From NCBI GenBank assembly GCA_016840065.1, contig JAEOTB010000023.1, positions 1 to 40,375 on the forward strand: a stretch of DNA of 40,375 nucleotides, in the 5' to 3' direction. This stretch comes from Candidatus Hermodarchaeota archaeon. GTDB taxonomy: Archaea; Asgardarchaeota; Hermodarchaeia; Hermodarchaeales; Hermodarchaeaceae. The notes beneath the pieces were generated by a model. It searched no databases and was not told where the DNA came from. It was given only the letters and a program-made list of their open reading frames with translations. A program made the translations under genes and the position numbers. Of the stretch, positions 1 through 40,375 are shown piece by piece; the first letter of the stretch is position 1, and each line of letters opens with the position of its first letter.

Positions 1-130
1 ATAGTATTCCCAGAAGGCCCTCCCACTCCAGAGCCTACAAGAGAGCCCATAGTATTCCCAGAAGGCCCTCCCACTCCAGAGCCTACAAGAGAGCCCATAG
101 TATTCCCAGAAGGCCCTCCCACTCCAGCCC
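1..130 (+). repeat. 48-bp tandem repeat, about 2.7 copies
   Basis: Copies begin at 1, 49 and 97 and are identical for two full units; the third diverges after about 30 bp. The period is a multiple of three and encodes a 16-residue Pro/Glu-rich unit. More copies may lie upstream of the window. Confidence 0.9.
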
Positions 131-558
131 CCGAACCAACAAGAGAGCCAGAACCGGTAACACATCCAGCTCCCGAAGTCTTTCTAGCACCCATTCAGGA
201 AGAACCGATACCTACCCCCGAACCTGAACACTCACCTGTTCCTGAAATTCCAAGTTCTCCTGAACCAACCTCAGAACCGATACCTGAACCGTTTCCAAGA
301 ACATTCTCTGAACCCACGCCTGAGGCTCCACCAACAACTGAACCCGAGTACCCACCTGCACCAGACCTCCCACCGATGCCCGAAGTACCTACAGCTGAAC
401 CCGAACACTCACCCTCCCCAGACCTCCCACCGATACCTGATGTTCCACCAATCCCAGAGGGTCCGTCATCACCTCCCCCTGAATCAGTGCAGCCAGTTAC
501 TAGTGAAGGTTCAGAAGATCAAGAAGATAAACCCAAGCGGCGAACCTTCTTCTTCTAG
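1..558 (+). CDS. Proline-rich repetitive protein, C-terminal part
   Basis: The frame is open from the first base of the window to the TAG at 556-558, so the start lies outside. The 185 visible residues are dominated by Pro, Glu, Ser and Thr, with many P-x-P and E-P steps, and look intrinsically disordered. The first part consists of near-identical 16-residue units (IVFPEGPPTPEPTREP). The end is a short basic run (KPKRR) followed by T-F-F-F. No catalytic domain is visible. It could be the stalk or linker of a surface or cytoskeletal protein, or a disordered tail that binds SH3/WW-like partners; the sequence does not decide. It converges on the roadblock gene with 40 bp between the stops. Confidence 0.7.
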   Translation: MVFPEGPPTPEPTREPIVFPEGPPTPEPTREPIVFPEGPPTPAPEPTREPEPVTHPAPEVFLAPIQEEPIPTPEPEHSPVPEIPSSPEPTSEPIPEPFPRTFSEPTPEAPPTTEPEYPPAPDLPPMPEVPTAEPEHSPSPDLPPIPDVPPIPEGPSSPPPESVQPVTSEGSEDQEDKPKRRTFFF

Positions 559-598
559 GTCACCTACAAAAATTTCAGCACTAGGACCATTCACTTAT

Positions 599-982
599 TT
601 ACGAGAGCAGCTGAGCCATCCGATCAGCGGCATACTCGATAAGAAGCAGCATACCGCCTAAATGTTGTTTCTTGAATATCACTACGATTAAGATATCCTC
701 GCTAATGGCTTGTAGAATCATACTCCCTAATCTTGTGTCAACGATGACCCTTGAAGGTTGATGCAAGAAAACCTTGTCTGATAATTCCAAAGTCACGCTG
801 AGTAATGCTCCCAGACTTGCTGATAGATAAGCCTCGTCCACGTCATCCTTAACGAGTTTTGAACATATCGGGAGTCCAGCCCTTGTAAGAACTAGGGCTG
901 CCAACATCCCTTCAATTTCCCCGCTAAGCTCTTCTAGCACTGCTTCAATTCCTGCTAGGTCTTCTTCTGCTACCGTTCGCAT
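599..982 (-). CDS. Roadblock/LC7 domain protein
   Basis: This 127-residue protein has the length and pattern of a single roadblock/LC7 domain: an N-terminal helix (EAVLEELSGEIEGMLAALVL), the segment TRAGLPICSKL, a helix with alternating small residues, and a C-terminal helix ending ADRMAQLLS. Family members dimerise and act as platforms or regulators for small GTPases (MglB with MglA, LAMTOR with Rag, conservon CvnB with CvnD). It is the last gene of a minus-strand group after thioredoxin and a small GTPase, with a 43-bp gap to thioredoxin. The ATG at 982 is the chosen start; the ribosome binding site is weak (AGGG). Family assignment is by pattern only. Confidence 0.75.
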   Translation of the reverse strand: MRTVAEEDLAGIEAVLEELSGEIEGMLAALVLTRAGLPICSKLVKDDVDEAYLSASLGALLSVTLELSDKVFLHQPSRVIVDTRLGSMILQAISEDILIVVIFKKQHLGGMLLLIEYAADRMAQLLS

Positions 983-1025
983 TGCTTAGCCCTGCACACA
1001 ATTGATTGCTATACTACTGGAGGTC

Positions 1026-1343
1026 CTATAGTAGTGCTTCGATCTCCTGTAGTAAATCAGCTTTCGACCAAACGCCTACATGATCCTTGACTTTATCCCC
1101 GTTTTTGAACAGAACGAGAGTTGGAATTGCAGTTACTCCAAAACGTTGACAAGCGGTTGGACATTGATCAGCATCCATCTTGATTATTGACACGCGTTGA
1201 GCGTCTATTTCCTTTTCTAGATTTTCTAGAATCACTGCCTGTGTTTTACAGGGTCCACACCAAGTCGTAAAGACATCCAGTATGACTATTTCATGTGTTT
1301 TGATGAATTCATCCAGTTGTCCGTCTTCAATTTGCTTTACCAT
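1026..1343 (-). CDS. trxA: Thioredoxin
   Basis: A 105-residue thioredoxin-fold protein with the redox motif W-C-G-P-C in the context TTWCGPCKTQ, the cis-proline region A-I-P-T-L-V-L-F-K-N-G, and the usual D-A-D-Q segment. It would reduce disulfides in the cytoplasm; no signal peptide is seen. I chose the ATG at 1343 because GAGG lies about 8 nt upstream; a GTG at 1376 would add 11 residues but lacks a suitably placed binding site. It lies between a small GTPase and a roadblock gene on the same strand. Confidence 0.9.
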   Translation of the reverse strand: MVKQIEDGQLDEFIKTHEIVILDVFTTWCGPCKTQAVILENLEKEIDAQRVSIIKMDADQCPTACQRFGVTAIPTLVLFKNGDKVKDHVGVWSKADLLQEIEALL

Positions 1344-1418
1344 TTTTCTTGCCTCAATAAAGAAGATGCCTACCACTCCTCATTTCGTTCCGATAGTTGA
1401 TAAGCCTTGTCCTATTTT

Positions 1419-1934
1419 TTAGGCATGCTGGAGCGCGGCGATATCACGACCTTTGCCAAAGCGTAACAAGAGTCGAATTAGTACCCGAAGAGGCTCTTCC
1501 AGTCCATCGCCCCTTAGTGCGGATGTGGGAAAGACTGGCGCATCAAGGGTCAATAATCGTTGTATTTGTTGAGGTGAAAGAGCCCCCTCTTGATCCTGCT
1601 TATTTGCAGCAACAACAAAGGGAGGCACGTTTAGGCCAAAGATATCCTTTAGATATCGCTCACCTTCGATGACAGATTGAGCATCAGTACTATCAACGAC
1701 TAGAACGACGCCATGGCTTCCTACAGATAAGGCCTTTCTGACCAAATTAAAATGTCGCATACCAGGACAGCCAAAAATATGAACTTGTAGACCACTCGTT
1801 TTTAGAACCCCGAAATCAAGACCTACGGTTGTACCATTGACATCCACTGAGAAAGGATGTTTGGTGACCCGGTGTATCATAGTAGTTTTTCCAGTTCCTT
1901 GAGATCCAACGACCAGGATTTTCAAGTGTAACAA
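1419..1934 (-). CDS. Small Ras-like GTPase with unusual G3 motif
   Basis: A 171-residue P-loop GTPase. Visible motifs: G1 GSQGTGKT near residue 10, a G2 threonine in the NGTTVG segment, G4 NKQD and G5 TSA. The G3 motif reads F-G-C-P-G-M where Ras/Arf proteins have D-x-x-G-Q, so the magnesium-binding Asp and the catalytic Gln are both replaced. An F-G-T-P-G-Q form is known to me from the Srprb-like group (COG2229) of bacterial conservons, which also pair with roadblock proteins, so this is a better fit than Arf or Rab. The TTG start at 1934 is favoured by GGAGG about 9 nt upstream. It probably works with the roadblock protein two genes downstream. Confidence 0.82.
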   Translation of the reverse strand: MLHLKILVVGSQGTGKTTMIHRVTKHPFSVDVNGTTVGLDFGVLKTSGLQVHIFGCPGMRHFNLVRKALSVGSHGVVLVVDSTDAQSVIEGERYLKDIFGLNVPPFVVAANKQDQEGALSPQQIQRLLTLDAPVFPTSALRGDGLEEPLRVLIRLLLRFGKGRDIAALQHA

Positions 1935-1973
1935 GAGAGCGTCCTCCGTCGCAGGGTGTAATAGACTAACTTC

Positions 1974-1984
1974 CTCTTTTAAGA
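1974..1984 (-). promoter_or_regulatory. Candidate TATA box for the GTPase-thioredoxin-roadblock group
   Basis: On the minus strand the sequence CTTAAAAGAGG lies about 45 nt before the TTG start of the GTPase, the same distance seen for other TATA-like boxes in the window. No experimental support. Confidence 0.4.
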
Positions 1985-2069
1985 CTGAGTATTACTGGGC
2001 TAATCTACCAGTATTTTTCGATAAAATTGTGGAACTAGACGAGGAACCACTCGACCCTAGGAGGTTGAG

Positions 2070-2390
2070 CTATTCTGTCACATATTCAATGACAGTGAAC
2101 TCGATTATTGCAAAGCGGTCCTTACTCCGGGAAATAATCTTCAAATCACCGCGTAAATCATTGAGGTGAAGAAAACGTTTCAGGTAAACCCGGAGCTGGG
2201 TCTTCGAGGGTGTATGCGGAATATCACTACGGATATAGACATCTTTTTCCGCTTTAGAAATCTTTACATCGCTAGGTAGCTTTTCAGATAGGAAAGAGAC
2301 AAGGGCATCACCGAGTTCTGCACCTTGACCGAGTAAATCACCGACTTCAATTGCAATGAAGGTCTTACTGGAAGCAGATGAATCAGACAT
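2070..2390 (-). CDS. Ribosomal protein eL22-like
   Basis: This 106-residue protein aligns by eye with eukaryotic large-subunit protein eL22: a strand pair around DVYIRSDIPHTPSKTQLRVY corresponds to the region ITVTSEVPFSKRYLKYL, and LKRFLHLNDLRGDLKIISRS corresponds to KKYLKKNNLRDWLRVVANS; it ends in a beta strand with acidic residues. eL22 is typical of eukaryotes and has been reported in Asgard archaea. It is expected on the 50S surface near the exit tunnel. The ATG at 2390 has GAGGTG about 9 nt upstream and is preferred over an in-frame TTG at 2408. Confidence 0.72.
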   Translation of the reverse strand: MSDSSASSKTFIAIEVGDLLGQGAELGDALVSFLSEKLPSDVKISKAEKDVYIRSDIPHTPSKTQLRVYLKRFLHLNDLRGDLKIISRSKDRFAIIEFTVIEYVTE

Positions 2391-2438
2391 TATATTGTGA
2401 CACCTCAATGAGGATTCTTGATAGGACTGATAAACCCC

Positions 2439-2984
2439 TTAAAAAGACTCCTCTTCATACTCTTCTTCTTGTCGTGGGCGAGCAAACCTTGGAGCAAGCA
2501 TCGAAAAGCCTAGAACCCATCCAGCGTACAAAATAGGAACTAGGAGCATATAGAATATATTGAAGGATGTCAGAACGTAGCCTACTGCGAAACCAAGTAG
2601 TAAACCTGTGAGCGCACGAAGGGGATTTCGGCTTTCACGAAGATAAATGGTCTGAGTGGACCAATCAATGGTCGCTGGCATACTCATTAGAAATGCCAGA
2701 GAGAACGTGATCGGGGAAATCGGAATAGCTGAAAGGCTAGCTAGAAAAATGAATACAGAATTCAGAGGAGTAACAGGGAGGTTGACTATCCAGAATCGAG
2801 AAGTAACAACAAGAATTACTCCAAGGAGAAGTGCAGAACATCGTGCGCAAACATGAAGGGTATGCCCACGTAACGTGAAATGCCAGCAACGACGCAAATA
2901 AGGACCCTCGTGATGACTAATGAAAAGGTGAATCGCATCTAAGAGTTGCCGTTTTCGTGAGCGCTTCGGTGCTTCAGAAGTCAT
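2439..2984 (-). CDS. DUF2085-type membrane protein
   Basis: A 181-residue integral membrane protein. The N-terminal segment has the cysteine/histidine pattern RCWHFTLRGHTLHVCARCSA that resembles the DUF2085 family (C/H residues followed by C-A-R-C and a membrane segment). About four hydrophobic segments follow, between residues 50 and 165, and the tail is acidic (RPRQEEEYEEESF). Function is unknown; the cysteine pattern suggests a metal or redox role, which is inference. The ATG at 2984 has GAGGT about 7 nt upstream. It lies 30-50 bp from eL22 on the same strand. Confidence 0.65.
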   Translation of the reverse strand: MTSEAPKRSRKRQLLDAIHLFISHHEGPYLRRCWHFTLRGHTLHVCARCSALLLGVILVVTSRFWIVNLPVTPLNSVFIFLASLSAIPISPITFSLAFLMSMPATIDWSTQTIYLRESRNPLRALTGLLLGFAVGYVLTSFNIFYMLLVPILYAGWVLGFSMLAPRFARPRQEEEYEEESF

Positions 2985-3060
2985 TAGAATACCTCAGAAC
3001 ATATAGAAATACCAATTCGGGGTATGCCAATTAGGCTAAAATCTTTTCGTGTACATTAAT

Positions 3061-3094
3061 TAAAAAAGAAAGAGAAGAGGGCATCGCTGCCCTC
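3061..3094 (-). terminator. Hairpin plus pyrimidine/T tail terminator
   Basis: The arms GAGGGCA (3077-3083) and TGCCCTC (3088-3094) form a 7-bp stem with a 4-nt loop. On the minus strand the stem is followed by TTCTCTTTCTTTTTTA. It lies 24 nt after the stop of the gene at 3118-3771 and has the same form as the hairpins at 6552, 12340 and 31176. Confidence 0.7.
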
Positions 3095-3117
3095 ACAATT
3101 CATCTCTTGATTGCAAG

Positions 3118-3771
3118 CTAAGCGTCCTTGACCCATTTTTCAGCCATAGCCCGAGTGAACTTGTATTCCTTCGGAACAATGACCTTACCGGCTGCAACAG
3201 CACGGCTAATCTTGCGATAAAGGGAAGCTGGGTCAGCTCCAGAAAGCTGCTTACGAGTGGTGATGCCACAGGCAAGTACAAGTGCCTCAGCATCCTCCTC
3301 ACCCACAGACGGAACAGCAAGCAAGCGGGCCATGTAGATCCACTTTTGAGCTGTGTCCTTGGGTACATCGCAGGTTGTTGATACTTTAGTAGCTGATGAT
3401 TTGCCTAGCTGCTCAACATATTTGATGCCTGCGCGTCGTAGCTTGCCGCCATAAACTCGTCCAATTCCCTCGACTTCTTCCACTGGCTTTGTGCCAGTAA
3501 CCCTTGGCTTCGGTTTTGGCTTTGGCTTTGCACGAGTAGTAGTTCTGCGAGTGGTCGTTCGCCGTGTAGGCTCTCTTCTCGCAGGCCTCTCCTCGTCCTC
3601 TAGTGTTCGGTACCAACAGAGCAATAGAAGGAAGATTATCACTAGGATTAGGAATAGAATGAAGAGTAGCAAGAAGAAGGGATTGTAAAGAAGTATCGCT
3701 AGTATACCAGTGATTATAATGGCAATCAGTAGGATGATGAGTAACCAGAATACTGTTTTTGTTTTCTCCAA
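3118..3771 (-). CDS. Membrane-anchored helix-hairpin-helix (DUF4332-like) protein
   Basis: The 217 residues divide into two adjacent hydrophobic segments (residues about 7-55), a basic low-complexity linker (RRTTTRRTTTR and KPKPKPKP), and a C-terminal half with two helix-hairpin-helix-like units: VEEVEGIGRVYGGKLRRAGI near residue 100 and VPSVGEEDAEALVLACGI near residue 150. The latter resembles DUF4332, a domain of predicted nucleic-acid binding. The arrangement suggests a cytoplasmic HhH module tethered to the membrane, perhaps contacting DNA or RNA; this is inference. The TTG start at 3771 has GAGG about 8 nt upstream. Confidence 0.65.
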   Translation of the reverse strand: MEKTKTVFWLLIILLIAIIITGILAILLYNPFFLLLFILFLILVIIFLLLLCWYRTLEDEERPARREPTRRTTTRRTTTRAKPKPKPKPRVTGTKPVEEVEGIGRVYGGKLRRAGIKYVEQLGKSSATKVSTTCDVPKDTAQKWIYMARLLAVPSVGEEDAEALVLACGITTRKQLSGADPASLYRKISRAVAAGKVIVPKEYKFTRAMAEKWVKDA

Positions 3772-4003
3772 TGTTATAACCTCGGAGTTATTGAATAGAC
3801 TGTTCCTACTGGTTAAAAGTTTTTACTAATTCTATATTTACAATTATTTGTTCAGAGAAAAACAGATTTGGAACCCTAAAAGTTCTCGTGTAAATTCAAA
3901 GGGGGCACTTTAGAAGTATACAGTATGTTTGGTGAAACTAGTGAGATATGTTGTTATCTTCTTTGAGAAAGATGAAATAACTATTATCTATAATTGATGT
4001 TGC

Positions 4004-4600
4004 CTAAGCGTCGATGAGGGCCCGGAGGAGTTCTACCTGGAAATAGCCACGGCGTCGTAAATCGTCTAAATCAGTTTGGAGTTTTAGAGCAACATAAGAG
4101 GTGGTTCCTCGAGCCCTTACCATTTTTCGGTAAAGCTGCCCGAATTCTTCGACTGACTTGGTGTCTGCAAGTTCTTTTGCTGCTTCCTCTGAAAGCCGAA
4201 TGAAAACATCAGCCCTTACACTTCTTTCCCTAGAAAGGCTGAGAGGTTCTATACTTTCTTTACGAAGAAGGATTGGCATTCCACCTACAATGAGTTGGAT
4301 GCTGGTAGGTTTCACGATTTTAGTCTTCTCCGCAATCTCTGCTAGAATATCATCTAGTCTGCTGATGAAGGATTCAATCATTTCCTCCTTGGGATGATCA
4401 GGTGCTACTTTTATTGACGGTGTTTCCTCCGTTTCTATAACATCCTCGTCAAGCTCATCCTCGTCAAGCTCATCCTCGTCAAGCTCATCCTCGTCAAGCT
4501 CATCCTCGTCAAGCTCATCCTCGTCAAGCTCATCCTCGTCAAGCTCATCCTCGTCAAGCTCTTGTTCAGTCTTCTTCTTTCTCTTGAACCATTTTGCCAT
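4004..4600 (-). CDS. Acidic pentapeptide-repeat protein of unknown function
   Basis: This 198-residue protein begins with a basic stretch (KWFKRKKK), then eight perfect copies of E-L-D-E-D (residues 14-53), then a roughly 130-residue folded part containing PTSIQLIVGGMPILL, VRADVFIRLSEEAAKEL and LRRRGYFQVELLRALIDA. I do not recognise the folded part. The switch from strongly basic to strongly acidic makes the N-terminus a likely disordered charged arm. The ATG at 4600 is the only sensible start. The flanking intergenic regions (3772-4003 and 4601-4847) are AT-rich. Confidence 0.7.
   Translation of the reverse strand: MAKWFKRKKKTEQELDEDELDEDELDEDELDEDELDEDELDEDELDEDELDEDVIETEETPSIKVAPDHPKEEMIESFISRLDDILAEIAEKTKIVKPTSIQLIVGGMPILLRKESIEPLSLSRERSVRADVFIRLSEEAAKELADTKSVEEFGQLYRKMVRARGTTSYVALKLQTDLDDLRRRGYFQVELLRALIDA
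4442..4561 (-). repeat. 15-bp tandem repeat, 8 copies
   Basis: Eight nearly identical 15-bp units encode E-L-D-E-D in frame inside the gene at 4004-4600. The near identity at DNA level indicates recent expansion by slippage or unequal crossing over. Confidence 0.95.
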
Positions 4601-4847
4601 GGATATTATCCCCTTTACCTGTGGAGTGTCTCAGCCAAAGAATAGGTATACAGAACACAACGACACAGTCTCCTCGTAAGGATAATTTGTACTCGTTGAC
4701 TGAAACTCTAAATTTAATGACACAAATTAGAATTTAAGGATACCGAAGAATACCAGGCTCGCATCACAAAATCTACAGTTCTCTCATTCGTAAGCACCAT
4801 CGTGAATTATTTATGTACTAGACTCTAATTGGAGTAAGGTGATTATC

Positions 4848-5126
4848 ATGGTTAAGATAAGCGAGATTGTCCATTTCTTTGAACAGAAGATTTCGTCGAT
4901 TCTAACAATAGATGACTATTTACCTACAAAGAAGAAGGACCGTTTTGTAAAGGAGGGTGGATTCTTTCTTCGGGTTGCAGATGGTGAGGGAAATACACAA
5001 ACCATCAAACTTAGTGATACAGAAATGACAAGCCTCATCGCAGACATAGTCCTTGTTCTTGAACATCATCGTCAGGCAAAGTTGGATCTCTTTGCAGAAA
5101 TCGCAAGCCGTCGTCGTGAACCTTGA
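4848..5126 (+). CDS. Small protein of unknown function (92 residues)
   Basis: The ATG at 4848 is preceded by GGAGTAAGGTGATT, a good binding site; a GTG at 4839 would add three residues. The protein has an N-terminal helix (ISEIVHFFEQKISSIL), a central part with FFLRVADGEGNTQTIKLSD suggesting strands, and a C-terminal helix rich in His and Arg (LEHHRQAKLDLFAEIASRRREP). No family recognised. It stands alone, with a TATA-like ATTTATG about 40 nt upstream of the ATG. Confidence 0.6.
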   Translation: MVKISEIVHFFEQKISSILTIDDYLPTKKKDRFVKEGGFFLRVADGEGNTQTIKLSDTEMTSLIADIVLVLEHHRQAKLDLFAEIASRRREP

Positions 5127-5208
5127 TTAATGAACAGTTATGTCCTGAAGTAATTGAAACAGAATCGCAGATTGATCCTCACTGAGCTTAGCATCAGAGC
5201 GACGCTTG

Positions 5209-5907
<699 letters not shown>

Positions 5908-6033
5908 TTATGAACTCTGTTAGAGACCTTCATGATTTAGTCATCATGCGATTACATTTAATTTCTGTGGCATCCTATTCTTTTTAAACTTTAACGCATA
6001 TGTTCATAGAATCTTCCCTAAAGTGTGATTGAT

Positions 6034-6489
6034 ATGCCGAAAGAAGAACCAATATCACAAGACACCTCTGCAACCACAACTGACGATAAGATGCTAGCGG
6101 AACTACGACTAATCCGAGAAGCTGTGCAGCCAGCACCTGTTAAGAAAGATGCGGGGATGATAACCGAGTTCAAGGATTTCCTTGAACGCTCCCAAGTAAT
6201 TGGCTTTGCTGTCGCGTTCATCATCGGCGAACGACTTGGTGCTTTCATCACCTCTATCATCAATGTGTTCATAATGCCCATTCTTAACATTGTCCTCTTA
6301 CCAGGATTAGAATGGGAGACCTTCGAGATTGGCGCTTTCATTATCCCAGGCACTACCTCGACTATTGGACCATTCCCAGTTGGAGCGCTTGTTAGTGAAG
6401 CGATATACATTGGAATTACAATCTTCGTCATATTCCTCTTAGTAAGGCTACTCGGAGGAGTAGGTGGAAGACGAACACCAACAAACTAG
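6034..6489 (+). CDS. mscL: Large-conductance mechanosensitive channel, MscL-like
   Basis: 151 residues. A hydrophilic N-terminal extension (about 45 residues, Thr/Asp/Glu-rich) precedes a core that resembles MscL: MITEFKDFLERSQVIGFAVA with the first helix running into FIIGERLGAFITSIINVFIMP, a periplasmic-type loop containing EWETFEIG and IPGTTSTIGP, and a second helix EAIYIGITIFVIFLLVRLL. MscL opens on membrane tension to release solutes in hypo-osmotic shock. The usual G-x-x-x-G packing of TM1 is only partly kept, so the gating threshold may differ. ATG at 6034 preferred to the GTG at 6025. Confidence 0.8.
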   Translation: MPKEEPISQDTSATTTDDKMLAELRLIREAVQPAPVKKDAGMITEFKDFLERSQVIGFAVAFIIGERLGAFITSIINVFIMPILNIVLLPGLEWETFEIGAFIIPGTTSTIGPFPVGALVSEAIYIGITIFVIFLLVRLLGGVGGRRTPTN

Positions 6490-6551
6490 TATTACCAAAT
6501 TACTACCATCTCTAACCTTACCTTTCCGAACCAAAGGGTTCTCTTGACAAC

Positions 6552-6605
6552 GGGCGGAAACCAAACACACTAGGTGTTTAAACCGCCCTTCTCCCTTCTT
6601 TTTTT
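6552..6605 (+). terminator. Hairpin plus T-rich tail after mscL
   Basis: The outer arms GGGCGG (6552-6557) and CCGCCC (6583-6588) and the inner arms AAACAC (6563-6568) and GTGTTT (6574-6579) form a stem with an internal loop. The tail TTCTCCCTTCTTTTTTT (6589-6605) follows directly. It lies about 60 nt after the mscL stop and matches the form of three other hairpins in the window. Confidence 0.75.
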
Positions 6606-6625
6606 CCTGAGAAGAAGAATGCTAA

Positions 6626-7141
6626 CTATTTCTCCATTGTGAATTCCCAAGCACACCAATACTCATCGGGGTGGGGATCAGGTGGACAGGCGATGCATCG
6701 AGTTAAAATGCGTGTATCGATGGCTCTGGCGAATTCTGTGTATTCGACGAGTCCGACTTGTTTGCAGGGAAAATCAGCTAATCCTTTCCGCTTTCGTGCT
6801 ACCTGAATGCGGCATTCCTCCATCCGAAAAATGAACCTGCTTTCGTCGACATCCTCAATGCTCTGCTTGTTAAGCTGGGCATACACGCGGTACTGTAATG
6901 CCTTCTTTAATCCCTCCAGGCCTGAATCCTTGGGTATGTCAAACTCTCGCATAATACGTCTTGCTTCGATTGGAGAAAACCTTCGCCAGGCCTCGATGTC
7001 CATCTCTATAGCAACATCAATGCCGTACTTCTCCTCCAAAGCTAGAAAATAGCAACTATCCATAGCCTGCCAGGCCTTCGCATAGGTATCAATTATTTTG
7101 ATTAATTCCTCACGAGATAGTTTCTCAAGATTGGTTGCCAT
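6626..7141 (-). CDS. DUF6125-like protein with Cys motif
   Basis: A 171-residue soluble protein. The N-terminal half is helical (LSREELIKIIDTYAKAWQAM, with DIEAWRRFSPIEARRIMREF). The C-terminal half carries ECRIQVARKRKGLADFPCKQ followed by RCIACPPDPHPDEYWCAWEF, giving four conserved-looking cysteines. This pattern matches what I recall as the DUF6125 family of archaeal and clostridial proteins with no known activity. The cysteines could bind a metal. The ATG at 7141 has AGAGGCGGG upstream and is preferred over a GTG at 7168. Confidence 0.65.
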   Translation of the reverse strand: MATNLEKLSREELIKIIDTYAKAWQAMDSCYFLALEEKYGIDVAIEMDIEAWRRFSPIEARRIMREFDIPKDSGLEGLKKALQYRVYAQLNKQSIEDVDESRFIFRMEECRIQVARKRKGLADFPCKQVGLVEYTEFARAIDTRILTRCIACPPDPHPDEYWCAWEFTMEK

Positions 7142-7214
7142 AATACCCGCCTCTTTGAACTCCTCCACCCGTAAGACGCTTTAAGCTTACTTCGTGTTCG
7201 AATCTCGGATTTAG

Positions 7215-8048
7215 CTAACCTGAAACGGGGTTGCGAAGAACTCCGATACCCTCGATTTCTGCTTCAACAATATCGCCAGGTTTCAGAAAGATTGGCTGGG
7301 GTTTCCTAACGAACCCAACTCCTGAAGGTGTACCTGTAGCAATGACATCACCAATTTCGAGGGTTAATACTGATGAGATATCAGAGATAATCTGAGGTAT
7401 AGTAAAAATCATATTAGCAGTTGTGCTATCTTGGAGGGTTTCGTTGTTTAGGCGCAGTTGAAGTCTTAGGTTCTGGGGGTCAGGAATCTGGTCAGGAAGT
7501 ACTAGACAGGGCCCCATGGGTGCAAAGGTGTCAAAGCCTTTACCCCGAAACCACTGCCGGTCACGGTACTGATAGTTTCGTGCAGACACGTCATTGAAAA
7601 CTGTGTAGCCACCGACATGCTTCAAAGCTTGTTCTTCGGGAATGTGCCGTCCCTCTTTCCCAATGATGATTGCTAGTTCTACCTCGTAGTCTACCTGCGA
7701 ATCCTTAGGCAGGACTATTGCGTCTCCAGGACCTATGACTGCTGTTGGTGGCTTTGAGAAAAGGATTGGTGCTACAGGACGTGGTCGCCCAGTTTCCTCT
7801 GCATGATCTGCATAGTTCAACCCGAGGCATATGATTTTTGGTGGTCTTTGGATAGGCGCAAGAAGTCGAACCTCACCGAGGGATACACTTTGTGCCTTTT
7901 CTTGGAGGACCGACTTTGCAAGAACGCTAGGCGATGATTCGTGAAGGAGGGTTACTAAATCTGGGATGGCTGGAAATGGATGAATGTGATTATCCTCTAG
8001 AACCCCCACATACCTTCTCGAATCGTGTTTGTACGATACTAACTTCAA
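7215..8048 (-). CDS. Fumarylacetoacetate hydrolase family protein
   Basis: A 277-residue FAH-superfamily enzyme, a group that cleaves or hydrates/decarboxylates 2-oxo and acylpyruvate-type compounds in aromatic and sugar-acid breakdown. Family marks are CLGLNYADHAEETG near residue 75, the metal-binding pair in VDYEVELAIIIGK (E-x-E) and the NDVSARNYQYRD segment with its Asp, then GPCLV and the closing VIATGTPSGVGF. The exact substrate cannot be told. The TTG at 8048 (KLVSYK after it) has GAGG upstream at a suitable distance; the TTG at 8072 would add eight residues. No obvious pathway neighbours. Confidence 0.85.
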   Translation of the reverse strand: MKLVSYKHDSRRYVGVLEDNHIHPFPAIPDLVTLLHESSPSVLAKSVLQEKAQSVSLGEVRLLAPIQRPPKIICLGLNYADHAEETGRPRPVAPILFSKPPTAVIGPGDAIVLPKDSQVDYEVELAIIIGKEGRHIPEEQALKHVGGYTVFNDVSARNYQYRDRQWFRGKGFDTFAPMGPCLVLPDQIPDPQNLRLQLRLNNETLQDSTTANMIFTIPQIISDISSVLTLEIGDVIATGTPSGVGFVRKPQPIFLKPGDIVEAEIEGIGVLRNPVSG

Positions 8049-8110
8049 TCTATCAAATCCTCTGAATCTCAATCAAAGGCGAGGAGCTAGTTGTCCCAAC
8101 CAAAAATAGT

Positions 8111-8263
8111 TCAATCTTTTGACAAAATCTTAAGAATCGCACGAAGTGACTCAAGGATAAGAACCTCGAACTCACGGAACTCTTCTTCATCGACTACTCC
8201 ATCGTCTAGTAACTGGTTAATACGACCAATAAGTCCTTGAAGCTCCTGTTTTGATGATGGCAA
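8111..8263 (-). CDS. Small helical acidic protein (50 residues)
   Basis: An unlisted short gene: the TTG at 8263 is preceded by GGTGAT at 6-7 nt, and the frame runs 50 codons to TGA at 8111. The product is amphipathic and helical (LIGRINQLLDDGVVDEEEFR, then EVLILESLRAILKILSKD), resembling the short 'D-G-x-I-x-x-E-E-F' hinge found in SHOCT/EF-hand-like small proteins. Function unknown. It lies just upstream of the FAH gene on the same strand. Confidence 0.5.
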   Translation of the reverse strand: MPSSKQELQGLIGRINQLLDDGVVDEEEFREFEVLILESLRAILKILSKD

Positions 8264-8411
8264 ATACAATCACCGTATCTCACTCCGTTTCTACCCTTTT
8301 ATTTTCTTGCCTTCGAATACCCAGGTTATTGGAGAGTAATTATCGGAGGCGGGAAAGACCTATAACACCTGTTCAATGATGTTTTGTATACAAATGGTTC
8401 TTGGTGTTCTA

Positions 8412-8696
8412 ATGAAAGACGAGAAAAATCTTGAGAAGTCTTCTCTTCGTGGTCCACCTGTTAAACCTAATCCTGAGGATCCTGCTACTTGGCACCAGCT
8501 AGGTTTGGATCATCTTCAGCGCAGAGAATATGTTGAAGCGGAGAAGGCGTTTAACCAAGCTGTACAACTTCAGCCCGAGTACATTGATGCTTTAATGGGT
8601 CTAGCTAAAGTCTATGAGGAACTTGGTGATGCAGTTAGAGCTCTTCATTTTAAAAGAAAGGCGCAAAGGGCTACCTTTGATAATGATAAGAAATAA
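8412..8696 (+). CDS. TPR-repeat protein (94 residues)
   Basis: Contains two tetratricopeptide repeats: ATWHQLGLDHLQRREYVEAE with KAFNQAVQLQPEY, and IDALMGLAKVYEELGDAVRA. TPR units mediate protein-protein contacts. The start at 8412 follows TTGGTGTTCTA, used as a binding site; in-frame ATGs at 8376 and 8394 are alternatives that would add a hydrophobic stretch. It is followed by a second TPR gene 65 bp downstream in the same direction. Confidence 0.75.
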   Translation: MKDEKNLEKSSLRGPPVKPNPEDPATWHQLGLDHLQRREYVEAEKAFNQAVQLQPEYIDALMGLAKVYEELGDAVRALHFKRKAQRATFDNDKK

Positions 8697-8761
8697 TTAC
8701 AGTTAGTCGATTGAACCACATCCTTTTTGAACATCCTTTACAAGAGAATATCTAGGTCATT

Positions 8762-9202
8762 TTGGTGAATAATCCAGAACCCCCTACTGACAAGGAAACC
8801 GGCCATAGGCTCGCTCTTGGTTACATATACGCAGAAGAGTATCCTAAAGCACGGAAGATTCTCAGGGAAGTAATCCGACTCAACCCTACTGATGCCATAG
8901 CCTGGAGCCTTCTAGGTACCACACATAGTCTTCTGGAACAGCACGTCGAGGCGAAAGAAGCTTATCTGAATGTTGTCCACCTAAAACCCGAGGATGCCGC
9001 TGCTTGGCTTTGTCTTGGTCTTTCCCATTTGCTCATTGGCGAATATCCTGAAGCCAAGGAAGCCCTCACAAAAGCCGCTGCCCTCAATCCAGAAGACGCG
9101 GTCACTTGGGCTCAACTAGGCGAAGTCTACGAGAAGCTTGGTGAAAAACCGAAAGGAAAAGAGTGTGCAAGGAAAGCACACAACCTCAGCCAACAAGGAT
9201 AA
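8762..9202 (+). CDS. TPR-repeat protein (146 residues)
   Basis: About four TPR units cover nearly the whole protein: GHRLALGYIYAEEYPKARKI, AWSLLGTTHSLLEQHVEAKE, AWLCLGLSHLLIGEYPEAKE and TWAQLGEVYEKLGEKPKGKE, each followed by a helix ending L-x-P-x-D/E. The protein is a likely scaffold. The start is TTG at 8762 or GTG at 8765, with AGGT about 7 nt upstream. Probably co-transcribed with the TPR gene before it. Confidence 0.8.
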   Translation: MVNNPEPPTDKETGHRLALGYIYAEEYPKARKILREVIRLNPTDAIAWSLLGTTHSLLEQHVEAKEAYLNVVHLKPEDAAAWLCLGLSHLLIGEYPEAKEALTKAAALNPEDAVTWAQLGEVYEKLGEKPKGKECARKAHNLSQQG

Positions 9203-9311
9203 CGTTCTGTGTTTCCTCTTATTCGGCACCAAGTTGTATCTAAAATAATCCGTTTGCCTGCATGGGCAACCTTTTACCTGAACCATTGGCAAATGATATT
9301 TGGTGTTCTTT

Positions 9312-10073
9312 GTGACAGCCCTCTGTTATCGGAGATTTACTGTTATCATTCTTTTTTCTTGTCTCCTCGCTGTAAACGCTGTATCAGGTTCTTTCAGGGA
9401 TGTCTCTGCCACCGTTATTTGGGCTGAAGATTTCGAAGATGGGAACCATGATGGTTGGACGGTTCATCTAGGGACCTTTTCAGCCGTCGATAACACACTA
9501 CGTGCAAGTGGTTTCGTCCTAAACGCGATATCACACCCGTCGTCACTCGAGACTGGAACATGGAGCATTGACCTATACTTTAGCCCTATCCCCCACTATT
9601 CGTCTATCTATATGTTCGTCGAAGATATTGGACAGGGTATTGGTAATAATGGCTATTGGCTGTACATCACCACCTTTCGCGTAACCCTCCACCTAGAAAC
9701 AGAATTTGTAACAGATCCCATAGCTAACTTCTCTTTCCCTGAACCCCTTAATGGCTGGCAACACTTCGACATCACACGTGACTCAACTGGGCTGATTCGC
9801 ACTTACATCAATGAAACCCTTTGTATGGAAGCCACTCACACAGAACACAACACCGCCAACTATTTTCTGATTCAATTGAGAGACGGCGACGCTATAGACA
9901 ATGTCGTGGTGTCTGATACAATTGACATAACACCCCCTCCCATCAGCACCGAGTTTCACTCACCACTGATTCCAATTCACTTCCTTCTAGGAGTAGCCAT
10001 CATACCAGCGGCACTTCTCTTAGCAATTCTTGTTTTTGGGATTCGTCGGAGGCCTCCTGCACCCCATACCTGA
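9312..10073 (+). CDS. Secreted one-TM protein with a jelly-roll-like ectodomain
   Basis: About 253 residues. The N-terminus (CYRRFTVIILFSCLLAVNAV) is a signal peptide or anchor, the middle (residues about 35-205) is beta-rich with AEDFEDGNHDGWTVHLGTFS and WQHFDITRDSTGLIRTYINE, a pattern typical of LamG/concanavalin-like sugar-binding folds, and the C-terminus has a hydrophobic segment (IHFLLGVAIIPAALLLAILV) followed by GIRRR. It should be displayed outside the cell and anchored at its C-terminus. I chose GTG at 9312, which follows the same TTGGTGTTCT element as the gene at 8412; TTG at 9300 is the upstream limit. Confidence 0.65.
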   Translation: MTALCYRRFTVIILFSCLLAVNAVSGSFRDVSATVIWAEDFEDGNHDGWTVHLGTFSAVDNTLRASGFVLNAISHPSSLETGTWSIDLYFSPIPHYSSIYMFVEDIGQGIGNNGYWLYITTFRVTLHLETEFVTDPIANFSFPEPLNGWQHFDITRDSTGLIRTYINETLCMEATHTEHNTANYFLIQLRDGDAIDNVVVSDTIDITPPPISTEFHSPLIPIHFLLGVAIIPAALLLAILVFGIRRRPPAPHT

Positions 10074-10136
10074 AGTGGATTCCACTTGCAGAAATCCATT
10101 TGATTAGTTCATCAACACGTCTGGTCAAGCATCGTA

Positions 10137-10589
10137 TTATTTTGTATACCGCCTAAGATTCTTCAAAAACCAGGGCGGTACACGAGCATCATCGACCTTA
10201 TCAGAAGAGGGCATATACGGTTTAATATCAATGATTGGGGTGCTGTCGAATGCATCAATCTGATCAATGTAAATGCGATGCTTACCTTCATCTAAATGAG
10301 TTACCGCAACAATCGAATGACCGATAGGTGTAGGTCTAGCTGGTGACCTACTTGCAAAAACACCAGATAGTTCAGCAGCTGTTTGGGGTGGATAATCACT
10401 GAGGTTTGCTCGATCTCCAGGGTTATCTCGCCCGGTAATCCACCAGAGAATTATTAGGTGGGAGAATTTATCCAATTGTAGTGTTGCCTCCCAAAATCGC
10501 TCTAAGATTTCGATGTAAATCGAGATACCCTCTTCCTTTCTGACATGCCCAATGATGCTACAACAAAGTTCGTTAAATGTTATCACCAC
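10137..10589 (-). CDS. TrmO/TsaA-like tRNA methyltransferase
   Basis: Has the marks of the TrmO (UPF0066/VirR-like) family, which uses S-adenosylmethionine to methylate t6A37 of tRNA: FSHLIILWWITG, GVFASRSPARPTPIGHS, and the DSTPIIDIKPYMPSSDKVDD end. The frame is open to a TTG at 10685, but that start would lie beyond a palindromic TATA-like box at 10656-10664; I therefore take GTG at 10589 (or 10586), giving about 151 residues. No clear ribosome binding site precedes it, so the start is uncertain. Divergent from the basic-tailed protein gene. Confidence 0.75.
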   Translation of the reverse strand: MVITFNELCCSIIGHVRKEEGISIYIEILERFWEATLQLDKFSHLIILWWITGRDNPGDRANLSDYPPQTAAELSGVFASRSPARPTPIGHSIVAVTHLDEGKHRIYIDQIDAFDSTPIIDIKPYMPSSDKVDDARVPPWFLKNLRRYTK

Positions 10590-10655
10590 TGATTGTCGAG
10601 GTACAATTCTTTGAATAGAGTTCCTCGCTATATCTGGGTCATCAATAAGGGGATA

Positions 10656-10664
10656 CTTATAAAG
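10656..10664. promoter_or_regulatory. Near-palindromic TATA box between divergent genes
   Basis: CTTATAAAG reads CTTTATAAG on the other strand, so it can serve as a TATA box either way. It lies about 38 nt ahead of the ATG at 10698 on the plus strand and ahead of the TrmO-like start on the minus strand. Confidence 0.5.
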
Positions 10665-10697
10665 GGATATCACTTTATTTCTCAAAGAGGCAGGACG

Positions 10698-11045
10698 ATG
10701 ATGGCAAAAACTACAAAGCTAGAGGGTACAGATAAAACTTCTAAAGTGAAGCGTCCGAGAAAAGCTACTAAGGTAAAGGGATCGGGTAAGGCTTCAAAAG
10801 TAAAAGCGCAAAAGATAGAGAAGGATATCAAACGTACTAATAGAAGCTATCGATTAAAGGAAAGAGAAGTCATCACCATCAAAACAGCGAAATCAGAAAT
10901 CAGAATCTTCAGGAAAGCCAAGGGCGAGCCCTTCGCAGGGCTTCTTTACGTCGAAGTATTCATCAAGGAACCAAATGCGGTTTGGGGACACAACCAGAGG
11001 GTCCTACCTGAGCAAGGTATCACAATCTTCATCAAAGAGAAGTAG
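10698..11045 (+). CDS. Basic-tailed protein of unknown function
   Basis: 116 residues. The first 50 are Lys/Thr/Ser-rich (about a third lysine) with repeated S/T-K-V-K units (TSKVK, ATKVK, ASKVK) about 10 residues apart, like an intrinsically disordered nucleic-acid-binding tail. The rest (RLKEREVITIKTAKSEIRIF, then GLLYVEVFIKEPNAVWGHNQ) looks like a small beta fold. GAGG lies 7 nt before the ATG at 10698; ATG at 10701 is equivalent. Histone-tail-like or ribosomal-accessory roles are possible but not shown. Confidence 0.6.
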   Translation: MMAKTTKLEGTDKTSKVKRPRKATKVKGSGKASKVKAQKIEKDIKRTNRSYRLKEREVITIKTAKSEIRIFRKAKGEPFAGLLYVEVFIKEPNAVWGHNQRVLPEQGITIFIKEK

Positions 11046-11222
11046 CCACTGGTAATAACGATAGTTCTGTCACTCCCTCACAGCCTGTTTGTGCAGTTCA
11101 CTATTGGCGTTTTACTATACAAAACCCATGTAAAAGCGATTCCTTACCTATAGGAGCATGATCAGGCACTGGTAGTTATGGTTTCTCAAGAAAATCTCTA
11201 ATCCATTACCGCTATCGTAACC

Positions 11223-11232
11223 CTTTTAAAAA
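11223..11232 (+). promoter_or_regulatory. Candidate TATA box for the winged-helix gene
   Basis: CTTTTAAAAA lies about 40 nt before the ATG at 11272, and a GGGTGAT binding site lies between. The 225-bp gap upstream (11046-11222) shows nothing else I can name. Confidence 0.45.
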
Positions 11233-11271
11233 CGGATTCATAGAAATACTATATGTGGTGGGTGATAGACT

Positions 11272-11508
11272 ATGTTTGGCAGAAGGAAAAAGCAAACACC
11301 AAGCGCAATAAAAATCGTACGCACCATAGAGTCCCAAGGACCTATGACTAGCAAAGACCTAGTTAGCACAACGAAACTAGCACCACGAACGGTTCGTTAT
11401 GCACTAAAACGGCTAGTATCACAAGGTGTTGTAGCTCGAGTTCCTAACCTTTCTGATCTGCGCCAAACTCTCTTTATGCTCCACATTCAGCGTGGAATGA
11501 ATCGCTAA
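11272..11508 (+). CDS. Winged-helix DNA-binding protein (78 residues)
   Basis: A single winged helix-turn-helix of MarR/ArsR-like type: IKIVRTIESQGPMTSKDLVS for the first helices, the recognition helix in TKLAPRTVRYALKRLVSQGV, and the wing VARVPNLSDLRQTLFMLHI. The N-terminus is basic (FGRRKKQ). It probably represses or activates a nearby gene; the unknown gene at 11573 is the closest candidate. GGTGAT lies about 9 nt ahead of the ATG. Confidence 0.8.
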   Translation: MFGRRKKQTPSAIKIVRTIESQGPMTSKDLVSTTKLAPRTVRYALKRLVSQGVVARVPNLSDLRQTLFMLHIQRGMNR

Positions 11509-11513
11509 ACTCC

Positions 11514-11538
11514 AGTTGGGGTGGGAACACCTACAACT
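11514..11538 (+). other. Stem-loop with GGAA tetraloop
   Basis: AGTTG (11514-11518) pairs with CAACT (11534-11538), and GGTG (11520-11523) pairs with CACC (11528-11531) around a GGAA loop of the GNRA class. It lies in the 64-bp gap between the winged-helix gene and the next gene, with no T-rich tail, so it is more likely an mRNA structure than a terminator. Confidence 0.45.
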
Positions 11539-11572
11539 AGGGCAATTGCTTTAACTATGATTGGAGTGAAAT

Positions 11573-12322
11573 GTGACCATGCTTCTTTTTTATCGCCGTA
11601 AGCCTAAGCTGCCAACCTCGACTGTGTACATTCCCATTCTGAAGCTCTTCCAAACCACCAACACTGGGTACAAAAACCCAGATGGCTCTACGCCTACACG
11701 AATCATAACCGATGATAGTGTACCCATCCTTCTTAGTGGCCCGAAAAGCAGGTATGGTCTTGGAATAGGACTTCATTTTATCATCATGCCAGAACACGAA
11801 ACAATCAATGTTGGACAGGTATGGAAATTTGCTCGCAACGAGATGAAAAACGCCTTAATGCGAGAGGGACTTGAGGAAAACGAAGCTGAAGTATTTGGAT
11901 GGCGTCTTATCGATCCCTTAGACCCGCCAGTGGAGGTAACAGTAGAATACGACAGCGACCACAAGCCTGTAATCAGAGACTTCCAGCGCCTTATCACCTA
12001 TCAGCTCCTACGAGGCCAAGACTTCAATGGTACACTACCCTCACTCAAAAAAATCTACCGAGAACTTGCGGAAACCTTCGCCACAGTACTTGCAGGTAAA
12101 CCCGTCAAGTCACCTCCCGAAGCCGCAGAACTACTCAAGGGAGTCAATCTGCAGAACATCCCTATCATCCTTCGCCAAGAGGATATCGAGAAACACGGTG
12201 TCCTTGATGTCGAAGGGAAAACCCGAGAACTCACTCGGTTCCTCATAATGTTTACCGAGGACAAATACCTCAAACGTGTTAATCCACAGAAGCCCGAGTA
12301 TATTCACAAGCTTTTCAACTAA
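11573..12322 (+). CDS. Unknown protein, 249 residues
   Basis: Soluble protein without a recognised family. Starts with MLLFYRRKPKLPTSTVYIPI; further marks are GLGIGLHFIIMPEHETINVG, a helix FARNEMKNALMREGLEENEA, the strand VEVTVEYDSDHKPVIRDFQR and a helical C-terminus (LTRFLIMFTEDKYLKRVNPQ). The start is GTG at 11573 or ATG at 11579; GGAGTGA lies close upstream. Its position 64 bp after the winged-helix regulator in the same direction suggests co-regulation. Confidence 0.65.
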   Translation: MTMLLFYRRKPKLPTSTVYIPILKLFQTTNTGYKNPDGSTPTRIITDDSVPILLSGPKSRYGLGIGLHFIIMPEHETINVGQVWKFARNEMKNALMREGLEENEAEVFGWRLIDPLDPPVEVTVEYDSDHKPVIRDFQRLITYQLLRGQDFNGTLPSLKKIYRELAETFATVLAGKPVKSPPEAAELLKGVNLQNIPIILRQEDIEKHGVLDVEGKTRELTRFLIMFTEDKYLKRVNPQKPEYIHKLFN

Positions 12323-12339
12323 ACCTGTTAACCAAACTA

Positions 12340-12374
12340 AGAAAAAAGAAGGGAGAGGAGGGCTGATAGCCCTC
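12340..12374 (-). terminator. Hairpin plus T-rich tail after the ABC operon
   Basis: GAGGGCT (12358-12364) and AGCCCTC (12368-12374) form a 7-bp stem with a 3-nt loop; on the minus strand CTCTCCCTTCTTTTTTC follows. It lies 25 nt after the stop of the last ABC transporter gene, between convergent genes. Confidence 0.75.
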
Positions 12375-12398
12375 AATGATGGATTGTAGTCTTACTTT

Positions 12399-13421
12399 CT
12401 AGTCTCGCCACTGTGAGGGTTTGAAGTGGTGCCAGCAAGCGGCATAGTGGTCCTTTCCAACCTTCTTCATCGGAGGCTCCTCACGACTACACTTCTCCGT
12501 AGCCTTCTCACAACGAGTATGATAACGGCAACCCGGAGGAGGATTAATCGGACTCGGAACCTCACCAATCGGCGCACGCCGAGTGTGTGTGAGAGTCGGG
12601 TCGGGAATGGGCACAGCAGAGATTAGAATTGCTGTGTACTGGTGATGAGGATTGTCAATCACAGCGCCCACTGGACCGTACTCCACTATCTTACCGAGGT
12701 ACATGATGGCGATCCGATCGCCCACAAATCGTGCACTGGCAAGATCGTGTGTAATGTAGAGGTAGCTTAGGTCGTATTTCTTGATGAGTTCCTTCAAGAG
12801 TTGAAGTACTTCAGCTCGGATGGAGGCATCAAGCATTGATACAGGCTCATCAGCCACGATGAATTCGGGCTGCGATACTAGTGCTCGTGCTACAACTACA
12901 CGTTGTCGTTGTCCGCCGCTGAGCATGTGAGGATATCTGTAGAGGAAGTCTTCAGGCGGGATAAGCCTGACATCCTCCATTGCCATCTTTACACGCTCTA
13001 GTAACTCTTCTTGGGTGGAGACTAGGTTGTTTACTTGTAGGCATTCTGCTATGCTTTGAAACACTGAGAGTCGTGGGTTCAATGATTCGTAGGGGTCTTG
13101 GAAGATAATCTGGAGCTTCGGACGGAGTGCTTTCATTTCTCGTTTACTGAGAGTAGCGAGGTCTACTCCTTGATAGGTGATGCTACCACCAGAGGGTGGC
13201 GTTAGGTTGAGGACGCAGCGCCCTGTAGTGGTCTTACCGCATCCGGATTCACCAGCTACCACGAAAACCTCGTTTTTGTAGATATCAAAGTCGATACCGT
13301 CAACAGCCTTAACCCAAATCTGCTCACGGCTTAGCATGGCAGCTACGAGACCACGTCGGACCGGGAAGTATTTCTTCAGGCCACGAACCTGAATTATTGG
13401 TTCACCTTTAGTTTTTGACAT
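12399..13421 (-). CDS. Oligopeptide/dipeptide ABC transporter ATP-binding protein, OppF/DppF type
   Basis: 340 residues. Walker A is GESGCGKTT near residue 58, the ABC signature is LSGGQRQR near 165, and Walker B is FIVADEPVSMLDAS. The C-terminal extension GCRYHTRCEKATEKCSREEP is the cysteine-bearing tail typical of peptide-importer ATPases, which can bind an iron-sulfur cluster in some members. It pairs with the OppD-type ATPase encoded 6 bp upstream to power the two permeases. Last gene of the operon before a terminator-like hairpin. Confidence 0.95.
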   Translation of the reverse strand: MSKTKGEPIIQVRGLKKYFPVRRGLVAAMLSREQIWVKAVDGIDFDIYKNEVFVVAGESGCGKTTTGRCVLNLTPPSGGSITYQGVDLATLSKREMKALRPKLQIIFQDPYESLNPRLSVFQSIAECLQVNNLVSTQEELLERVKMAMEDVRLIPPEDFLYRYPHMLSGGQRQRVVVARALVSQPEFIVADEPVSMLDASIRAEVLQLLKELIKKYDLSYLYITHDLASARFVGDRIAIMYLGKIVEYGPVGAVIDNPHHQYTAILISAVPIPDPTLTHTRRAPIGEVPSPINPPPGCRYHTRCEKATEKCSREEPPMKKVGKDHYAACWHHFKPSQWRD

Positions 13422-13427
13422 AGCATA

Positions 13428-14411
13428 TCACTTCCAGACATCCTTGCCCCACATTTGTTCAGCGTGGTGGCAAGCAATAAAGTGCTTCTTACGAATCTCC
13501 CGAAACACTGGCTCTTTCTGTAAGCATACCTCTGAGGCAATAGGACAGCGAGGATGAAACCTACAACCTTCAGGTGGAAAGACAAGCCCAGGCGGAGAAC
13601 CTGGAACACTAACAAGGTGATCTGAACCAAGAAGGCTGGGTACAGATCGGATAAGCCCTTCAGTGTAGGGGTGCAGCCTCTCCTTGAAGATTGTAACGAC
13701 ATCTGCATATTCAATGATTTTCCCGGCATACATAATTGCGACACGATCGCATGCCTCTGCGATAGTGGCAAGATCGTGGGTAATCATGATTACTGAGAGG
13801 TTGTATTTCTTCTGCAGGCTCTGGATTAGTTTGAGTACTTGTGCTTCAACTGTAACATCGAGTGCGGTTGTTGGCTCGTCAGCGATGATGACCTTGGGCT
13901 CAGTCACAAGCGCCATGGCTATCATTGCGCGCTGTTTCATACCGCCAGAGAACTCGTGGGGATAGTTGTCAGCCCTAGTAGGGTCAACACCTACTGTTTC
14001 CAGCATGTCCTCCATCTTTCGGCGAGCATCGTCTTGAGATATATCTTCATGGAGCAGGATAGCTTCCATGATTTGGTCACCTATTCGGAGAACCGGGTTG
14101 AGGGCGTTCATTGCACCTTGGAAGCAGATGCTTATTTCCTTCCATCGGATTTTCCGCATCTCTTCAGGGGATCTCTGGACAAGGTCTATTCCATCTAGGA
14201 TGACTTCGCCTTCTACTACTTTGCCGGGGTAGGGCATGAGCTGGAGGATAGCATAGGCTGTGGTTGATTTGCCACAGCCTGATTCACCAGCCAGTCCCAT
14301 TGTTTCACCTCTTTCGAGGGTGAAAGAGATGCCGTCAACAGCTTTGACGGAACCCGCTTCGATGAAGAAGTGTGCCTTCAAGTCTTTGACTTCGAGCATT
14401 GGTTTTGCCAT
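13428..14411 (-). CDS. Oligopeptide/dipeptide ABC transporter ATP-binding protein, OppD/DppD type
   Basis: 327 residues with Walker A GESGCGKST near residue 40, signature EFSGGMKQR near 155, Walker B VIIADEPTTALDV and switch MITHDLATIAEACDR. The C-terminal tail GCRFHPRCPIASEVCLQKEP is the family cysteine tail. GGAGG lies about 10 nt before the ATG at 14411. Forms the ATPase heterodimer with the next gene; only 6 bp separate the two. Confidence 0.95.
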   Translation of the reverse strand: MAKPMLEVKDLKAHFFIEAGSVKAVDGISFTLERGETMGLAGESGCGKSTTAYAILQLMPYPGKVVEGEVILDGIDLVQRSPEEMRKIRWKEISICFQGAMNALNPVLRIGDQIMEAILLHEDISQDDARRKMEDMLETVGVDPTRADNYPHEFSGGMKQRAMIAMALVTEPKVIIADEPTTALDVTVEAQVLKLIQSLQKKYNLSVIMITHDLATIAEACDRVAIMYAGKIIEYADVVTIFKERLHPYTEGLIRSVPSLLGSDHLVSVPGSPPGLVFPPEGCRFHPRCPIASEVCLQKEPVFREIRKKHFIACHHAEQMWGKDVWK

Positions 14412-14447
14412 TGATATTTTCCTCCATTAGTACATTGTATCCTCTGT

Positions 14448-16559
14448 TTACTCACTTCGTACCCTTAGACGTGGGTTCAAGATTTCGTCTACCGCGTATC
14501 CAACTAGTGTGAATGAAAGCGCTAGTAACACTATGCAGATTCCGGGGAATAGGACATACCACCAAGCTCCCTCTGCGTACGCGCCAGCTTGGGATGCCTG
14601 CATTAGCATGCGTCCCCAGCTTACGTCGTGGGGATGTGTTAGTCCGAGGAAAGCTAGTCCGGCTTCTGACAGAATTGACCCTGCTACACCAAGGGTAATT
14701 TGTGCGAAGAGTAGGGGAGTAACGTTAGGAAGAACATGTCGGAAGATTATGTAGAGATCACTAGCACCGATAGCACGGGCGGCTTCTACGTAGGCTCGTT
14801 GACGTTCAGCAAGGACCTGAGAACGTACGAGCCGCGCCGTTCCCGTCCACCCTATCAATGCTATCACCAGCACGATGTTATACCAGCCAGGCGATAATAT
14901 TGCAGCTAGTACAATCATCAGTGGTAACCCAGGTATAACCAGGAAGAAGTCAGTTACACGCATTAGAACCTCATCGACTAGACCTCCAAAGTATCCAGAG
15001 ATTAGACCAACGATTAGACCGACAAAGGTTGCGATGGCAGCAGAGAGAAGACCGACTAGCAGTGCTATGCGGCTACCCCAGAGGAGTTGTGCCCAAAGAT
15101 CTTCTCCGTATTGTCCAGCCCCGAGATTACCGAAGTAGTTTCCACGAACTTCGAGATCTAGATCATCGAAGTAGATATCTATAGTCGGTGTGTCTTCGGG
15201 AGTTGGATCGTATACGACTACACGCCAACGTGCCTCCAAGTTACCACCTACTGCAAAGGTGTCGACTAGTTGGAAGGCGTTTATGACATTATGCGGTGAT
15301 GCAGTCCAAACTCTGGACGCTGTAATCTGTGAGCCTAGAAGAATAGTTATTATTTCGTCTGTGTTCTCGACCCATATCTCTTGGGCTATTCGAACATTAG
15401 CATCTCCGATAGGTCCGGTGAAGTCCACTTTGTATTGATAGTTTAGATAAGCAGCTTGTGGTCGATCGAGGACATCCCATGAAAAGCCAAAGCCTACATA
15501 TGCTGTAGCGTTTGGATAGGCGATATTAATAGCCTCGTCGTTGAAGGAGAAGTGATAACATCCAGGGCCGCTCCCAGTGTCGAGGTCGCTTCCCTCAGAG
15601 GAACTGTATCCACTTGAGATGACTGCGACAGTTTCGGCATCAGTATAGCTAGCACCAATCCCTAGTTTCACGTCGTCGACATGGAGATTCATTTGTGGAG
15701 TATTAGGACCAGATGGGTTGTAGTATTCCATATAGATGGTTAGACTCATGTTCTCAGTTGTAGCGTCTGGGAACATGGTGTTCATGGTCGATTGTGGCAT
15801 ATTGTATTGAAAGCTTTCCCTGAAGGACCGGTTTGAGGGTAGAAGCCACTCCCGATGGGAGAATGTGTGAGAGGCTGTAGAAGTGTTAAGTATCCAGTAC
15901 ATGTTTATCTCTGCGTCTCCCATTTCGGCTTCAGTGCAATAGAATTCCATTTGGTAGGCGTATTGGAGATATACCCTAAAGGGATGAACGTCGAAGGAAC
16001 CACCTAAATCAAGGTTATCATCGAATTCGAATGTGTAACTAATGTTTTCCCAACCGTGACTGCCAGAACCTGTAGTATCTATGTAACTGAAAAGGTATGA
16101 ACCAGGACCACTACCGCCTTCTAGCGGATCAAAACCGACGGTTTCGTCAAACCCAGAACCCATCGGGGTTGTGTACCCACCTGAGTCATAACCCCATCCA
16201 GTATCATTGACTGGGATGGAAAAGTTGGAGTAAATCGCAAGGTATTCAATATATTCTAAGGATTCGCCATAGTTCCAATCGCTAGCATCGGAATCGAAAT
16301 GAGAGTTTGTTATCGGAGCAACCTCGGTAAACCCTGCAGGGTTAATACCAAGAAGCCACATAGGTGCTGAGAGTGGCGGTGCAAGATTGACACGTACCGG
16401 TTGAGGCCATGGGATTAGGAAGGGGGCGAAAAACGCCATTAATAGGAAGAACAGAATAATGCCTAACCCGACTAAACCCATTTTGCTTTTCCGATACTGG
16501 CTCCAGAATCCACCAAAACGTGCTCTATATTCACTAAATCGTGACAATGTATTCACCAA
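14448..16559 (-). CDS. Peptide ABC permease (DppC type) with a 400-residue extracytoplasmic insertion
   Basis: 703 residues, more than twice the normal 280-300. Residues 1-50 are the usual cytoplasmic N-terminus and TM1 (MGLVGLGIILFFLLMAFFAP). The family segment normally read L-G-T-D-x-x-G-R-D is split: LLGINPAGF ends near residue 77 and GAGQYGEDLWAQLLWGSRIA resumes near 480. The rest is a normal DppC core with the coupling loop EAARAIGASDLYIIFRHVLP. The inserted part faces outside, is rich in Tyr, Ser, Asp and Asn, and consists of two related beta-rich modules. Start is TTG 16559 or GTG 16556; a TTG at 16547 preceded by GGTGA is also possible. Confidence 0.9.
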   Translation of the reverse strand: MVNTLSRFSEYRARFGGFWSQYRKSKMGLVGLGIILFFLLMAFFAPFLIPWPQPVRVNLAPPLSAPMWLLGINPAGFTEVAPITNSHFDSDASDWNYGESLEYIEYLAIYSNFSIPVNDTGWGYDSGGYTTPMGSGFDETVGFDPLEGGSGPGSYLFSYIDTTGSGSHGWENISYTFEFDDNLDLGGSFDVHPFRVYLQYAYQMEFYCTEAEMGDAEINMYWILNTSTASHTFSHREWLLPSNRSFRESFQYNMPQSTMNTMFPDATTENMSLTIYMEYYNPSGPNTPQMNLHVDDVKLGIGASYTDAETVAVISSGYSSSEGSDLDTGSGPGCYHFSFNDEAINIAYPNATAYVGFGFSWDVLDRPQAAYLNYQYKVDFTGPIGDANVRIAQEIWVENTDEIITILLGSQITASRVWTASPHNVINAFQLVDTFAVGGNLEARWRVVVYDPTPEDTPTIDIYFDDLDLEVRGNYFGNLGAGQYGEDLWAQLLWGSRIALLVGLLSAAIATFVGLIVGLISGYFGGLVDEVLMRVTDFFLVIPGLPLMIVLAAILSPGWYNIVLVIALIGWTGTARLVRSQVLAERQRAYVEAARAIGASDLYIIFRHVLPNVTPLLFAQITLGVAGSILSEAGLAFLGLTHPHDVSWGRMLMQASQAGAYAEGAWWYVLFPGICIVLLALSFTLVGYAVDEILNPRLRVRSE
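15129..16328 (-). repeat. Two diverged tandem modules inside the DppC insertion
   Basis: Protein-level repeat. Module 1 (about residues 86-302) and module 2 (about 303-473) share an ordered set of marks: G-S-G-P-G-[SC]-Y-x-F-S at 149 and 329; a YLQYAYQMEF/YLNYQYKVDF strand near 197 and 371; G-D-A-[EN]-[IV] near 214 and 385; and a closing P-x-[MI]-[ND]-[LI]-x-[VF]-D-D near 288 and 458. This layout suggests two jelly-roll (carbohydrate-binding-like) domains. DNA-level identity is low, so the duplication is old. Confidence 0.7.
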
Positions 16560-16565
16560 TCTTTA

Positions 16566-17564
16566 CTAATCATAGCGGACGCGCGGGTCGAGGAAGCCAT
16601 ACATTATGTCTGCGATAAAGTTTGCAATTATCGTGGTGAGCGCCAGGATATAGAATATCGCCTGGAGCACCGGATAGTTTTGCTGCATCACGCATGCGAA
16701 TATGTAGCTGCCCAGCCCGTACCAGTTGAAGACCGTCTCTGTTAGTGTCGCCCCACCTATGAGCCCCCCGAAAGTAAAGGCTATCATCGTGACCAAGGGG
16801 AGGATAGCATTCCTCATAGCATGCTTGTACAGAACTGTACGCTCATCCACACCCTTAGCCCTAGCGGTTACAATATAGTCTTCTGTGAGGACGTCGATCA
16901 GGTTGTTACGCATGACCAACATGTAACCACCATAGGAAACCAAAGCTAGAGTAATCGATGGGAGAACCAGATGGTGCGCGACATCCATTGCGTAGAGGAG
17001 TGGGTCTTCAGGCGCAGGTGCGCTGACAGTGCCACTGTAGGGGAAAATCCCCTGACCATTGGGAAGTCTGAGATAGAAGCCGAAAACAAGTATGAAAACC
17101 ATACCGAGCCAGAATGTAGGTATGCTGTAGAATGCTAGAGCTGTTGTGACTGTGCCCATGTCGAATTTGCCTCCCCGCTTTGCCGCAGCAGCCACACCAG
17201 TTATGACACCGATGATTATCGTTAGGATAGCTGCGGTTCCCATCAGTAGGAGGGTGTTGGGTAGGCGGGCGGAGATGGATTCGATGACTGGGCGAAAGCC
17301 TTCGGTGAAGGAGTTTCCGAAGTTAAAGGTAAACATGTTGACTACGTAGACACCGAATTGTATGTGAAGGGGTTGGTCCAGTCCCCAGAGGGCTCGCAGA
17401 GTTGCGGCCAGCTCTGCCTGGTTAGCTGCTAGGTTGCCGCTGATCAGGATTGAGGCTGGGTCCCCGGGCATTAGGCGGAAAACGAAGAAGTTGAAGGTGA
17501 TGGCACCGAAAATGAGGATGATACTGTTGATGATTCGTCTTATGATAAATTCGCGCAGGCCCAT
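16566..17564 (-). CDS. Peptide ABC transporter permease, DppB type
   Basis: 332 residues, normal length. The N-terminus REFIIRRIINSIILIFGAIT carries TM1, followed by the FRLMPGDPASIL family segment, WGLDQPLHIQFGVYV, five further TM segments, and the coupling loop TARAKGVDERTVLYKHAMRN. The C-terminus LDPRVRYD is typical. GGAGGAAATAAAAA precedes the ATG at 17564. First gene of a four-gene importer operon; its stop lies 6 bp before the start of the large DppC-type gene. No substrate-binding protein gene is seen next to it. Confidence 0.95.
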   Translation of the reverse strand: MGLREFIIRRIINSIILIFGAITFNFFVFRLMPGDPASILISGNLAANQAELAATLRALWGLDQPLHIQFGVYVVNMFTFNFGNSFTEGFRPVIESISARLPNTLLLMGTAAILTIIIGVITGVAAAAKRGGKFDMGTVTTALAFYSIPTFWLGMVFILVFGFYLRLPNGQGIFPYSGTVSAPAPEDPLLYAMDVAHHLVLPSITLALVSYGGYMLVMRNNLIDVLTEDYIVTARAKGVDERTVLYKHAMRNAILPLVTMIAFTFGGLIGGATLTETVFNWYGLGSYIFACVMQQNYPVLQAIFYILALTTIIANFIADIMYGFLDPRVRYD

Positions 17565-17960
17565 TTTTTATTTCCTCCTGTAATTAGGAAGATGATTCTA
17601 AGGCAGATTATCCACTTCATTTAAAAAAGTATGTTTTAGTGCAAGGTCGGGATTCCTCTGCCATTTTCAACGATAGCATGATTATATTTACGTAATTTCG
17701 TTAAATTTTTCGAATAAAAACGGAAGAACAGAGGTAACATTTTGTGACCTCTAGCTGTGAGCGCTTAAGGTGAGTTTTCCTTATATACTGTCAAGCTAGA
17801 ACAATCAGTTGCTGCAATGGTTGTTGATGGATAATGATGAACTTTGTAGTTCCTCGACTCGTAAATGATTCGGATTTATCCCCTTAACATCTTCGCAATT
17901 GCAGTGATAGCAAAGTTTAAAGAAAAGAATGTATTGCCACCTAAAGAGATGGGGATTTCA
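17565..17960. promoter_or_regulatory. Divergent promoter region between the ABC operon and a membrane-protein pair
   Basis: A 396-bp region without a supported gene. On the minus strand ACTTTTTTAAATG (17619-17631) is a TATA-like box for the ABC operon, about 58 nt before its ATG. On the plus strand AAGTTTAAAG near 17912-17921 is a TATA-like box about 40 nt before the starts at 17949/17961. The rest is AT-rich and shows nothing else. Confidence 0.45.
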
Positions 17961-18527
17961 ATGCGTGAGATAACCTCTTTGAGAAAACTTCGGTATTCAC
18001 AGTTAGTTGCCCTGTTATTCATTGGTTGTACAGTTTCCTCTGCTGTTGGTATCGTTATTCTAAATAATGATTACTTCTCAGTGTTCGATACCGCGAATCG
18101 TTTCATTCCTCGCGTCACACGATTTACCAAGTCCCCCGAAGGGCCAGGAAATTCTCGTAACCTTACTTTGTACCTGAATATGGCAAATCCAGGAAGTCGC
18201 CGAATTTTCTTCTTGAGAGAAGGGGATCCTACACAACCTACGAATATAGAAATTAGAATCTGGTTGAATGGCCATTTCATAACAAGTCAAGAACTTCGAC
18301 CAGAGCTAATCTTGTTACCAGGATCGGATTATACTCTCACGGCCAATTTCACGGTCGAAGATTTGGATATACCTACAAGCTATGGATCATACATCGCAGA
18401 CGCAGAAGAGACTGGCCTTTGGAATTGGGAATTATATTATCCAATGAGAATCTTTGTTGAGTGGCTATATATCAGAGAATCTCATCTCCGAATGCCTTGG
18501 TCAGGAATTGAGGTGCCAGTACAATGA
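17961..18527 (+). CDS. One-TM extracellular protein of unknown function
   Basis: About 188 residues from the ATG at 17961 (ATG at 17949 adds four). A membrane anchor YSQLVALLFIGCTVSSAVGI is followed by a beta-rich ectodomain with NLTLYLNMANPGSRRIFFLR, NIEIRIWLNGHFITSQELRP and a closing VEWLYIRESHLRMPWSG. The pattern of alternating hydrophobic residues suggests an immunoglobulin-like sandwich. Its stop overlaps the next start (ATGA at 18524), so the two are translationally coupled. Confidence 0.65.
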   Translation: MREITSLRKLRYSQLVALLFIGCTVSSAVGIVILNNDYFSVFDTANRFIPRVTRFTKSPEGPGNSRNLTLYLNMANPGSRRIFFLREGDPTQPTNIEIRIWLNGHFITSQELRPELILLPGSDYTLTANFTVEDLDIPTSYGSYIADAEETGLWNWELYYPMRIFVEWLYIRESHLRMPWSGIEVPVQ

Positions 18528-18979
18528 CAATATCTACAAAGAGAAAAGAAGTGCTAATGGGTCGTTTACGTATGTCGCTTGCCCTCTTGGGCGGTGGCTT
18601 GATGTTATGCCTAACAACCTATACAACACTTGTTAACTTGACAGATGCATTATGGGTCATCTTAATGGTATTGGGTGTTGGAATACTCATAGGAATGATG
18701 AGCAGCGAAATCCAATGGGCCTTAGTTCTAGCGATAGCCTCCTTTTTCATGGGAATCGTCTTCTACATCATCTCAATCATGATTCCAGTGACGTTGTTCG
18801 GTTCTGCAGCTTTAGGTGATGTGTTAATTCTCTTTGGCCTCTTTGCAGTCTTACGAGTAATACACTTACAGATTTTTGGTCTATTCATTGGCGCTTTTAT
18901 AGGTAGAGTTATTGGTCCCGATTGGTACGCTGTGGGAGTAATAGCCCAACATCAGCTCAGACCTACTAGAAAAGAATGA
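18524..18979 (+). CDS. Four-TM membrane protein of unknown function
   Basis: 151 residues with about four hydrophobic segments (MSLALLGGGLMLCLTTYTTL, ALWVILMVLGVGILIGMMSS, WALVLAIASFFMGIVFYIIS, and a long one around LGDVLILFGLFAVLRV-IFGLFIGAFIGRVIG). No known family. It overlaps the upstream one-TM gene by 4 bp, so the two products probably form a complex. Confidence 0.65.
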   Translation: MTISTKRKEVLMGRLRMSLALLGGGLMLCLTTYTTLVNLTDALWVILMVLGVGILIGMMSSEIQWALVLAIASFFMGIVFYIISIMIPVTLFGSAALGDVLILFGLFAVLRVIHLQIFGLFIGAFIGRVIGPDWYAVGVIAQHQLRPTRKE

Positions 18980-19054
18980 AACTGAAAACCCAGGCTAGAG
19001 CAAAAGAACTGTATCAAAAGAGGAATTGTAATACGAAGACAGACACCTGAAACT

Positions 19055-19102
19055 GATTCCAAGGCCATCCTTTAACTGGATGGAATCCATCTCTTCTTAT
19101 TT
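19055..19102 (+). terminator. Possible terminator after the membrane-protein pair
   Basis: CCATCC (19065-19070) pairs with GGATGG (19078-19083); alternatively GATTCCA pairs with TGGAATC. The tail CATCTCTTCTTATTTTC follows. It resembles the other hairpin plus CTC-TTCTT-TTT elements but its T-run is broken. Confidence 0.4.
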
Positions 19103-19103
19103 T

Positions 19104-19379
19104 CTATTCCCGAACGAATCGTTTTCCAGGAACCCTTACTAGAGTCATTACCCACACGCCCATCAGGAATCCAACAAACACTCCAACCGCTACAAGAATT
19201 TCAGCCCAGAGGAGAAGGGGATAATTCTGAGGCGAGTTCGTATACACTATTATCCACATGACTATTCCGCACAGAATCATCGAAAGAGGTATCAGGAACG
19301 CCTTGAAATTAAATGCCGATAAGGGAGAGGGGCGGCGTCGAGGTTTACCAAAACTCGCCGATGTAGGTCTTACTGTCAT
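19104..19379 (-). CDS. Two-TM small membrane protein
   Basis: 91 residues: a basic N-terminus (TVRPTSASFGKPRRRP), then two hydrophobic segments (FLIPLSMILCGIVMWIIVYT and EILVAVGVFVGFLMGVWVMT) separated by a short Pro/Asn loop. The ATG at 19379 has AGGT about 5 nt upstream and is preferred over a start at 19412. Function unknown. Confidence 0.5.
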   Translation of the reverse strand: MTVRPTSASFGKPRRRPSPLSAFNFKAFLIPLSMILCGIVMWIIVYTNSPQNYPLLLWAEILVAVGVFVGFLMGVWVMTLVRVPGKRFVRE

Positions 19380-19502
19380 AATACCTGATGTGTTCAGTAT
19401 TACAGCCCACATTATAATCGAGGAAAATGTGAGTAGGTACCCGCTGAAAAAGATGACGCTATCAGCACAACCTGTTCAACGAAGAGAAAAGTAGGTTTCG
19501 AC

Positions 19503-19512
19503 AAATTAAAAA
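19503..19512 (+). promoter_or_regulatory. Candidate TATA box for the repeat protein
   Basis: AAATTAAAAA lies about 40 nt ahead of the ATG at 19548, the distance seen for several other genes here. Confidence 0.4.
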
Positions 19513-19547
19513 CCTGATTATACTCTCCCTTATAGGAGGCAATAATA

Positions 19548-19898
19548 ATGCGTGTCATGAACAGCAGCAGAAACACGATAGCCCAAATCTCTGGGAGCAG
19601 GATTATGAGCAGCAGCGGAAGTACTTGGGGCTATGTTGAGAGTGGTCGTGTGATGAACAGTAGCCGCAGTACAATCGGATATGTTGAAAATGGCTACGTG
19701 ATGAATTCCTCAAGAAGCACCATCGGTCGCTACGACTCAGGACGGATAAGCTCCTCCTCAGGATCGACTCGTTTCTATATCGAAGGAACTAGAATAATGA
19801 GCAGTAGTCGGAATAGTATTGGTTATACTAGTGAATCAGCTGAATCATACCTTGAAGAAGTTATAGCATATATCGTCTTCTTTTCCGACTGGTGGTGA
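19548..19898 (+). CDS. Six-fold 16-residue repeat protein (beta-flower-like)
   Basis: 116 residues. Residues 2-97 are six contiguous 16-residue units of the form R-[VI]-M-[NS]-S-S-[RG]-[SN]-[TS]-I-G-Y-V-E-S-G, with no gaps. Each unit predicts two short strands and a turn. This resembles small 'beta-flower' repeat proteins with units like x-I-y-x-x-x-G-x-x-I-G-Y-[IV]-x, closed into a ring, but I cannot confirm the family. The tail (SYLEEVIAYIVFFSDWW) is hydrophobic and could dock on a membrane or partner. AGGAGG lies 8 nt before the ATG. Confidence 0.75.
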   Translation: MRVMNSSRNTIAQISGSRIMSSSGSTWGYVESGRVMNSSRSTIGYVENGYVMNSSRSTIGRYDSGRISSSSGSTRFYIEGTRIMSSSRNSIGYTSESAESYLEEVIAYIVFFSDWW

Positions 19899-20266
19899 TT
19901 TAGCTACAATTACTAACTACAAATTTTAAGGACATAGGAAGGGAGCAGCCATTTCAAAGGCGCTGCATTGCATTTGAGGGCAGCTGCTCACCTTCATCGC
20001 CTGGTTATACCAGCTATTGTTCTGACAATGCTCGGATGTTAAGACGCTACTGGTCCTGAAGCAGTCGCTTCAAACCGGACCAGTATTCCGAGAACCATTG
20101 CAGGAATTGAACTCTAGCACCAACCAAACCTTCAGGGAGAAAAAGGCTGGCATAACCAACAATATCCTCTACCCGAATTTTAATAAACCTAATTATTGCG
20201 GCAACAGTTTCGAAGTAAAACTAGAAATAGCTAGGGGCTTCTTTCTCCCTTTATGAGGTCCTTGCC
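19899..20266 (+). other. Gene-free region with consecutive predicted hairpins; candidate structured RNA
   Basis: No ORF is supported. Hairpins seen: GAGCAGC (19943-19949) with GCTGCTC (19983-19989), with TCAAA/TTTGA inside; CTGGT/ACCAG at 20001-20013; ATTGT (20016-20020) with ACAAT (20025-20029); and a strong one, TACTGGTCC (20048-20056) with GGACCAGTA (20077-20085) enclosing TGAAGC-AGTC-GCTTCA. AAATTTTAAG at 19921-19930 could be a TATA box. After 20100 I see only a TATA-like ATTTTAATAA near 20177 that may serve hyuA. Confidence 0.4.
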
Positions 20267-22327
20267 TTGAGTAAACAAGGTTCCAGACCAGTTCGTATCG
20301 GTATTGATGTTGGAGGAACCTTCACTGATGTACTCCTTGTCGACCATCAAGGTCAGCGCTGGCATGTTAAGGTTCCGTCAACACCAAGTGATTCTTCGCA
20401 GGGAGTTCTCAGAGGTCTACAAGAAGTATTAGATTTGGCTGAGACAGCACCAAATCAGATCTCCTACATCCTTCACGGTACGACTGTTGCAACGAATGCA
20501 GTATTACAGCGACAAGGCGCAAGAATCAGCCTTATTACAACTAAAGGGTTTGAGAATCTCCTTGAAATTGGACGACAGCAGCGCCCTTCACTGTATGATA
20601 TATCAGTTGACAGAATTCCTCCATTAGTACCCCGAGAACGTTGTATTGGAGTTATTGAGCGGATTACATCCGATGGGAGACTTCACACTAAATTAACTAA
20701 AAAGGAAGCCGCCAAGGTTGCTAGAATATCGGGGGAAAATGTTGAGGCGGTTGCGGTCTGCTTGCTGTTCGGTTACAGCAACCCTTCTCATGAAAAACAA
20801 TTGTACAGACATTTAGAGTCTCTCTATCCTGGAATCCCTGTTTCTCTTTCTTCAGAAGTCTTGCCGGAGTACCGTGAGTATGAACGGATGTCTACGACAG
20901 TTCTTGAAGCGTATGTTACTCCACTGCTTTCGACTTACCTACAGAACCTCGAAGATGCACTCAAGTCAGCTAATGTGACAGCCCCTCTATTAGTTATGCA
21001 GAGTCACGGGGGAATCCTTCAGTCTTCCTTGGCTCGACAGCAAGCTGCACGATTATTATTCAGTGGTCTTGCAGGCGGCACTCTAGGAGGACGCTATACC
21101 AGCCAGGTCACTAATGAAGATAATCTTATCACATTTGACATGGGCGGCACAAGCACGGATGTAGCACTAATAACAAAAGGAGAAATTCGTGAAACCACAG
21201 AAGGACACATTGGAGGACTCCCCTGTCGTGCGCCAATGGTAGATGTTGAGACAGTGGGAGCAGGTGGTGGTAGCATTGCTTGGATTGACGACGGAGGTAT
21301 TCTGCGAGTTGGACCACATAGTGCTGGTGCCGACCCTGGTCCTTGTTGTTACAATAAAGGTGGTCGTGAAGCAACCGTAACTGATGCTAATCTAATTCTG
21401 GGCCGACTGAACCCACACTATTTTCTTGGAGGCAAACTACCTCTCCACCCTCAACCTGCTCGAGAACAGCTACTGCGCCTGAGTCGACAGCTTCGTCTTT
21501 CTATGGAGGAGTTCGCCTTTGGTATCATACGTGTTGTTAACGCCAACATGGAACGTGCCATCCGACTTGTTTCTATTCAACGGGGATATGATCCTCGCGA
21601 CTTTGCCCTTGTTGCCTTTGGAGGTGCTGGACCCATGCATGCTTGGGCTTTAGCAAAGGAACTTGGAATTCCACGTGTGATTGTTCCACTTGCGCCTGGA
21701 CTACACTCTGCTCTTGGATTGTTAGCTACTAACTTACGCTGCGACCGTAGTCGTACAGTTCTCATACCAGCGAGTACTCCAGATTTTTCGGAACTTACCA
21801 CTACATACCAAAATCTCGAGTCCGCTACTAAACAACTACTTCGGGCGCAAGGAGTAAAAGAAAAGGATATCCACACTCGACGTTTGGTAGACCTCCGTTA
21901 CCGGGGACAAGCCTACGAGTTTACATTAGATGCGCCGAAAGGGAGAATAAATCAGAATTGGTTAAATCGATTACTTGAGAGCTTCCACACAAGACACAAG
22001 CGAAGATATGGTTATTCAACCCCTTACGACGAAGTAACCATCGTTAACCTGCGTATCACTACCATTGGTTCCATGCCAGCCTTACTGCCTCCAAATATCT
22101 CTGAAACAGGAATGAGACCCGTACCAAAGGAACAACGTAGAGTATATTTTGAGGAGCTTCAAGAATTTGTAGAGACGCCAATCTTTGAAAGGTCATCTTT
22201 AGGGCTCGGCTCTGAGATACAGGGCCCAGCCATAATTGAACAGCTAGACTCAACGACCATCGTTCACCCGAATACTAAGGCGGTTATGCGAAAAGACGGC
22301 AACCTCCTGTTGGAGGAGATTCGATGA
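20267..22327 (+). CDS. hyuA: Hydantoinase/oxoprolinase alpha subunit
   Basis: 686 residues, normal for HyuA. The actin-like ATPase fold is marked by RIGIDVGGTFTDVLLVDHQG at the N-terminus, HGTTVATNAVLQRQGA near residue 70, LITFDMGGTSTDVALI near 285, and the family block VGAGGGSIAWIDDGG-x-GPHSAGADPGPCCY near 330. With HyuB it hydrolyses N-methylhydantoin, hydantoin or 5-oxoproline, usually with ATP. The substrate cannot be told from sequence. The TTG at 20267 has GAGGT about 7 nt upstream. Overlaps hyuB by 4 bp (ATGA). Confidence 0.93.
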   Translation: MSKQGSRPVRIGIDVGGTFTDVLLVDHQGQRWHVKVPSTPSDSSQGVLRGLQEVLDLAETAPNQISYILHGTTVATNAVLQRQGARISLITTKGFENLLEIGRQQRPSLYDISVDRIPPLVPRERCIGVIERITSDGRLHTKLTKKEAAKVARISGENVEAVAVCLLFGYSNPSHEKQLYRHLESLYPGIPVSLSSEVLPEYREYERMSTTVLEAYVTPLLSTYLQNLEDALKSANVTAPLLVMQSHGGILQSSLARQQAARLLFSGLAGGTLGGRYTSQVTNEDNLITFDMGGTSTDVALITKGEIRETTEGHIGGLPCRAPMVDVETVGAGGGSIAWIDDGGILRVGPHSAGADPGPCCYNKGGREATVTDANLILGRLNPHYFLGGKLPLHPQPAREQLLRLSRQLRLSMEEFAFGIIRVVNANMERAIRLVSIQRGYDPRDFALVAFGGAGPMHAWALAKELGIPRVIVPLAPGLHSALGLLATNLRCDRSRTVLIPASTPDFSELTTTYQNLESATKQLLRAQGVKEKDIHTRRLVDLRYRGQAYEFTLDAPKGRINQNWLNRLLESFHTRHKRRYGYSTPYDEVTIVNLRITTIGSMPALLPPNISETGMRPVPKEQRRVYFEELQEFVETPIFERSSLGLGSEIQGPAIIEQLDSTTIVHPNTKAVMRKDGNLLLEEIR

Positions 22328-23928
22328 AAACTGACCCAGTTACCTTTGAGGTTCTCAGGAACGCATTTGTCTCTGTAGCAGAGGAAATGGGTGCAAGTCT
22401 GATTCGCACAGCATTCTCACCAAATATTAAGGAGCGCCGTGACTGTTCAGCCGCTGTGTTTGATAGCCTAGGAAGAATGGTCAGCCAAGCTGAACATATC
22501 CCAGTTCACCTAGGAGCCATGCCAGAGTCCATCAAAGCTGCCCTAGTCGAGTTCCCTGCTGATCTTTGGAATGATGGTGATGTGGTTATCCTCAACGACC
22601 CCTTCGAAGGAGGAACACACCTACCAGATATCACCTTGATTTCACCTGTATTCACTTCTGGGGAGCTTACTGGCTTTGTAGCGAATCGAGCTCACCATGC
22701 TGACGTGGGTGGCAAAGCACCTGGATCTATGCCTGGTGACTCTACTGAGATATTTCAAGAGGGGCTCCGAATACCTCCTCTGAAATTAATTGAGGAAGAG
22801 ACTCTTAATCAGGAGGTGTGGCGTCTACTACTTGCTAACGTTAGAACCCCTCGTGAACGCCAAGGAGATTTACGGGCACAACTTGCCGCAAACAATACTG
22901 GTCTCCGTCGATTTCAGGCAATTACTGAGAAATACGGAGTGGCAGCAGTAACGACTTTTCTTGGGGATCTTCTAGCCTATTCGGAGCGGCGTATGCAGAA
23001 GCAGATTAGGCAAATGCCAAAGGGCAGTTATTCGTTTACCGACTATCTTGACAACGATGGCATTACAGAGGAACCAGTGAAACTTTCAGTAAAGGTAACA
23101 ATTGACAGAACACGGATTTCTTTTGATTTCTCAGGCACAAGCCCGCAACGACAAGGAAACGTAAACGCAACCTTTGCAGTGACTCTCTCAACATCCTACT
23201 ATGTCCTTCGCTGCGTCACTGACCCCACAATTCCCGCTAATGCAGGGTGTTACAGACCCCTCACCGTTAGAGCACCACCAGGCTCACTTCTAAACCCTAC
23301 TCCTCCAGCAGCAGTAGCCGCAGGAAATGTAGAAACCTCCCAGCGCGTAGTTGATGTGCTCTTCGGCGCCCTCGCAAAAGCACTCCCTGACCGAATCCCT
23401 GCAGCTAGCCAAGGTACAATGAATAACCTCACCATAGGAGGTATAATTCCAGGAACCACTCATGCCTTTACATTCTACGAAACAATTGGTGGTGGCATTG
23501 GAGCGAGACCAACCAAAAACGGTGTAGATGGTATTCACAGCCATATGACAAACACCATGAACACACCTATTGAAGCTCTCGAAACAAGCTATCCGCTCAG
23601 AGTCCGTTGCTACCACCTTATTCCAGGTAGTGGTGGAAAGGGACTATTTCGTGGTGGATTAGGTATCCGCCGAGACATCGAGATTCTCATTGACCAAGCA
23701 ATCGTTTCCATTCAGAGTGAGCGCCGCCACTACGCTCCTTGGGGTCTTCAAGGTGGTATGCCTGGACGAAGGGGTGTGAACCAACGCTGGCGTGGTGGAA
23801 AGTGGGAGAAACTCCCCAGCAAGATTACCTTCACTGCCTCAAGAGGAGAAGTTGTAAGTATACAGACTCCAGGAGGGGGTGGTTTTGGGAAGCCAAAGCA
23901 GAGGAGTCGAAGAAAGTCACAGAAGTAG
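22324..23928 (+). CDS. hyuB: Hydantoinase/oxoprolinase beta subunit
   Basis: 534 residues. Family marks: [20 protein letters not shown] at the start, the metal-site segment [56 protein letters not shown], and a C-terminal glycine-rich end ([16 protein letters not shown]). Partner of the alpha subunit encoded immediately upstream, translationally coupled. Its last 12 bp overlap the end of the convergent LysE-like gene. Confidence 0.95.
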
Positions 23929-24561
23929 ACTTAGAACGAAGGCTCTCCAACAAAAAGAGATGCCAAAATAGATGAGAAAAACGGTGAAGACGAGCATGAG
24001 CACTGTATAACCTCTGCTCCCCATTAGATTTGCACCTTTTTTAGTGAGCCAAGCTGTACCAGTGAGCCAAACGTAATCCATCCAGACATGTGCCGCAAAC
24101 ATGATGAAAACACCAGCAAGAGCAGCGATGAGGAGGGCCTCGAAAACCAGGTTAGCACCAGCGGTCAACCACCAAAATAGAAAATATGGGTTCAATCCAC
24201 TAAAGATAAGGCCAGCGATAAGTGGATGACGTGAGGTCGCGGCAGGCTCTACTTTTGCCAAGTGAGTTTCTGATCTTGAGTGAATCACCTCACGGATTTG
24301 CAGGCCAGCAAAGAGGAGTAGTACTACTCCACCCACCGCTGCAATAATCACTTCCAACAACAGGTTGTTAATTACCAAGTTTAGACCAAAGGCGATTAGT
24401 AGAATTAGGGGTAACTCGATGAAAGTGTGCCCAATTGAGAGCCAGAGACCACCTCGCCAACCCCAACGAGATGCATTGGATAAATTAGTGACAAGTAGTG
24501 GTCCAGGTGAGAGAGCTCCGCTCATCGTTACAAAAACCACGGTTAGCAAGAAATACTGCAC
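23917..24561 (-). CDS. LysE/RhtB family exporter
   Basis: 214 residues with about six TM segments. The start MQYFLLTVVFVTMSGALSPG followed by PLLVTNLSNASRWGWRGGLW matches the conserved N-terminus of the LysE/RhtB family (S-P-G-P, then R-x-G-x-x-G). Members export amino acids and derivatives. Being next to a hydantoinase pair it might relieve amino-acid excess from that pathway; this is inference. GTG start at 24561 with GGTGCTC upstream. Confidence 0.85.
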   Translation of the reverse strand: MQYFLLTVVFVTMSGALSPGPLLVTNLSNASRWGWRGGLWLSIGHTFIELPLILLIAFGLNLVINNLLLEVIIAAVGGVVLLLFAGLQIREVIHSRSETHLAKVEPAATSRHPLIAGLIFSGLNPYFLFWWLTAGANLVFEALLIAALAGVFIMFAAHVWMDYVWLTGTAWLTKKGANLMGSRGYTVLMLVFTVFLIYFGISFCWRAFVLSLLL

Positions 24562-24579
24562 CTAAGAGCACCCTGGTAA

Positions 24580-25209
24580 CTAGCTTTCCCAATTATCTAA
24601 CAGTTCCGCTATGAGGTCTGAGATTTCAGATTTTATTTTATCTAGGCTTTTATTACCGTCAAGGATAATCCATCTTTTCGCTAGCGCACCATCATAAACT
24701 AGGTGACGATACTGTCTGGCGACAGCAGTTAGTAGAGCGAGGTCACGTTCATGCCGGTCGGGTGGTGTTCTCCTTTGGCACCTCTGCATTGCAGTTTGAG
24801 GTGCAACTTCTATGAAAAACCCAATATCAGGGATGAGTGGTTTTACCAAGTCGAGAATCGCAAGGGCCCGTCCGTAGTAGAAGCCTTGAGCGGTTTGAAA
24901 CGCGACCGTCGATGCGAAATATCGGTCAACAATTACAAAGTCTCCCCTGGCAAGGATTTCCTCAAGTTTAGATTGATCCTTGATTATGTCAGTAAAATAT
25001 GTGAAGAATTGCTCTACAGGATCGAGTTCTAGGTCATTATTGAGATACTCTTTGATGATTTTTCCCCAAGGACTATCGTAATCGGGGTACCTGAATGTCT
25101 CTACCTGAACCCCCCGCTGTGTTAATTGATCCTTCAGGAAGTTCGTCAAAGTTTTTTTTCCAGCGCCATCGATACCCTCGAAGGCGACGAGCCAGCCTCT
25201 TTTTGTCAT
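24580..25209 (-). CDS. tmk: Thymidylate kinase
   Basis: 209 residues. P-loop FEGIDGAGKKTLTNFL at residues 9-24, the substrate-binding segment FRYPDYDSPWGKIIKEYL, the DRYFASTVAFQTAQG motif near residue 96, and a lid-like segment with QRRTPPDRHERD. Phosphorylates dTMP to dTDP. The P-loop reads GAGKKT instead of the more usual GAGKST, a conservative variant. Ends 18 bp before the start of the LysE-like gene on the same strand. Confidence 0.92.
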   Translation of the reverse strand: MTKRGWLVAFEGIDGAGKKTLTNFLKDQLTQRGVQVETFRYPDYDSPWGKIIKEYLNNDLELDPVEQFFTYFTDIIKDQSKLEEILARGDFVIVDRYFASTVAFQTAQGFYYGRALAILDLVKPLIPDIGFFIEVAPQTAMQRCQRRTPPDRHERDLALLTAVARQYRHLVYDGALAKRWIILDGNKSLDKIKSEISDLIAELLDNWES

Positions 25210-25281
25210 GACTACGTCGAGCTTATATCCATCTCTCTGTTAATAATACCTTGCTACATAATTAGTTTTAATGTGATTGTG

Positions 25282-25515
25282 ATGAGCTTCAGAGACCAGG
25301 TAAGTCAGTATGTTGGATGGAAAATTCGGTTTGTAGTTGATGGAACACAAGGCTTGGTAATGGTCCAAATGGGTGCTTATAAGCTGGAAGGGATTCTACA
25401 GGAAGTTGGTAAAGATTACATCAAAGTCTTATTGAAAGGTAAACTTGAAGTCTACGTTCCATTTACAAAACTATCAGCCTTTGTCCCGCTTCAGAAAGGG
25501 AAAAGATTAGGCTAA
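25282..25515 (+). CDS. Small beta-barrel (Sm/SH3-like) protein
   Basis: 77 residues from the ATG at 25282, preceded by GTGATTGTG. The pattern VGWKIRFVVDGTQGLVMVQM, KLEGILQEVGKDYIKVLLKG, KLEVYVPFTKLSAFVPL resembles a five-strand Sm/Hfq-like or SH3-like barrel with the G-x-L-x-x-V-x-x-D-Y-I-x-V-x core. It could bind RNA, but the family is not certain. The in-frame upstream extension to 25126 overlaps tmk and is not coding. Confidence 0.55.
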   Translation: MSFRDQVSQYVGWKIRFVVDGTQGLVMVQMGAYKLEGILQEVGKDYIKVLLKGKLEVYVPFTKLSAFVPLQKGKRLG

Positions 25516-25535
25516 ATATCATAAGTCGTTGATGG

Positions 25536-25608
25536 CTCTCCCAAAAGAGTATCATATGGTTTATACGGGGTGCTATGACTAGCCTTTAATCGCGCTCCTA
25601 TGGGAGAG
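25536..25608. other. 8-bp inverted repeat between convergent genes
   Basis: CTCTCCCA (25536-25543) and TGGGAGAG (25601-25608) are perfect inverted copies 57 nt apart, and AGAGTATCA occurs beside both arms as a direct repeat. They lie between the small beta-barrel gene and the ferritin-like gene. No T-rich tail follows. Confidence 0.35.
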
Positions 25609-25619
25609 TATCAAGACAA

Positions 25620-26033
25620 TTAGACATTTAGTATGTCTTTCTTTAGCATCGCGTGATGGCGTTTCTCATCCTCGAGTACGTGTTCAAGCAGTGCTTTGAT
25701 GGTTTTCTGTTCGATTTTGGGAATGGTTTCCTCAAGTAAGGCAATCATATCCTCTTCAGCCTTGATGTGTTCAGCCAGTTCACGCTTAGCTACGAGTTTA
25801 TCCACCCAACGTTCTACATGGAAGTCTTTGAGAGAGTAGGGGGTTTCCTCGAGGACTCGCTTTATGGTCCGGTAGATTCTTGCATGTTTAGCTGAATCCA
25901 TCCGCATTGATTCAATGAGTAGCTTCACGGCTACGTTTTCAATCATTAGTGTCGTTTCGCCGTACAACTCGACCGCTTTATCTTCAATCTTGATTGCTTT
26001 TTCTAACATTTTCAATAATTTCTCATGAGCCAT
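25620..26033 (-). CDS. Ferritin-like protein (rubrerythrin type), paralogue 1
   Basis: 137 residues, all-helical. Candidate di-iron ligands: E17 (KIEDKA), D46 and H50 (MDSAKHARIY), E93/E94 (KAEEDMIALL), E123 and H126/H127 (EDEKRHHAML). No rubredoxin domain. Shares D-S-A-K-H-A and D-E-K-R-H-H with the next gene, so the two are paralogues. The start at 26033 has GGTGAT upstream. May handle iron or peroxide. Last gene of a three-gene group with a hemerythrin. Confidence 0.7.
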   Translation of the reverse strand: MAHEKLLKMLEKAIKIEDKAVELYGETTLMIENVAVKLLIESMRMDSAKHARIYRTIKRVLEETPYSLKDFHVERWVDKLVAKRELAEHIKAEEDMIALLEETIPKIEQKTIKALLEHVLEDEKRHHAMLKKDILNV

Positions 26034-26110
26034 TGGTATCACCTAGGAACCCAAGATATTTGCAGAAAGGAGTTTCCAACTGAATAAGGGTTTGCTTCTT
26101 ACTAAACACT

Positions 26111-26518
26111 CTAGATTTTCCAGATTTCCTGTCTCAATATTTCATGATGGCGCTTTTCGTCAGCTAAAATGTGCTTGAGCAGATTCTTTACAATTGGATC
26201 TTTTACAGATAGCAGCTGCTCTTTGATTAGCTCAATCATCTGTTTCTCTCGATTTACATGCTCTCTGATTGCTTCAACACCTTTGTTACGTTGTTGCCAT
26301 GTGCTGACAAAGGTTTCTCGTGAGAGGTCGCCAGCTTTCAGGTGCTGGAGAATTATTGTAATTAGGCTAGCGTGTTTAGCTGAATCGGCGGCACAAATCT
26401 CGAAGAATGCTTTAATCCCTGGATGGTCGATTTCCTTTTGTTCGGCACGCAATGATTTTATCGAACCCTTCTCAAGTCTCAGTTGCCGTTCTAACAAGTC
26501 GATTAGTTCACGTGTCAT
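26111..26518 (-). CDS. Ferritin-like protein (rubrerythrin type), paralogue 2
   Basis: 135 residues, all-helical, with E16 (RLEKGS), D45 and H49 (ADSAKHASL), E91 (NREKQM), E121 and H124/H125 (ADEKRHHEIL). Likely a paralogue of the gene after it. ATG at 26518 with GTGATG upstream. Lies 6 bp after the hemerythrin gene, so the two are co-transcribed. The role is probably peroxide or iron handling; ligand geometry not testable here. Confidence 0.7.
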   Translation of the reverse strand: MTRELIDLLERQLRLEKGSIKSLRAEQKEIDHPGIKAFFEICAADSAKHASLITIILQHLKAGDLSRETFVSTWQQRNKGVEAIREHVNREKQMIELIKEQLLSVKDPIVKNLLKHILADEKRHHEILRQEIWKI

Positions 26519-26524
26519 AACGCA

Positions 26525-27067
26525 TCACTTTTCAAGTTTCCTTGCAAGAGATTCATAAGTTTCGTGTACTTTTGGCATCATCTTTGCATCAAAGGCTTTG
26601 AACTCTTTAGCAAGGTGTTTCATAGCAGCAGCATCTAGTAATTGACGTATTGCTGGAAACAATTCGGTATCCTCACTCTTTACATGTGGCTCCATTAGTT
26701 GAACGTAGGCAGTTAGATAGTTGATGACGCGCTGGCGAGCAGCAGGCACTCCAGCGAGGTAGTCTTTTGCAGCTCGTCGCAATCCTGCAACATAGGTGAG
26801 GAGTTCAGTATGGTCGTCAACGAGTTCACGGATGGTTTGGGCGATTTCAGGAGAAACTCTTAGACGTTCCAAGAAACGGAAGAGAATTCGTTCCTCCTTA
26901 ACGTGATGCACAATGTCGCCATAAGTACTCATGAAGTCGATAATGCCCCAAAAAATATCCTCAGAAAGCTCTTCATTTTCTTTTAGTTGATTACGCCGTT
27001 TTGTAATCGCTTTCACTGCACGTTTGATTAGTTTGTGCTCCATTGTTAAGTGTTCTAGGGGATTCAT
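26525..27067 (-). CDS. Hemerythrin-like HHE domain protein
   Basis: 180 residues, four-helix. Candidate iron ligands H11 (MEHKLIKRA), H54/H55 and E58/E59 (IVHHVKEER), H86 (VDDHTELL), H128, E132 and E135 (EPHVKSEDTELFP). This pattern is typical of HHE/hemerythrin proteins that bind oxygen, NO or act in iron-sulfur repair. AGGAGG precedes the ATG at 27067. First gene of a group with two ferritin-like paralogues, suggesting a shared oxygen/iron-stress role. Confidence 0.85.
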   Translation of the reverse strand: MNPLEHLTMEHKLIKRAVKAITKRRNQLKENEELSEDIFWGIIDFMSTYGDIVHHVKEERILFRFLERLRVSPEIAQTIRELVDDHTELLTYVAGLRRAAKDYLAGVPAARQRVINYLTAYVQLMEPHVKSEDTELFPAIRQLLDAAAMKHLAKEFKAFDAKMMPKVHETYESLARKLEK

Positions 27068-27202
27068 CTTAGGGCGCCCTCCTGCAGTATAATTAAGGAT
27101 AACCCACCGTATCGCAAGACCTCTCTTAAATGCTCACATTTTACGAACTAGACGAGTTGTGAGTTGTGTGACTATTAGATGAACGGTTCAAAGAGATATC
27201 CG

Positions 27203-27360
27203 TCATTCGTGTTTGTGACTACTATCTAGCTTAGTAAGTAGCTGGCGTACGCGTTCTTCGATTTCATCCCGGATTTCCCTAACATTATCGGTTTCCCCTT
27301 AGGATCTTCAAGCTTCTTCCAAGTCAGCAGGTGAAATTCTCGAGAACTTTCAATTTCCAC
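27203..27360 (-). pseudogene. Remnant of an arsenate reductase/low-MW phosphatase C-terminus
   Basis: On the minus strand, one frame reads LLTWKKLEDPKGK and the next frame, after a one-base slip near 27290, reads DNVREIRDEIEERVRQLLTK to a TGA at 27203. Joined, this matches the C-terminal end of ArsC-like thioredoxin-linked arsenate reductases (W-x-L-E-D-P-x-G-K ... V-R-x-I-R-D-E-I-E-x-R-V). The N-terminal catalytic C-x5-R part is absent. The rest of the gap 27068-27420 holds AT-rich promoter sequence for the neighbours and nothing else I can name. Confidence 0.6.
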
Positions 27361-27420
27361 AATAAATAAGAGAGATTAGCTGTTAATGGGATTTCTCATT
27401 TGCTAGAGAGCGGTGAACCT

Positions 27421-29148
27421 ATGCTCGGATTACGTAAGCGATACCTTGTATTGATAATCAGTATTTTGATGATTGTTGCCGGAATCTCCTCTGCGTGGGC
27501 GGTTCAAACCAACTTTGGCTCCGTCCTTGCTAGTGAGATTGATTTGTTTACTACAGAAGGTGTTCTGATTCACAGTACACTCCAAGTGCCTTCCGCAGCA
27601 TCGGCTTCGAATCCGATGCCTGGCGTCGTGGTTATCCACGGTGTGATTCAGTCAAAGGAATGGGTGATGGGATTTGGCATCGAGCTTGCACGCCGTGGCT
27701 TTATCGCGTTAACCATTGACGCCAGCGCACATGGGAACTCAGACCCGAGTAGTTACGGTGCTGACCGTGGGGGGATAGTCGCCCTCGAATATCTAGACAG
27801 TCTACCCTTTGTGAGCACCATAGGAATGGTTGGTCACTCCATGGGTGCAGGAATCGCGATAGACGCAATCAATGAATCATCTGTCACAGTAGATGCATTG
27901 GTTGTTGTTGGCGGTGGCACAACAGACTTCACAACCCCGTGGGCCAACTCCACCTACCCAAGTAATGTACTAATTACCGTGGGACTTTATGATGAGCTGT
28001 TCGATGTCCCAGATATGCTCACATCACTGGCGAGCTTCTTTGGAACCACAGCACCCATCCTAATCGGTCACCAATACGGAACCTTCACAAACGGCAGTGC
28101 CCGAATGCTTATCGCTCCACCCACCAACCATCTCTTCGAAACAATTGAACCAGTAATCATTAGTGAAACCATAGAATGGCTTGAAAACAGCTTACGGACA
28201 GGTTCCAACCCGTATTGGATTCCCAAACAAAACCTCATCTATCCATACTTCATTGCAGGTGGACTCATCGCCTGCCTTGGTATTCTCCTCTCCATTGCCC
28301 CCCTACTGGTTATCCTCATTGAACTGCCGCTCTTCTCCAAAATTAAGAAGGTCCCCTCTTCAACGTATGCTGCCAGCACCCGTTCCTTTTGGGGACTGGG
28401 CATCTTGTATGGTGCTATCGGCTTGGGAAGCTTCTTGCCCTTCTTACTGCTGGGCTACATGATAGACTTCCCTCAAAGTATTGGCGCTCCTGTGGGATTG
28501 TGGTTACTGGGTAGCTGCCTCGTTGCTGCAGCTGTTCTCCTCATTATCAAAAGAAGGAACAAAGACATTCGATGGACAGATCTTGGAGTCTTTGGTACTG
28601 ATACTAAGGGTTTTCTAGTGAGTTTTGGATTGAGTGCCTTACTAGCACTTGTTGTCGTTCTCTGGCTCTACCTTTGGACGCTGCCCATTGATGTAATACT
28701 TGCTCTTGACTTTCGTGTCTTCCTCCCACTCTTCAACGATCTTACCCCTATTCGAGCACTCATCATGCCCATTTACCTGATCTTCACGGTCCCATTCTTC
28801 TTTGTTGAAGGCTTGTGGCTCATCGGACTCCTCCGAACCGCACCTAAAGCCACTTGGCTAAAAACCCAGCTCTCTTGGACCGGAAAAGCAGCCTTCATCA
28901 AAACCATACCGTTCATCGCGGTACTTCTCGTTCAGTTCAGTGTAAGTCTTGCCTTTGGTGCTCCGTTTATCACTGGTTCCATAGGATTCATGCTTCTCTT
29001 CCTGTGGATGTTCGTTCCAATGCAGGCGGTCGCAGCCTGTATCATTGCTTGGTCTTATCGCATCAGTGATCGTATCTACATCAGTGTTGTACTCAATGCC
29101 CTCACATTCAGTTGGATACTTGCTTCCATTCTTCCACTTGCCATATAG
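27421..29148 (+). CDS. Alpha/beta hydrolase fused to a polytopic membrane domain
   Basis: 575 residues. An N-terminal TM segment (YLVLIISILMIVAGISSAWA) precedes an extracytoplasmic alpha/beta-hydrolase domain: oxyanion region VVVIHGVIQSKEW, nucleophile GHSMGAG with Ser140, Asp in GLYDELFD and His in APPTNHLFE. From about residue 275 there are about eight TM segments to the end. Substrate unknown. The ATG at 27421 has GGTGA about 5-9 nt upstream; 27400 would add seven residues. Confidence 0.8.
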   Translation: MLGLRKRYLVLIISILMIVAGISSAWAVQTNFGSVLASEIDLFTTEGVLIHSTLQVPSAASASNPMPGVVVIHGVIQSKEWVMGFGIELARRGFIALTIDASAHGNSDPSSYGADRGGIVALEYLDSLPFVSTIGMVGHSMGAGIAIDAINESSVTVDALVVVGGGTTDFTTPWANSTYPSNVLITVGLYDELFDVPDMLTSLASFFGTTAPILIGHQYGTFTNGSARMLIAPPTNHLFETIEPVIISETIEWLENSLRTGSNPYWIPKQNLIYPYFIAGGLIACLGILLSIAPLLVILIELPLFSKIKKVPSSTYAASTRSFWGLGILYGAIGLGSFLPFLLLGYMIDFPQSIGAPVGLWLLGSCLVAAAVLLIIKRRNKDIRWTDLGVFGTDTKGFLVSFGLSALLALVVVLWLYLWTLPIDVILALDFRVFLPLFNDLTPIRALIMPIYLIFTVPFFFVEGLWLIGLLRTAPKATWLKTQLSWTGKAAFIKTIPFIAVLLVQFSVSLAFGAPFITGSIGFMLLFLWMFVPMQAVAACIIAWSYRISDRIYISVVLNALTFSWILASILPLAI

Positions 29149-29230
29149 CTTCAATGCAGCAGGAATCTAGCGGAAACTTAAAGCAAAGTGGATGCTAAGG
29201 CATCTTGTCTTCCTGATGAGAGGTTCGTAT

Positions 29231-31168
29231 ATGCCCAAGGATTTGTATTGGCTTGTGGATGCTGCCTACAGGGAAGGCGTTATTGAGCTGACATTCGTTA
29301 AATCACCCGAACACACCGTTCATGTCACACAAGAACCCTTTATCCCCTATTTTTACGGTCTTCCATCTAACATTGGTGAGCCTGTTGTTAAGCAGGAACT
29401 TCTCTCTGGGCAGAAGCTTGAGGTAGCAAGGATACCATCAAGCAAACAAGTTAGAGTGGAACGATCTTGGGAACAAGATTTAGATCCCGCCTTGAGCTAT
29501 ATCTATGATAGGCAGCTCCGATTTGGATGCCCTTACCAACCCACAGGTGAAGGATTTCAACCAGCTCTCGAAGTCTCACTAAGTCAAAGACGTGCTTTCA
29601 GGAAGCAATTCAATGCCATAGAACAGGAGGACCCCCTGAAATTTAGGTTTCTGCTTCAGCTCTTTGAACAGGTAATCCAACCAGTTCCAACGATTCCACA
29701 ACAGGAACTAGGAATCCCAGCCAAGTTTGATGAAACAAGACTCTTTCGAGGAATGATGCTAGCACGAATTGGCAATATGCCACTAAAACATGCCCTTACT
29801 AGTCGCAATGTTTCCGAGCCGATAAAATCGATGCTGCACACCAGTTACCGTCAACTCGGTGTCTTGATACCTAATCCAAACGAGTTACTGAAAGGACATA
29901 AGCCGCATAGGGTTGAGGGAGCACTGACCGTCACACCCACTCCAGGTGCTTTCTTCAACATGCATGTTCTTGACTTTGAATCACTTTATCCAAGCCTTAT
30001 CGACCACTATAACTTATCATATGAAACCGTTGATTGCGAACACTCATCCTGTAAAGAGAGAAATGTTCCTGGAACCAGCCACTATGTTTGCACCCAGCGA
30101 CGAGGGATTTACAGCGCGCTAATCGGGGCGCTTAAGGACTTGCGCATTCATTGGTTTAAACCTCAGATTCGGGAACCTAACCTCTCCGAGGAAGAGCAGG
30201 AGAGAGCTAGAATCGTATCAGATTTGCTGAAATTTCTGTTAGTGAGTTGTGGCGGAGTCACAATCAGAATAAGAGGACTTGCTTGCCCACCGTTTGCGGA
30301 GTCAATGATGGCGTATGGTCGGTGGGCTCTGCGGACTAGTTGGGCTTGGGCAGAAGAGAAGGGTATGAGACCTGTGTATGGTGATACCGATTCAATATTC
30401 TTAGTTAATCCAACACCACAACAAGTCAAGTGGCTAATTTCAAAGGCTAAAACTGAACTCGGATTGACCTTGGCTCTTGATGTGGTTTACCCGATTTGTG
30501 TATTAAGCGCTGCTAAGAAAGCATATTTCGGAATACTCCCTGACGGAACACCAGACATCAAAGGGCTTACACTTGTGAAGTCGAGTTCACCACCATTATT
30601 TCGTGACATCTTTGCTGAAGCTGTATCCCCTCTAGTTGATGTAGATACTCAAGAAAAGCTGGAGAAGGCTCGACCTAAAGTAATAGATGTGCTACGGCGG
30701 CGTATAGGAGAACTAAGGCGGGGACGGTTTTCTGTTCCTGATATGGAACAGCGAATCAGAATTTGGAAGGAGCCAAGCCAAAGAGAGGCTGATAGTGTAT
30801 TACCTCAAGCCTATCAGGCATGGCAACAGCTTGCTGACGCTGGCATCGTAATCAGAAGACGAGAGGAAGTAGCCTTTGTCAAGGTCAAACCATTCAGATA
30901 TGGTAAACGTACTTTCAGCGTTAAGCCCACTCAGATGGCAGCCAAAAGGGAGATTGATATCCCTGATTATGTCCGGAGACTCGAACTTGCATTCCAACAG
31001 TTTCTTGGACCACTTGATATTCCCTTCCCCCGAGAACCCTCATCAGTACTTGATGAGTTCCTTTCCTCTGACCCCCTAGGACAAGAAGAAGAACCATCAA
31101 CCTCCACCGAAGAAAGAAGTCGTACAAAACGTTCTGACCCACAGAGACGTTTGGAAGACTATACGTGA
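29231..31168 (+). CDS. Reduced family B DNA polymerase (PolB2-like)
   Basis: About 645 residues, shorter than replicative PolB. Motif A LDFESLYPSL (Asp about residue 248) and motif C YGDTDSIFL (about 383) keep the metal-binding aspartates. Motif B, normally K-x3-N-S-x-Y-G, reads K-F-L-L-V-S-C-G-G (about 334), so Asn and Tyr are lost. The N-terminal 200 residues show no clear exonuclease motifs. A cysteine cluster (C-x4-C ... C) lies between motifs A and B, as in some archaeal PolB2 proteins. The acidic C-terminal tail ends QRRLEDYT, perhaps a PCNA-binding-like end. GAGAGGTT precedes the ATG at 29231. Confidence 0.8.
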   Translation: MPKDLYWLVDAAYREGVIELTFVKSPEHTVHVTQEPFIPYFYGLPSNIGEPVVKQELLSGQKLEVARIPSSKQVRVERSWEQDLDPALSYIYDRQLRFGCPYQPTGEGFQPALEVSLSQRRAFRKQFNAIEQEDPLKFRFLLQLFEQVIQPVPTIPQQELGIPAKFDETRLFRGMMLARIGNMPLKHALTSRNVSEPIKSMLHTSYRQLGVLIPNPNELLKGHKPHRVEGALTVTPTPGAFFNMHVLDFESLYPSLIDHYNLSYETVDCEHSSCKERNVPGTSHYVCTQRRGIYSALIGALKDLRIHWFKPQIREPNLSEEEQERARIVSDLLKFLLVSCGGVTIRIRGLACPPFAESMMAYGRWALRTSWAWAEEKGMRPVYGDTDSIFLVNPTPQQVKWLISKAKTELGLTLALDVVYPICVLSAAKKAYFGILPDGTPDIKGLTLVKSSSPPLFRDIFAEAVSPLVDVDTQEKLEKARPKVIDVLRRRIGELRRGRFSVPDMEQRIRIWKEPSQREADSVLPQAYQAWQQLADAGIVIRRREEVAFVKVKPFRYGKRTFSVKPTQMAAKREIDIPDYVRRLELAFQQFLGPLDIPFPREPSSVLDEFLSSDPLGQEEEPSTSTEERSRTKRSDPQRRLEDYT

Positions 31169-31175
31169 ACTAGCT

Positions 31176-31222
31176 TAAGAAAAAAAGAAAGAGCTGATAT
31201 CAGAGCATTTGGCTCAGATATC
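31176..31222 (-). terminator. Hairpin plus T-rich tail after tfb
   Basis: GATATC-A-GAGC (31196-31206) pairs with GCTC-A-GATATC (31212-31222) around a 5-nt loop, with one A-A mismatch. On the minus strand AGCTCTTTCTTTTTTTC follows. The stem covers the tfb stop codon. Form and tail match three other hairpins in the window. Confidence 0.65.
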
Positions 31223-32188
31223 AACCTCTAGGGCAAGTTCGCGTACCATTTCCTTGTACCTGTTTCGGACGGTGACTTCAGTTACTCGCGCGACAGCTGC
31301 GATTTCTCGCTGAGTCCTGCGCTCTCCTTCCTGAATGGAAGAGATATACAGGCTCGCAGCTGCCAGACCGGTTGGGTCTTTGCCCGCGGTGATGTTCTTT
31401 GCCCGGGCTGCCTCGATGATTTCAGCAGCACGACGCTGGACGCGGCTGCTTAGTCCGAGGGCCTCAGCAAAGCGCGGGATAAAGTCAACAGCCTTTGCCA
31501 CTGGGACTCGCATGTCCAACTTGCGAAGCAGGAGACGGTAGCATCGACCAAGTTCCTTTCGATTAATGCGAGAATGGTGAGCAATCTCATCCAGAGTACG
31601 GGGGACATGCCTGAGACGGCAGGCAGCGTACACACAGGAAGCAACGATTGCTTCAATGCTACGACCTCTAACTAGTCGCTGTTCAATGGCGCGGCGGTAA
31701 AGGATGGCAGCAGCCTCTTTTACAGGTCGAGGAATACTAAGCTGGCTGGTAATACGATCCAACTCGCTCATAGCCCGTGCAAGATTGCGGTCAATACTCG
31801 AGTGAACGCGAGTTCGAACCTGCCACTTGCGGAGTCGGTAAATCTGAGCCCGCAAGCTAGGTGCGAGCTTTCGGCCGTGAGCGTCTCGGTCACGCCAATC
31901 AATAGTAGTACTGAGACCCTTGTCATGGATAGTGTACGACATGGGGCTGCCTACTCGCGCTCGTCGGTCCCGTTCCTCACTGGTAAATGCACGCCATTCA
32001 GGTCCAGTGTCAATGACGTGGCTGTCTAGTACCAATCCACAGTTGGTGCAAATGACCTCACCCCGTGCTGGATCACGAGTGACATCGGTGTTTCCACAGT
32101 CAGGGCAGCCAATAGTTTCTTGCTTGGGACTAGGTCGAAGGGCGCGGACGCGCGATTGCGGATGTGCTGTACGAGTTTCGTTAGCCAT
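31214..32188 (-). CDS. tfb: Transcription initiation factor IIB (TFB)
   Basis: 324 residues. N-terminal zinc ribbon CPDCGNTDVTRD...EVICTNCGLV, the B-reader region WRAFTSEERDRRARVGSPMS, and two cyclin-like repeats (about residues 130-220 and 225-320), the second with VTEVTVRNRYKEMVREL. Recruits RNA polymerase to TATA-bound TBP. Marks the organism as archaeal. GGGGGAT lies 8 nt before the ATG at 32188. Preceded by a long, possibly structured leader. Confidence 0.97.
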   Translation of the reverse strand: MANETRTAHPQSRVRALRPSPKQETIGCPDCGNTDVTRDPARGEVICTNCGLVLDSHVIDTGPEWRAFTSEERDRRARVGSPMSYTIHDKGLSTTIDWRDRDAHGRKLAPSLRAQIYRLRKWQVRTRVHSSIDRNLARAMSELDRITSQLSIPRPVKEAAAILYRRAIEQRLVRGRSIEAIVASCVYAACRLRHVPRTLDEIAHHSRINRKELGRCYRLLLRKLDMRVPVAKAVDFIPRFAEALGLSSRVQRRAAEIIEAARAKNITAGKDPTGLAAASLYISSIQEGERRTQREIAAVARVTEVTVRNRYKEMVRELALEVDI

Positions 32189-32636
32189 TATTATATCCCC
32201 CTGAGTCAGGGTTTGATGGTGTCAGATACGGGAAACCAAACTGTGCTGGCAGCTCAGCTCAAGGTTTTTCTCATGCAAAGACTAGGGAGCGTGAGCCAGA
32301 TGGCTGGCACTACACATCCTAGTAATTTAGTTAGGGAGCCGCAGAAATGTGGTACCCGCACCAGATGGCGAAACCCTTTTAAAAGAATCGCCAACACTTC
32401 GCTCGTTATCACCCTATATATATCTTTCCATCTTGTTAGATAAAAATCATCGAGTAGCCCTTTTTCCGCAAAATCAGGCCCCCTTTTTGAGAAAAACTCT
32501 ATAACATTCTAAAAATGATTGCGAAATCCTAGGAACTCCTGACCTGTAAATGCTTCTTCGCCCTTTAGAAAAGAAATAAATACCCTTTCTCACCTTCTTG
32601 GGATTAATCGATTGTACATCGGGGGTGAAGTAACCT
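32189..32636. promoter_or_regulatory. Intergenic control region between tfb and the RIO-side leader
   Basis: 448 bp without a supported gene. The palindromic CTTTTAAAAG near 32378-32387 is a TATA-like box that could drive tfb, which would give a leader of about 160 nt. In that leader ACTAGG (32281-32286) pairs with CCTAGT (32318-32323), enclosing GCCAG-ATGG-CTGGC (32295-32308). TATATATAT near 32412-32420 and AATAAATA near 32574-32581 are further TATA-like boxes, the latter about 60 nt before the ORF at 32637. Confidence 0.4.
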
Positions 32637-32714
32637 ATGCCGGAAATAGTATTTGTTGATTCATTTGAAGGTTTTGTCCTCAAGCGGGTTACTCCCTCTG
32701 AGGGCAGCTATTAG
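32637..32714 (+). CDS. Possible 25-codon leader peptide
   Basis: ATG at 32637 with GGGGGTGAAG about 6 nt upstream, running 25 codons (MPEIVFVDSFEGFVLKRVTP then SEGSY) to TAG. It is not similar to anything I recognise. Codons 16-18 and the stop lie in the terminator-like hairpin at 32682-32731, upstream of the RIO kinase. It could be a translated leader or chance. Confidence 0.35.
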   Translation: MPEIVFVDSFEGFVLKRVTPSEGSY

Positions 32715-32731
32715 TCTGACCCGCTTTTTTT
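32682..32731 (+). terminator. Terminator- or attenuator-like hairpin before the RIO kinase gene
   Basis: AAGCGGGT (32682-32689) pairs with ACCCGCTT (32719-32726), an 8-bp stem; inside, CCCT (32694-32697) pairs with AGGG (32701-32704). Seven T residues run from 32725 to 32731. It lies about 100 nt ahead of the kinase start and overlaps the end of the short ORF. Confidence 0.5.
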
Positions 32732-32832
32732 AGGGAAAACGCGCATCTCAGCACTACTAGATTGTGGTTTAGTGACTGTTCATGCTTTCAATCTGGTAGC
32801 ACGCGGGGGAAGCGTACGCAAATCAAAGAGAG

Positions 32833-33654
32833 ATGGTAAGAAAGAAAATGCCAGCCCCGTATATTAGTAAGCGCAGTGTCGCACTCCGCGAATCCAGTAA
32901 GGAAGACGAAGTCCGAGGAAGACTCCAAGACCTCCCAGAGATTACCCTAGCTTCGGTTCGGGCAGATGCAAAAGCCAGCCAACTAGCCACAGAGGTTCAA
33001 GGGATTATCAGTGCGGGTAAGGAAGCCACCGTGTTCCTAGCCTTTTGGCGAGACTTCCCATTAGCCTTGAAGGCATACAGGTTCTACTCTACGCCGCATG
33101 GAAAACGGGGAAAACGGAAGAAATTGGGGGGCGGCAAAGTCGGGTACTCCAGAGACATCATGGCATATTGGTCAGCCCGGGAATTCTGGATCCTCGACCG
33201 AGCTTTTCGTGCGGGAGTCAATGTCCCAACTCCTGCCCGGCATAGTGATAATATGTTCACCGCCCGGTTTCTCGGCGAAGACCTCAAAGCAGCCCCACTT
33301 CTGAAAGATGTTGACATCCAACATCCCAAGCGAATCTTTGACAAAATCATCGAGCAGGTCTTTACTTTGTATCGGGTTTTCCTGATTCACGGTGACCTTT
33401 CTGCTTTCAATGTCCTCATATTCCAGGATGAGCCTTGGATCATTGACTTCCCTCAAGCAATTGACTTTGCCTCCCGACTTGGTCGACATAGGGTAACGGC
33501 GAGGGGACGCCCAATTCTTCTACGTGACATCCAGAACATCTGCAAGTTCTTCAGCCGCTTCGGGGTTGCCTCCGATGCTGAGAGCATTTGTGATGAGTGT
33601 ATAGCTCAAGTTGGTGAAAGTGAACGTCTAGAAGCCTCCAGCCTTGTTCGCTAA
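32833..33654 (+). CDS. RIO-type serine/threonine kinase
   Basis: 273 residues. Nucleotide loop GIISAGKEATVFLA near residue 58, catalytic Lys in LALKAYRF, catalytic loop IHGDLSAFNVLIF (H-G-D-x-S-x-x-N) near 188, and the metal loop WIIDFPQAID. The layout is closest to RIO1 (A-G-K-E-A-x-V), although the I-D-F-P-Q segment is also seen in RIO2. RIO kinases act in small ribosomal subunit maturation. ATG at 32833 chosen; ATG at 32848 is possible. Convergent with fdhD, with 15 bp between the stops. Confidence 0.88.
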   Translation: MVRKKMPAPYISKRSVALRESSKEDEVRGRLQDLPEITLASVRADAKASQLATEVQGIISAGKEATVFLAFWRDFPLALKAYRFYSTPHGKRGKRKKLGGGKVGYSRDIMAYWSAREFWILDRAFRAGVNVPTPARHSDNMFTARFLGEDLKAAPLLKDVDIQHPKRIFDKIIEQVFTLYRVFLIHGDLSAFNVLIFQDEPWIIDFPQAIDFASRLGRHRVTARGRPILLRDIQNICKFFSRFGVASDAESICDECIAQVGESERLEASSLVR

Positions 33655-33669
33655 GAGACAGCTTAGATG

Positions 33670-34482
33670 TCAGGTTGTGTTGAACACAATTCGTTCAGGA
33701 TGCGTGTAGATGTTCATTCGGATTCCTCGTACAAAACCGATTAGGGTTATTCCAGCGGCTTCAGCGAGTTCAATGCCAGAATCGACGGCTGCACCTATCG
33801 ACGCCAAGTAAGGTACACGAGCAACAGCAGCCTTGAGTACGAGATCGCCTGTTAGCCGCCCAGTACAGAGTAGTATGCCAGCACTGCAATCTTTACTTTG
33901 TTGGATCGCCTTTCCGATGACTCGGTCAATGGCGTTGTGACGCCCCACATCTTCAGTAACAGTCAGAAGGTTTCCTTCAAGGTCTGCCATTGCAGCACCA
34001 TGGGTTCCTCCGGTTAGGCGAAATATCGGCATCGACTTGTTTAGTGCCTTGATAGCCTTTGTTATTATTTCTGGCGATATTTTGAGTGGGGATTCAATTG
34101 GAGGAACGTCGCAGGCACGCCATGTGCCAAGTGCACCTTCATCTGGCCCGCAGATACCCGTAACAAGCCGAGCACTGGGGCGGAGAGAAACGAGCTTCTC
34201 ATGAAGCAGACAGTCATCAGAAAGACGTACCTTAGCGAGTTGGTTTCGCACTCTAAGTTGCACAACATCCTCTATACGAGATATAATGCGAGAAGTGAAG
34301 AGTAATCCAACGATGAGAGGTGCAGGTTCAGTTGGAACAGTTCGGATAAACGCGAAATTTTCTTCGCCCTTGGAATCTAATAACAAGATTCGGAGTCCCG
34401 TCTCGTGTACAATTGTATCTTGTTTAGCTTCGCACACACCTTGCTGACATCGCTGAATAGTTACTTTTCGTGTACTTTCCAT
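33670..34482 (-). CDS. fdhD: Formate dehydrogenase accessory sulfurtransferase FdhD
   Basis: 270 residues. Family marks are the GGTHGAAMADLEG segment, EDVGRHNAIDRVIGKAI, CTGRLTGDLVLKAAVARVP and the closing ELAEAAGITLIGFVRGIRMN. FdhD transfers sulfur from a cysteine desulfurase to the molybdenum cofactor of formate dehydrogenase. In E. coli the reactive loop has C-x-x-C; here the corresponding segment VTGICGPDEGALG keeps only one cysteine. No formate dehydrogenase gene is in the window. Confidence 0.9.
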   Translation of the reverse strand: MESTRKVTIQRCQQGVCEAKQDTIVHETGLRILLLDSKGEENFAFIRTVPTEPAPLIVGLLFTSRIISRIEDVVQLRVRNQLAKVRLSDDCLLHEKLVSLRPSARLVTGICGPDEGALGTWRACDVPPIESPLKISPEIITKAIKALNKSMPIFRLTGGTHGAAMADLEGNLLTVTEDVGRHNAIDRVIGKAIQQSKDCSAGILLCTGRLTGDLVLKAAVARVPYLASIGAAVDSGIELAEAAGITLIGFVRGIRMNIYTHPERIVFNTT

Positions 34483-34555
34483 TGGTAACAGCTCTGCAAT
34501 CTTCTGAGCAAGACTGATGCGTTACCTTATTTATCTGCAGCGACTTGTCTAATTG

Positions 34556-34806
34556 CTATAACTCGTCGAGGTAACAAAGAATTGCAGGAGTAGCGATTGC
34601 GCCGGCAATGAAACCATAGAAAAGGAATTGGGGAAGCATAGAGAAAAAGTTAGAAGTGAAATTTGCGCCTGGGTTAGTCGGATCATGACTGAACTGCGAC
34701 ATTATTGCCGTTCCTATCAAACAAATAGTCCGTCGAAGGCAAGTCCTAGTAGAATGGAAACAACAATGTACGCTACTAGGATGCCTATAGCCCTTCCAGT
34801 TCTCAT
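34556..34806 (-). pseudogene. Small two-TM membrane protein, frameshifted
   Basis: ATG at 34806 with GGAGGT about 10 nt upstream opens a frame that reads AIGILVAYIVVSILLGLAFD and stops at 34717. A different frame continues with IGTAIMSQFSHDPTNPG and FSMLPQFLFYGFIAGAIATP to a TAG at 34556. A one-base deletion near 34720 would join them into a roughly 83-residue two-TM protein like those at 34942, 38215 and 38581. The downstream half has its own ATG (34702), so two short genes remain possible. Confidence 0.5.
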
Positions 34807-34941
34807 TACATTCAGGACCTCCAGAAATTCAGATGGTTATATGTTAGTTCTATTAATACTTTGACAGAAAATTCTTTCCTGTTACTTGCTGTCTTGTGGA
34901 CGCCGGGTTTTTGGGAATAATCGGCTGTTCGTTTCATAGGG

Positions 34942-35184
34942 TCATCCGCATATTTTGTCTCTTAGTGCGACACAACCCACCAAAACTAATGAGAGCAGAA
35001 ATCCAGCACCCATACACAAAGGCAAAAACACCCAAAAAACACTCGTAAAAACTTCTGGATCGGGTGTGAAAGGCCAACTCCCCATAGAATAGAAAACCGA
35101 TAGGAAAAAGGTGAAAACAACCCCTAAAATGATGCCTAAAATAATGAAACCAACTACATAACCAACCCATGAATATCTTGCCAT
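34942..35184 (-). CDS. Small two-TM membrane protein
   Basis: 80 residues: TM1 VGYVVGFIILGIILGVVFTF, a loop with SWPFTPDPEVF, and TM2 WVFLPLCMGAGFLLSLVLVG. The ATG at 35184 has AGGAGG about 9 nt upstream; the longer frame to 35259 is not needed. L-P-L-C-x-G-x-G-F-L-L-S also occurs in the gene at 38581, so they look related. Function unknown. Confidence 0.65.
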   Translation of the reverse strand: MARYSWVGYVVGFIILGIILGVVFTFFLSVFYSMGSWPFTPDPEVFTSVFWVFLPLCMGAGFLLSLVLVGCVALRDKICG

Positions 35185-35309
35185 ATCGTTGTTCCTCCTA
35201 ATTTCTGAAGACCCCATGTAGTTGTCCAAATATAAATAATCTTGCAATATGTATTTCATGAAGGAGCGGGGATATTTGTGACTGAAAGCTGGTTGAGCTA
35301 GCTGCGATC

Positions 35310-35948
35310 TTACCCTTCCTTAGCTCTTTGGCGGAGTCGCGGGAAGAGCATTCCTGCTTGCAACATGTATGTACGGTATTGTTCACCAAATTCATCGATT
35401 AGCATTCTTTCTTCTGCCTTAATTCGGGGATAGAGAAGCAGAAGTCCAATGATGATGACAAGGAAAAAGGCCCAGTTTGCTGCAATCAGAGTTGTGATGA
35501 TGTTATAGATTAGATAGGTCAGGTATAGAGGGTGGCGGATTCTACTGTATGGTCCCGTTGTGATGAGTTGATGGTCTTCACGGAGTTCAAGCTGACCCGT
35601 CACATGTTTACCTAGGGTTCTTCCTACCCAGACGAAAAAGGGAAAAGTGATGATAGCCATGGCAACACCAACCCAGCGAAGCCACGTTGGAATTGGAAGC
35701 GGAGCCCACTCCAGCCATGGCGGTACAAAAACATAGATGGCAATTGAAAGGATAAGCACAACCGTGAGGACAACACGGAGAATGACATAAGCACCATGTT
35801 CATATCGTGTAGCAATTGCCCATTTCTCTTGGCGCGTTCGTTTAGGACTAGCAGGCTGAGCCTTCCGACCGTAGAAACCGCGGATACCCAGAAAGAACAG
35901 CCAAAGACCAAGAAACACAAAACTGAGAAGCACTTCATCGCACATCAT
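35310..35948 (-). CDS. Isoprenylcysteine/phospholipid methyltransferase-like membrane protein
   Basis: 212 residues with about five TM segments. The C-terminal catalytic region has the ICMT/PEMT signature: HQLITTGPYSRIRHPLYLTY and RIKAEERMLIDEFGEQYRTY (SAM-binding H-P and E-E). In eukaryotes such enzymes methylate prenylated cysteines; many prokaryotic members act on lipids or unknown targets. The N-terminal ATG is at 35948 or 35945, after GGTGA. Substrate unknown. Confidence 0.85.
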   Translation of the reverse strand: MMCDEVLLSFVFLGLWLFFLGIRGFYGRKAQPASPKRTRQEKWAIATRYEHGAYVILRVVLTVVLILSIAIYVFVPPWLEWAPLPIPTWLRWVGVAMAIITFPFFVWVGRTLGKHVTGQLELREDHQLITTGPYSRIRHPLYLTYLIYNIITTLIAANWAFFLVIIIGLLLLYPRIKAEERMLIDEFGEQYRTYMLQAGMLFPRLRQRAKEG

Positions 35949-35997
35949 TTTTCACCAGATTACCGAAGAGGAAGGCAGGGATAATATCATCAAATTA

Positions 35998-36006
35998 CAT
36001 TTATAT
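35998..36006 (+). promoter_or_regulatory. Candidate TATA box for hutU
   Basis: TTTATAT-like sequence in CATTTATATCG lies about 38-40 nt before the ATG at 36040. Confidence 0.4.
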
Positions 36007-36039
36007 CGTTAAGTCTAAATCACGTTTGTGGGATTCAGA

Positions 36040-38118
36040 ATGACTAGACAGGATTTCTCTCAAGCAATGACCATCAAGCTTCCTACAAAACTCCCGCCTT
36101 ACCCAGAATTCATTACAGAATACAAGGGTAGAAAAATCCGAAGGACCCCAAAGAGAAAGTATCAGCTAAGCAAAACTGAGCTTATTATCGCATTGAAAAA
36201 TAGCCTTCGTTACGTTCCCGAAGAGCTACACGAAGACCTTGCTCAAGAATTCCTTACAGAACTGAGTATGATTGGCGATGAGGGACGTGGGCGCATCTAC
36301 GGGTACAGATTCCGACCACCAGGCGCAATCACAGCTAAACCCATCGACCAATACAAGGGGGTACTCGAAGCACGAGCCTTACAACTGATGCTAGACAACA
36401 ATGTCGACTTCGATATTGCTCTCTACCCCTATGAACTAGTGACCTATGGAGAATGCGGACAAGTCTGCCAGAACTGGATGCAGTTCCAACTAATCAAGAA
36501 ATACTTGGAAGTAATGAGTGATGAACAAACCCTTGTGGTGAGTTCTGGTCATCCAGTAGGATTATTCCCTTCACGTCGAGACGCGCCCCGCGCCATATCT
36601 ACCAATGGTTTGATGGTAGGAGAATTCGACACACCAGAACCAAATGATATACCATTCCTCAACGCTGTAGCCATGGGGGTCACGAACTATGGACAGATGA
36701 CAGCTGGTGGATGGATGTACATCGGTCCACAAGGAATCGTCCATGGAACCTACATAACATTACTCAATGCTGGCAGAAAGTATCTAGACATCCCACTGGG
36801 CCAGAATCTCGGAGGTAAGGTTTACCTAACATCTGGATTAGGGGGGATGAGTGGGGCACAGGGCAAGGCTGTCGAGATTGCAGGCGGGATTGGAGTTATC
36901 GCGGAGGTAGATGCACAGGCAATCAAGACCCGAAAGGACCAGAAATGGGTCAAGTTAGTGACAGCAGACTTAGATGAAGTGTTCCAGTGGGTCGAAGAGT
37001 ACCGTACCTCAAGGGAACCTACCTCAATTGCTTATCATGGCAACATTGTCGATTTGTGGGAATATGTTGTAAAGAACAAGATTCAAATCGAATTGGCTTC
37101 CGACCAGACATCTTGTAACAAAGTTCACGGTGGAGGATACTGGCCAGCTGGCATGCCCTACGAAGAGGCAAAACACCTCCTAGAAACCAACCTTGAAGCC
37201 TTCAAGGTCGAGGTGAACAAGTCACTCAAACGACAATTTGAACTAATTCAAGCGGCGACACGACAAGGTACGCATTTCTGGGATTATGGTAACAGCTTCA
37301 TGGTTGCTGTGTACGAAGCTGCAAAGGTCAAAGAAATCAAGACCAAGGAAGGGGAGTTCATCTTTCCATCCTATGTGGAGCACCTGATGGGCCCCCTCTA
37401 TTTCGATTATGGATACGGTCCTTTTCGATGGGTCTGTTTGAGCGGAAAGGGCGAAGAATTGAAAGCTACTGATGAAGCTGCAATGTCTTGCATTGACCCT
37501 GATAGAAGGACGCAAGATTATGATAACTACCACTGGATTAAGAATGCCTGGGAGAACAAGATGGTAGTAGGATCGCAGGCCAGGATTCTCTATCAAGACG
37601 CAGAGGGGCGAGTAAGGATCGCCTTGAAGTTCAACGAAATGGTGAGGAATGGAGTTATTGGACCTGTGATGCTAGGACGAGATCACCATGACACTGGCGG
37701 TACCGATTCCCCTTATCGTGAAACCGCTAACATCCGTGATGGAAGCTTCGTAACTTCCGACATGGCGCATCAATGCTGGGCAGGTAACGCGGCTCGGGGG
37801 ATGACTCTTTGTGTACTATCCAACGGTGGTGGTGTTGGTACTGGCCGTGCAATTAACGGCGGGTTTGGTCTAGTCCTAGATGGAAGTAAAAGAATTGACG
37901 AGATAATCCGCATTGCTGTGGATTGGGACACAATGGGAGGCGTAGCGCGCAGAGCTTGGGCACGGAACGAACACGCCATAGAAACCGCAGCGAAATGGAA
38001 TGAGCGAGTTGGCAGTTCAGGCCACATCACCTTACCACACATTCCCCGAAAGGGGCTTGTTGAAAAACTTGTAGAGAAGGCAATAAAGCAGCGAAGATTG
38101 CAAGATTCCAGTGACTAG
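36040..38118 (+). CDS. hutU: Urocanate hydratase
   Basis: About 692 residues; converts urocanate to imidazolonepropionate, step two of histidine breakdown. NAD-binding segment VYLTSGLGGMSGAQGKAVEI near residue 270, EIAGGIGVIAEVD, NKVHGGGYWPAGMPY near 365 and GPFRWVCLSGKGEELKATDE near 460. The length and the last block fit the long, eukaryote-like UROC1 type rather than the roughly 555-residue bacterial HutU. Start is ATG 36040; GTG 36028 would add four residues. Confidence 0.93.
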   Translation: MTRQDFSQAMTIKLPTKLPPYPEFITEYKGRKIRRTPKRKYQLSKTELIIALKNSLRYVPEELHEDLAQEFLTELSMIGDEGRGRIYGYRFRPPGAITAKPIDQYKGVLEARALQLMLDNNVDFDIALYPYELVTYGECGQVCQNWMQFQLIKKYLEVMSDEQTLVVSSGHPVGLFPSRRDAPRAISTNGLMVGEFDTPEPNDIPFLNAVAMGVTNYGQMTAGGWMYIGPQGIVHGTYITLLNAGRKYLDIPLGQNLGGKVYLTSGLGGMSGAQGKAVEIAGGIGVIAEVDAQAIKTRKDQKWVKLVTADLDEVFQWVEEYRTSREPTSIAYHGNIVDLWEYVVKNKIQIELASDQTSCNKVHGGGYWPAGMPYEEAKHLLETNLEAFKVEVNKSLKRQFELIQAATRQGTHFWDYGNSFMVAVYEAAKVKEIKTKEGEFIFPSYVEHLMGPLYFDYGYGPFRWVCLSGKGEELKATDEAAMSCIDPDRRTQDYDNYHWIKNAWENKMVVGSQARILYQDAEGRVRIALKFNEMVRNGVIGPVMLGRDHHDTGGTDSPYRETANIRDGSFVTSDMAHQCWAGNAARGMTLCVLSNGGGVGTGRAINGGFGLVLDGSKRIDEIIRIAVDWDTMGGVARRAWARNEHAIETAAKWNERVGSSGHITLPHIPRKGLVEKLVEKAIKQRRLQDSSD

Positions 38119-38214
38119 ACAATATCCTGTTTCGACTAATATAATCTAAGACACTATTTCAGTTAGATTGAATTTAACTGAAGTATATACTATGTATCAG
38201 TTGTAAGGAAGCCT

Positions 38215-38469
38215 CTAGAACCCCATACGTGCCTTACCCAGACAAACCAGAATTGGTGATAATAGGAATCCAAGCAAGAAGAGCAAGGGTCCTATTTGTA
38301 CTGCATATGAAATTAGGTGTAGAACTTCTTCTGGTGTGAGAGGTGTTACGAGGTTTTTTCCAAGAACAAACGACAGCTGTAACAATACGCCGATGCCGAG
38401 GAAAAGAAATCCACAGAAAAGACCTATTACTACCCAGAATATAATGTTATTTCGTGTGAGTACATCCAT
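38215..38469 (-). CDS. Small two-TM membrane protein, paralogue A
   Basis: 84 residues: TM1 IIFWVVIGLFCGFLFLGIGV, a loop with PLTPEEVLHL, TM2 LLFLLGFLLSPILVCLGK. GGAGGG precedes the ATG at 38469. Shares L-F-C-G-F-L-F, T-P-E-x-x-L-H-L and G-F-L-L-S-P-I-L-V-x-x-G-K with the gene at 38581. Function unknown. Confidence 0.7.
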   Translation of the reverse strand: MDVLTRNNIIFWVVIGLFCGFLFLGIGVLLQLSFVLGKNLVTPLTPEEVLHLISYAVQIGPLLFLLGFLLSPILVCLGKARMGF

Positions 38470-38580
38470 TATGATGCCCTCCTACTTGTAAAGAAGTAGA
38501 ATCTTCTACATAAATTGAACTCTTACAAAGTAGGCTACCACTTTTAACCTCGATTCTGGTGTTTCAGTGACCGACTGGTT

Positions 38581-38823
38581 TTAACCATAGAACATTTTCC
38601 CAAATACTACAAGGATTGGAGACAAAAGGAAACCGAGTCCAATACAAAGTGGCAACGCTTGTAGCCCAACAAAGAATAGATGAAGGTGTTGTTCTGGGGT
38701 CATCGTGGGTAATGTCCAACCCCTTGATGATGAGGTTAAAAGTACGATGATAAAGTCGAAAAGAAAACCGCAGAAGAGGCTTATCACGATATAGATAATC
38801 AAGTACTGAGGTAATTTTTCCAA
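38581..38823 (-). CDS. Small two-TM membrane protein, paralogue B
   Basis: 80 residues from a TTG at 38823 after GGAGGG: TM1 IYIVISLFCGFLFDFIIVLL, a loop with PTMTPEQHLHL, TM2 LPLCIGLGFLLSPILVVFGK. It is a tandem paralogue of the gene at 38215. The longer frame to 38859 lacks a good binding site. Function unknown. Confidence 0.7.
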   Translation of the reverse strand: MEKLPQYLIIYIVISLFCGFLFDFIIVLLTSSSRGWTLPTMTPEQHLHLFFVGLQALPLCIGLGFLLSPILVVFGKMFYG

Positions 38824-38950
38824 TGTATGAGCCCTCCTTAACAGAATTGGAACACACATTCTTCAAAAAGGATTCGGAGAACTCTAGTATACCTTAATTT
38901 CGCGTGCAATCCTGAGGGTGTTTGCATGAATGATTGAGAGTTCCCGAGCC

Positions 38951-40222
38951 TTACGGTGTTCTCCGTCCCTGTTGTGCAACTAACCTGCCATTCTTGAAGA
39001 CTTTCTCCGCGAGGTTAATTCCGTAGTGATATGCGAAGTATCTATGGTCTAGGGCATCAAAAATCACGATATCTGCCACCTTCCCCACTTCGAGGGAGCC
39101 GATTTCGTGGGCCCGCTCGATTGAGTGAGCTGCATTTATCGTGGCGGCTGTAAGAGCTTCGGCTGCAGTCATCTTCATTCGGAGGATTGCCAGTGCTTGC
39201 ATCATCTGCATGGACTCGCACCAGTTTGCTGCGCTTACGTCTGTTGCCAATGCAACTGGTAACCCAGCATCAATGATTTCTCTCGCCTTTGCATATCTTC
39301 CAACATAACAGAACGGAGAAGTGGGTAAGAACACTCCCACGGTGCCGCTCTTTACAAGTGCCTTGATGTCTGCCTTTGGAGTGAAGATAAGGTGATCGGC
39401 TGAAATCACTCCTAGTTCCGCGCCGAGTTTTGCACCTCCGCTGTGTACAAGCCAATCCGCGTGGATACGCAGTTTCATCCCATGTTTTCTTCCTGCTTCT
39501 AGCATCCGTTTGGATTGGTCTAGATTGAAATATCCCTTTTCACAGAAGGCATCAGCGTACTCTGCTAGCTTCCTTTTACCTATTTCAGGAATCCATCTAT
39601 CTACGATGTCATCCGTCAACTCGTCTTTCCTTGTTTCATATTCAGGAGTGATGCCTTGAGCACAAAAGGTGGAAACCAAATCAATGGGGTGTATTTTATG
39701 TAGAGTTTGGATGATTTCCAGCTGCCTAAGCTCGCCCTCAAAGGTCATCTCGTACCCACTTTTCGCTTCAATGGTAGTTGTGCCATGAATGAGCATGGTA
39801 TCGAGGATACGAGCGGTCTTCCTAATCGTATCTTGAGTGCTCATCTCCGCTGTTTGCTTCAGGGTTGTCGGCATTCCTCCACCACGCTCCTTTATCTCAA
39901 GATAGGGAACACCTTCAGCAGACATCTGCTCTAGCTCATGAGCTCTTGACCCTGCGAAAATCAGGTGAACGTGGGGGTCGATAAGTCCTGGTGTGACTAG
40001 TTTTCCTGATGCGTCTATGCTTTCAAATCCTTTCTCAAGTTTCCCTAGTACTTCTCTTGTAGGTCCGACTGCAACGATTTTTCCGTCTTTGACGGCTACA
40101 GCTCCGTCGTGGATGATACCGATTTCCCTCATGTACTCCTTAACTCTCGGTTTGTTACTAGAACCCTTGAGTGTCACCAATTCATTGGCGTTGATGATGG
40201 CAAAATCCGCTTCAATAGACAT
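38951..40222 (-). CDS. hutI: Imidazolonepropionase
   Basis: 423 residues. Opens the ring of imidazolonepropionate to give formiminoglutamate, step three of histidine breakdown. Amidohydrolase marks: metal ligands in LIDPHVHLIF, the RGGG(M)P substrate loop EIKERGGGMPTTLK, EAKSGYEM, the third His in LRIHADWLVHSGGAKLGAEL, SADHLIF, and the Asp in ALATDVSAANWCESM. After H-A-D the usual Glu/Gln is Trp here. Start ATG 40222, 24 bp after the glutamine synthetase-like stop, so co-transcribed with it. Confidence 0.93.
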   Translation of the reverse strand: MSIEADFAIINANELVTLKGSSNKPRVKEYMREIGIIHDGAVAVKDGKIVAVGPTREVLGKLEKGFESIDASGKLVTPGLIDPHVHLIFAGSRAHELEQMSAEGVPYLEIKERGGGMPTTLKQTAEMSTQDTIRKTARILDTMLIHGTTTIEAKSGYEMTFEGELRQLEIIQTLHKIHPIDLVSTFCAQGITPEYETRKDELTDDIVDRWIPEIGKRKLAEYADAFCEKGYFNLDQSKRMLEAGRKHGMKLRIHADWLVHSGGAKLGAELGVISADHLIFTPKADIKALVKSGTVGVFLPTSPFCYVGRYAKAREIIDAGLPVALATDVSAANWCESMQMMQALAILRMKMTAAEALTAATINAAHSIERAHEIGSLEVGKVADIVIFDALDHRYFAYHYGINLAEKVFKNGRLVAQQGRRTP

Positions 40223-40246
40223 GATTACTCAACTCTTCCGTTCGTC

Positions 40247-40375
40247 TTAAACATCCAAGTACCTCTTTCGTTCCCAGGGATGTACAGTTGTACTATACTC
40301 CTTCCATTCCTTCCTCTTGATTTCAAGATATTTATCGAAGAAGGCGTGTCCCAGCGCATCTCTAAGAACTTCATC
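40247..40375 (-). CDS. Glutamine synthetase-like protein, C-terminal fragment
   Basis: The last 42 codons of a gene that enters from beyond the window end. The reading DALGHAFFDKYLEIKRKEWK then EYSTTVHPWERKRYLDV matches the C-terminal end of type I glutamine synthetase and gamma-glutamyl ligase relatives (A-L-G-x-H ... K-R-x-E-W-x-x-Y-x-x-x-V-x-x-W-E-x-x-R-Y-L). Located directly upstream of hutI. Whether it is GlnA itself or a specialised relative cannot be told from the tail. Confidence 0.7.
   Translation of the reverse strand, partial: DEVLRDALGHAFFDKYLEIKRKEWKEYSTTVHPWERKRYLDV

Follow-up and report, generated by a model that had tools for sequence, protein, structure and literature searches.

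Introduction

The topology of DppC permeases is established and places the loop between TM1 and TM2 outside. In the peptide importer of E. coli, DppBCDF with the solute-binding protein (SBP) DppA (PDB 8z1v-8z1z), DppA caps DppB and DppC, and a scoop formed between TM1 and TM2 of DppB enters the DppA cleft (PMC12136057). In the maltose transporter MalFGK2, one permease subunit has an outside loop with a folded domain of its own, the P2 domain of MalF, which contacts the binding protein (PMC3150292 and work cited there). Searches of open-access papers gave nothing relevant on inserts in DppC or on permuted family-5 SBPs, and no description of how Asgard peptide importers differ from bacterial ones was found. 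Many Asgard archaea, which among known archaea are most closely related to eukaryotes, are thought to live on peptides that they take up.

The Dpp operon and its interrupted DppC

The window, i.e., the whole stretch of 40,375 nucleotides analysed here, stems from a draft genome of 2.59 Mb in 131 contigs which is 84% complete. It contains an operon on the minus strand in the order dppB-dppC-dppD-dppF. The features are:

16566..17564, minus strand: dppB, 332-aa partner permease of ordinary length, without insert
14448..16559, minus strand: dppC, 703-aa permease with insert, TTG start (ORF, domain and alignment evidence)
16416..16481, minus strand: TM1 of DppC, residues 27-48 (hydropathy; helix 26-48 in the model)
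16323..16409, minus strand: N-side linker, residues 51-79, LAPPxxAPMWLL...GF (orthologue alignment)
15645..16322, minus strand: insert domain A, residues 80-305, predicted jelly-roll (hhalign, model, fold search)
15138..15644, minus strand: insert domain B, residues 306-474, predicted second jelly-roll, homologue of A (hhalign, model)
14451..15137, minus strand: junction GNYFGNLGAGQYGED and remaining membrane part with permease signature, residues 475-703 (domain match, alignment, fold search)
13428..14411, minus strand: dppD ATPase, C-terminal four-cysteine motif C283, C289, C296, C314
12399..13421, minus strand: dppF ATPase, C-terminal four-cysteine motif C298, C304, C311, C329

DppC matches the Pfam families OppC_N (residues 17-62, 40.9 bits) and BPD_transp_1 (residues 514-699, 107.1 bits), both above the cut-offs; a domain search of the 703-aa product returned no family between them. 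When aligned with E. coli DppC (8z1v_B), residues 17-69 correspond to 21-72 and residues 477-699 to 79-299, i.e., 407 residues of the archaeal protein replace a gap of 6 residues. By this alignment the insertion point lies directly after PPAW of E. coli DppC and ahead of LGTDxxGRD. A sequence-only reading of the window had claimed that the DppC frame is interrupted by one domain of 400 residues at 15129-16328, equivalent to residues 78-477. The interruption is real and is contained in a single 703-aa ORF. The extent of the insert holds up; instead of one domain, however, hhalign and the structural model indicate two homologous jelly-rolls, and the model suggests residues 80-305 and 306-474 as better boundaries than 78-477.

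Outside the insert the likeness to the E. coli system is close. The membrane part matches E. coli DppC by fold (Foldseek E 4e-14, 40% identity; against 8z1w_B, E 4.2e-14 and an rmsd of 1.8 over 221 columns). E. coli likewise employs two different ATPases, and the four cysteines which follow oligo_HPY in DppD and in DppF, the criterion of Dpp-type [4Fe-4S] ATPases, have nearly the same spacing in both organisms (PMC12136057). Yet the archaeal DppC, with 172 bits, stays below the PRK10913 equivalog cut-off for DppC of 483, and no NCBIfam equivalog cut-off is reached. In contrast to the E. coli system, a gene for a cognate binding protein is absent from the operon in the window, and it is absent as well from the two-domain operons of its relatives.

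Conservation in related genomes

Six other genomes of the family contain the same continuous frame (G001, G002, G004, G005, G006, G007; 697-722 aa, 46-78% identity). Two public contigs, JAEOSX010000178.1 and JABXGV010000015.1, match two of these six relatives, in a contig scan whose reach was limited to close relatives; the nearest named public contig, with 77% identity over DppC, is labelled Candidatus Hermodarchaeota. Wherever contig flanks of the relatives permit, the gene order is conserved: LysE, HyuB, HyuA, small membrane proteins, DppB, DppC, DppD, DppF and an unnamed gene. An artefact, be it a frameshift or an assembly join near residue 78 or 478 or an error of gene fusion, is practically out of the question, because only the draft quality of the assembly speaks for it and seven genomes agree in an unbroken frame, in identical boundaries and in synteny.

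Compared with the nearest orthologue (G001), dN/dS is 0.15 in the TM1 part, 0.26 in domain A, 0.20 in domain B and 0.03 in the membrane part, ratios which are rough as synonymous distances in the domains are about 1. Values of 0.20-0.26 indicate purifying selection on the insert. Its evolution outpaces that of the membrane part about 7-9 times, still under constraint. The N-side linker is more conserved than the domains, with 10 of 29 residues invariant in the seven orthologues versus 26 of 226 in domain A, and its form is common to other insert-bearing DppCs. Invariant aromatic residues are present among the orthologues of the insert.

Topology and fold of the insert

Basic residues prevail in the N-tail of DppC (6 K/R versus 1 D/E) and acidic ones in the insert (12 K/R versus 57 D/E). 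The insert carries seven N-glycosylation sequons and has no TM segment, the highest 19-residue hydropathy within it being 1.03. Since it follows TM1 in a permease of established topology, the insert should be located outside. The extracytoplasmic placement claimed from the sequence is thus well supported, and a cytoplasmic insert is ruled out by charges, sequons, position and the missing TM segment.

The structure prediction suggested for the 703-residue product was run with DppC as a single chain (AlphaFold2, 24 sequences; mean pLDDT 75.6, pTM 0.49). The model predicts an all-β insert in two blocks, approximately residues 96-305 and 314-472, with low-confidence linkers at residues 51-80 and 474-485. 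With a pTM of 0.49, it is uncertain how the domains are placed relative to the translocation entrance; tandem TM-scores are low because of the uncertain domain placement. By hhalign, domain B is a homologue of domain A (probability 99.4, E 4e-21), which at the sequence level marks the pair as an internal duplication. Domain A carries an extra N-terminal repeat of an N-x-x-F-D...W motif.

Foldseek ranks E. coli DppC first for the DppC model. It is followed by the tandem CBM22 of Xyn10C (CBM22-1/CBM22-2, 4xup), the best non-transporter match with E 1.4e-7 for the predicted model, and then by others, among them meprin with its MAM domain and further CBMs. The insert domains are predicted jelly-roll β-sandwiches which resemble tandem CBM22 and MAM domains, and the predicted fold is shared with CBM4 and with Eph ligand-binding domains. 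Identities to these are about 10%, and they reside in enzymes or receptors, whereas the insert resides in a permease loop. Neither domain matched a Pfam family, CBMs included, even at E 10, and a search of the PDB by sequence gave no match to them. A profile of the insert matched in 12 of 228 Asgard genomes, exclusively in frames of 391-722 aa (those of G121, G124, G125 and G128 were left out of further reading), and had zero matches in plasmids. A mobile domain of other proteins was rejected on these searches, the PDB included.

The same loop in other Asgard DppCs

The loop was surveyed in Asgard archaea; family codes such as f1 and f3 are anonymous labels, and the f1 genomes are 74-86% complete. 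Between TM1 and LGTDxxGRD, among the DppCs measured, ordinary ones possess 12-47 residues and insert-bearing ones 168-385; in the window DppC the loop has about 431. Single-insert DppCs exist in the families f1, f3, f16 and f21 (L022-L036, L057-L061, L064). They use the same loop and a similar APxWxxxFDP linker, but have one domain of about 177-225 residues where the window DppC has two. Some f1 genomes contain a second DppC of 508-528 aa with a single domain homologous to A and B (L057-L059). The insert of f3, 208-225 residues in the same loop, is likewise a predicted jelly-roll (pLDDT 88, pTM 0.86), and its model matches meprin/MAM and CBM4 structures. As sequence homologues of A or B the f3 inserts were rejected for lack of significance; the similarity is one of fold only. 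Evidently, an insertion in this loop of DppC is not unique: several Asgard families hold single-domain versions or other folds, and the loop has held extra domains repeatedly.

Three loci deserve mention for their architecture. A DppC of f21 (L070:3316-5259, minus strand) carries FG-GAP repeats in the TM1-TM2 loop. In the f3 loci L054 and L055 two insert-bearing dppC genes flank one dppB; in this family one DppB may pair with either of two DppCs. Also in f3, DppB and DppC are apparently fused in products of 920-933 aa (L067:3271-6030, minus strand; L068:835-3633, plus strand).

In a tree of the membrane part the seven two-domain DppCs form one clade (100/99), which adjoins the single-insert proteins of f3 and f1. 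Over the whole set, the branches with good support require a minimum of three gains or losses of the insert, an estimate which the long branches make rough. A single origin of all inserts is therefore unsupported. The simplest history would start from a single domain, with its duplication following later in the Hermodarchaeota-type lineage.

Solute-binding proteins

The source genome has one DppC match and five or six family-5 SBP genes, the latter on other contigs and some cut by contig ends; SBPs unlinked to the operon are those of L047, L048 and L049. Its SBPs have C-terminal TM anchors. SBPs of f1 and f3 are circularly permuted, i.e., positions ~141-365 of the SBP_bac_5 profile come first and are followed by ~2-145. 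Those with a C-terminal TM anchor include:

L047:1417-3474, minus strand: permuted family-5 SBP
L047:3650-5653, minus strand: permuted family-5 SBP
L048:1788-3896, plus strand: permuted family-5 SBP
L055:3490-5364, minus strand: permuted family-5 SBP

The two SBPs of L047 end in a cysteine-rich, zinc-ribbon-like tail. A BLASTP comparison of the normal-order SBP of L056 with the permuted one of L055 shows the exchange directly: residues 313-646 correspond to 57-383, and then residues 63-173 to 392-515. A second type of permutation, with the break near profile position 288, occurs in other Asgard families, including families with an insert-free DppC. Every examined operon in which a 141-type permuted SBP stands beside DppC has the insert there (L055, L057-L059, G074). 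Insert-bearing DppCs also adjoin normal-order SBPs (L061, L066, L070). A strict coupling of insert and permuted SBP is ruled out by these three loci and by the 288-type SBPs in insert-free families.

Possible functions of the insert

The sequence-only reading had suggested substrate capture or docking of a partner; in my view docking is the better fit. By analogy, the insert would be a docking platform for SBPs which works like the MalF-P2 loop, opposite the DppB scoop. I assign this explanation a probability of about 45%. The gene encodes the DppC subunit of a peptide importer, DppBCDF, in a Hermodarchaeota-type Asgard archaeon. Its two tandem jelly-rolls in the first outside loop would stand beside the translocation entrance and hold membrane-tethered SBPs from the DppC side, and such a platform would let several SBPs load one translocator.

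Several observations, from which I infer both the binding partner and the docking role, argue for this. The insert sits in the DppC loop which corresponds to the DppB scoop, and DppB itself is of ordinary length. A single DppC match alongside five or six SBP genes favours a platform for several tethered SBPs, a count weakened by the 84% completeness of the genome. Fast yet constrained evolution is expected of a surface interface. The presence of the insert in all examined DppCs next to 141-type permuted SBPs also counts in favour. Against docking, the two-domain operons have no SBP gene, and linkage thus does not single out a partner; insert-bearing DppCs are also found next to normal-order SBPs, and the fold of the insert is that of sugar-binding modules as well. 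MalF-P2 (MalF residues 91-271) belongs to another permease family and differs in loop and size, and it is in MalF that the SBP contact has been seen. If the docking role is true, it extends the MalF-P2 idea to the peptide family.

A broader proposal is that the outer side of the importer was remodelled as a unit in Hermodarchaeia and in another Asgard family. DppC would have acquired a jelly-roll platform, duplicated in Hermodarchaeia, and the SBPs would have become circularly permuted and tethered by a C-terminal TM helix; several tethered SBPs docking on the platform would then serve one translocator. This I regard as conceivable, though doubtful. If true, a permease loop which repeatedly gains outside domains, together with permuted SBPs, would make a case, open to testing, in which importer and delivery proteins were rebuilt jointly.

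Alternatively, the domains may be carbohydrate-binding modules which sit at the transporter mouth and capture glycans, glycopeptides or pieces of the cell wall; the permease would then have substrate capture built in. The fold matches to tandem CBM22, to other CBMs and, for the f3 insert, to CBM4 point in this direction. However, no CBM family of Pfam matched at E 10, MAM and Eph domains, which serve protein-protein contact on the same superfold, match too, and adjacent genes (5-oxoprolinase, LysE, urocanase) indicate the use of peptides and amino acids. I consider glycan capture unlikely.

There is also a rather small chance that the insert serves to anchor or space the transporter within the S-layer or glycocalyx of the cell surface, or that a secreted peptidase docks on it, in place of a contact with substrate or SBP. 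Rapid divergence, the sequons and the variable domain type at one site, with FG-GAP repeats in L070, would suit a role in surface contact, although no observation links the insert with S-layer proteins. In G004 the operon is followed by a subtilase gene, but none is adjacent to it in the window.

Compared with SBP docking, a tolerated decoration of an exposed loop with no specific function is a poor candidate. Different kinds of domain were gained by the loop in different families, with at least three changes forced on the tree, as decoration would have it. Yet seven species retain both domains, at overall identities as low as 46% and with dN/dS of 0.20-0.26, and the linker residues are conserved. 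Thus decoration appears improbable.

Neighbouring genes

Genes for HyuA and HyuB (hydantoinase/5-oxoprolinase) and a LysE-type exporter at 20267-23928 (plus strand) are syntenic with the two-domain Dpp operon; the adjacent HyuA/HyuB suggest peptide or amino-acid derivatives as substrates of the importer. Divergent from dppB and beside it are genes for a one-TM protein with an outside domain (17865-18527, plus strand) and a four-TM protein (18524-18979, plus strand), both conserved in f1. At the profile level, the former weakly resembles proteins encoded next to other Asgard Dpp operons. The genome also has a second dppB of close similarity, which stands on its own with no adjoining dppC (G000:C7:1260-2303, L093); it is either an orphan copy or due to a strain mixture in the draft genome. 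At 9300-10073 (plus strand) a concanavalin-like lectin domain (PF13385, under the curated cut-off) is followed by a C-terminal hydrophobic anchor. A short protein with N-S-S-R-x-T-I-G-Y repeats (19548-19898, plus strand) matches the 5-fold beta-flower family PF21785, and a repeat protein of this type is conserved beside the operon in L045.
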